This document shows positions 1-41,831 of a stretch of DNA of 41,831 nt, in pieces; the first letter of the stretch is position 1; every line of letters starts with the position of its first letter. Made by a program: the position numbers and the translations under genes. The notes beneath the pieces are model-generated. The model saw nothing but the letters and a program-made list of their open reading frames with translations. It had not been told where the DNA came from and did not search any database. The stretch is from assembly GCA_024399155.1 (NCBI GenBank), contig JAKSHX010000006.1, positions 1 through 41,831 on the forward strand, given 5' to 3'. This DNA is from an archaeon. GTDB taxonomy: Archaea; Thermoplasmatota; Thermoplasmata; Methanomassiliicoccales; Methanomethylophilaceae.

Positions 1-59
1 ACAAAAAGTATCCTGTGATTGTTTTAATATTCCTAAAATTTCTTTATATGATGGTTAAC

Positions 60-215
60 TCACCCTGCACCGAAAGACTGGTGTTCTAGCACCATAGTCA
101 TGTCTGTTACCAGTTTAGTTCTTTTAGACGATAGTTTTTTGTCAATAGAACAAGGATTAGGGCCTGTATGTTTCATCTGAGTAACGTATTTGCCAGTTAT
201 GAAGGACTTTGTCAT
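60..215 (-). CDS. Possible small protein, 51 residues, unknown
   Basis: A minus-strand frame opens with ATG at 215 and stops with TGA at 62-60. It encodes a basic, lysine- and threonine-rich peptide with the run TGPNPCSIDKKLSSKRTKLV and ends in FGAG. The frame stays open about twelve codons upstream of this ATG. No Shine-Dalgarno sequence is visible, but an AT-rich TATA-like stretch lies about 40-50 bases upstream. The composition is protein-like, but I do not recognise a family. It could be a real small gene, a remnant, or a chance frame. Confidence 0.3.
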   Translation of the reverse strand: MTKSFITGKYVTQMKHTGPNPCSIDKKLSSKRTKLVTDMTMVLEHQSFGAG

Positions 216-451
216 GCTATCGTGCGTAAATGACGTTCGCTAAATTGTTTTATGAATATTATATGGTATCATTGAAGGTTATAAGTTTGAACTACTTTCT
301 ATCTGTTGTTAACGCCTAATTTTTAATATTGTACGTTTTGCATCGTGTTAGTTACCAACGATCTTCAGAGACACCGTGTAAATTATTCGGTTAAAGTCGT
401 GTGTTGTATAATAGCTCTAATCGCCGTTTATGTAACTATAGTAAGCATTTT

Positions 452-465
452 ACATTTTAGTATAT
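452..465 (+). repeat. 14-base repeat, copy 1
   Basis: The sequence ACATTTTAGTATAT occurs here and again, identically, at 2544-2557. This copy lies about 140 bases before the methyltransferase start. It may be a TATA element, a shared operator, or coincidence in AT-rich DNA. Confidence 0.3.
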
Positions 466-607
466 AACTTCATTTATTAGCTGAAGTGCCTTCAAACTTG
501 TCTTTTAAAAATTATGTATTTATGTAGGCTACAATTGGTTATCATAATTATTGTTATACTATAAACACAAATATTTTAGTTAAAAATTAACATATACCAC
601 TGACTGT

Positions 608-1648
608 ATGAATTCCAAAGAACTTTTTTTGGCTACATTGAGAATGGAACAAAAAGAATATGTTCCATTTTTTCCAAGAGATCTTACGCTTGGAATGGAT
701 TCTATGAATATTCCTACAGGCGCGATCTTTGACGGCGAATATAATTACAAATTGTCGTCTAGGTGCACATTGTCATTACAAAAAATTCTTAAAAGTGATG
801 CCACCGTAGGATGTATTGCGAGTTATAGTCTTCAATCTATAGGTGGTGCATTAAAGTATACTGAATTTGGAATACCTTATGTGTCTGCATACCCTTTAGA
901 AGACATATCACGTATCGATAATATCGAAGTAGCAAACATAAGAAACGGTATTGTATCTGGAATGAAAAAAGCAAGTGAAATCACTAAAAAGGAACGCCCT
1001 GACTTAGCACTTGTCACAAATGTTCCAGGTCCGATGACTATGGCAGGCTTTGTGAGAGGTCTTGAAACACTAATGATGGACCTTTTAATAAACGTTAAAA
1101 TTGCCGACCGTATACTCAAATTTAGTACCGACATGATATTCGAAGAAATCGAATATATGGCAGACGACGTCTCTGATGCTGTATTCCTAGCATCAGCATC
1201 TGATAATCCAGACATGATTGGTAGTGACAAGTATCTACATTATTCACTAAAAAATGTAAAAAAGATAAGCGACAAAGTCCATTCGATGAATTTATTAACA
1301 ATATATCACCCGCATGGTGTATTTTCTACTGATGACAGACAGCATCTGTTAAAGGCTTCCGTGAATACTGGTATTGATGGTTTCCAGTTTGCCGAGGGAA
1401 ATGAATCAGAGGGTATTAAAGAGATTTGTAGGGACAAATGTGCCATACTTGGTGGTGTAATGACACATACTACACTCCTTCTCGGTCCTGAGAATAGGAT
1501 AATTAGGGATGTAAACAGATATTTGAATGATATGGAAAACGAATATTATATTATGACTTGTTCGTGCTCCTTGAACAGGGGACAGCCTCTTAATTATCTA
1601 AAAACAATGACTGATCATTTACACGTATGTAATGGGGGGAAAGTTTGA
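608..1648 (+). CDS. MtaA/MtbA-like methylcobamide:CoM methyltransferase (UroD fold)
   Basis: 346 residues, the usual length for MtaA/MtbA enzymes, which move a methyl group from a corrinoid protein to coenzyme M in the cytoplasm. The GPMTMAG segment (141-147) and the C-terminal cysteine followed by LNRGQPLNYLKTM match the uroporphyrinogen-decarboxylase-like methyltransferases. Family members bind zinc with an H-x-C...C set. Here the first pair reads H-P-H (234 and 236), while cysteines remain at 318 and 320. The ligand set may therefore be His-His-Cys, or the protein may use a different thiol or metal. The stop overlaps the TTG start of the next gene, so the two are probably translated together. 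The corrinoid partner is not in the window. The superfamily is clear; the substrate is not. Confidence 0.75.
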   Translation: MNSKELFLATLRMEQKEYVPFFPRDLTLGMDSMNIPTGAIFDGEYNYKLSSRCTLSLQKILKSDATVGCIASYSLQSIGGALKYTEFGIPYVSAYPLEDISRIDNIEVANIRNGIVSGMKKASEITKKERPDLALVTNVPGPMTMAGFVRGLETLMMDLLINVKIADRILKFSTDMIFEEIEYMADDVSDAVFLASASDNPDMIGSDKYLHYSLKNVKKISDKVHSMNLLTIYHPHGVFSTDDRQHLLKASVNTGIDGFQFAEGNESEGIKEICRDKCAILGGVMTHTTLLLGPENRIIRDVNRYLNDMENEYYIMTCSCSLNRGQPLNYLKTMTDHLHVCNGGKV

Positions 1649-2238
1649 GGCTCGTTCATATTGCTGGATTACCAAAATCTGGAAAAACTCAAATCATCAA
1701 AAGGGCGTGTAATAATCACGATTTCAGTTACATTGCAAATAATTTCGAGTCTGCTGAATTAATGACAGGGATCTGTAAAAGTTTGGATTTGTTTCCTTTT
1801 AAATCACCATGTGCTAGAGTAAAGCAATATCAATATCGTGTTGACCTTATGGCTAAAAAAAATCCAGAAATTATTGTAACAGAACCTCCAGGAACTTGCA
1901 TGGAAGTGTCTGCCCCAATGCTCAATCAAATTTATGTCTCAGAAAAAGATAAAATATCACTTGGGCCCCTCATTACAGCCATTGATATAAAAAAGATTAA
2001 AAATGGAATCTCAAAAAGAAAATCTGAAGAACTTAGACTTTGGAATATGATTGATGAGTCTGATGCAGTTATTGTGACATTCTGTGAAGATTTCAAAAAT
2101 AGAGCATCTGTAGAATCTATGATCAAAAATGTTAATTCTGATGTCAAAATATTTTTCTTTTCCCTAAACAGTGACGTTTCTGAAATCACAGATCTTATTT
2201 TCGGCCATTCTACATATTCCAGACCTTTATACAATTGA
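1645..2238 (+). CDS. P-loop NTPase related to CobW/HypB-type proteins, function unknown
   Basis: 197 residues. A Walker A motif GLPKSGKT lies at residues 8-15, and a TEPPG segment near residue 72 resembles the E-P-G switch of SIMIBI-class metal GTPases such as CobW, HypB and UreG. No clear N/TKxD guanine-specificity motif is visible, so nucleotide choice is open. The start is TTG at 1645, overlapping the methyltransferase stop and preceded by a run of six G that can pair with 16S rRNA. Overlap with the methyltransferase suggests a dedicated accessory role, for example metal or corrinoid loading or reactivation. That role is inferred from context only. It is shorter than the CobW-type gene at 3252 and diverged from it. 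Confidence 0.6.
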   Translation: MRLVHIAGLPKSGKTQIIKRACNNHDFSYIANNFESAELMTGICKSLDLFPFKSPCARVKQYQYRVDLMAKKNPEIIVTEPPGTCMEVSAPMLNQIYVSEKDKISLGPLITAIDIKKIKNGISKRKSEELRLWNMIDESDAVIVTFCEDFKNRASVESMIKNVNSDVKIFFFSLNSDVSEITDLIFGHSTYSRPLYN

Positions 2239-2353
2239 TATGTGTTATTAAGAAATGTAACTGTACAGTTTTGCACCGCGGAACAACTAAAGATAAATCC
2301 GGTTTAAAGCTGCTCAGAATAGTTGGTTAACATCAATATCGAGGTGCTACTGG

Positions 2354-2470
2354 ATGACATTTACGTATTGCTCTATGAGTAGTATAAGAATGTGTACAGC
2401 CATTGCGACCGCGGTTATCCTAGCTGTTGTATTCAACGCCTTTTTTGCCATGAGCGGGAAGCATTATTAA
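2354..2470 (+). CDS. Candidate small membrane protein, 38 residues
   Basis: An ATG at 2354 is preceded by GAGGTG at 2341-2346, seven bases upstream, which is good Shine-Dalgarno spacing. The peptide has a short polar N-terminus with two cysteines, then a hydrophobic run (AIATAVILAVVFNAFFAM) long enough for one transmembrane helix, and ends in SGKHY before TAA. No family is recognised. The ribosome binding site and helix argue for a real gene; the very short length argues for caution. Its place between a methyltransferase/NTPase pair and a regulator/GTPase pair could mean a membrane or regulatory partner. Confidence 0.4.
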   Translation: MTFTYCSMSSIRMCTAIATAVILAVVFNAFFAMSGKHY

Positions 2471-2543
2471 TGAAACTGCTGTAGTGATCAAGCAAATAGA
2501 AAATATTAGATAAATCCCCAATGCGTCTAGAATGATAACTTAA

Positions 2544-2557
2544 ACATTTTAGTATAT
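2544..2557 (+). promoter_or_regulatory. TATA-like element, copy 2 of a 14-base repeat
   Basis: ACATTTTAGTATAT lies 18-31 bases before the ATG of the winged-helix gene, where a TATA box would give an almost leaderless transcript. The same 14 bases occur at 452-465. It could be promoter, operator or both. Confidence 0.4.
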
Positions 2558-2574
2558 GAAATCGATTTGTAAAT

Positions 2575-3207
2575 ATGGTCAAACAATGCAAAATGGATAT
2601 TCTATACATGAATCCAGAGACCTACACTTCTATAGCAACGCATGAAATGAGACAGTCGATACTTACAAAACTTTTCAAAGAGGCTTACGATGGTAATTCC
2701 GTAACAAAACAGGAACTTGCTGATTCTCTAGGAATAAAATATCAACAACTCGTCTATCAATTGATGAGCCACCTTAAAGAATTTTGGACTGTCGTTGGAG
2801 AAGAGAGAGTCCGTGGTACCAGAATGGAGTTTATTGCGCCTACAGATCCATATGGAGTGTATATTTGCGTGGGTAAAAATAGAAAATTGTTTATTGTTGA
2901 TCCAGTGGCTGGACTTTATGGACCATTAAGTGATGTTGGAGTAAGATGTGATTCATGTTCCGAAGAGGAATACAAACACTGTGTTATGTCACTCATTGAA
3001 AAAGGTATCGTTACTAAAGAATTTTCAGAGAAAGATTTAGAAATACTGACACTCAATGGGAGAAAGGAAAAAAGGCCATTAGATATGGGTCTCATAAAAG
3101 CTGTAAAAGAATTAGCTACGGGTGACGGTTGTACACTCACAATTCCGTGTGAAAAATGTACATATATGCAGAAGAGACGTCTTATTCGATTACATGATTC
3201 AGTGTGA
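2575..3207 (+). CDS. Winged-helix (ArsR-like) transcriptional regulator with C-terminal cysteines
   Basis: 210 residues. Residues about 18-60 read as a helix-turn-helix (MRQSILTKLF followed by TKQELADSLGIKYQQLVYQL), typical of ArsR-like winged-helix proteins. The middle part looks beta-rich. Cysteines are paired as CDSC, a further single C, and CEKC near the C-terminus, which could bind a metal or sense redox state. The stop overlaps a possible GTG start of the following CobW-type gene (GTGA), so the two are probably co-transcribed. It may control the surrounding methyltransferase/GTPase cluster, but that is inference. An in-frame ATG six codons in is a possible alternative start. Confidence 0.6.
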   Translation: MVKQCKMDILYMNPETYTSIATHEMRQSILTKLFKEAYDGNSVTKQELADSLGIKYQQLVYQLMSHLKEFWTVVGEERVRGTRMEFIAPTDPYGVYICVGKNRKLFIVDPVAGLYGPLSDVGVRCDSCSEEEYKHCVMSLIEKGIVTKEFSEKDLEILTLNGRKEKRPLDMGLIKAVKELATGDGCTLTIPCEKCTYMQKRRLIRLHDSV

Positions 3208-3251
3208 AGTCTAACAATCAATTTTTATTAGATAATTTCATTTGTTGCCCA

Positions 3252-4352
3252 ATGTCAACTGCTAACAAAACGAGGATGTTGGTGCTAGGAGGTTACCTGG
3301 GTGCAGGGAAGACGACGTTAGCTGTCAATCTTGCTAGGTATCTTAAGAAAAAACATAATAAATTTGTTTCAATCATTATGAATGATCAAGGTAATGTGCT
3401 TGTAGACACCGAATATTCCAGAAACGCGGGTTTCAATACCAATGACATAACAGGCGGATGTTTTTGCACTAACTTTGATAAGTTTATTTTGAGTGCAAGA
3501 ACCTTAGTATCTTCACACAATCCTGATGTGATAATCGCCGAGCCCATAGGCACGTCAACAAACGTTATGAGTAGTGTTATAGCACCTATGAAATTGCTGC
3601 ATCCGGATGAGTTTAGTATATCACCGTTTGTTGTTGTTGTCGATTGCGTTAGAGCTTTGAGCATCCTTTCTGAAAAAAATCAAAAAAACGTTGATACTGT
3701 GAGTATTATTCCAACTCATCAGATTAGAGACGCGGAGGTCATAATACTTACCAAAACTGACCTCGTCAGTAAAGATACCATCTCTGAAATTAGGGTTGCT
3801 ATAGAAAAGATCATTTCTGGAATTAGAATTATAGAGACTTCATCGATGGATCTCAGGAATATTGATGATATTGTTAATATCATACTCTCAGATGAAATAA
3901 GTACAAAAACTCCATCTGGTGAAAAAAACAGTGGTTTTGTCTTCGAAAAAGCGAAACTTGGATGGTACTCCGGAACATTTAACATCACACCATCAGAAAA
4001 TGTGGACATGTATTCATTAGAAACTGAGCTCATGAAAAGATTGGCAATGGAGTATGATTGCAAATCAATCGTTCATGTCAAAGTTCTCATCGAATCACCA
4101 GAAGCGGTGGCAAAAATGTCGCTTGTGCAGGAAACTATGCAAGTTGATGATGTTTATGGTTCGAGATACATAAAAACTCCTGGTAGACTTATTCTCAATG
4201 CAAGAGTAATATCTCCACCCAAAAGACTCAAAGAGACTATAACCGCACTTATTAACAGTGTTGTTTCTCGTTATTCTTTGGAATTTACAAAGGTAGAAGA
4301 AGAGTGTTTTACACCAAAACCGGAGTCCCCGACACACTTCTTTTTTGAATAA
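3252..4352 (+). CDS. CobW/P47K-type (COG0523) metallochaperone GTPase
   Basis: 366 residues from the ATG at 3252; a GTG at 3204 overlapping the preceding stop is an alternative that adds 16 residues. The Walker A motif GGYLGAGKTT lies near the N-terminus. A GGCFC motif replaces the CxCC metal motif common in COG0523, an AEPIGTS segment follows, and TKTD serves as the guanine-specificity motif. COG0523 proteins use GTP to deliver or insert metal ions such as cobalt, zinc or iron into targets. The C-terminal half matches the length of the CobW C-terminal domain. Proximity to the MtaA-like gene suggests zinc or cobalt delivery to a methyltransferase system, but the client is not shown by the sequence. 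Confidence 0.75.
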   Translation: MSTANKTRMLVLGGYLGAGKTTLAVNLARYLKKKHNKFVSIIMNDQGNVLVDTEYSRNAGFNTNDITGGCFCTNFDKFILSARTLVSSHNPDVIIAEPIGTSTNVMSSVIAPMKLLHPDEFSISPFVVVVDCVRALSILSEKNQKNVDTVSIIPTHQIRDAEVIILTKTDLVSKDTISEIRVAIEKIISGIRIIETSSMDLRNIDDIVNIILSDEISTKTPSGEKNSGFVFEKAKLGWYSGTFNITPSENVDMYSLETELMKRLAMEYDCKSIVHVKVLIESPEAVAKMSLVQETMQVDDVYGSRYIKTPGRLILNARVISPPKRLKETITALINSVVSRYSLEFTKVEEECFTPKPESPTHFFFE

Positions 4353-4384
4353 TTTAACATATAAAAAAGATACAGAGAATATCG

Positions 4385-4978
4385 ATGAGAAAAAAGGATC
4401 TGGAAATTAAGCTTGAACGTGTCAAGTCATTCGAGAACCCATCCGCAATTTTAGAACAGTATTCTACTCCTGCAAGAATAGCGTCAGACATACTTTTTAG
4501 TGCATATGCCAACGGCGACGTTTTGTATAAAACTATTAACGATTTAGGTTGTGGAACAGGAATTTTCGCTATAGGCGCTAAACTTCTAAACGCAGATATC
4601 GTGAGAGGATATGATGTCTCATCATCAGCTATAACATTGGCAATGAATAACGCAAAAATGTTGGGAGTTGGTATCAAATTCATGGTGTGTGATGTTCTAT
4701 GCGTTAATGACAAATCGGATACGACATTCATGAATCCTCCCTTTGGATGTCAAAATGAACATGCAGACAGATCCTTCTTGGATACAGCCATGAAACTTTC
4801 TAAATCTATATATTCCATACACATGGCAAGTACGAAAAATTTTATAACATCTTATGTCGAATCCTTTGGAAGAGAGGTAGTCGCATATACCACATATAAG
4901 TATAATATCCCCCATACATTTCCATTTCACACTAGATCTAGACAAGTGATTGATATCGTAGCCGTTAACATTAGGTGA
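4385..4978 (+). CDS. METTL5-like RNA N6-adenine methyltransferase
   Basis: 197 residues. An SAM-binding loop DLGCGTG lies near residue 56, an acidic strand follows, and the catalytic NPPFG motif lies near residue 117. NPPF/Y is the signature of N6-adenine methyltransferases. The overall length and the N-terminal LEQYSTPARIASDIL match archaeal relatives of METTL5, which methylates one adenosine in small-subunit rRNA. The stop runs into the csl4 start region, placing it in an RNA-maturation operon. The family call is good; the exact RNA target is inferred from homology. Confidence 0.8.
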   Translation: MRKKDLEIKLERVKSFENPSAILEQYSTPARIASDILFSAYANGDVLYKTINDLGCGTGIFAIGAKLLNADIVRGYDVSSSAITLAMNNAKMLGVGIKFMVCDVLCVNDKSDTTFMNPPFGCQNEHADRSFLDTAMKLSKSIYSIHMASTKNFITSYVESFGREVVAYTTYKYNIPHTFPFHTRSRQVIDIVAVNIR

Positions 4979-4983
4979 TTTTT

Positions 4984-5544
4984 ATGGAAAACAAAAATGA
5001 AGTATTTCCTGGAGACAAAGTTGCAATTGAAGAAGAATATATGGCCTCCGAAGGAACGTTCGCAAAAGATGGAGTAGTTCACGCTTCACAAATTGGAACT
5101 CTAATCCTTGATGATGAAGAATGCCTGGCTAAAGTTGTGTCTTTTAATCCACCAAACGTGATTGAACCTGGAGATATTGTTTACGCAACAGTTAATGAAA
5201 TCAGAAAAACTATGGCGACAGCTGATGTTATGTGTAAAGAGGGATCCGAGAGAAGGATAGGTAACGAAACATACGCAACAATCCATGTTTCTAAAATTTC
5301 TCAAAATTACACGGACAACATTTCCAAAGAATTAAGAAAGGGAGACCTCATAAGAGCTAGAGTAACTAAAATTAAACCATCTCTTCAACTTACTACCGAA
5401 GATGACCATTTTGGTGTGATACGGTCTCTATGCGGAAAATGTAAGACTAAGATGGTAAGGAAAGGGGAAGCACTATATTGTCCTAAGTGCAAACGTACAA
5501 TGCCTAGAAAATTGGCCGATGATTATGGTGATGTTATCTTATGA
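4984..5544 (+). CDS. csl4: Exosome subunit Csl4
   Basis: 186 residues. The N-terminal FPGDKVAIEEEYMASEGT is the Csl4 opening, the middle is an S1-type RNA-binding domain (GDIVYATV to RARVTKI), and the C-terminus is a zinc ribbon with CGKC and CPKC. Csl4 caps the archaeal exosome and helps recruit RNA for 3'-to-5' degradation or tailing. The ATG at 4984 is preferred over a GTG at 4975 because GGTGAT sits just upstream. Its TGA overlaps the ATG of the next small gene. Confidence 0.9.
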   Translation: MENKNEVFPGDKVAIEEEYMASEGTFAKDGVVHASQIGTLILDDEECLAKVVSFNPPNVIEPGDIVYATVNEIRKTMATADVMCKEGSERRIGNETYATIHVSKISQNYTDNISKELRKGDLIRARVTKIKPSLQLTTEDDHFGVIRSLCGKCKTKMVRKGEALYCPKCKRTMPRKLADDYGDVIL

Positions 5545-5702
5545 ATGATTCATCTGATGAACGTATACAAATGCAGATAGATGCCCTTAAAGCTGAGGTA
5601 AAAACTTTAAAAGAGTTCGTTAAAGCACTCTACAACATGATCGCGGACGACGATTGTGATGATGAGTATATGGGAGGGGCTGGCAGGAAATTCAATACAT
5701 GA
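5541..5702 (+). CDS. Small acidic protein, 53 residues, unknown
   Basis: ATG overlaps the csl4 stop (ATGA) and its own TGA overlaps the ATG of the PP-loop gene at 5699, so it is locked into the operon on both sides. The N-terminal half (RIQMQIDALKAEVKTLKEFV) has heptad-like spacing and could form a short coiled coil. The C-terminal half is acidic (ADDDCDDEY). No family is recognised. The double ATGA coupling makes it a real gene rather than spacer; a small subunit or adaptor for a neighbouring RNA enzyme is possible. Confidence 0.65.
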   Translation: MNDSSDERIQMQIDALKAEVKTLKEFVKALYNMIADDDCDDEYMGGAGRKFNT

Positions 5703-6322
5703 ACTTTGTATCTCTTATTTCAGGTGGTATCGATTCCCCTGTCGCATCGTATATGATGGCTGAAAGAGGGGCAGATGTCACCCTTGTTCACATGGATAAT
5801 GGTATATATTCCAGTGGTGAAGAGATTGATAAAATAAAACGTATAGTGGCGCATCTAAAAAAAATCACAAAAAAAGATTTTCCTCTGTATGTTCTCAATC
5901 ATGAAGTAAATCAGACAGCTATAAAGAACATATGTAAAACTTCCTACCAATGTATTCTTTGCAAAAGAACAATGCAATATGTGGCAAGAGAATTTGCCAA
6001 ACAACACAATTGTTCTGGAATCATAATGGGGGATTCATTAGGTCAAGTTGCATCACAAACTCTAAGAAATATTATGGTCGAAGGTGCGGACCTTAACTTT
6101 CCTGTTATAAGACCTCTTATTGGTTTAGACAAAGCGGAAATAGTTAGGATAGCTAAACAAATAGGGACTTATGATCTTTCTATTGCTCCAGCGACTGGAT
6201 GTAGTATCGTTCCATCAAAACCAATAACAGAAGCAAAATTTAAAGAGGTAATAGAACTGCAAAACAAACTTGACTTCGATGAAATGATAAAAAAATGTGT
6301 GGCATCGGCGAAATTAGTTTAA
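5699..6322 (+). CDS. ThiI-type PP-loop ATPase (stand-alone adenylating domain)
   Basis: 207 residues with the PP-loop signature SGGIDSP at residues 8-14, a CILCKR pair near residue 81, and GDSLGQVASQT followed by RPLIGLDKAEIVRIAK, all typical of the ThiI adenylation domain that makes 4-thiouridine at tRNA position 8. The N-terminal ferredoxin-like and THUMP domains of full ThiI are absent, so tRNA recognition would need a partner or differ. Translation is coupled to the 53-residue gene by ATGA. The stop abuts that of the convergent gene at 6323 with no spacer. Confidence 0.8.
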   Translation: MNFVSLISGGIDSPVASYMMAERGADVTLVHMDNGIYSSGEEIDKIKRIVAHLKKITKKDFPLYVLNHEVNQTAIKNICKTSYQCILCKRTMQYVAREFAKQHNCSGIIMGDSLGQVASQTLRNIMVEGADLNFPVIRPLIGLDKAEIVRIAKQIGTYDLSIAPATGCSIVPSKPITEAKFKEVIELQNKLDFDEMIKKCVASAKLV

Positions 6323-6637
6323 TTAATGATGATACCTACTCCAAAAAGCTGGACAACTCTCAATCTCTTCTTCAGAATATAGCATATCCATCGTGACTTT
6401 GTTAATGTGCATTGCCTGAATTGCAGAGATGTACAACGCATAATTACCAACCGTGATCATAATATCGGTTTTCTTTGGCGGTTTTACCGAAATTGGAACA
6501 AGCGCTGGACCGCTACAGGCTGTACAAATACGATAATCTTCTTTAGAACTAATGATGAATTTCTTTACATCATCATCGACCATAATTTTATGCATTAATT
6601 GAGCATCTATTTTATAACATTTAAAAAATATCGTCAT
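6323..6637 (-). CDS. Conserved-looking hypothetical protein, about 104 residues
   Basis: No family is recognised. The ATG at 6637 is preferred over an upstream TTG at 6658; neither has a clear ribosome binding site. The core contains a TACSGPALVPISVKPPKKTD segment and a predicted sheet/helix region (IMITVGNYALYISAIQAM), which look conserved in style rather than random. It is convergent with the PP-loop gene and divergent from nob1, with about 50 bases between starts for two promoters. The two cysteines are too few for a zinc ribbon. Confidence 0.55.
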   Translation of the reverse strand: MTIFFKCYKIDAQLMHKIMVDDDVKKFIISSKEDYRICTACSGPALVPISVKPPKKTDIMITVGNYALYISAIQAMHINKVTMDMLYSEEEIESCPAFWSRYHH

Positions 6638-6687
6638 GATTTTGCGAAAAATTGACAAACATTATGATTTTATTGAGATGACAGGAT

Positions 6688-7149
6688 ATGATTTTGATAC
6701 TTGACAGTTCCGCATTTTTTTCAATAGACACTTTGCCAGATGGTGAGTGTTATTGTCCTCCTGGTGTCATTAATGAATTAAAAAAATACAAAGATAGAAG
6801 ACTAGACTTATGGGGAGACATGCTAATAATATCTGATTGTTCTATGGAATCTTTGAAAATAGTAGAAGAAAAAGCAAAGAAAAGCGGGGACTTTGGACGG
6901 TTGTCACCGGTGGACATGACAGTTGTTGCTCTTGGCCTTGATCTTAAAGGCACTGTTCTATCTGATGATTACTCGATAGAGAACTTATGCTCTGTGCTTG
7001 GTATTCCATATAAACCTTTGGGTACACATGGCATCAAAAAAACCGTAAGATGGACTTATCAATGTATTGGATGCAAAAAGTGGTACAAAGAAAAAATGTC
7101 CGAGTGCCAAATATGTGGATCTCAGATGATAGCACGTCGAAAAAGATAA
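6688..7149 (+). CDS. nob1: Ribosome biogenesis endonuclease Nob1
   Basis: 153 residues: an N-terminal PIN nuclease domain followed by a zinc ribbon (C126, C129, C140, C143). PIN acidic residues fit at D6, E30, D76 and D93/94. Nob1 cuts the 3' end of precursor 16S rRNA in archaea. The VLSDDYSIENL segment and the GHGI-like THGIKK linker agree with the family. The gene ends one base before the stop of the convergent geranylgeranyl reductase gene. Confidence 0.88.
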   Translation: MILILDSSAFFSIDTLPDGECYCPPGVINELKKYKDRRLDLWGDMLIISDCSMESLKIVEEKAKKSGDFGRLSPVDMTVVALGLDLKGTVLSDDYSIENLCSVLGIPYKPLGTHGIKKTVRWTYQCIGCKKWYKEKMSECQICGSQMIARRKR

Positions 7150-8244
7150 TCATGGGAAAATATGTTTACATCTGATTAAATTACCCATACGCCTCTTACC
7201 TAAAATACTCATACACATAGCTATCCCTTGCTCACCTCTATTAAATGCAAACATGTCTGCAAGTTTTTTGTTAAACGCTGCAGTTTTGAGTTGTTTGAAC
7301 ATTACGGTATGCCATATCTTTTGATAATCATCGAGCGGTTGTAACTTCATTATATTATTGGCTGCCACATCCCCACAAATACGTCCAGCAATAAGTGCCA
7401 ATGGTATGCCTCCACCGTTTACAGAGATGACTTGCCCTGCTGCATCGCCTACGACCATTCCATTACCAGATACAGTATTACCAATGGGGCCTTCTGATGG
7501 TACAAACTTGCCCTTTGGGGCATTTATAATATTAAAATTATTCTTTTTGACGAGAAGGTTAAAATATTGTAATAATGAACCTTTAGCAAATTTGGGAGAG
7601 ATCCCTATACCTACATTAGCTTGCCCCTTTTTAGGAATTATCCAGCCATACGCGCCAGGGGCGATATCTCCAAATGACATTATTACGTATGGGTCAAAAT
7701 CTCCTTTTGCCTGCCCTGTTATAGCGGGGTATGGATTTCTATTTTTTTGAAGCCCTAAATTTTTCGCTACACGCGAACCGGGACCGTCCGCGCCGATTAT
7801 AATCCTATACTTAATGTTACCTTTGCTTGTGACAGCGATACCATCCTTAATACCATCAAAGCGACATTCCTTAATTAACTCCGCTCCGGCTTTCACAGCC
7901 TGTTGTGCCTTATACTTATCATACTTGTCACGGTTTATAGTAAATCCGACAAGCGATATTTCTGTCACTTTACCTTTAGGATTGACCAATCTGATGCCTT
8001 TTGTCTCTATGATTTTCTGTTCGTTAGGTAATTCAAATGTTCCCTCAACATCTATGGCTTTAGGAAACATGCCTTTGATTTCGTCTACACAAGGAAGAAA
8101 TTCTCCACATCTTACGGGCACTCCAACTTCTTTCCTTCTTTCGATGAGTGTTACATTAACGCCTTTTTCGGCTGCGTATCTGGCAGCTGTAGACCCAGCT
8201 GGACCGGCCCCCACAACGAGTATGTCGGTTTTTAATGTCTCCAT
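7150..8244 (-). CDS. Geranylgeranyl reductase family flavoprotein (archaeal lipid saturation)
   Basis: 364 residues from the ATG at 8244, chosen because AGGTGA lies five bases upstream; a TTG at 8265 is less likely. The Rossmann FAD motif VVGAGPAGSTAA is near the N-terminus, and the family's RCGEF and YGWIIP segments follow. These enzymes reduce the double bonds of digeranylgeranylglycerophospholipid to give saturated archaeal membrane lipids. The start lies four bases from the stop of the GGPP synthase, so substrate supply and reduction share an operon. A second paralogue lies at 30602-31750. Confidence 0.85.
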   Translation of the reverse strand: METLKTDILVVGAGPAGSTAARYAAEKGVNVTLIERRKEVGVPVRCGEFLPCVDEIKGMFPKAIDVEGTFELPNEQKIIETKGIRLVNPKGKVTEISLVGFTINRDKYDKYKAQQAVKAGAELIKECRFDGIKDGIAVTSKGNIKYRIIIGADGPGSRVAKNLGLQKNRNPYPAITGQAKGDFDPYVIMSFGDIAPGAYGWIIPKKGQANVGIGISPKFAKGSLLQYFNLLVKKNNFNIINAPKGKFVPSEGPIGNTVSGNGMVVGDAAGQVISVNGGGIPLALIAGRICGDVAANNIMKLQPLDDYQKIWHTVMFKQLKTAAFNKKLADMFAFNRGEQGIAMCMSILGKRRMGNLIRCKHIFP

Positions 8245-8248
8245 TGCA

Positions 8249-9214
8249 TCACCTGTCTCGTGCAACTATATAATGAGCAAGCGAGATTAGAGAGCTTTTG
8301 TAGACAGATTTTGTTATCGCTACCAAATTTGTAATAGCTTTTTCTACCATATTTTCTGCTATCTGCCTACACTGTTCAATTGCATCGGTCTTTTTGATAA
8401 GTTTAAGAGCGCTGTCAACATCTTTTTCTTCGCATGGATTTTTCATGAAAGTTTCAGCAATCTTAGAACCATATTTTTGGTCTTTCATCGCTAGAATAAT
8501 AGGTAATGTAGGTTTTCCTTCTAAAAAATCAATACCAATTTTCTTACCCATGCTAGTAGAATTGCCTGTAATATCTAATACGTCATCTATTATTTGAAAA
8601 GCCATTCCGATGCCGATTGCAAATTTACCAATTGCATTGATAATTTTGTGATTCGCTCCTGACATGTAGGCACCCGATTTTGCGCAAGCCTCGATTAATT
8701 TGGCAGTTTTGCCTTCAATGATCTCGTAATAATTTTCTTCATTGACATCTTTAGAATGCTCAAAATCTTTCTGAACAAACTCCCCTTCACTCATATGGGA
8801 GGCGGCTTCAACGATAATATTGACTATTTCCAAACTGGTATTTCCCAGAATCTGAAATCCTTTGGCCATCATGTAATCGCCAGCAACAATGGCCTTACTG
8901 ACAGTATATTCTTTATGTAGCGTTCTTCTTCCGCGTCTAATTTCACTTTTGTCATTAATGTCATCATGAATTAAAGAAGCAGAATGAACTATTTCGAAGG
9001 CAGAGCCTATTTTAACAGCCTTACAAGGTTCATTACCTCCACACGCTAGGTATGAAAGTATGCATATAGCTGGCCTTATTCTCTTTCCTTTGGATGTTAC
9101 AACATAAGTACACATTTCGTTAAGTTCTTTGTTATTGGAACGAACCACATTAATAATTTCATTCTCAACATCAGCGAGTTCCTTCTGAATTGAACTGCAC
9201 CAGTCCTCGAACAT
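8249..9214 (-). CDS. Geranylgeranyl diphosphate synthase (trans-polyprenyl synthase)
   Basis: 321 residues. The first aspartate-rich motif is HDDIND (after HSASLI) and the second is IIDDVLDITG, both characteristic of class I trans-prenyl diphosphate synthases; GKRIRP near the N-terminus binds isopentenyl diphosphate. Chain length (C15/C20) is not certain by eye, but linkage to a geranylgeranyl reductase favours GGPP for archaeal lipids. An AAGGG ribosome binding site precedes the ATG, and a TATA-like AAGTATAAAAG lies about 20-27 bases upstream. Confidence 0.88.
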   Translation of the reverse strand: MFEDWCSSIQKELADVENEIINVVRSNNKELNEMCTYVVTSKGKRIRPAICILSYLACGGNEPCKAVKIGSAFEIVHSASLIHDDINDKSEIRRGRRTLHKEYTVSKAIVAGDYMMAKGFQILGNTSLEIVNIIVEAASHMSEGEFVQKDFEHSKDVNEENYYEIIEGKTAKLIEACAKSGAYMSGANHKIINAIGKFAIGIGMAFQIIDDVLDITGNSTSMGKKIGIDFLEGKPTLPIILAMKDQKYGSKIAETFMKNPCEEKDVDSALKLIKKTDAIEQCRQIAENMVEKAITNLVAITKSVYKSSLISLAHYIVARDR

Positions 9215-9295
9215 CTGCCCTTCTATGATGCTTTTATACTTAATTCTTGTGACATTTCCACCCTGGATGCTGTAGCCTATTAAAAATTAAGTAAC

Positions 9296-9316
9296 AGAAA
9301 AATTTTGTGTAAAAAG
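9296..9316 (-). terminator. Probable T-rich terminator after the fpo operon
   Basis: Read on the minus strand just after the fpoN stop, two T tracts (CTTTTT and ATTTTTC) follow each other. Archaeal RNA polymerase ends transcription at such runs. The gap between fpoN and the GGPP synthase promoter is short, which also fits a terminator. Confidence 0.4.
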
Positions 9317-9333
9317 TTTGAAGGTTTTATTTA

Positions 9334-10836
9334 TTAGCATTTTCCAAATAATATACCAGATGCCCCCTCACAGAATTTGATAATTGGTTCTGGGTAAACA
9401 CCGATTGCTACTACAAAAACCATACATAGCAGTATAGCTACTAGATGTGATTTCTTGATAACGATCTTTTCATTGCACTCTCCGCTATCAATGTACATGA
9501 CTTTTACAACCTTTGCATAATAATACAACGAGATGGCAGAATTAATAATCGCAATAATTGCAAGCCACATCCATTGAGTTCTTACGACGCCGTCTATAAC
9601 AATTGCACTAGAGAATAATACAAATTTAGATGCAAATCCTGCTAATGGTGGAATACCTGCCAGTGAGAAAAGGAAGAGTAACATTGCAAAAGCAACGATC
9701 GGTGCCCTTTTTGCAAGGCCCTTGTAATCTGATATATTTTCTTTAATTCCTGCCGCAATTAATGCGCCAACAACGATGAATGCTCCACCCTTCATGAATA
9801 CGTGAGTGATCATGTGGAAGATTCCTCCGGTAACCGCATATTCACTCATAACTGCAAGAGCGATCAATATGTAGCCTGCCTGTGCGATACTCGAGTACGC
9901 AAGCATCCTTTTGATGTTCTTTTGCAAAATGGCTACGATGTTACCAATTGTCATAGTTATTGTTGCTATGAACGCAAAGATATAGCGCATCTCTTCAACA
10001 GCATACACAGACTGTTCGACAGCAAACATCACGATAAAAATCTTGAACAGTACAACGAATCCCATTTTCTTGGAACCGGTCGACAAAAACATTGATACCG
10101 GTGTCGCTGCTCCCTCGTACGCATCAGGCGCCCACATATGGAATGGTACCGCGGATATCTTAAATCCATAACCTGCAATTAAAGATATTACTGCAATTAC
10201 AAACGGAGCGTTGAGATTTTCCATGTTCTCAAGTCCGTGTGCAATCTTAGCAATATCTATGCTGCCAGTAAGGCCATATAGCATAGATATACCATAAAGC
10301 ACGAGACCCGAGGATATTCCTCCGATAATTAGATACTTAACAGCCGCTTCGGACGATCTGGGATCGTTCTTCTTTAATGCCACCAATGCATAGGACAAAA
10401 TACTTGTACATTCGACACCAACAAAGATTACTAGCAGATTGTTGGCAGACGCAACAAATAACATCCCGGTTGTAGCAATCAAAAGTAAGGAGTAATATTC
10501 ACTAACATGATTTGACAATTCTGAGCTAGCAAATGATGCTAACACAGTAAGGAATGCCACGATCAAGAATAGGAATATCATTACTGCTGCGAACATATCT
10601 AGTTTGAATATGTTCATAAATGTGCAACTTAAAGTGCTGTCTAGAATAACGCATCCAGCAAATACGCCTGAAAGGATGATTGCAATCAAGGCTGCCGTGG
10701 CACACATATTCTTATTCTTTGTGAAATAGAATAGACCGGGTATAGACAAAGCGCCAATAATTAGCATTATCTCAGGCATTATGGCCAGCATCGTTCCGAA
10801 TGTATCATTAAGAAATGCTAATTCGATCATTTTCAT
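9334..10836 (-). CDS. fpoN: Fpo-like complex membrane subunit N
   Basis: 500 residues, almost entirely hydrophobic, with about 14 predicted membrane helices. It is a NuoN/MrpD-type antiporter-like subunit; the conserved lysine region after AAVKYLIIGG and the LAYSSIAQAGY segment are seen. It forms part of the proton-pumping membrane arm. The ATG at 10836 overlaps the fpoM stop and is preceded by AGGAGG six bases upstream. It is the last gene of the operon. Confidence 0.92.
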   Translation of the reverse strand: MKMIELAFLNDTFGTMLAIMPEIMLIIGALSIPGLFYFTKNKNMCATAALIAIILSGVFAGCVILDSTLSCTFMNIFKLDMFAAVMIFLFLIVAFLTVLASFASSELSNHVSEYYSLLLIATTGMLFVASANNLLVIFVGVECTSILSYALVALKKNDPRSSEAAVKYLIIGGISSGLVLYGISMLYGLTGSIDIAKIAHGLENMENLNAPFVIAVISLIAGYGFKISAVPFHMWAPDAYEGAATPVSMFLSTGSKKMGFVVLFKIFIVMFAVEQSVYAVEEMRYIFAFIATITMTIGNIVAILQKNIKRMLAYSSIAQAGYILIALAVMSEYAVTGGIFHMITHVFMKGGAFIVVGALIAAGIKENISDYKGLAKRAPIVAFAMLLFLFSLAGIPPLAGFASKFVLFSSAIVIDGVVRTQWMWLAIIAIINSAISLYYYAKVVKVMYIDSGECNEKIVIKKSHLVAILLCMVFVVAIGVYPEPIIKFCEGASGILFGKC

Positions 10837-12320
10837 AATAACCCTCCTGAGAAGCTAGTAATGACGTTAGTCGCTAAACTTGGCCAAATACCGAAGAGAA
10901 CTATTAAACAAGACACAATGCTAAGCGCAATAAATTCTGTCTTATTAACATCGTGGATGGATCTCAGATCGATCTTATCAGTAGTATCACCAAAAAGTGT
11001 CCTCTGCATAGCCCATAGATAGTAACCTGCGGTAAGCATCATAGACAACATACCTAGTCCAATGAGGACGATATAGATGCCACCCATTTTGGCAAGAATC
11101 TCCCAGAACGCATACAAGATGCCGAACTCTGCTACAAATCCAACTAAACCTGGAAGACCTAAAGAAGCCATAAATCCAAACATCATAAAAAACGACCAAA
11201 TGGGAAGTTTGCCTGCAAGACCTCCGAGAAGGGGAATTTCTCTGGTACCGATGTTATGTCCTGCAAGGCCACAAACCATGAACAACACAGCAGTTATAAG
11301 TCCGTGTGCAAACATCTGAAACACGGCGAACTCTATCCCTATTTCGGAGAGACACCCAATGGCTAAAAGGACCATCCCCATATGGCTGACTGATGAATAC
11401 GCAACCATTTTTTTCAGATCTGTCTGTGCAATACATGCGTATGCACCATATATCATAGACAGTACACCAAGTCCGATCATGACTGTCTGCCAGTTATACA
11501 ATACACTGGATTCAAAAACCTCAATACATATTCTAATAATTCCGTATGAACCCATCTTAAGCATTACACCTGCCAACAAAACTGAGCCAGCAGTTGGTGC
11601 TTCAACGTGTGCATCGGGCAACCATGTATGGAATGGAACGATAGGCATCTTGACAATAAACCCGAAAAATAGGAGCCCAAAAATTGCCGTTTGGAGTAGT
11701 GCACTACCTCCGAATCCATTTTTAACTGCAATAAATGAAAAGTTTGCTAGACCATTGTGGGCCGCAGTAAACACCATGGCAAAAATGCCTATTAGCATAA
11801 CCAATGATGCCACATGTGTGTAAATGAAGAATTTAATCGCAGAGTAATGTTTGCGAGGTCCTCCATACCATGAAATCATAAAGAACATCGGGATCAGTGT
11901 AACTTCCCACATGATGTAAAACAGAAAATAATCTGCAGCGAGATAGACTCCCATAAGACCTACTTCTATCGCTAACAATAGTGCGTGGAAGTAGTTAGGT
12001 CTGTCAGTTTCTGTAGAAGAGAATATGACTGTTATAAACACCAGAAGTGATGTCATAAACATCATTAGGGCGCTAAGTCCGTCTATATGTAAAGCATAAT
12101 TCATCTGAATGTTGGCAGTCTTGATCCAAGTAAAATTTTCGTCTAGGTCTATGTATTTTGATGGACCGAGTGTGAGAGTGTATAGTGCAATAATCAAAGT
12201 TATTGCGGTGGTGACTAACGCAACAAACTTAGCCAATTTTTCCCTTGGCCCACTCATAAGTAGTGTAATAATTGCACCAACGAATGGTATGGCCAATAGG
12301 AGAGACAATATTACTGACAT
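10833..12320 (-). CDS. fpoM: Fpo-like complex membrane subunit M
   Basis: 495 residues, a NuoM-like antiporter subunit. The pattern PFHTWLPDAHVEAPTAGSVL and the VAYSSVSHMGMV helix are the NuoM hallmarks, and a glutamate in YFLFYIMWEVTLIPMFF is the conserved helix-5 acid. It provides one of the proton channels of the membrane arm. Its start has AGGAGG upstream and overlaps the end of fpoL by ten bases. Confidence 0.93.
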   Translation of the reverse strand: MSVILSLLLAIPFVGAIITLLMSGPREKLAKFVALVTTAITLIIALYTLTLGPSKYIDLDENFTWIKTANIQMNYALHIDGLSALMMFMTSLLVFITVIFSSTETDRPNYFHALLLAIEVGLMGVYLAADYFLFYIMWEVTLIPMFFMISWYGGPRKHYSAIKFFIYTHVASLVMLIGIFAMVFTAAHNGLANFSFIAVKNGFGGSALLQTAIFGLLFFGFIVKMPIVPFHTWLPDAHVEAPTAGSVLLAGVMLKMGSYGIIRICIEVFESSVLYNWQTVMIGLGVLSMIYGAYACIAQTDLKKMVAYSSVSHMGMVLLAIGCLSEIGIEFAVFQMFAHGLITAVLFMVCGLAGHNIGTREIPLLGGLAGKLPIWSFFMMFGFMASLGLPGLVGFVAEFGILYAFWEILAKMGGIYIVLIGLGMLSMMLTAGYYLWAMQRTLFGDTTDKIDLRSIHDVNKTEFIALSIVSCLIVLFGIWPSLATNVITSFSGGLL

Positions 12321-14365
12321 TGGAACCCTCCTGTGAGAAACATAAGGAAAAGTGTAGATACTAATACAATGACTCCAATGATGATATATCTTGCATAGTC
12401 ACGAACGAATCCTGACTGCATCTTACGCATTATCTTTCCACTTTCGACGATCGCGTTGGATAATCCGTTAACAGTTCCGTCGACGACGTTTCTGTCAAAG
12501 TAATTTACCACACGCGCAACACCGTACCCTAAACCCCATGACGTATGATCATATATTTGTGGAAAATGATACCTGTCAGCGAGGAGCCTATATACGAATG
12601 ACTTTCCATTTTTATTGAGTATTCCTGGATTAATCTCTTTTTTGTCATACATGAGATATGCGATGAAAATGCCAATAAGGGCTAAAGCGATAGAAATGTA
12701 TGTCCATTGGTTACTGAAAATAGTCATCACAATATTGTCGCTGCTGTACTTCTCTACATTTATACCGGAAGATATCAGTGATTCATTGATAACGTATCCT
12801 AATCCGAAAAGTATGAGTATACCTGAGTAAACCGCAAAAATTGAAAGAACTATGAGAGGCACACTCATGCTAAGAGGTGATTCACCATGGCAATGCTGTG
12901 CATTCTCACGAGGTTCGCCGACAAACGTCATGAACCACATACGGAACATATAAAACGCGGTCATGAAAGCTGTGATTAGTCCTAATAAGAATAGTACGCA
13001 AAATACCGATCCGAAACCAAATCCCTCCTCAAAAGGTCCAAATGCGGCTTCGAGAACCATGTCTTTCGACCAAAATCCGCTAAAAAGTGGAAATCCCGCT
13101 ATAGATAAGGAGCCGAGTAACATTGTAATTGATGTTACCGGCATTTTTCTTATCAATCCGCCCATAAGACGCATATCTTCAGTACCGGTACTGTGAATAA
13201 CGGATCCGGAGCAAAGGAACAAAAGACCTTTGAAAAACGCATGGTTCAGCATATGGAATACCCCTGCTATGTAACCAGACGCACCGAGAGCAATCAATCC
13301 CTCATTACCATTTTTGATACCGACACACATCAGATACCCTCCGGCACCAAGTGCAAGAATCATATATCCGAGTTGTGACAACGTTGAAAATGCAAGGACC
13401 TTTTTGATATTCATATTATTCAATGCTTGACTAGCAGCAAAAATTGCTGTAAACCCTCCGATGACACCGATAAACAGCAAAACCTGTTCGCCCATGTGGC
13501 TATTGTAAACGAAAAGTGGAAAAGATCTCGCAGTTAGATAAACACCGGCTTTAACCATTGTTGCTGCATGAATGAGGGCAGATACAGTAGTAGGCCCTGC
13601 CATTGCATCCGGTAACCAGTCGTGTAACGGGAACTGAGCACTTTTACCAATGACTCCCCCAAATATTAGGAAAGAAGCGATAGTAACTAGTTGTACACCG
13701 TATTCGTTATTTGTAACCGCTTTAATTGCATCGGGTGCAAAAAGTGCGTTGTAATCGAGTGACTTGAATACCCAGAGTAAAATGAACAATCCACCTATTA
13801 AACACACATCACCCATGCGGGTAACAAGGAATGCCTTTTTTGCAGCTGACGATTTTTCTTTGGCCTCTGGATGATCAAAACTCCAAAACCCAATGAGAAG
13901 ATACGAACACAGGCCCATTATTTCCCAAAAAATGAACATCTCTAGGTAATTGCTTGATATAACGAGTCCGAGCATCCCAGTGAGGAACAAAGATACCTCA
14001 GCATAATATCTTCTTTTCTTCTCTCCCTGATCATGCATGTACCCCAGAGAATATACAAAAATCATCGTGGAAATGAATGAAGCAAAAAGCATCATTATGC
14101 ACGAAAGCCCATCAATATAAATTCCGAAATTGATAGAGAATCCACCGATTTTGATCCACTCGATCGCCATCGTGAACGCTTTATTACTGCTGTAATAACC
14201 ACTAGTCAAATATTCATATGAAATAATGCTAGCTAAAATACAGGATAGGGCCGCACCGGTTATCGCAATATATCCTCCGATTTGAGGCTTTTTTTTACAG
14301 AATAACCCGACGAATACGAAGCAGGCGACTGGTATGACAGGAACAAGCCACGAATAGTCTAACAT
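12311..14365 (-). CDS. fpoL: Fpo-like complex membrane subunit L
   Basis: 684 residues, NuoL-like: HDWLPDAMAGPTTVSALIHAATMVKAG is present in two pieces of the conserved core, and a long C-terminal part with an extra helix after YLMYDKKEINPG fits the lateral helix and anchor of NuoL. The start is ATG at 14365, with a GTG directly before it and AGGTGG upstream. It lies at the distal end of the proton-pumping arm in known complexes. Confidence 0.93.
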   Translation of the reverse strand: MLDYSWLVPVIPVACFVFVGLFCKKKPQIGGYIAITGAALSCILASIISYEYLTSGYYSSNKAFTMAIEWIKIGGFSINFGIYIDGLSCIMMLFASFISTMIFVYSLGYMHDQGEKKRRYYAEVSLFLTGMLGLVISSNYLEMFIFWEIMGLCSYLLIGFWSFDHPEAKEKSSAAKKAFLVTRMGDVCLIGGLFILLWVFKSLDYNALFAPDAIKAVTNNEYGVQLVTIASFLIFGGVIGKSAQFPLHDWLPDAMAGPTTVSALIHAATMVKAGVYLTARSFPLFVYNSHMGEQVLLFIGVIGGFTAIFAASQALNNMNIKKVLAFSTLSQLGYMILALGAGGYLMCVGIKNGNEGLIALGASGYIAGVFHMLNHAFFKGLLFLCSGSVIHSTGTEDMRLMGGLIRKMPVTSITMLLGSLSIAGFPLFSGFWSKDMVLEAAFGPFEEGFGFGSVFCVLFLLGLITAFMTAFYMFRMWFMTFVGEPRENAQHCHGESPLSMSVPLIVLSIFAVYSGILILFGLGYVINESLISSGINVEKYSSDNIVMTIFSNQWTYISIALALIGIFIAYLMYDKKEINPGILNKNGKSFVYRLLADRYHFPQIYDHTSWGLGYGVARVVNYFDRNVVDGTVNGLSNAIVESGKIMRKMQSGFVRDYARYIIIGVIVLVSTLFLMFLTGGFQCQ

Positions 14366-14369
14366 CACT

Positions 14370-14669
14370 TTACCACCTCATTGTCGTCAAGTCAGTTGTG
14401 TTGGTCGTCTTCCTTTCTTTGTATGCGTTAAGTACAAGGGCAATTCCAACAGCCACTTCGGCAGCTGCGACCGCTATTGTAAAAATTACAAAAATCTGAC
14501 CAGTTGTACTGGCGATACCATCTGTACTGTACGCTGCAAACGTTATAAAATTAATATTAGCCGAATTCAACATAAGCTCAACACACATTAGAGAAATAAG
14601 CGCACTATTTGTCGTCAGTATACCATATAGCCCTATAGAAAACAGAATTGCGGCAAAGACAAGAAACAT
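14370..14669 (-). CDS. fpoK: Fpo-like complex membrane subunit K
   Basis: 99 residues with three membrane helices, the standard NuoK size. ILFSIGLYGILTT and LMCVELMLNSANINF carry the conserved glutamates (one in VELML) used for proton transfer. It begins two bases after the TAG stop of the preceding fpoJ half. Confidence 0.92.
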   Translation of the reverse strand: MFLVFAAILFSIGLYGILTTNSALISLMCVELMLNSANINFITFAAYSTDGIASTTGQIFVIFTIAVAAAEVAVGIALVLNAYKERKTTNTTDLTTMRW

Positions 14670-14671
14670 TT

Positions 14672-14950
14672 CTATTGGGATCGTCTCTCTCCCCCCTCAT
14701 TTCTTTCTTCTTTTGATATACATATTCCTGCTATCATTGCACCAAACATAAGAACTCCGAGCACAAGAAGTACTGGCCCACACGTCTCGAAGAGTTGATA
14801 ATTTATACTTTCTTCTATGAGATTCCCATTGGTAAGTCCAAATGCTACCTTTACCGGTTCATCGTTCATCTTCCAGTTGTGCGAAACGGCAGAAATTGCG
14901 AATATGCAAAGGAATACCAGCACGATAGAGCCTACTACTTTCTTACTCAT
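14672..14950 (-). CDS. fpoJ: Fpo-like complex subunit J, C-terminal half
   Basis: 92 residues with a helix at each end and a polar loop between; the second helix (PVLLVLGVLMFGAMIAGICI) resembles the last helix of NuoJ. NuoJ is commonly one protein; here, as in Methanosarcina, it is two genes. The ATG at 14950 is preferred over a GTG at 14959 because GAGGTGA sits five bases upstream. The gene ends in TAG, a codon of interest in a group that can use pyrrolysine. Confidence 0.8.
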   Translation of the reverse strand: MSKKVVGSIVLVFLCIFAISAVSHNWKMNDEPVKVAFGLTNGNLIEESINYQLFETCGPVLLVLGVLMFGAMIAGICISKEERNEGGERRSQ

Positions 14951-15281
14951 CGTTATCACCTCTTTTGGACATAATTGTTCTTCTTACGAGCATGATGCTA
15001 AACGCAAAGAGCATTGTAATGGCCCCAACATAAACTATGAGTTGCACAGCTCCTATGAATTCTGCCTCTAGAAAGTAGTACGTTATGGCAACACAGACGA
15101 ATACAAGCGCCAAGTAGAACGCACTGTGCATAATTTCCTTCGATGTTACCACATACAACGCAGCAACAATGGCAATCAGTGATACAACGGAAAATCCTAT
15201 GACGTCGGGATTTTTGCATAGGTACACGGTTATGCTCTTGAAAAATGTACCGATACCGCCCCATATTTCATCTAGAATCAT
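14943..15281 (-). CDS. fpoJ: Fpo-like complex subunit J, N-terminal half
   Basis: 112 residues with three helices. EIMHSAFYLALVFVCVAITYYFLEAEFIGAVQ, here in conserved pieces, and the VYVGAITMLFAF helix are NuoJ signatures; the latter helix has the pi-bulge known from complex I. It overlaps the second half by eight bases. AGGAGGT precedes the ATG. Confidence 0.9.
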   Translation of the reverse strand: MILDEIWGGIGTFFKSITVYLCKNPDVIGFSVVSLIAIVAALYVVTSKEIMHSAFYLALVFVCVAITYYFLEAEFIGAVQLIVYVGAITMLFAFSIMLVRRTIMSKRGDNDE

Positions 15282-16018
15282 TAGAGTACCTCCTTTATCT
15301 TAAGCGCTGCTTTAGGACAGTTTATAACGCAATTCTCACACGACACACATTTGGATGATTCAATTATAGGATGTTTAATTTCTCTTCCTTTTGCGTTAGT
15401 ACCGACAACAACCATCGTGATGGCTGATGTGGGACATACCTTAGCACATTTCTGACAACTGATACACTTTGTATCATCAAGGACTGGCCTGTCGGTTTCA
15501 AAAAATGCAACAGGTTTATCAGTGATACCTTTTGCGAGATTGGAGAGTAGGTGCTCTGAAATGTGAACTTCCATCATTTCGTTGGTGCCTTCAAACGCGA
15601 GCCTATGCGGGTCGTATATGAGATCTTTTCTGTTAAATTCTGCCAATTCGTAATCTGTTGTGGTTGTCATGGCGTCTACTGGGCAATATTCTGCACAATA
15701 ACCACACATCATACACCTTCCAATGTTAACCTGTGGTCTTTTGACAGTGTTTCCTTTATCATCCGTAACGTCAACAAGTTCAATGCATGTTGTGGGACAT
15801 GCTCTAACGCAGATACCACAACCTAGGCATTTTTCAAATCTTAATCCTGGACGCCCGCGATAATTGTCGGGGACCCACTCTTTTTCATACGGATACATAA
15901 TAGTAACCGGTCTATGAATAGTTGATTTGATCATTCTTTTAACAGCCATGCCGAAAGGTACAATTATACCTGTACCTCTGAATTTCTTAGGATATTTATT
16001 TAGAAACTTGTACGGCAT
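15281..16018 (-). CDS. fpoI: Fpo-like complex subunit I with four [4Fe-4S] motifs
   Basis: 245 residues, longer than usual NuoI/FpoI. Two CxxCxxCxxxCP motifs at C64-C74 and C102-C112 are the normal NuoI clusters. A second ferredoxin-like pair follows at C185-C195 and C224-C234, both intact. The normal subunit passes electrons from the input module towards FpoB. The additional pair could form the docking and entry point for ferredoxin or another partner in place of FpoF. The ATG at 16018 overlaps the fpoH stop and has GGTGG upstream; a GTG at 16027 is a weaker alternative. Subunit identity is firm; the role of the extra clusters is inferred. Confidence 0.9.
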   Translation of the reverse strand: MPYKFLNKYPKKFRGTGIIVPFGMAVKRMIKSTIHRPVTIMYPYEKEWVPDNYRGRPGLRFEKCLGCGICVRACPTTCIELVDVTDDKGNTVKRPQVNIGRCMMCGYCAEYCPVDAMTTTTDYELAEFNRKDLIYDPHRLAFEGTNEMMEVHISEHLLSNLAKGITDKPVAFFETDRPVLDDTKCISCQKCAKVCPTSAITMVVVGTNAKGREIKHPIIESSKCVSCENCVINCPKAALKIKEVL

Positions 16019-17193
16019 CAGAACCACCCGACCGTTTTAAGTACTATTACGAATGCTAGGTTGACAAGTGCCAGTGGCATAAGTACTTTCCATCCAATAT
16101 TAAGAATCTGATCGGTTCTAACACGTGGGTACGCCCCTCTCGCAATTGCAAAAATGGCAAACACGAGACACACTTTACCTATAAAAACGAGTTCTGGTAC
16201 AGGGGTACAACCTAATCCCGGAAGCATCCATCCACCCAGATAAAGAATAACAATGAAGGCACATGCAGTGTACCCTCTAAAATAGTCTCCAAGCATGATT
16301 AGGCCCCATTTCATGCCCGCATACTCAGTTTGCCATCCTTCTACTAATTCTGCTTCCGCTTCAGAAAGATCAAATGGTACGCGCTCAGATTCTGCAATTG
16401 CGGCAACGAGGAACACAAAAAAGCCGAGGCACTGAGGAACTATATACCAGACGGTATCAAACTGAGCTTTTACTATCCCACCAATAGTATATGTTTCTGC
16501 CATGAGACATGTTGTAGCCAACATAATGAGCATTGGAACTTCATATGAGATCATGAGTTCTGCTGCTCTCATACCACCGATCAATGAATATTTGTTATTC
16601 TGTGCCCATCCCGCTGAAAGAATGAGAAATGGCGCCAATGCGAAGAGACCGAAAATAACCATCAGTCCTGCATCGTAGTTGACGATATACCATCTGTCCG
16701 ATAATGGGACCATACATGCAATGAGAACAGATGATCCGATAACAAGGCTTAATGCCCACCAGTAAACCTTTTTGTCAATAGCCCTGGGTGCTATATTTTC
16801 CTTACAAAATGTTTTTAGACCGTCTCCTAGACATTGGAAATACCCTAATGGCCCAATCATTGTTGCGCGTCTATCCATCGTCCTCCCAAGGATTTTACGC
16901 TCTTCCCAAATCATCGTTAAATTTATAATAAAACCGACTGCAAAGATTATCACAACCTCTAAAACCACTGCAGTTCCATTAAGAAGTGCGGGAGAAAGAA
17001 GAAAAGAATTTTCTGGACTCCATGAGGGGACAAAAATATTAATTAGCCATCCGATGAACCCGAGGATAATCTCACTGAGCCTTAATCCTATCATGTATGG
17101 CAGGTTATAATCACTATATGGACAATATCCGGACTCTTTTATGCTGTCCCAAGGTCGAAAGAATATCCATTCCAGAATGCTACAATAACCCAT
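16018..17193 (-). CDS. fpoH: Fpo-like complex membrane subunit H
   Basis: 391 residues with about eight membrane helices, NuoH-like. The WEERKILGRTMDRRATMIGPLG and SERVPFDLSEAEAELVEGW regions, shown here in part, form the quinone-site and E-channel loop of NuoH. In methanogens it meets methanophenazine; in Methanomassiliicoccales the membrane carrier is not settled. AGGTGAT precedes the ATG. Confidence 0.93.
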   Translation of the reverse strand: MGYCSILEWIFFRPWDSIKESGYCPYSDYNLPYMIGLRLSEIILGFIGWLINIFVPSWSPENSFLLSPALLNGTAVVLEVVIIFAVGFIINLTMIWEERKILGRTMDRRATMIGPLGYFQCLGDGLKTFCKENIAPRAIDKKVYWWALSLVIGSSVLIACMVPLSDRWYIVNYDAGLMVIFGLFALAPFLILSAGWAQNNKYSLIGGMRAAELMISYEVPMLIMLATTCLMAETYTIGGIVKAQFDTVWYIVPQCLGFFVFLVAAIAESERVPFDLSEAEAELVEGWQTEYAGMKWGLIMLGDYFRGYTACAFIVILYLGGWMLPGLGCTPVPELVFIGKVCLVFAIFAIARGAYPRVRTDQILNIGWKVLMPLALVNLAFVIVLKTVGWF

Positions 17194-17197
17194 AATA

Positions 17198-18325
17198 TCA
17201 CCTATCAGTCTCCCCGAGGCACATATCGATCATTGCCATAATTGCCGGGATATCAGCGATCCTAACACCTTTAACCATATGACGCGATGCCGATACATTC
17301 ACGAACACCGGGCTGCGGACTTTAAGTCTGTAAGGTTTCTCAGTCCCGTCTGATACTAAATACATAATGCTTTCCCCGCGGGGGTCCTCAATCTTTGCAC
17401 AATGCGTTCCTGCAGGGATGCATCTGGGAACTTTGATACGCGTGGGAGATTCCTTAGGTATTGTCTTAAGCTTGTTGAAAGACTGTCTAATCATCTCACA
17501 ACTTTGGAACATTTCCTCGATTCTGACCATATATCTTGAATATGCATCGCCCCCCATTGGATTGTCCTTATTGAGAACTGGTACTTCAAATTCAAGATCT
17601 TCATATGCATCGTAAGGATCGTCGCGTCGAACATCATAATCTACCCCGCATCCTCTCATCGCTGGTCCGGTGATGCCCCAGTTAGCAACATCCTTTGCCT
17701 TGAGATAGCCGATTCCTTTTAACCTTCCGACGAATGTTGAAGATTCGTCTGTCAACTTAATAATTTCCCAAATAGCTTTCTCAAAACGTTCGACACACCT
17801 CATACAATCCCTTTCAAAGTAATAGGGCATGTCATTCCTAACACCACCAATACGCGGATAATTGGTAGTGAGTCTCTGTCCACATAATCTAACATTAAGG
17901 TCTAAGAAAAACTCCCTCTCTCTAAGTGCCCAGAGAAATACTGTTAGATTGCCAAGATCAGTACCTACTGCAGCGAGCCACATCAGATGTGATTGGATAC
18001 GACAAATTTCATCAGCGATTACTCTTAGATAACGCGCTCTTTCTGGCACTTCGATGTCAAGTGCTTCTTCGACGACCTTACAATAAACATGTGACCAAGT
18101 CATGGAAGCAGAATAGCATAGACGGTCGGCCATGGGAATGATTTTTGCGTATGTTCTATTTTCACATTCTTTTTCCCAACCGCGATGTAAATAACCAATT
18201 TCTGGTTCAGCATCTGTGATAATTTCTCCATCTGCCTTAACTCTAAGAGTCCAGAGGCCATGGGAGAACGGATGTTGTGGGCCCATAGTAATCCACATCT
18301 GGTCTGTATCATAATTTTCGTTCAT
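17198..18325 (-). CDS. fpoD: Fpo-like complex peripheral subunit D
   Basis: 375 residues, NuoD/49-kDa-like and related to the large subunit of [NiFe] hydrogenase but lacking the nickel cysteines. MGPQHPFSHG at the start and EDPRGESIMYLVSDG near the C-terminus are family signatures. It lines the quinone pocket with FpoB. Start is ATG at 18325, or the GTG just before it; GGGGGG lies upstream. It overlaps the fpoC stop. Confidence 0.93.
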   Translation of the reverse strand: MNENYDTDQMWITMGPQHPFSHGLWTLRVKADGEIITDAEPEIGYLHRGWEKECENRTYAKIIPMADRLCYSASMTWSHVYCKVVEEALDIEVPERARYLRVIADEICRIQSHLMWLAAVGTDLGNLTVFLWALREREFFLDLNVRLCGQRLTTNYPRIGGVRNDMPYYFERDCMRCVERFEKAIWEIIKLTDESSTFVGRLKGIGYLKAKDVANWGITGPAMRGCGVDYDVRRDDPYDAYEDLEFEVPVLNKDNPMGGDAYSRYMVRIEEMFQSCEMIRQSFNKLKTIPKESPTRIKVPRCIPAGTHCAKIEDPRGESIMYLVSDGTEKPYRLKVRSPVFVNVSASRHMVKGVRIADIPAIMAMIDMCLGETDR

Positions 18326-18825
18326 CACTCGGCCCCCCTTAACTTATATGATTTTCTAAATGGATAGAACTCATAATCTTTGGGCGTAAGAAGCCTCTCA
18401 AGTTTTGGGTGTCCATCAAAAATTACTCCGAACAGCTCATATGTTTCTCTCTCGTGCCAGTTTGCACCTTCCCATATGGAAGAAATTGACGGCACATGAA
18501 GATCGCTGGTCGTGATATCCACCGTAATTTCTGCCATGACACCTGTATAATAATTCGTGATAAAGTAGACTATTTGGATATACTCAACGTAATCAACAGC
18601 ACATACTGACGTACATTGCTCAAAATTGAGGACATCATGCAAATATACACACAGGCTGTAAAGAGTCTCTCTGTCTGTTGACATAAAAACTCTTCTTTTC
18701 TCATTTATTGCTTTCACATTTTTCTTAGTCGAACTCTTAAAGGTAACTTTTGAACCAAATTTTGCTTGTATTTTCAAATTTATTTCGTCAAAAGTAGGGG
18801 CCTCAAAAAACTCCTCGTCAGCCAT
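18325..18825 (-). CDS. fpoC: Fpo-like complex peripheral subunit C
   Basis: 166 residues from ATG at 18825 (GTG at 18834 is possible). The segment WEGANWHERETYELFGVIFDGHPKLERLL, seen as WHERETYELFGV then GHPKLERLL, is the NuoC 30-kDa signature. It is structural and carries no cofactor. Separate C and D genes are usual in archaea. Confidence 0.92.
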   Translation of the reverse strand: MADEEFFEAPTFDEINLKIQAKFGSKVTFKSSTKKNVKAINEKRRVFMSTDRETLYSLCVYLHDVLNFEQCTSVCAVDYVEYIQIVYFITNYYTGVMAEITVDITTSDLHVPSISSIWEGANWHERETYELFGVIFDGHPKLERLLTPKDYEFYPFRKSYKLRGAE

Positions 18826-18830
18826 TTTAA

Positions 18831-19397
18831 TCACTCATTCACTAAGAACGAACCTCTCTTGAAGTACGCATCAATTTTTTTCTGTAGGAGCATGAATCCA
18901 TCGATCATCGCATCTGGTTTAATCGGACAGCCGGGAATGTAAACGTCTACAGGTACTATCTGGTCCAATCCCTGTACGATGTTGTACGAATCATACCAGG
19001 GTCCCCCAGAAATTGCACACTCGCCCATCGCCACGACCCACTTGGGCTCGGGAATTGCCTCATATAAGCGTCTGATATCCGGGCGGAGTTTCTTGGAAAT
19101 CCACCCATTAATAAGTAAAATATCCGTCTGTCTTGGTGATGAACGATAAATCATTCCAACACGTTCTGCATCATATTTGGGAGCCGAAGCCGCAGCCATT
19201 TCAATAGCACAGCACGCCAATCCGAAATGCAATGGATGCATTGAATTTCTCATCGCCCAAGCCCAGATGGGCCCTGTTAATTTATCAACAGTTCGTTTGG
19301 TACCAGCGCTCAACATCTCGTTAACCATTGCTGATGACCAGTTCATAAACTCGTTTACACTCATTGCCACCGCATGTGGGTATAGACTCATATCCAT
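18831..19397 (-). CDS. fpoB: Fpo-like complex peripheral subunit B (cluster N2)
   Basis: 188 residues. The ligands of the terminal [4Fe-4S] cluster are visible: the CCAIEM pair, the cysteine in GECAISGG, and PGCPIKPD. NuoB-type subunits hand electrons to the membrane carrier. The ATG at 19397 has AGGAGG upstream and overlaps the fpoA stop. Confidence 0.93.
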   Translation of the reverse strand: MDMSLYPHAVAMSVNEFMNWSSAMVNEMLSAGTKRTVDKLTGPIWAWAMRNSMHPLHFGLACCAIEMAAASAPKYDAERVGMIYRSSPRQTDILLINGWISKKLRPDIRRLYEAIPEPKWVVAMGECAISGGPWYDSYNIVQGLDQIVPVDVYIPGCPIKPDAMIDGFMLLQKKIDAYFKRGSFLVNE

Positions 19398-19750
19398 ACA
19401 ACTTCCTCCTTTTTCAGAGCATACACCACACCCAGGAAAAGAATGCTAAGAAATAGAATAGCCCATAACTTAGCGGTAAGAGTTAATTCAGAAAAGGCGA
19501 CGGCCCATATCAGTAAAAATGTTGCAACTAGATCGAAAACGACGAAAATGATACCAAAAGAATAGTACTGAAATCTGAACTGAACACGGGCCTGACCAAT
19601 TGGCTCTGAACCGCACTCGTATGTCTTATCCTGCCATGCAGTAGGTCTCTTTGGCCTGATAAACCTAGAAACAAACCATGCCAGTGGAGCAAATCCCAAC
19701 GCTAAAAATGACAGTACCACCAGCGGCAGATAACTTACAACTAACGACAT
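19388..19750 (-). CDS. fpoA: Fpo-like complex membrane subunit A
   Basis: 120 residues with three membrane helices. The RPTAWQDKTYECGSEPIG loop and FRFQYYSFGIIFVVFDLVA are NuoA hallmarks, including the loop cysteine. It is the first gene of the operon; fpoF and fpoO are absent on both sides. Confidence 0.93.
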   Translation of the reverse strand: MSLVVSYLPLVVLSFLALGFAPLAWFVSRFIRPKRPTAWQDKTYECGSEPIGQARVQFRFQYYSFGIIFVVFDLVATFLLIWAVAFSELTLTAKLWAILFLSILFLGVVYALKKEEVVWI

Positions 19751-20075
19751 TGCCTGTAGTTAATGGCATATCATTATTAAAGGCTTTAGTGTATCTGTAT
19801 TTGCTTTTACCTGAAACTTTATGTGTTGACTTTGGAATCAAATATTTGCAGTGATGGATCGATGACACGGAAGCTGGTGTGGTGGATTTAAAAATATTTA
19901 ATGATAGTGGAATAACTAAATTTTTATTAAATAGGGGTACTGTTTAGAGTTAATTACTTGATTAAGAACAAAAGTGATGAAAACCTCAACTGATGCTACT
20001 TTATCGGAGATTGCTGTATAAGAAAGTATAATCTATCTAGTAATAGGAGAATGGTTTCAAGTTATCATTTTCTTG
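19751..20075. other. Intergenic region before fpoA and after the radical SAM gene
   Basis: The gap holds the fpoA promoter at its left end and the region after the radical SAM gene at its right end. No protein-like frame of note, RNA or repeat was recognised. Confidence 0.5.
19773..19782 (-). promoter_or_regulatory. TATA box of the fpo operon
   Basis: On the minus strand TTTAATAATG lies 23-32 bases before the fpoA ATG. This distance suits a leaderless or almost leaderless transcript, common in Thermoplasmata; internal fpo genes instead use Shine-Dalgarno sequences. Confidence 0.45.
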
Positions 20076-21803
20076 CTAATATCGGGATGAAAATAAAGAT
20101 TTGAATAACCCTGTAACCACACGAGTTGTGTTAGACCATATTGATCCTGTATCCCAATCCAGATTTTTTTTGTTACAGACAGTAGATGCCATCATCTTCT
20201 TACCCTCTTCTTTAATATCCCATAGTTTATGGTCCTTCTCCTTTGGATCCTTTATAAGTAAAATTTCATCAATCTTATTCATCAACTCATGGGCGATGTT
20301 CGTTCTTTCTACCCGATTATCATATTCTTCTTTTGAAATGCGTCCAGTGTCGAACTCTATGTGTGCTAGTTCTAGTGCCACATCATATGAAGTCTTGGCT
20401 ATATCATCTCTAGTCATCCATTTAGTCTCATAGGATAACATATGCTTCCACGAAGGGTTATCTAACAATACCCTATGTTCTTCGAGCGTTCTAGCAAAGA
20501 GTTTATATCCCCATCTTTCTGGATCTTCGAATACCCTACTTCCGGGATCAAGGAAAGGTGCGAAGGGTGCATTATAAATAAAAAGATTATCGTTCTTTCC
20601 AACAAGCCCCCACAGTACTTTTGCTGCCTTAGCACTATTCATTGCGGACTCTATAGTTTGCAACGTAAGACCGGTCATATAAAATAAATCAAAGCGAACG
20701 CATCCATTGCTGAAAGCAGATGTAAGTGTTTTCTCAATTGAGTGGTTATCGTATATCTTTCCCATTGCAGCTCTTACGGCCTCATCGTGTGAATCAGGAG
20801 AAAGTTCCATAGAATAATCTCCCAAATAATGATTTGCAAGTTTGAAAAAGTCGTCAGATGCAGGTTGAAAAATCTCCATTGCAATGTGATTCTTCACCCC
20901 TAAGTCATGTACAGATCTAAAAAAACGTTCTGCATAGTCCTTTCCACCTTGCCTCAAATCTCCAATTACAAATACTGGCGAATTTAAGTAGTCCTGAATG
21001 CACCTAACATCTTCAGCAAGTTTTTCTGGACTACGAAATGCCGGCTTATGTCTACAATATATTCTTTTATTTGCATAGTGCGACCCGCCACATTCGATAC
21101 AGTTGTATGAACATCCACGTACGGTGAATACTGACGTCAACGGTAATTTATCCCAACCTAACCATGGAAGGGCGCCTTTGATGTCCATATTTCTTATGAC
21201 AGATTTTATTATCACACCGTAATCGAATTTTACCCAGTCTAAATCTTCAGGTATAAATGATGTCTTGTTCACATGTACCATTCTGTCTTTATCCTTCCAT
21301 GTAAGATTGGGGATCTGGGAAAGGTCCCCACCATTTTCGAGAGCCTGCATCAGCTTCACATGAGGTATTTCAGTGCAATCCCCACACATAACCATATCAA
21401 TAAAGGGATATCCGATGAGATCTTGACAAAAGTATGTAGAAGAAAAACCTCCAAATTCAACAATTGAATCTGGATGGTACTTCTTGATTATTTTTGCAAT
21501 TTCGATGGACCCATGACAGTGGGGCATCCAGTGTAGATCAATGGCATACACCTTTGCTTTTAACGATCTTATACATTTTTCAACATCGAATGTCTCCCTT
21601 TGCAACATCTGTACAGCAATGTTTACTATTCTCGTCTTGAATCCTGCTGCTTCTAAATGAGCCGAAATCGTCATAAAACCAATTGGATACATCTCAAAAA
21701 TGGGTGACGACGGCACGACGTCACTAATGGGCCCGTAGAGTATTGGTTTCTTCCTAAAGTCATACACAGTCGGGGCATGAATAAAAACTATGTCCGTTAC
21801 CAT
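20076..21803 (-). CDS. B12-binding domain radical SAM protein, Ta0216-like family
   Basis: 575 residues from ATG at 21803 (TTG at 21806 precedes it). The N-terminal 170 residues have the alternating strand/helix pattern of a cobalamin-binding domain, and the radical SAM cluster motif CSYNCIEC lies at C231, C235 and C238. The gene resembles the archaeal B12/radical SAM family named after Thermoplasma Ta0216 (I recall TIGR04190), whose reaction is unknown. Members of the wider class methylate or rearrange unactivated carbons. It follows the cis-prenyltransferase gene by about 35 bases, so a lipid or prenyl substrate is possible, but that is only a context guess. Confidence 0.75.
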   Translation of the reverse strand: MVTDIVFIHAPTVYDFRKKPILYGPISDVVPSSPIFEMYPIGFMTISAHLEAAGFKTRIVNIAVQMLQRETFDVEKCIRSLKAKVYAIDLHWMPHCHGSIEIAKIIKKYHPDSIVEFGGFSSTYFCQDLIGYPFIDMVMCGDCTEIPHVKLMQALENGGDLSQIPNLTWKDKDRMVHVNKTSFIPEDLDWVKFDYGVIIKSVIRNMDIKGALPWLGWDKLPLTSVFTVRGCSYNCIECGGSHYANKRIYCRHKPAFRSPEKLAEDVRCIQDYLNSPVFVIGDLRQGGKDYAERFFRSVHDLGVKNHIAMEIFQPASDDFFKLANHYLGDYSMELSPDSHDEAVRAAMGKIYDNHSIEKTLTSAFSNGCVRFDLFYMTGLTLQTIESAMNSAKAAKVLWGLVGKNDNLFIYNAPFAPFLDPGSRVFEDPERWGYKLFARTLEEHRVLLDNPSWKHMLSYETKWMTRDDIAKTSYDVALELAHIEFDTGRISKEEYDNRVERTNIAHELMNKIDEILLIKDPKEKDHKLWDIKEEGKKMMASTVCNKKNLDWDTGSIWSNTTRVVTGLFKSLFSSRY

Positions 21804-21838
21804 CAAGTCCCTAATTTGCGTTATACAATATCAAATAT

Positions 21839-22612
21839 TCACATACCATAGCGTCTATTGCGCTGCTGGTATGATCTTATTGCTCTGAGAAAATCTATAT
21901 ACCTGAACCCTGGCCAATATATGTCTGTGAAATATAATTCTGAATAAGCCATCTGCCAAATTAGAAAATTAGATAGTCTAAACTCCCCTGAAGTTCTCAA
22001 CACAAGATCTGGGTCAGCATCGTCACATGTGTACATATTTGTCGATATTGACTCTTCTGTTATGTCATCGATATCAATTTCCCCGTTTTTGACTTGTTGT
22101 GCTACCATTTTAACTGCACTTATGATTTCTTGTCTTCCGCCATATGCAACCGCCACATTGAAATGATATTGATCATAGGCCTTAGATTTATTTTCCGCAT
22201 AATCTACAGCTTTTTTCAGGTCATCTGGAATTGTACTTCTATCACCGATCATCTTTACGCGTACCTTATTTTTATGAATGCGTTCATCGTCACCAAGACT
22301 GTACATCATATCTCTAATGAGGTTCATCAAAAAATCTACTTCTTCCTCTTCACGGGAAAAATTTTCTGTCGAAAATGCATAGACGGTAAGCGTTTTCACT
22401 TTGACTTTGATGCACCAGTTTAAAACTTCTTCTAGTTTTTTTCGACCAAGTTCGTGTCCTTTATTTGTATTGTCTACTCTAAGTACTTCACGAGCGTATC
22501 TGCGATTACCGTCCATTATGATGGCGATGTGTCCTGGGACTGGATAAGCAAAGACTTCCTTTTCAAGCTTATTTTCATAAGCACTATAAGCGATGGTGTC
22601 TGTTATACCCAT
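21839..22612 (-). CDS. uppS: Cis-prenyltransferase (UppS-type polyprenyl diphosphate synthase)
   Basis: 257 residues. The diphosphate-binding IAIIMDGNRRYAR near residue 30 and the YAFSTENFSREEEEV segment are diagnostic, as is RTSGEFRLSNFLIWQ near the C-terminus. It condenses isopentenyl units to the long lipid carrier for archaeal glycosylation. The ATG at 22612 overlaps the marker 11 stop region; a TTG at 22621 close to GGAGG is an alternative. Confidence 0.9.
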   Translation of the reverse strand: MGITDTIAYSAYENKLEKEVFAYPVPGHIAIIMDGNRRYAREVLRVDNTNKGHELGRKKLEEVLNWCIKVKVKTLTVYAFSTENFSREEEEVDFLMNLIRDMMYSLGDDERIHKNKVRVKMIGDRSTIPDDLKKAVDYAENKSKAYDQYHFNVAVAYGGRQEIISAVKMVAQQVKNGEIDIDDITEESISTNMYTCDDADPDLVLRTSGEFRLSNFLIWQMAYSELYFTDIYWPGFRYIDFLRAIRSYQQRNRRYGM

Positions 22613-22613
22613 A

Positions 22614-23564
22614 CTATTCAAAGTCCTCCGGAAGTCCAGCTGATTTGATTCCGATGTTGAAGCACCCTATAGCAGCAACCGCCCCTATAACTCCATTGTC
22701 TTTATCAATATTGATTACACGGACATCGTTTTCTTTGGCAGCTTGATATGCTTCTTCTTTCGTATATAAAGTAGATTTAGCTTTCCAACCCCAATTTACC
22801 AACTTCTCTGGAATTTTGAGACCGGTAAATACTGTCATCACCGTATTATCTGATAACGTATTCTTAACAACAAAATCTGTGCAGTGTTCAACTAGTTTAT
22901 TTAGGTCCTTTGGGTAAACGACAAATGACACCGCCGTGGAGCAGCAATTAGTGGTTTTGTTTGGTGCTTTTGGATTTAGCTGGATGATCTTATGTTCTAA
23001 AAACTTTCCGTAAGGACATGTTGTGGCCATTTTCAACGATGTGACCCATGATGCCCCCCCATCTTTTGTATCCGTATCATCCATGCCAATGATTACTTTT
23101 ATCATTTTAGGTGTAACAATTTCGGTATTGACCGTGTGAGCCCCGCCCATTTTAAAGTCATCGGGATAAATTGTCTTTATAACTGTATCAGCTTGCGGAA
23201 TGCATGCCCCTATACCGATACCAGCACCGGCAATACCCGTCCAAAATGTATGTACCTCGTCTCCATCGACTGTGAGTTTATATATGCCCTGCCCACCTAG
23301 CTCAGATGATGCGGGACCAAAGTTAAGTTGTCCTTCACCAATTAAAGTGTCCATTGTAACAGTATTGCCCTCCAATTCCATGTTAGTAATAACGCCACCT
23401 GTACGCTTTCTGTTAATAACATCCCATTCGATTGACCCTTTTGATGTGCATGTTTCTATAATCTGTGCCAAGCCGTTTTTTTCATCTACTATGGTATAAA
23501 ATCCTTTACAAAACATATTGCCGTATTTGGTACGAACTTCTTCAGGTGTCAATACATAGGACAC
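22614..23564 (-). CDS. Methanogenesis marker protein 11
   Basis: 316 residues. The VIIGMDDTDTKDGGASWV segment near residue 155 and the glycine-rich GIAGAGIGIGACIPQ agree with methanogenesis marker 11, a protein nearly restricted to methanogens and of unknown function; the DDTDTKDGG part resembles TiaS-like nucleotide-binding domains. Start is GTG with GAGGTGG four to five bases upstream. The stop is TAG. Its presence is the best single indication of a methanogen apart from the fpo genes. Confidence 0.82.
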   Translation of the reverse strand: MSYVLTPEEVRTKYGNMFCKGFYTIVDEKNGLAQIIETCTSKGSIEWDVINRKRTGGVITNMELEGNTVTMDTLIGEGQLNFGPASSELGGQGIYKLTVDGDEVHTFWTGIAGAGIGIGACIPQADTVIKTIYPDDFKMGGAHTVNTEIVTPKMIKVIIGMDDTDTKDGGASWVTSLKMATTCPYGKFLEHKIIQLNPKAPNKTTNCCSTAVSFVVYPKDLNKLVEHCTDFVVKNTLSDNTVMTVFTGLKIPEKLVNWGWKAKSTLYTKEEAYQAAKENDVRVINIDKDNGVIGAVAAIGCFNIGIKSAGLPEDFE

Positions 23565-23573
23565 AATGCCACC

Positions 23574-24215
23574 TCACTCAAACTCTTCCTCATGAATTAC
23601 TTTCAGACAGTTTGCAGGAACGTGTTTACATAAAAAAACCGTCTTCGCGGCCTTACCGATGTCATAGCCTTCATCAAAGCATTTGTTGCAATCTATCTCC
23701 AAGATTACTGGATCTTCCGTACGGACTGCCCCTGCCCTGAAAGCATCGTCATATGTAAGTGAAAGATGAACCATTGCTCGATCTGATGGAACGAGTCCTG
23801 TCTCTAAGATTATGTCCATTTCTTCACATGTTGTGGGATAGTATAATGTGTCGGGAATATCTTGTGTATCTAACCCAAGTTCCAGCTGTATCGTGTGACC
23901 ATACATAGCTCTTATTGAATCTCTTACCACCTGATATCTTCCCTTGGGATCAGTGTCAGACATTGCAACAATATGATGTGGCCTTACCCAGTGCATACGT
24001 TGATTATTCTCCTTCACGACGTTGACAATATCTTTAATTTTAACAAATCCTTGGTCGTCCATTTCAGGTTCAAATCTACCGTGTCTTAATATTCCGGCCA
24101 TAAGCCTTCCAAGCTTTTCTAGCTCGTAATCGCTCATGATGAACTTTCCTTCTTCCCCGCACACAGGGCAGTATTCATCGCGAAAATACCCGTGTTCCGC
24201 ACATTCTCTCATCAT
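23574..24215 (-). CDS. kptA: RNA 2'-phosphotransferase KptA/Tpt1
   Basis: 213 residues. The catalytic family removes a 2'-phosphate from RNA using NAD+. Recognisable parts are LGRLMAGILRHGRFEP, the RPHHIVAMS-type segment, and YYPTTCEEMDIILETGL near the middle, followed by HLSLTYDDAFRAG. The N-terminus has a CxxH/CPVC zinc-like element. ATG at 24215 (MMRECAEHG) is chosen; a GTG at 24239 overlapping the folD stop is possible. Confidence 0.85.
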   Translation of the reverse strand: MMRECAEHGYFRDEYCPVCGEEGKFIMSDYELEKLGRLMAGILRHGRFEPEMDDQGFVKIKDIVNVVKENNQRMHWVRPHHIVAMSDTDPKGRYQVVRDSIRAMYGHTIQLELGLDTQDIPDTLYYPTTCEEMDIILETGLVPSDRAMVHLSLTYDDAFRAGAVRTEDPVILEIDCNKCFDEGYDIGKAAKTVFLCKHVPANCLKVIHEEEFE

Positions 24216-24232
24216 ATAATCACTTAACCTAA

Positions 24233-25117
24233 TTAGCACCCTAATTGGTGCTCTACCATTGTAACCATGTTATTCATAAGCATATAGATCGTCATTGGTC
24301 CTACCCCGCCGGGAACGGGAGTAAGCATAGATGCCTTTTTTATTACGCTTTCTACTTCAACATCTCCCACTAACTTGGTACCCTTAGAACTTGATGGGTC
24401 GCTTATTCTATTGATTCCTACATCAATTACAATGGCTCCTTCTTTTATCATGTCCGCAGTAATTGACCCGGGCTTGCCTAATGAAGATACTAAAATGTCG
24501 GCTTGATTAGTAATATCGGCAAGGTTTTTTGTCATTGAATGAACTACTGTGACAGTAGAGTCTGCACCCTTACCTTCCTGCAGGAGCATTGCAGCTAAAG
24601 GCTTGCCTACAATATTACTCCTTCCTAGGATGACTACGTGCTTACTTGCCGTTTCAACACCTGAACGTATAAGCAACTGTTGAATTCCAGCAGGTGTTGC
24701 TGGGAGAATAATTGGATTACCGATAAGTATACGTCCAACATTATGTGGGTGGAGGCAGTCTACATCTTTCATCGGATCGATAGCGTTGGTGATCTTATTT
24801 TCATTTATATGCTTAGGAAGAGGTAATTGAATTAATATTCCCTGTATACTAGGGTCCGCATTAAGTTCATCGATCTTTTTCAGAAGCATTTCCTCTGTGG
24901 TATCTTCCGGAAGTCTAAAGGTCATAGAACCAATCCCGAGTTCTACACACTTTTTATATTTCATTTTGGCGTAGACTTCGGAAGCTGGGTCGTTACCTAA
25001 GAGTATAAACGCGAGGCATAGAGAACATCCCCTTACTTTTAATGCGGCAATCCTTTCTTTAATCCCTCCATAAAGTTCAGACGCGATCTTGTTACCGTCA
25101 ATTAATTCACAACTCAT
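24233..25117 (-). CDS. folD: Methylenetetrahydrofolate dehydrogenase/cyclohydrolase FolD
   Basis: 294 residues. YAKMKYKKCVELGI includes the catalytic lysine, GILIQLPLP is the folate site, and ILGRSNIVGKPLA is the NADP site. It interconverts methylene- and formyl-tetrahydrofolate for biosynthesis. Folate use fits Methanomassiliicoccales, which lack the tetrahydromethanopterin methyl branch. ATG at 25117 is preferred over TTG at 25126. Confidence 0.93.
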   Translation of the reverse strand: MSCELIDGNKIASELYGGIKERIAALKVRGCSLCLAFILLGNDPASEVYAKMKYKKCVELGIGSMTFRLPEDTTEEMLLKKIDELNADPSIQGILIQLPLPKHINENKITNAIDPMKDVDCLHPHNVGRILIGNPIILPATPAGIQQLLIRSGVETASKHVVILGRSNIVGKPLAAMLLQEGKGADSTVTVVHSMTKNLADITNQADILVSSLGKPGSITADMIKEGAIVIDVGINRISDPSSSKGTKLVGDVEVESVIKKASMLTPVPGGVGPMTIYMLMNNMVTMVEHQLGC

Positions 25118-25142
25118 CAGAACCAACTGTTAATTTGGTTAC

Positions 25143-25150
25143 TATATATA
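25143..25150 (-). promoter_or_regulatory. TATA box of the folD operon
   Basis: TATATATA lies 26-33 bases before the folD ATG, ideal for leaderless transcription. It would drive folD, kptA, marker 11, uppS and perhaps the radical SAM gene. Confidence 0.5.
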
Positions 25151-25395
25151 ATCAATTGCAACATGTGTAGTGTGCTTATTGGTGTCCTTAACATAAAATA
25201 CTATATCGACAGTGGATCTGTTATCCCAGGAGATTTGAACGCATACATCCCTGCTTATAGCGATTAAAAATTTTTATAAAGAAGAATCATGCGTTGATTT
25301 GGGCGTTATAGCTGTGGATATGCGACGGACGTGATTTTATTTCTAGGAGTCTCCAACGCTACGAAAGTTAAATATTGGCTGACGATCAAATTTAA

Positions 25396-25684
25396 TCATA
25401 TCACGGTATTAGCTGAAATCTTGGTTTGTGACAACTTTAATTCTAATATATCGTTAATGATAGAGCTTATTTCCTTCCTGGTGAGCAAGACCGTACATCT
25501 TCTTTTTTTACCTTTCACGGACTCGGCTGGCTGAAAATATAATGTTGGTTTTTGATTCAATTTTTGTATCTGTCTTCTTCATAACTATACCGGGCATTAA
25601 CACTTTACCGCACACAAGCATGTTGAATCTGTCTATCGTGATATATGATTTGATTGCATTAACACGATTAACCTTTTCTAACAC
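25396..25684 (-). pseudogene. Possible decayed gene, two frames, unknown
   Basis: A GTG-started frame of 58 codons (25684 to 25508) contains AIKSYITIDRFNMLVCGKVL and MPGIVMKKTDTKIES, then stops. A second frame shifted by one position continues across a run of seven A with KKRRCTVLL and ISSIINDILELKLSQTKI to a TGA at 25398-25396. The two parts read like one protein interrupted by a frameshift. No family is recognised. Sequencing error in the A run, real decay, or chance are all possible. Confidence 0.35.
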
Positions 25685-25772
25685 CGATCTTTACACGACT
25701 CACATTGTGAATAAACCTTAAGAGAGCTGTTAAACTTAAGATCATATTCTTACAGTAAGTTTCGTTTTGTTC

Positions 25773-26993
25773 TCACTTTTCAAGTGCCATACGAAGTTCC
25801 TCATGATCCCCGGCGTACTCTTTTATGTCTATATTTTTACATGCCGCATCAACCGCCTGACATATTGCTATCGCACCTTTACGTATGCCTTCAGGATGAT
25901 CGGCAACACTCTCATTTGCCTGTATTTGCACATTAAATCCGGACTCTGCAATAATATTAGAAATCATGTCTGGATAGATTCCTCCGGAACATACTGGCAT
26001 AATTTCCTTATATGGCACTGTAATGTTATCGATACATGCATCAAGAAGCCTACGATCTTCTATACTTTCATACATCTTCCCCATTCTCAATGTACCAACA
26101 TACAATGTATCTCCTCCACACATACGAACAATTTTTGAAATTGGAAGCATAGATATTCCGTGGAACGGATCTCTGGTTATTGCGCCATGCATCGTTCTGC
26201 GAACGTGAATTGGTATCTTGATTGATGGATCTTCCACAAGAGATTGAACTGCTGCAAAACCGCATGAGGTAACATCTACCATAAGTTCTTTTGCCCCCCA
26301 ACTTTGAACCTTTTCTGCGATCTCGATAATTTTATCTCCAGATGTACTGACATTAATCGCGTGTATCATCAAATGGCCTTCAGTCTTTAACTTATCAAGT
26401 GCCTCTGCAACCGCAATTGTACGGTCCTCGATAGGGCAAAATTTTTGATTTGAAAGTATTTCGCTATCTTTCCCATTTGTAATTCCTCCCATTCCCGCCT
26501 CAAAAATGTAATCTGCAAATTTCTTAGGTGATAGCCCAATTTTAGGTTTTACTATCGTTCCTATCAAAGGTTTTTTAGGGCGATCAAGTGCTTTTCTCAT
26601 TCCATTAATGCCAAATTTTGGTCCATTAAACTCTTTTAATACACATTTTGGAAAAAACACATCTTCTAATCTAATCTTACTTATAGATTCTAAATCAAAC
26701 AGGTTTCCTGCAATAACACTAAGAATTTGTGGTACTGCATCGACATCTAAACTAAAATTATCAACGGGATATGCGATACGGATGTTCTTGTCGCTAATTT
26801 TCAACACGCGCGCACTGTATTTATCAAATATGTCATCAGTAATGGCACTGGCATTTGTCCATGTTCCGGTAGATTGTTCTGCTGCTATAGATTCTGCAGC
26901 AACGTTCATGGGGAGATCGGTAGTAACACGGTAATCACAAATGATAAAAGCATCTTGATCGATATTTTCTTCAATGTGCATGTAAGAATGCAT
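25773..26993 (-). CDS. RuBisCO large-subunit homologue with altered active site (RuBisCO-like protein)
   Basis: 406 residues with the complete RuBisCO fold order. Preserved by manual alignment (spinach numbers in brackets): E39 [60], T44 and W45 [65, 66], N97 [123], K149 [175], K151 [177], K175 [201], E178 [204], R266 [295], H269 [298], K306 [334] and S336-G338 [379-381]. Altered: S177 [D203, a magnesium ligand], R265 [H294], Y298 [H327], and E361/S362 [G403/G404, phosphate loop]. Archaeal form III enzymes keep all of these. The pattern argues for a form IV-like or otherwise non-carboxylating protein rather than the AMP pathway enzyme. A decayed frame ends five bases upstream. ATG at 26981 is an alternative start. 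The fold is certain; the reaction is unknown. Confidence 0.85.
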   Translation of the reverse strand: MHSYMHIEENIDQDAFIICDYRVTTDLPMNVAAESIAAEQSTGTWTNASAITDDIFDKYSARVLKISDKNIRIAYPVDNFSLDVDAVPQILSVIAGNLFDLESISKIRLEDVFFPKCVLKEFNGPKFGINGMRKALDRPKKPLIGTIVKPKIGLSPKKFADYIFEAGMGGITNGKDSEILSNQKFCPIEDRTIAVAEALDKLKTEGHLMIHAINVSTSGDKIIEIAEKVQSWGAKELMVDVTSCGFAAVQSLVEDPSIKIPIHVRRTMHGAITRDPFHGISMLPISKIVRMCGGDTLYVGTLRMGKMYESIEDRRLLDACIDNITVPYKEIMPVCSGGIYPDMISNIIAESGFNVQIQANESVADHPEGIRKGAIAICQAVDAACKNIDIKEYAGDHEELRMALEK

Positions 26994-26998
26994 TTAGC

Positions 26999-27880
26999 TC
27001 ACCTTCCGAAACATTTTGTCTCTAATTTGCTTTGTAATTGTACTGTAGCATTGATATATCTCGCTGGCGTGCTATCAAATATCAGACTTAACATTTTTGC
27101 AGGGTCGGGAATTTTTCCTTTCACAATAATCTCACCGATATTGCGTTCTTAGACTGTAGCCTTTTTACCAAATCAGTGTCATGGGTGAAAACTTGTGAGT
27201 CTCGGTCAGACATAAAACTGTACTTTGAATTCATTAGATACAAGTTCCAATTGTAATGTTCCCACTTCGTTTATAAAGTCTCCATAAGATGTTACAGTGT
27301 CTGCTCTAACAATACTTCATTAACATTTTTCATTACAGACGCAACAGCGATGTCAACAGTGAGTTTAGTATCGATTCTTTGTTTAACTGAATCATTTACT
27401 GTTAAAATTCCCTGTCTCCGAGGTCACGATTCTGTCGCGTGAGGTTTAATGTTTCTTGCCATACTTGAAGGTGTTCATGATAACTTCAATAGCTGTGCTG
27501 TTTGCAGTGAGTCATATTATATTACTATCACCAACATATTCATACTGGTCTCCCACAATGCATCTAACGGCGTCTCAGAGCTTTTAATAAATATTGTCAT
27601 GTTTTCTTGAGTAGGAGATATCGTATCGCTACGTTTTTTGGTTCTTGACTCTCTAACCGTTGCGTGTATTCTGTTCCGAAGAGATACCGCAGTGCGTCTG
27701 GAATTTAGAAGAACTCTCTTTGATCTCTTTAAATTGGTAAGAAATTGTTCTTATTATTGTCATTATGATTACCAACAAAATCCAAAAGTGCCATCATTAC
27801 TGCCCTGACAATTTTTTTAGTACCGCGAATAGTCACATTTGCTATGGGTGTTGTCGTTTGTTCTATACTCGTGAGTGATC
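26999..27880 (-). pseudogene. Probable decayed gene of about 290 codons, unknown
   Basis: Successive minus-strand pieces read like one protein broken by stops and frame changes. From upstream they contain IEQTTTPIANVTIRGTKKIV followed by RAVMMALLDFVG, then VGDQYEYVGDSNII, a TGA, LTANSTAIEVIMNTFKYGKK, VNDSVKQRIDTKLTVDIAVA followed by SVMKNVNEVLLE, SYGDFINEVGTLQLELVS, and finally GKIPDPAKMLSLIF and ARYINATVQLQSKLETKCFG before TGA. That TGA lies five bases before the RuBisCO-like ATG, as if the two once formed an operon. I cannot name the family. Chance open runs may account for some pieces. Confidence 0.45.
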
Positions 27881-28067
27881 ATTTCTCAATATAAGATTGG
27901 ATAATTAGTACATCAATGATATTTTGAAGCGGTTATTATTTTCTGGATGCCTTATTTTATGCATCAGAATCATAAACGGTGTGTAAAAAATAATAAAAAT
28001 TTTAGAGATTTAAATCAGGTAAGTGTGTGGCTATGATAATTTAATTTGCAACCGATGACGCAATTGT

Positions 28068-28076
28068 TTAATAAAG
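28068..28076 (+). promoter_or_regulatory. TATA box for the gene at 28096
   Basis: TTTAATAAA lies 20-28 bases before the ATG, suiting an almost leaderless transcript. No Shine-Dalgarno sequence is present, which supports that reading. Confidence 0.4.
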
Positions 28077-28095
28077 TCGCCTATATGGTGTTTTT

Positions 28096-29592
28096 ATGAT
28101 TGATAGGAAGAGAATGAAAATTAGGGGTATAAAGCATACACCTAAAAGGTTGGAGAGCGACATTCTCGAAAAATCAAAAAATCTCTGGGAAAATCCTTCG
28201 CTAATCAGGCCAAAATGCGCTGGAAAATGTTTCTTGTGCTCATTTGATAAAACATTTTCTTCCATCAATAAAATTAGATTGTTGAAAAAAGATTCTGACG
28301 CTTTAGTTAAGCTTGCTTCCAGTGGAAACGATGATATTTTTAAGGCTTATTGTGCAACAGTTTCACTTTATGCTGCAGGTAGTGTTCCATATCTAGCGAC
28401 AACCAAATTGGCTGGTGAAGAAGTATCCTTTGCACAAAGGGGATCAGTCGAAAAAGACAAGTTGATTGGTGCGCTTTACTACGATGATCCGAAGATTAGA
28501 TTACTGTTATTCAATACTATAGCTAAAAAAAGGAGTCTTCATATCTATTCATTCGGTGAAGATCTCGTATGCGCAAAAAAGCCGAATATGCCTGTGGATT
28601 ACGTATATGATACATTTTGGGACACCCCTTATGAATTTCCTGGCGATGGTTTACGATGTGAACATGAATCGGATGGAGCACTCATCATTAAAATTTTATC
28701 AGCTAAAGAAAGAATTCGAATTTGTAATAACTGTGCTAAGGAGATATCTACCTTGCAACATATTATCGCGAGAATGGTCGCGGTGAATGTATTAGATGAC
28801 TTTGAAGTGTATGTGGAACACAAGTATCACAACGAAAATGAGGATGGAATTGTAAAAATTGATGAAAAAACTCTAAAAGATTACTCTTTAGGTCTAATAA
28901 ACGATGTAAGCCTCTTAAATTTGATTATCAAGGATAAAATCAGTACACTAAAAAACAGCAATATCCTAACATATATTATTGGATCTAAAAATTACGGTTC
29001 TAAGACTGAAGAGTTCTTAAATAATCTTAAAGGGTCGGAAATCGACATCAAGGCTATTTCAGAATATCTCAGAAGAAATCCGAGATCGGTCATCATACGT
29101 GATGAGAGGGCTACCGAAGCTTTGAGAGAAATATGGTCTGATTATAGAGGAGTTATTACAGCATTAACATCTGAGAAAATTGCAAATTTATTTGGAGATG
29201 TCTCTAAACTTAATCCATCACAAATCTTGAAAGATGCGTACAGTAAATACATCTCATTTGATGTAGTGTCACGGCTACCTGTGTTTAAACAACCTGGTGT
29301 TATGACAAAATACGCCGATAATTATACAAAAGCAGCAAAGGTCGGAGGGCCTGACATGCTTAGACAAAGCATTCTCGAAATTGCACCTAGAGACTCTAAG
29401 ACCCGCTCGTTATCCATAGCGTTTACCATTGCTATGGGTATCGAACCGATTATTAAATGCACAGAAAAAGAAATGGACTTCGCGGTCTACCTTCTTCCTT
29501 TTGTGAAACAGGTCATAGAATCTGATGGTGAAAAATATCGTGAAAATATGAATGTCCTCCTAACAGCTACTGGGAGTTGCGAAAGTGTTTAA
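28096..29592 (+). CDS. Unknown 498-residue protein with two cysteine clusters
   Basis: The family is not recognised. A lysine- and arginine-rich N-terminus is followed by CAGKCFLC (residues about 41-48), a CxxxCxxC pattern. A second set, CEH and later CNNC, lies near residues 195-215. Both could bind zinc or an Fe-S cluster; the first resembles a radical SAM motif, but no SAM-binding barrel features follow. The C-terminal half is mostly helical (VIIRDERATEALREIWSDYR). No membrane segment or P-loop is seen. It stands alone, convergent with taw2 and overlapping it by four bases. Codon use and length leave no doubt that it is a real gene. Confidence 0.7.
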   Translation: MIDRKRMKIRGIKHTPKRLESDILEKSKNLWENPSLIRPKCAGKCFLCSFDKTFSSINKIRLLKKDSDALVKLASSGNDDIFKAYCATVSLYAAGSVPYLATTKLAGEEVSFAQRGSVEKDKLIGALYYDDPKIRLLLFNTIAKKRSLHIYSFGEDLVCAKKPNMPVDYVYDTFWDTPYEFPGDGLRCEHESDGALIIKILSAKERIRICNNCAKEISTLQHIIARMVAVNVLDDFEVYVEHKYHNENEDGIVKIDEKTLKDYSLGLINDVSLLNLIIKDKISTLKNSNILTYIIGSKNYGSKTEEFLNNLKGSEIDIKAISEYLRRNPRSVIIRDERATEALREIWSDYRGVITALTSEKIANLFGDVSKLNPSQILKDAYSKYISFDVVSRLPVFKQPGVMTKYADNYTKAAKVGGPDMLRQSILEIAPRDSKTRSLSIAFTIAMGIEPIIKCTEKEMDFAVYLLPFVKQVIESDGEKYRENMNVLLTATGSCESV

Positions 29593-30605
29593 GATATTTT
29601 GACATCTATTACGTAGTGTGAAACAGATGGGGCAAAGGATTTTACTTCCCTTATATTTTTTATTTCGTATCTTCCAGGGCAGTATTTGTCAAATATTTCG
29701 TTTACCATTTTTCGATACTCACGAATATGGAAAGTATCGTGGTAGTGTATCATCCCTCCAGGTTTAATCATCCTCAAAGCTTTCAACAAAAAATCTGAGG
29801 TCTTTTTAACATACCCCATTAGTACTCTGTCAACGGTAGCGTCTTCAATATCTAAATCACGGTTATCTCCTAGCACAGGAATCACAATATTGCTGACATC
29901 GTTCAATTCAATGTTTTTCTTTAGAAATTTAAAGGATTCTGGATTTTTTTCACATGCGATTACTCTGTATGGATTGGCAAATTTAGCTATTGGCAACGTG
30001 AAATACCCAATACCAGCGAACATATCAACAACGGTTTCTCCAGTACAGTCTAAAAATTTCATACGTTTCCTTTCATCCATATTGCCAGAAGCAAACATTA
30101 CTTTTGTTACATCCAGGCTGTATAATATACCGTTCTCTAATCTGGTACCTTCAGTTTGTGTACCATAAATGATTTCCATGCTAGGTCTTCTAAATTCTCC
30201 CGATATGCCTTTCCTATCTACACACACTGTATCCATTTTCAACTGATTGGCATATGCTTTACCTATTCTCTGTTTATACGGCTCTGCGGATTTCTCAAGC
30301 TTTATGATAACGATTCTTCCAATATATTCCCATTTTCTAGGAAGATTATTGAGAATATTTTTTGGAAGATCTGAAAGGTCCGCTAGTATACGCTCTTGTG
30401 GAGATGTCCTGCATATAAACTGAACAGGACTCTCTGCAAAATCGTATCCCATTTTAGTTACTACATCTTCTTTGCCTTCTAAAATTGGAATAAATCTACA
30501 TCCTTCTCCCTTGGAAATTTTAATATTTCTGTTAATTAACCCCAGCCGTAAAAATCTTGGAATAATTTTTGATGCTTTGGACGCTGGGATCCTAGCGAAC
30601 ATCAT
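29589..30605 (-). CDS. taw2: Wyosine pathway aminocarboxypropyltransferase Taw2 (Trm5-like fold)
   Basis: 338 residues. The SAM loop VVDMFAGIGYFTLPIAK and the GDNRDL...DRVLMGYV pair point to Taw2/TYW2, which adds the aminocarboxypropyl group to 4-demethylwyosine at position 37 of tRNA-Phe. The related Trm5 would have NLP in place of MGY. The start ATG overlaps the stop of the flavoprotein gene. Trm5 is the alternative call and is judged less likely. Confidence 0.82.
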   Translation of the reverse strand: MMFARIPASKASKIIPRFLRLGLINRNIKISKGEGCRFIPILEGKEDVVTKMGYDFAESPVQFICRTSPQERILADLSDLPKNILNNLPRKWEYIGRIVIIKLEKSAEPYKQRIGKAYANQLKMDTVCVDRKGISGEFRRPSMEIIYGTQTEGTRLENGILYSLDVTKVMFASGNMDERKRMKFLDCTGETVVDMFAGIGYFTLPIAKFANPYRVIACEKNPESFKFLKKNIELNDVSNIVIPVLGDNRDLDIEDATVDRVLMGYVKKTSDFLLKALRMIKPGGMIHYHDTFHIREYRKMVNEIFDKYCPGRYEIKNIREVKSFAPSVSHYVIDVKIS

Positions 30606-31750
30606 TTTCGAACCTTCGATTTAATTACTACTGATATTAACTTAATAGCAACTGATATATTATGAAAAATGGCAATCACCGATGTATTCGGCCTGTCTAT
30701 ATCAACAGAGTTAAGAACCTCATTTACACTTTTCATGTACGGGTAAATATTGTTCATATCACTGTTATTGAATCCGAGGTATGTTTTTCTGAATATATAA
30801 GATAACTTCAATTCTTTTCCTATCTCATGGTTCCATCTTTTGTAATACTTAGACAATACTTTTTCAGAAAAATTATTCATAGCGAATGCTTCCTCGGCTG
30901 TTTGGCATAGTGGTATTACAGACTTCATAATTGGGTAAATGCCTCCAGCAGAGACAGGCTTCACATGACAAGCCGCATCTCCTATTAGCATCACATTGTT
31001 GGCATATATTCTACGTTTTATGCCCATTGGTATCTTTCCAGAATACTTCGCTATAATTTTTTTATTCCTAAGCTCAGACTTTGAAAGAAGTACTTTCATA
31101 TATTCTGAGGGCGGTCCAGCTGATAGTGTGGTGCATAATCCTACACGAGTGTACTCACCAAATGGAATCTCCCATGAGAATAACCCAGGCGCTATGTCTG
31201 TACCTATACGTATTCTGATCAGGTCTTGTACTTCCATCGTATGTTGTACATCATACTCTAAACCGCGAATAAATTCTGTTGGTTGATTATTTGATATGGA
31301 ATTGGATACTTTGGAAGAGTGACCGTCTGCTCCAACAATTAACTTTGTATTTATATCATCAGCGGATGTGCAGACTCTGGCAGTCCCACTATTAATCGAG
31401 TGCCCCTTGTATTTTGTTGAATATCTGAACTCCGCGCCTGCATCAATTGCTATTTCTGCAAGTTTTCTATCAAAATCCACTCTGTCGATAAGAACTGCCT
31501 TATCGTCGTGAGAACGAACTATAATACTTTTTCCGTTGGGAAAAATTACTTCTGCACCAGTAAACTTATTAAGAATTCTCGGTTTAGCGCCGGAAAGGTC
31601 TATTGACGTTTTGGTGACTATCCCGGCGCACTGCATCGGCACACCTGAAAAGGGATGATCCTCCAAAACAACTACATCATATTTTCTGGCTAGTATCGCC
31701 GCAGTTCTTGAGCCTGCGGGTCCACCACCGACGACTACGACGTCGGCCAT
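30602..31750 (-). CDS. Second geranylgeranyl reductase family flavoprotein
   Basis: 382 residues from ATG at 31750; TTG at 31753 precedes it. The FAD motif VVVGGGPAGSRTAA is at the N-terminus, followed by MQCAGIVT and FSWEIPFGEYTRVGL, which correspond to the RCGEF and YGWIIP regions of the paralogue at 7150-8244. The C-terminal 80 residues differ and end in basic residues. It may reduce archaeal prenyl lipids or another isoprenoid; the substrate is open. The start lies within the stop region of the transaldolase gene. Confidence 0.78.
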   Translation of the reverse strand: MADVVVVGGGPAGSRTAAILARKYDVVVLEDHPFSGVPMQCAGIVTKTSIDLSGAKPRILNKFTGAEVIFPNGKSIIVRSHDDKAVLIDRVDFDRKLAEIAIDAGAEFRYSTKYKGHSINSGTARVCTSADDINTKLIVGADGHSSKVSNSISNNQPTEFIRGLEYDVQHTMEVQDLIRIRIGTDIAPGLFSWEIPFGEYTRVGLCTTLSAGPPSEYMKVLLSKSELRNKKIIAKYSGKIPMGIKRRIYANNVMLIGDAACHVKPVSAGGIYPIMKSVIPLCQTAEEAFAMNNFSEKVLSKYYKRWNHEIGKELKLSYIFRKTYLGFNNSDMNNIYPYMKSVNEVLNSVDIDRPNTSVIAIFHNISVAIKLISVVIKSKVRK

Positions 31751-31754
31751 CAAA

Positions 31755-32405
31755 TCACAATAAATTTAGTTTTTTATAGTCATCGATGAACTTATTGATT
31801 CCATCATCCGTCTTCGGATGAGAAATCATGAGCTTTAATACATTATATGGAATAGTTGCAATGTCACATCCTGCCAGCGCTGCATCTAAGACGTGTCCTG
31901 GGTGTCTAATACTGGCAGCGATGATTTCTGTGTTGAAGTTGTAGTTACTGAACACCGTTGTCGTCTGATCAATAAGTTCAGAACCATTTGACCCTATATC
32001 ATCGAGACGTCCTACAAAGAGAGAAACGAATGCCGCTCCTGCCTTCGCTGCCAAAAGTGCTTGTTGTACTGAGAATATTAGCGTAACATTGACTTTGATA
32101 CCTTCTGACGAGAGTATCTTCGTAGCCTTAAGGGCCTCGGTGGACATGGGGAGTTTAATATTAACATTTTTATGAATTTCTGCAAATTTGCGCCCTTCCA
32201 TGACCATTCCTTTTACATCTAGAGGCATGACTTCCACAGAAATTGGCCCATTAATCATTCTTGAAATGTTCCAGATGTGTGAAACGACATCGAAAACGCC
32301 TTCTTTAGCCATAAGACTTGGATTGGTTGTAACCCCGTCTACAATTCCCCAACTACTTACTTCATGAATTTGGTCTAAGTTTGCTGTGTCTATGAAAATT
32401 TTCAT
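31755..32405 (-). CDS. Transaldolase (short TalC/FSA-like type)
   Basis: 216 residues, the short transaldolase class. [16 protein letters not shown] and [13 protein letters not shown] open the barrel, and the Schiff-base lysine fits in [13 protein letters not shown]. It transfers a dihydroxyacetone unit between sugar phosphates; fructose-6-phosphate aldolase is a close alternative. Linkage to both transketolase halves favours transaldolase in pentose phosphate synthesis. The ATG overlaps the preceding stop. Confidence 0.87.
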
Positions 32406-33352
32406 TTAGCTTCCCCGTAATTTTTTTTAAAAATTGAAATTTCCGCTGCCTTAACAATATTTTCTATGGTGAGGCCGTACTTCTTCATGAGATCTTCCGC
32501 TCTACCAGACTCACCAAATGTATCATTCGTACCTATTCTTATGAGTGGCACGAATAATTCCCCAAGAAGAAATTCTGCAACAGCGGAGCCTAATCCTCCT
32601 ATAATACTATGCTCTTCAGCAGTGACCACACATCGCGTTTTAGAGACGGAATCTTTGATACATTTTGTGTCGAGAGGCTTGATGGTGGATACGTTAATTA
32701 CCTCTGCGTTGATGCCTCTTGCCTTCAGAACATCGGCTGCGTCGAGGCATGTAGAAACCAGTTGCCCAGTTCCTATAAGCGTTATATCTTTACCTTCCCT
32801 CAGTACTTTTGCCTTACCGATATTGAATTTCACTCCTTCTTCTGTTACTATGGGAAAAACGCCACGTCCGAGCCTCATATAACACGGTCCTTTATACTCT
32901 GCCAGTGCCAAAGTGGCTGAATATGCTTCGTATGCGTCTGCGGGTGAAATGACTACCATGTTGGGTATGGAACGCATAATTGATATGTCTTCTAAACCTT
33001 GATGGGAAGCTCCGTCCTCTCCGACGCTGATGCCAGCGTGGGTAGAAACTATTTTAACATTATTTTTAGGGTATGCAACCGCAAGTCTAATTTGTTCCCA
33101 ACAGCGTCCAGTTGCAAACACTGCGAATGTCGATACAAAGACAGTTTTTCCAGAAATCGCAAGACCGGATGCGACACCGATCATATTTTGCTCTGCTATT
33201 CCGACTTCAATGAATCTGTCTGGTGCTATTTTTTGGAACTCTGATGTTTTAGTAGATTTTGCAATATCCGCATCAAGGACAACGACGTCTCTTCTTGTCT
33301 TGGCTAATTCTGTAAGTGCCTTTCCGTAGTAATTACGTTGAGCTAACTTCAT
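32402..33352 (-). CDS. Transketolase, C-terminal subunit
   Basis: 316 residues: the pyrimidine-binding and C-terminal domains of transketolase. [20 protein letters not shown] contains the glutamate that activates thiamine diphosphate, and [19 protein letters not shown] is the substrate loop. In archaea transketolase is often split into two genes, and the other half lies directly upstream with stop and start overlapping. Confidence 0.92.
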
Positions 33353-34170
33353 TATATCAGCCTCTTTAGCTCCGTCAATGCCCTTGCATACTCATCTTTG
33401 TTACACACCTTTCCGTGAAATTCGGCATTATTCTCCATGAATGATACACCTTTTCCTTTCACGGTATTAAAAATAATAACTGTGGGTCCTGTCCTAAATG
33501 TTTTAACATTCTCAAACGCTGCGATTATTTTGTTTATATTATGACCGTCTGATTCTATTACGTTCCATCCAAACGACAACCATTTCTCTGGCAGTGGGTC
33601 GATGGCCATAATTTCTTCGGTGTCACCACAAATCTGTAAACGATTTCGGTCTACAATAGCGACGAGATTGTTTAGATTGTAGTTAGAAGCGAGCATTGCA
33701 GCTTCCCAATTTTGTCCACTCTGAAGTTCTCCGTCTCCGAGCATGCAGTATACCTTATAATTTTTTGTATCTATTTTGCCAGCAAGCGCTATACCACAAG
33801 CTATGCTGAGTCCTTGCCCTAACGAACCCGTAGATGCTTCTACACCAGGGATTTTTTTATAAACGGGGTGCCCCTGAAGATTTGAACCTAATTGCCTCAA
33901 TGTTTTAAGATCGTCAACAGGAAAATATCCAGCCTCAGCCAGTGCAGCGTATAATACAGGTGCGGCATGTCCTTTTGAAAGTATAAAACGATCTCTGTCT
34001 GCCCACACTGGGTTTTTACAATCATGTCTCATTACTCTAAAATATAGCACCGCCACAATATCTGCGGCAGATAGTGATCCACCGGGATGTCCGGAACTAG
34101 CGGCCACTGTCATCTCGATTACATGCAATCTGAGAATATTGGCTATTCTCTGGATTTTCTCCACATCCAT
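33352..34170 (-). CDS. Transketolase, N-terminal subunit
   Basis: 272 residues: the thiamine-diphosphate domain. SSGHPGGSLSAADIVAVLYF at the N-terminus and GDGELQSGQNWEAAMLA (the GDG...N cofactor motif) are diagnostic. It works with the C-terminal subunit to make pentoses without the oxidative pathway. GGTGA lies upstream of the ATG. Confidence 0.93.
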   Translation of the reverse strand: MDVEKIQRIANILRLHVIEMTVAASSGHPGGSLSAADIVAVLYFRVMRHDCKNPVWADRDRFILSKGHAAPVLYAALAEAGYFPVDDLKTLRQLGSNLQGHPVYKKIPGVEASTGSLGQGLSIACGIALAGKIDTKNYKVYCMLGDGELQSGQNWEAAMLASNYNLNNLVAIVDRNRLQICGDTEEIMAIDPLPEKWLSFGWNVIESDGHNINKIIAAFENVKTFRTGPTVIIFNTVKGKGVSFMENNAEFHGKVCNKDEYARALTELKRLI

Positions 34171-34181
34171 TTATTCACCGA

Positions 34182-34934
34182 TCAATCACTTTCAATCCTA
34201 GGTGCAAGAAGATACTTCACTGAACTTTTGCCATCGGAGAGAGCAAAATTAAGCATTAATGGATAGTCGTTATCCAACTCGATCTTTACTGAGATGTTAG
34301 ACGGGACAGTTTTAATGAGATTAGAGAAATAATCAAGTGGGAACATGCTGCGGTAACGCTGATTCGCTGCCCCTTCTCCGGCAGTGAGACTGATAAGTTG
34401 TGATTTGTCAAGTTTAAGACTAATAGAGTCAGTATCCCCGTCACATGCAAGTTCGAAGTAATCAGAACTGACTGTGAGGGAAATATGGTCAGATATATTT
34501 TCTGATGCTCTAATTCCTCTTTGAAGCTCTATGGCTGATACTTCAACTGCTGAAGAAAGATTAAGTTGTGGTACCTTTGGGTCACTCATACTTGATGTAT
34601 CTATAACATTCATGCGCCTTGTGATGTTGCCAACTTTAAAGATTAACCTTCCACAACTTTCATCCTGTTCTATTGAAATTATATCACACGGAGAGGAGAG
34701 TTTGAGAACGTCTTTTACTTTGTCCAGGTCAAGGCCTATTTCAGTTTGACTGGCAGTATAAGACTCAAATGCGCTCGCATCAATGTTGAGTTCGATCATG
34801 GCAATGTGCGCTGGGTCAACTGCTTTGAGTGTTATTTCTTTGGGCGAAATTGAGAACTTAACCTCGTCTATAAGTGTTGATATTACATTTACCAATCCTT
34901 TAAGTGTGTCTGCCTTAACTTCTGCTTTAAACAT
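34182..34934 (-). CDS. pcn: DNA polymerase sliding clamp PCNA
   Basis: 250 residues, the usual size. MFKAEVKADTLKGLVNVIST opens the first domain, LKAVDPAHIAMIELNI is the conserved clamp segment, and the C-terminal YLLAPRIESD ends the second domain. It forms the trimeric ring that holds polymerases on DNA. GAGGGT precedes the ATG. It lies 11 bases before the transketolase start, so replication and sugar genes may share a transcript. Confidence 0.92.
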   Translation of the reverse strand: MFKAEVKADTLKGLVNVISTLIDEVKFSISPKEITLKAVDPAHIAMIELNIDASAFESYTASQTEIGLDLDKVKDVLKLSSPCDIISIEQDESCGRLIFKVGNITRRMNVIDTSSMSDPKVPQLNLSSAVEVSAIELQRGIRASENISDHISLTVSSDYFELACDGDTDSISLKLDKSQLISLTAGEGAANQRYRSMFPLDYFSNLIKTVPSNISVKIELDNDYPLMLNFALSDGKSSVKYLLAPRIESD

Positions 34935-34952
34935 GGTAAGTACCCTCTAGCC

Positions 34953-35252
34953 TTAGTATTCTCTCCACGAGTGATTACACTTACAACAACGATAGAACGT
35001 GGTCGATGGTTCATCAGCGGAGCGGGTCTGTCTTGTGTTATAATACGCCTCGGTATTATTACACTCTGGACAAATAATACGTGTTTTGGGAAGAGCTACG
35101 ACCTCTTTACCAACAACCGCTATTTCTTCGCCAGTAGGAGTGTTGCTCTTGAAAACCTCTGGTTTCTCTATTTCCTTTTCATACCCACAATTTTTGCAAA
35201 CGTACTTGCCACTATTGGGAAACATCATTGATCCGCACTTCATACAAAACAA
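34953..35252 (-). CDS. tfs: Transcription factor S (TFS/RpoM)
   Basis: 99 residues with two zinc ribbons: C3/C6 with C18/C21, and CPEC with CCKC. The loop RSADEPSTTFYRC carries the Asp-Glu pair that stimulates RNA cleavage by stalled polymerase. The TTG start at 35252 is chosen because it keeps the first cysteine (MFCMKCG) and has GAGGG upstream; the ATG at 35243 would lose C3. Confidence 0.92.
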   Translation of the reverse strand: MFCMKCGSMMFPNSGKYVCKNCGYEKEIEKPEVFKSNTPTGEEIAVVGKEVVALPKTRIICPECNNTEAYYNTRQTRSADEPSTTFYRCCKCNHSWREY

Positions 35253-35756
35253 AGTTACCGCCCTCGTATCAGCAGTGACCTACATCGTTTTACCATATAA
35301 AATGATGAGTGCTTAATACATCACATGATTACTAGGCCTGCAATTATGTATCAGAATTTAACAATAATTTTTACAGTCTACGTTTCACAACCACACACAC
35401 TGAAGATTTGGTCCTATTCGTTTCGGTAAGCAATAAAGGTTTATCGCTCTTCGCAGAAACAACAGACAGTTAACACTTACAGGTGTAAACTGCTCGTAAA
35501 ATTCGAAACTCAACTCTTTATTATTTTTGTGAATTGATGTAATGTGCGATACGAAATACGGCTTTGCTAGTATTTATGGCAATAATACATGCTTCTTTTT
35601 GGGTCTGATCTGTAATAATCCCCTAATTATTCCAAATGACGCGACAGTTATACATGCAGCGTAATTTGCTGTTAGATTGACGCTTGTAAAAAAATTTTTC
35701 CGTAAACTAGGATGGTGTTAAACATTTGTTGAAAATTATAATTTTCCGTTACGATT

Positions 35757-35930
35757 GTGATTGTTCATCCTTCTAAACCACTAAAAAATTGGCTAAAAGA
35801 TGGTGATATAGTCGTCACAAACGCCATTGTACTAGCAACGGTAAACGGTAAATACATAACTAATTTAGGTGTAAGACTCTTGATAGGAGACCTTACCCTT
35901 CAATTTCTGACGTGTCTTACAGTTACATGA
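35757..35930 (+). CDS. Possible small or remnant protein, 57 residues
   Basis: A GTG-started frame reads IVHPSKPLKNWLKDGDIVVT followed by NAIVLATVNGKYITNLG, a protein-like composition, then stops at 35930. No ribosome binding site is seen. The LKDGDIVV segment recalls nucleotide or F420 ligase openings, but that is too short to name. It could be the start of a lost gene. Confidence 0.25.
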   Translation: MIVHPSKPLKNWLKDGDIVVTNAIVLATVNGKYITNLGVRLLIGDLTLQFLTCLTVT

Positions 35931-36190
35931 CCGATCATATGTACCCATCCAAGCGAAAATGACAATAGGTATGATTAGGAATATTCCGGATCGTATGTTG
36001 TATATGTTACTCTGGCCCTTTGCGTCAGTACTGAGCATACCTCTATCATATTTCTCACTTTAGTGCCTTCGTGAGAGGACATATTACTGGAGCGATGTCT
36101 CAAATACATCCCCATTCACTAATTGATTGGCGGTAGCTGGTGCTATCACTTTATTTAAACAAAAGTATTAAAAAACAGAGTAGCGTGGGT

Positions 36191-36200
36191 TTTATATATA
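36191..36200 (+). promoter_or_regulatory. Strong TATA box for the beta-CASP gene
   Basis: TTTATATATA is a near-consensus archaeal TATA box. Transcription would start near 36220-36226, leaving a leader of roughly 110 bases before the ATG at 36335. That is unusual next to the leaderless promoters elsewhere in the window. Confidence 0.55.
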
Positions 36201-36223
36201 AGGTGTGTGTGGTACAGTTGTAT

Positions 36224-36244
36224 AATGTGTAATTTGTACACATT
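36224..36244 (+). promoter_or_regulatory. Perfect 8-base inverted repeat at the predicted transcript start
   Basis: AATGTGTA and TACACATT are exact reverse complements separated by ATTTG. In RNA it would form a hairpin at or next to the 5' end; in DNA it could be an operator. It lies 24 bases after the TATA box. Confidence 0.45.
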
Positions 36245-36334
36245 CACTCGTTACAATGCAGAGAGTACACATACTTCTTTTCACAAAGTCTTCTGTATGA
36301 CAGAGGCACCATAAGAAAGTAAGGAGATGTCACA

Positions 36335-37570
36335 ATGGAGATGAAATTTAGGTTTTTAGACGGCGCCGATTCAATAGGTTGTATGGGAATGACAATGGAC
36401 TCCGGAAAAAAAACGTTTCTTATGGAGTATGGACTCAGCGCAACTAAACCACCAAAATATCCCATGCCTGTCTCTAAAGTGGACCACATATTCTTAACAC
36501 ACTGTCACTTGGATCATTGTGGGATGATTCCACAAGTATATGAAAAAAACAAATGTGAGTTGTTTACAACTCCTTTAACTGCGGAGATTGCTGAGATTAT
36601 GATGTTTGATTCACTTAAAATCGCGAAGGCAGAAAACTATCCGCTACCCTATACATCTACAGACATAGAAAAAACAATGAACAAAATTGTTCCGATGACT
36701 TTTAACGATACTTTGGATATTGATGATATGGAACTAACGATGCATCCTGCAGGACATGTACCTGGAGCTGCAATGTTTGAATTTGGTATCGATACTAACA
36801 CTGTTTATTCAGGTGATATACACACTATTAAACAAAAGACTGTAAACGGTGCGACGCCTATAAAATGTGAAAATCTTTTTATCGAGGGGACGTACGGTGG
36901 AAAGTTTCACGTCGATAGACAAATTGTGGAAGATGAATTTTTAAAAAAGATTTCTGAAGTTATTGACCGCGGTGGTACCATTCTTATCCCCAGCTTTGCC
37001 GTCGGAAGAACTCAAGAAATTATGATTCTTCTGAAGAAGTTGAATTATAATATGTGGGTCGACGGAATGGGGCGTTCTATTACTCGTCTTTATCTTAACT
37101 ATCCTGAGTATCTTGCCAATCCAAAAGAAATGAAAACCGCAAAAAAAAGGTTCAATGAGGTACGCAGCGTACGTATGAGAAAAAATGCTTCGATGGCGGA
37201 AATTATCATTACCACTAGTGGAGTCCTAGATGGTGGCCCCGTACTTAATTATATAAAATTTCTCAAAGATGATCCGAAGAATGCGATTCTCCTTGTTGGA
37301 TATCAAGCCGAAAATACCAATGGAAGGCTCTTGATAGAAAAGGGGTACATTATGATTGATAATGAAATTCACAAAGTAAATTGTGAGGTAAAAAAATACG
37401 ATTTTTCTGCACATGCTGACCATGAACAAATCGTTAACTTTGTAAGGGCGTGCGATCCAACAAACGTAATCATTATGCACTCCGAAACCAGAGAAATGTT
37501 TCTTGAAGATTTATCTGACTACAACGTGATTCTTCCTTTGACCGGTGAAGAATTTGTATTAGATGTTTAA
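36335..37570 (+). CDS. Beta-CASP metallo-beta-lactamase RNase (aCPSF2-like)
   Basis: 411 residues. The metal motif HCHLDHCG (after FLT), an HPAGHVPGA segment, SGDIH, and the beta-CASP parts IPSFAVGRTQE, SAHAD and the C-terminal HSE are all present. No N-terminal KH domains exist, which separates it from aCPSF1 and suggests the aCPSF2-type. Such nucleases cut or trim mRNA 3' ends. AAGGAG lies about nine bases before the ATG, so translation uses a leader. A self-regulated leader is possible for an RNase. Confidence 0.87.
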   Translation: MEMKFRFLDGADSIGCMGMTMDSGKKTFLMEYGLSATKPPKYPMPVSKVDHIFLTHCHLDHCGMIPQVYEKNKCELFTTPLTAEIAEIMMFDSLKIAKAENYPLPYTSTDIEKTMNKIVPMTFNDTLDIDDMELTMHPAGHVPGAAMFEFGIDTNTVYSGDIHTIKQKTVNGATPIKCENLFIEGTYGGKFHVDRQIVEDEFLKKISEVIDRGGTILIPSFAVGRTQEIMILLKKLNYNMWVDGMGRSITRLYLNYPEYLANPKEMKTAKKRFNEVRSVRMRKNASMAEIIITTSGVLDGGPVLNYIKFLKDDPKNAILLVGYQAENTNGRLLIEKGYIMIDNEIHKVNCEVKKYDFSAHADHEQIVNFVRACDPTNVIIMHSETREMFLEDLSDYNVILPLTGEEFVLDV

Positions 37571-37571
37571 T

Positions 37572-38291
37572 TTATTTTCCTCTGTGGAATTTTTCAATAT
37601 CTATGTTCCAACCCATGGCTATGGCCGTAAGTTCAATGATATTGTAGGTTCTAAAACGGGCAACTGTGTCAAACTGTATAAAACAAAAGGGACATGATGT
37701 AACAACAGCTGATGCTTCTGTTGATTTAAACGACTCGATAGATTCGCTAAGAATCGACTTAGAAATTTTATTATCGATTAATGATAACCCGTTTCCACAA
37801 CAATTTGCACCTTTAGGGATTATCGGAATTCCACCTATAGCTTTTACAATGTCAGACATTGCTTTATTAGCATTCTTTCCTTTTTTAGAAAAAATTGCCT
37901 CGCAGTGGCATCCTGGAAACACAGCCAGTTTTAACTCTACTGGTCTAACTACCTTTTCTATTATTCTGTTGATATTGTCTTGAAGAATTTCAAGAAAACT
38001 GATGATACTAGGACCGTGCCCACTTTCTTTTACAGATTCTGACAATGAAATAGAACAACCGTCACAAAGTGTAACGATATTTTCATTGGCTTTGGAACAA
38101 ATGTATGACGATACATTATACCAGACGTTATGATTTAGTGATTTTAGGCCAGTTGGTTCCATGCAACAGACGCATTCACCCATGTCTACGATGTCAAGCG
38201 ATAATTTATCAATTGTGTATTTGGTGGCTGCCTCTATAAACGGAAGTCTTGCTGGTATGGTGCACCCTCTATACAATGAATAACTTGTCAA
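37572..38291 (-). CDS. hdrB: Heterodisulfide reductase subunit B
   Basis: 239 residues with two CCG domains that bind the noncubane [4Fe-4S] clusters. The first has C10, C42/C43 and C76/C79; the second C128, C164/C165 and C200/C203. Spacing matches HdrB. It reduces the CoM-S-S-CoB heterodisulfide together with HdrA and HdrC. The start is TTG at 38291, supported by AGGGAGG six bases upstream, inside the hdrC 3' end. The second-position motif reads CCM rather than the usual CCG/CCP, which may be harmless. Confidence 0.87.
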   Translation of the reverse strand: MTSYSLYRGCTIPARLPFIEAATKYTIDKLSLDIVDMGECVCCMEPTGLKSLNHNVWYNVSSYICSKANENIVTLCDGCSISLSESVKESGHGPSIISFLEILQDNINRIIEKVVRPVELKLAVFPGCHCEAIFSKKGKNANKAMSDIVKAIGGIPIIPKGANCCGNGLSLIDNKISKSILSESIESFKSTEASAVVTSCPFCFIQFDTVARFRTYNIIELTAIAMGWNIDIEKFHRGK

Positions 38292-38697
38292 AACCTGCCT
38301 CCCTGAGTATCGAAGATATTATTTTTTTGTCTTCTTCTGAAATCTCTGAAACTGATAAACCCAAATCGGTCCTTTGTCGTATTGCTCGTTTGTCTATCGG
38401 GTTCATTTTCAAATCTTTGAACATTTGTATACTTAATCTCTTAAAACACTCAGGAATGTCATTATTGGTAGCTGCTAAATTTTTAAGGTGACATATCAGA
38501 CCACACACGTCTATATTCACCGGACACACCATAGAGCATCTATAACACTGAAGACATTTCCATATGTGTTCTGGAGGTTTACCTTCCGAAATATTCTTTA
38601 TTATCAAGTTCGGAACTATACCCCCATGACGTGCAGATGGGCAATTTTCGGTACATGTACCGCAATCGAGACATGTATCTAAACCAAAATCGGACAT
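38269..38697 (-). CDS. hdrC: Heterodisulfide reductase subunit C
   Basis: 142 residues with two CxxCxxCxxxCP motifs (C9-C19 and C48-C58), the normal HdrC set, which wires HdrA to HdrB. GGAG lies six bases before the ATG. It overlaps hdrB by 23 bases. HdrA and MvhADG are not here. The gene ends in TAG. Confidence 0.88.
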   Translation of the reverse strand: MSDFGLDTCLDCGTCTENCPSARHGGIVPNLIIKNISEGKPPEHIWKCLQCYRCSMVCPVNIDVCGLICHLKNLAATNNDIPECFKRLSIQMFKDLKMNPIDKRAIRQRTDLGLSVSEISEEDKKIISSILREAGFDKLFIV

Positions 38698-39286
38698 AAT
38701 TTACTCCCTGTATTCACCGATGGCACGTGTCTATTATTCAAATCAAATTCTATTTCTGGTTGCATATTATTGTATCAATAAGAGTCGCTTTCGATCATTT
38801 GCTTAACTGTTACAAAATCCGTACCTCTTTTGTATGCTTCTGAAATCATGTTTGTTAGGTTAAGTCATATTGTTAAAACCATCTGATGATTTTATATGAT
38901 CCTCTTTGCTTTGTACGATTATAGTGTATATAAGTTCATCAAGTTTAGTGGTGGAGCTTATTTCTCCTTAAAAGAAATTAAGAGGGCCATTACCATTTCC
39001 GCTACTGTCAATGTTTTTTCTATTACCTCACGCGGTGACTATTTTCTATTCAACATTTTAGCAACATTTTGTCAATAGTATTTTGATGTTCAGCTACTTT
39101 TTTGACAGTAATGCCTCTGAAATGTGATGATGCAGGTGAGTTAATGTAATCGTGTCTTCATTTAATTTGCTTATTTTTTCTGATTGTTGATATTGACATA
39201 AAGAGACCTCAATATCATTGTAGCAGCCTTTCTTCTATTAAGAAAAGTTTCGACTCAGGTGTAACGTTATTATCCTCGACACCACC
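38698..39286. other. Gap between pgk and hdrC
   Basis: No intact gene is seen in these 589 bases. Most of it carries the broken minus-strand frames listed at 38775-39234; the last part before hdrC holds its ribosome binding site. A distinct hdrC TATA box was not found. Confidence 0.4.
38775..39234 (-). pseudogene. Possible decayed gene upstream of hdrC, unknown
   Basis: Minus-strand pieces in different frames read as one broken, mostly helical protein: QYQQSEKISKLNEDTITLTH with HHHISEALLSKK, then AEHQNTIDKMLLKC, REVIEKTLTVAEMVMALLIS, STTKLDELIYTIIVQSKEDH, and finally SEAYKRGTDFVTVKQMIESD before TGA. No family is recognised. The pieces run in order on one strand, which favours decay over chance, but no homologue was checked. 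Confidence 0.35.
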
Positions 39287-40516
39287 TTAACATTTTATTT
39301 TTTTGTATGAATATTTTAACGCGTCCACTGCTGGCAATGACTGCCCAATAATGAATGCTTCTAATGCTCCACCGCCTGTACTGACATAGGAAAAACGGTT
39401 TGTAAAATTAAAAGAATCTGCCGCATTAATAGTATGACCTCCTCCGATAATCGATTGCCCTCCGGATTCTATCATCGCATTCATCAAAGATCTGGTACCT
39501 TTTTTAAATCTTTCTTTTTCATAAATCCCCGCAGGTCCTGACATAAATGACGTTTTAGATGAAATAATAATTTTTTTAAATTTCTCTATTGACGCATCAC
39601 CAATGTCCATGATAGGTTCTTTAATTGGAAGATCCTCGACGGAAATAGACACTCTGCTTCCATCCCTTTCAACCGCAACATCTATCGGAAGTAATATCTT
39701 TTGACCGTACTTCAGTATAGTACTTTTAATATCTTGGAGTTTTGCTGCTGCCAGCTCACCTCTGATAATGGTGGTGGATGCTTCTCCGAGATCTATACCG
39801 CCCGCTAAAAGGAAGGCATTACCTGCAAGTCCAGTCAATATTACTAAGTCTGCCATCCCTGTTTCGAGTACGTGATCAATCATTTTTGACACACTATCTA
39901 GCTTTGCACCGCCTATGATGAATACAAAGGGTCTTCTGGGATTTCCAAATATTGTATTAAGGGTGCATAGCTCTTTTTCCATCAGCCTTCCTAGTGCTGA
40001 TGGCACTTTGAGCGGAAACCCAACCAATGAACAATGTGATCTATGGGCTACGGCGAACGCGTCACAAAGATAATAATCTATGAGTGGGGATAGTTCACTG
40101 ACAAGTTCTCCGTTCGCATGCTCAAACATATCCAGATTTGCAGTTTCAGAATCTAATTCTCTGACATTTCCTAAGAGAAGTATTTCTCCAGGTTTCAAGC
40201 CTATTATCGCTTTTTTAGCGCTCTCTCCTATGACGTCATCTACGTATTTAACTGGACTATTAAGGCTTTCATTCAGCTTTTTAGAATGTTGTTCCAATGG
40301 AATAAAATCCCACTTTTTTTTCCTACTTTGATGTGCAAGTATCACTACTTTAGCTCTTTTTTCGATCAATTCACGAACGGTAGGAACTATACGCTTAATC
40401 CTCGTGTCATTGGTGATTTTCAATGTTTCCTTGTCAAGTGGACAATTGATATCGACTCTTAAAAGAACAGTTTTATCTCTGAAATCGAAATCTTCGAGCG
40501 TATGATAATCTCTCAT
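39287..40516 (-). CDS. pgk: Phosphoglycerate kinase
   Basis: 409 residues from ATG at 40516, chosen because MRDYHTLEDFDF is the archaeal opening and AAGGTAC lies upstream; a start at 40558 would extend into gap. TVLLRVDINCPLD is the substrate segment, GGAKLDSVSKM the nucleotide loop, and GPAGIYEKE and TGGGALEAF are C-terminal signatures. It interconverts 3-phosphoglycerate and 1,3-bisphosphoglycerate. Confidence 0.94.
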   Translation of the reverse strand: MRDYHTLEDFDFRDKTVLLRVDINCPLDKETLKITNDTRIKRIVPTVRELIEKRAKVVILAHQSRKKKWDFIPLEQHSKKLNESLNSPVKYVDDVIGESAKKAIIGLKPGEILLLGNVRELDSETANLDMFEHANGELVSELSPLIDYYLCDAFAVAHRSHCSLVGFPLKVPSALGRLMEKELCTLNTIFGNPRRPFVFIIGGAKLDSVSKMIDHVLETGMADLVILTGLAGNAFLLAGGIDLGEASTTIIRGELAAAKLQDIKSTILKYGQKILLPIDVAVERDGSRVSISVEDLPIKEPIMDIGDASIEKFKKIIISSKTSFMSGPAGIYEKERFKKGTRSLMNAMIESGGQSIIGGGHTINAADSFNFTNRFSYVSTGGGALEAFIIGQSLPAVDALKYSYKKIKC

Positions 40517-40526
40517 AAAAGTACCT

Positions 40527-41534
40527 TCAGATACCCATCGCCTTGTTAGTTTTTTCAATAGATTTCATAGGATTCTCCTCAAGTTTACACATAGACCTTA
40601 TACAGTCAATATTTTCAGGGATGACATCGCTTTCTTGATTAACTGCTTGATAGTAATACAAAGTATTGTCAATTACTTTGATTCCATCCTCCCAGACTAC
40701 AATTTCGAACATGTCTCCGCGTGATCTCCCCATCTCTCTAGCGAGGTCCATAATTTGTGCTGTAGATCTAATTCCATCTTTTGATTTCACAAGTTTGACG
40801 CGAGGTGTTTCTTTAAAAAGTTTAATAACTTGGTCGGTTGAAGTTTCTGTATTTAGTTTCACAATAACAGTGTGAATGTGCATTAACGTGGTTGGTACTT
40901 TTACAGCCATAGTGCTAATATTGATCCATGGCATGACTGATTGCACGTCTGGCCCGTGATGCGTTGGTATTTCCACGACAGGTTCAATAGCATTAATGGG
41001 GCCAATCTTGCTGTCATTAGGGTCTGCGGACCTCCTTATGAGCGAAATGTAGGCATGTTCAACCTTAAATTCCTTGTCCAAGGGGTACATTGTTCTAATA
41101 ATACCTGTAGTATTACACGAAACAACGCGTGAAAACTGAACCCCCCACGATTCTTTGTAATTAGCAGATGCGTTAAAAGATACACCAGTGAGATTGTGAT
41201 TTTCTCCACCCTGCCAAATGGCTTTGACGCCGGCGTCGATGTAATCGGTTTTATATTGTTTGGATACCTTTCCAGGGGTGCAGTCGACGATTATGTCCAC
41301 AGATTTATACATATCCGCAATGGACCCTGCAATTTCAATACCTGCCTGTTTAAACATATTGATATTTTCTAAAGGAACGTAAAGTGGATATCCACTCTCA
41401 ACTGCAAGGTTTGCCTCATAACTGGGTTTGGTTTTCGTTACTCCAACCACTTCCATATCATCCTGCTGATTGACGGCGGTAGCCACCCTTTTTCCAATGG
41501 TCCCGTATCCGTTAATTCCGACTCTGATCTTCAT
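40527..41534 (-). CDS. gap: Archaeal glyceraldehyde-3-phosphate dehydrogenase (type II)
   Basis: 335 residues from ATG at 41534 (MKIRVGINGYGTIGKRVA), with GAGGT about ten bases upstream; a start at 41609 would add an unrelated N-terminus. The catalytic cysteine is in VVSCNTTG near residue 140. The archaeal enzyme works mainly in gluconeogenesis. It lies ten bases before pgk, forming a gap-pgk operon. A TATA-like TTTTATTTTAA lies about 32-42 bases upstream of the ATG. Confidence 0.93.
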   Translation of the reverse strand: MKIRVGINGYGTIGKRVATAVNQQDDMEVVGVTKTKPSYEANLAVESGYPLYVPLENINMFKQAGIEIAGSIADMYKSVDIIVDCTPGKVSKQYKTDYIDAGVKAIWQGGENHNLTGVSFNASANYKESWGVQFSRVVSCNTTGIIRTMYPLDKEFKVEHAYISLIRRSADPNDSKIGPINAIEPVVEIPTHHGPDVQSVMPWINISTMAVKVPTTLMHIHTVIVKLNTETSTDQVIKLFKETPRVKLVKSKDGIRSTAQIMDLAREMGRSRGDMFEIVVWEDGIKVIDNTLYYYQAVNQESDVIPENIDCIRSMCKLEENPMKSIEKTNKAMGI

Positions 41535-41831
41535 ATCACTGCATACCTCGCCAAGGGTATACGTTGTTCTTAAAATAAAATTGGGTTCGGACTGACTGTC
41601 TAATAGCAATGTCTTACGAGTAAATGACCGAATATGGGTTAATCGCGTGACATTTTCGGTTTGTAGGCGTATATTCCATCTCTTATTATATTTTCCTTAT
41701 ATTCATAGTGAAGCCATAACGCGTATATTTGTCATTTGACGAAGAGCTGCCATTCTCGTTAGTTACACCGAGTTTTTTTCGGTATCATTTCTCTACTAGT
41801 AATGTCGTGGAGTGCTATGTCTTCTTAGAGT
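41535..41831. other. Upstream region of gap, window end
   Basis: About 300 bases containing the gap promoter. No further gene, RNA or repeat was recognised before the window ends. Confidence 0.45.

Follow-up and report, generated by a model that had tools for sequence, protein, structure and literature searches.

In the archaeal AMP pathway, AMP phosphorylase makes ribose-1,5-bisphosphate, an isomerase converts this product into ribulose-1,5-bisphosphate (RuBP), and RuBisCO turns RuBP and CO2 into two molecules of 3-phosphoglycerate. RuBisCO-like proteins of form IV are old families that keep K201, D203 and E204, and the chemistry established for the MtnW enolase of methionine salvage likewise depends on the magnesium ligand D203. 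The three-gene AMP or NMP shunt is known from Thermococcus (PMC9700705), and form III RuBisCO has already been noted in Methanomassiliicoccales (PMC5399129, PMC9287336). A RuBisCO of the phosphoribulokinase-dependent reductive hexulose-phosphate pathway has also been described (PMC5241800). In Undinarchaeales, the group-III-like RuBisCO has undergone two motif changes (PMC7414124), and in haloarchaea a standalone ribose-1,5-bisphosphate isomerase, unaccompanied by RuBisCO, takes part in a new pathway that has been demonstrated (PMC9700705).

The window, i.e. the whole stretch of 41,831 nucleotides analysed here, is contig 133 of a metagenome-assembled genome (G000) of the order Methanomassiliicoccales, family Methanomethylophilaceae. 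The genome is small (1.29 Mb), AT-rich, 96.6% complete and distributed over 176 contigs. Some translations of the window, which we take to be F420H2-dehydrogenase subunits and methanogenesis marker 11, agree with a methanogen. G000 contains a single RuBisCO homologue, whose gene runs from an ATG at 26993 to a stop codon at 25775-25773 on the minus strand. The gene, its altered codons and the remains of its neighbours are located as follows.

27041..27869, minus strand: remnant of a ribose-1,5-bisphosphate isomerase gene (TIGR00511/e2b2), directly upstream of the RuBisCO gene
25773..26993, minus strand: RuBisCO large-chain homologue of the form III lineage, 406 aa, single open frame
26463..26465, minus strand: codon of D203S (own residue 177), D203 of RuBisCO being a magnesium ligand
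26199..26201, minus strand: codon of H294R (own residue 265)
26100..26102, minus strand: codon of H327Y (own residue 298)
25908..25916, minus strand: codons of Asn-Glu-Ser in place of G402-G404 of the P1 phosphate loop (own residues 360-362)
25346..25545, minus strand: scrap of an AMP phosphorylase gene downstream of the RuBisCO gene, about 200 bp of the ancestral 1.5 kb, with pieces in different frames

The 406-aa protein matches the Pfam families RuBisCO_large (171 bits) and RuBisCO_large_N (80 bits), and its best match among solved structures is archaeal RuBisCO (6hun, 1geh) over nearly the full length. Together with the membership in the order, these matches support the view of the earlier note that a RuBisCO homologue resides in a methanogen-like genome. 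Residues were called from an alignment to the RuBisCO of Thermococcus kodakarensis and to relatives, which is gap-free near the altered sites and unambiguous. Five of the 19 catalytic or substrate-binding residues are altered, namely D203S, H294R, H327Y, G403E and G404S (codons of the last two at 25913-25908), and G402 is changed to Asn as well. Retained are E60, T65, W66, N123, K175, K177, K201 and E204, and further downstream R295, H298, K334, S379, G380 and G381. The earlier note had read Ser203, Arg294, Tyr327, Glu403 and Ser404 from the sequence, and each of these calls was reproduced in the alignment; the persistence of K175, K201, E204 and the S379 loop, also claimed there, was borne out. 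The Mg2+ site is devoid of Asp203, the catalytic His294 is an arginine and the P2-phosphate residue His327 a tyrosine, and acidic or bulky residues take the place of the P1-phosphate glycines. Judged from these residues, carboxylation by the window RuBisCO appears very unlikely, because the magnesium ligand and a catalytic histidine are lost and phosphate-binding residues are damaged at both ends. The same reasoning supports the earlier note, which had called carboxylation unlikely. From known RuBisCO chemistry, any protein produced from the gene would be expected to catalyse neither carboxylation nor enolisation. A structure prediction based on three sequences reached a mean pLDDT of 36 and was discarded.

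A family search found a RuBisCO gene in 129 of 147 Methanomassiliicoccales genomes. In 120 full-length relatives, every one of the 19 textbook residues is preserved, save for Gly404, which is alanine in three, and none of these 120 sequences has the residue pattern of G000. The Gly404-to-Ala exchange is the sole catalytic-site change in the three genomes concerned (L045, L094 and L108, all of genus g11). L125 from genome G009, in which S379-G381 are seemingly altered, was excluded since the match to the family model splits at this point, probably owing to a frameshift. The window RuBisCO is 69% identical to that of the congener G027 and 65-67% identical to those of the family members G113, G112 and G117. 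In a tree calculated with IQ-TREE that included other archaeal RuBisCOs, the window gene stands beside the intact G027 RuBisCO inside the clade of the order, and the five-member clade formed by the window gene, G027 and three relatives received 100% bootstrap support. Phylogeny was among the checks proposed in the earlier note, and it places the window RuBisCO within form III. Because the change is confined to G000 and the gene nests with the intact G027 enzyme, the window RuBisCO is recently derived from an ordinary enzyme and does not belong to an old RuBisCO-like family. The form III model TIGR03326 does not contribute to this assignment. The window RuBisCO scores 304 bits and falls short of the 497-bit cut-off, and intact RuBisCOs of the order (L034, L032, L002, L011 and L049; 407-418 aa) reach only 367-413 bits. 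Since these five relatives sit in AMP-pathway operons and fail as well, the cut-off is non-discriminating here, and automatic naming may miss the RuBisCOs of this order as type III.

The ancestral operon comprises, in this order, the genes for ribose-1,5-bisphosphate isomerase, RuBisCO and AMP phosphorylase, adjacent and in the same direction. Across the order, 128 of 147 genomes have an isomerase above the cut-off and 124 of 147 an AMP phosphorylase. In the window, the isomerase is reduced to three fragments in three different frames with at least seven in-frame stops and at least two frameshifts. Nevertheless, its identity is clear: the remnant was matched in tblastn by the isomerases of all 21 relatives (21/21), with E values down to 1e-40, and its best single piece scored 86 bits as compared to a maximum of 23.5 bits in shuffled sequence. 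The AMP phosphorylase scrap was matched by the proteins of 19 of 20 relatives at E < 1e-3, the best match reaching about 35 bits versus 23.1 in shuffles. No AMP phosphorylase gene was found elsewhere in G000; among 74 high-quality genomes of the order, it alone lacks this gene. A search of G000 for a working isomerase was also negative, the sole intact gene of the family being a paralogue with 205 bits at a cut-off of 314. This paralogue (L136, 902-2499; G000:C144) is an intact MtnA-like gene that adjoins a class II aldolase-family gene; an apparent stop in it proved not to be real, the frame encoding 332 aa. The pair possibly serves in methylthioadenosine salvage or a DHAP-shunt. Phosphoribulokinase (PF00485) is absent from G000, and therefore the other known route to RuBP is missing, too. 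For the same reason, a role of the window RuBisCO in the phosphoribulokinase-dependent reductive hexulose-phosphate pathway was rejected.

Comparison with congeners places this ruin between two further states of the same locus. In G027 (53% GC in the region), an intact operon lies between a homologue of the 498-residue gene and folD. In G029 (41% GC), the flanks and their order are the same (transketolase to trm5, folD to radical SAM), but only about 620 bp separate trm5 from folD, both the operon and the gene for 498 residues having been deleted without replacement.

L143 (G029:C1:132000-151000), 8678-9301: syntenic deletion locus of G029, between trm5 and folD

Both congeners with short genomes, G028 and G029, are without all three pathway genes, G028 being only 79% complete. 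With its GC content of 39%, the window is an intermediate between the intact G027 and the deleted G029. The 498-aa open frame is present in the window at 28096-29592, divergent from the dead operon; it adjoins the operon in relatives and was lost together with it in G029.

To what extent the RuBisCO gene itself has decayed was assessed at residues that are invariant in the order. Protein rates, losses of invariant residues and a neutral simulation were used for this purpose instead of synonymous sites, which are saturated between species, with one genome available per species. Relative to a set of 19 relatives, the window RuBisCO has lost 13% of such residues and the dead isomerase 48%, compared with 1.5-4% in kptA, mmp11, uppS and trm5 against the same set. 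Elevated losses were also observed for transaldolase (9%) and for folD (15%). The folD gene (window 24233-25126) is located beside the dead operon, has an intact frame and is presumably functional despite a loss similar to that of RuBisCO. Therefore, the invariant-residue measure alone is no proof of release from selection. In comparison with 120 relatives, 15 of 98 invariant residues are lost in the window RuBisCO. Glycines have been replaced as well, namely in G85D, G100D, G303R and G365D. In a near-invariant leave-one-out test, the usual loss in a single relative was 0-2 residues and the highest was 4, setting aside one sequence with a frameshift and a second copy of the window locus in that run. 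Consistent with accelerated change, the protein branch-length ratio between G000 and G027 is 4.2 for RuBisCO as opposed to 1.3-2.4 for five neighbours.

Selection on the fold without selection on the chemistry would be expected to enrich changes at catalytic sites. The losses were not focused in this way (4/18 catalytic versus 11/80 other sites; Fisher p = 0.47), and their spread over conserved positions fits diffuse erosion better than a re-tooling of the active site. By the mean BLOSUM62 score of the changes at invariant sites, RuBisCO was indistinguishable from both folD and the dead isomerase. The reading frame is undisrupted over its 406 codons. A neutral simulation that started from the relatives' genes and was run until as many invariant residues had been lost as in the window gene predicted 2.4-3.3 stops and a probability of 0.03-0.08 for no stop, frameshifts not counted. 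The open frame is a mild argument for some remaining constraint. Surviving open frames are, at the same time, precisely the cases to which a scan for open frames is drawn. On the invariant-site clock (13% versus 48%), the neutral exposure of RuBisCO amounts to approximately a quarter of that of the isomerase. Because RuBisCO has decayed less, constraint on it was probably lifted later or less completely than on the isomerase. We refer to it as a decaying gene, which is not yet a formal pseudogene as its frame is open.

Most probably, the window RuBisCO is a catalytically dead relic of the AMP pathway, which its lineage is in the course of shedding. Its ancestor would have been an ordinary archaeal form III RuBisCO working in the AMP (pentose bisphosphate) pathway, which this member of the Methanomethylophilaceae, with its small and AT-rich genome, has presumably abandoned. 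The genes for isomerase and AMP phosphorylase have decayed in place, where their remnants still lie, and RuBisCO would have been left without substrate. As the cell would make no RuBP, selection for retaining the enzyme should be gone or weak. Damaging substitutions have piled up at conserved sites, catalytic ones included, in a frame that has so far been spared a stop or frameshift. Counting against decay are the open frame of 406 codons and the survival of most structural and many catalytic residues.

Alternatively, the protein may have been recruited after the death of the pathway, either for a non-catalytic (structural, regulatory or ligand-binding) task or for a metal-poor new chemistry, so that selection holds the frame and leaves the former catalytic residues at liberty to change. 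The contrast with the flanking isomerase, broken by at least two frameshifts and seven stops and with about four times the neutral exposure of RuBisCO as estimated from invariant sites, speaks in favour of recruitment, as do the low simulated probability of escaping a stop and a purine-rich stretch resembling a ribosome-binding site ahead of the RuBisCO ATG. Several observations speak against recruitment. The changes show no concentration at active-site positions and recur in no relative, RuBisCO stands alone between two remnants without a new operon partner, and the congener G029 has lost the whole locus without replacement. Moreover, a repurposed RuBisCO-like clade of the same phylum looks different and shows coherent changes across genera and keeps the metal ligands. 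Recruitment thus appears unlikely. The narrower proposal that a second non-carboxylating role (e.g. structural or ligand-binding) alone keeps the frame while the ancestral active site erodes is a little less likely still. Errors of sequencing or assembly, to which both the substitutions and the broken neighbours might be ascribed in a metagenome-assembled genome of 176 contigs, are a very improbable source of the pattern because random errors would not respect genes. Heavy decay affects exactly the two partner genes, the genes flanking the operon are intact, the radical substitutions in RuBisCO come without any stop, and a congener has lost the operon altogether.

Even less can be said for two readings that would leave the protein an active enzyme. 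A working RuBisCO-like enolase of methionine salvage acting on 2,3-diketo-5-methylthiopentyl-1-phosphate would share the fold, and G000 carries the intact MtnA-like isomerase beside the class II aldolase-family gene. Yet acireductone dioxygenase (PF03079) was not found in G000, the scores remain below the cut-offs of the NCBIfam models (209 of 409 bits for NF007095 and 173 of 514 bits for TIGR03332), Ser replaces the magnesium ligand D203, and the tree places the protein inside form III, which renders this assignment very improbable. Least plausible of all, and barely credible, is a still working RuBisCO with an altered active site and an unrecognised source of RuBP. It could draw on the retained K201, E204, K175, K334 and loop residues, but it would have to operate without the magnesium ligand, H294, H327 and the P1 phosphate loop in a cell that has neither isomerase nor AMP phosphorylase nor phosphoribulokinase. 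The suggestion in the earlier note that the true reaction may be new is not supported: the damage is restricted to one species, it has no significant focus on the active site, and both operon partners are remnants. That one genome lacks catalytic residues is not in itself evidence of a new enzyme.

With the decaying leftover as the preferred reading, the loss of an archaeal AMP-pathway RuBisCO has been caught within one methanogen genus, in which the same locus occurs intact, half-decayed and deleted. That the two supply genes have decayed further than RuBisCO gives a hint of the sequence in which they were lost. In practical terms, genome annotation will name the window protein RuBisCO although the pathway is gone.

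A RuBisCO-like lineage in other Thermoplasmatota, which emerged from a phylum-wide search, illustrates how a different outcome looks. It consists of L172 (1304-2656), L173, L174, L175 (925-2235) and L176, spans at least four genera and forms one clade with 100% support. Its members have in common K177C and exchanges of R295 to Met or Ser, H298 to Ala or Ser and H327 to Val, Ile or Leu, and they keep K201, D203 and E204. The two members tested had their top scores with methionine-salvage (MtnW) enolase models, below cut-off. The L172 gene directly follows an FGGY (xylulokinase-like) kinase gene and is succeeded by a small gene and an MFS-like transporter gene, so that a sugar-phosphate role is possible. 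To judge by sequence, this is the look of a repurposed RuBisCO-like lineage, and the window gene is unlike it.

Among described systems, the form III RuBisCO TK2290 of Thermococcus kodakarensis (PMC9700705) resembles the window protein in its operon position and its full-length two-domain architecture. The window gene is a direct descendant of this AMP-pathway type, nested in the Methanomassiliicoccales clade, and differs from it by the replacement of D203, H294, H327 and G402-G404 and by the death of both partner genes. Within its own order it stands apart from the 120 relatives, which keep the active site (apart from the three with Ala404). With form IV proteins such as the MtnW enolase and OiaX it shares the RuBisCO fold and changed active-site residues; in contrast to these, it represents a one-species change inside form III in which D203 is lost. 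The Undinarchaeales RuBisCO (PMC7414124) is likewise of form III type, has changed motif residues and is of questionable activity, but that order mostly still encodes the nucleoside pathway, whereas the pathway genes in the window are pseudogenes. In haloarchaea, as in the window, the three-gene pathway is coming apart. There the isomerase persists without RuBisCO; here it is the RuBisCO frame that has outlasted the isomerase, with no sign of a new pathway.
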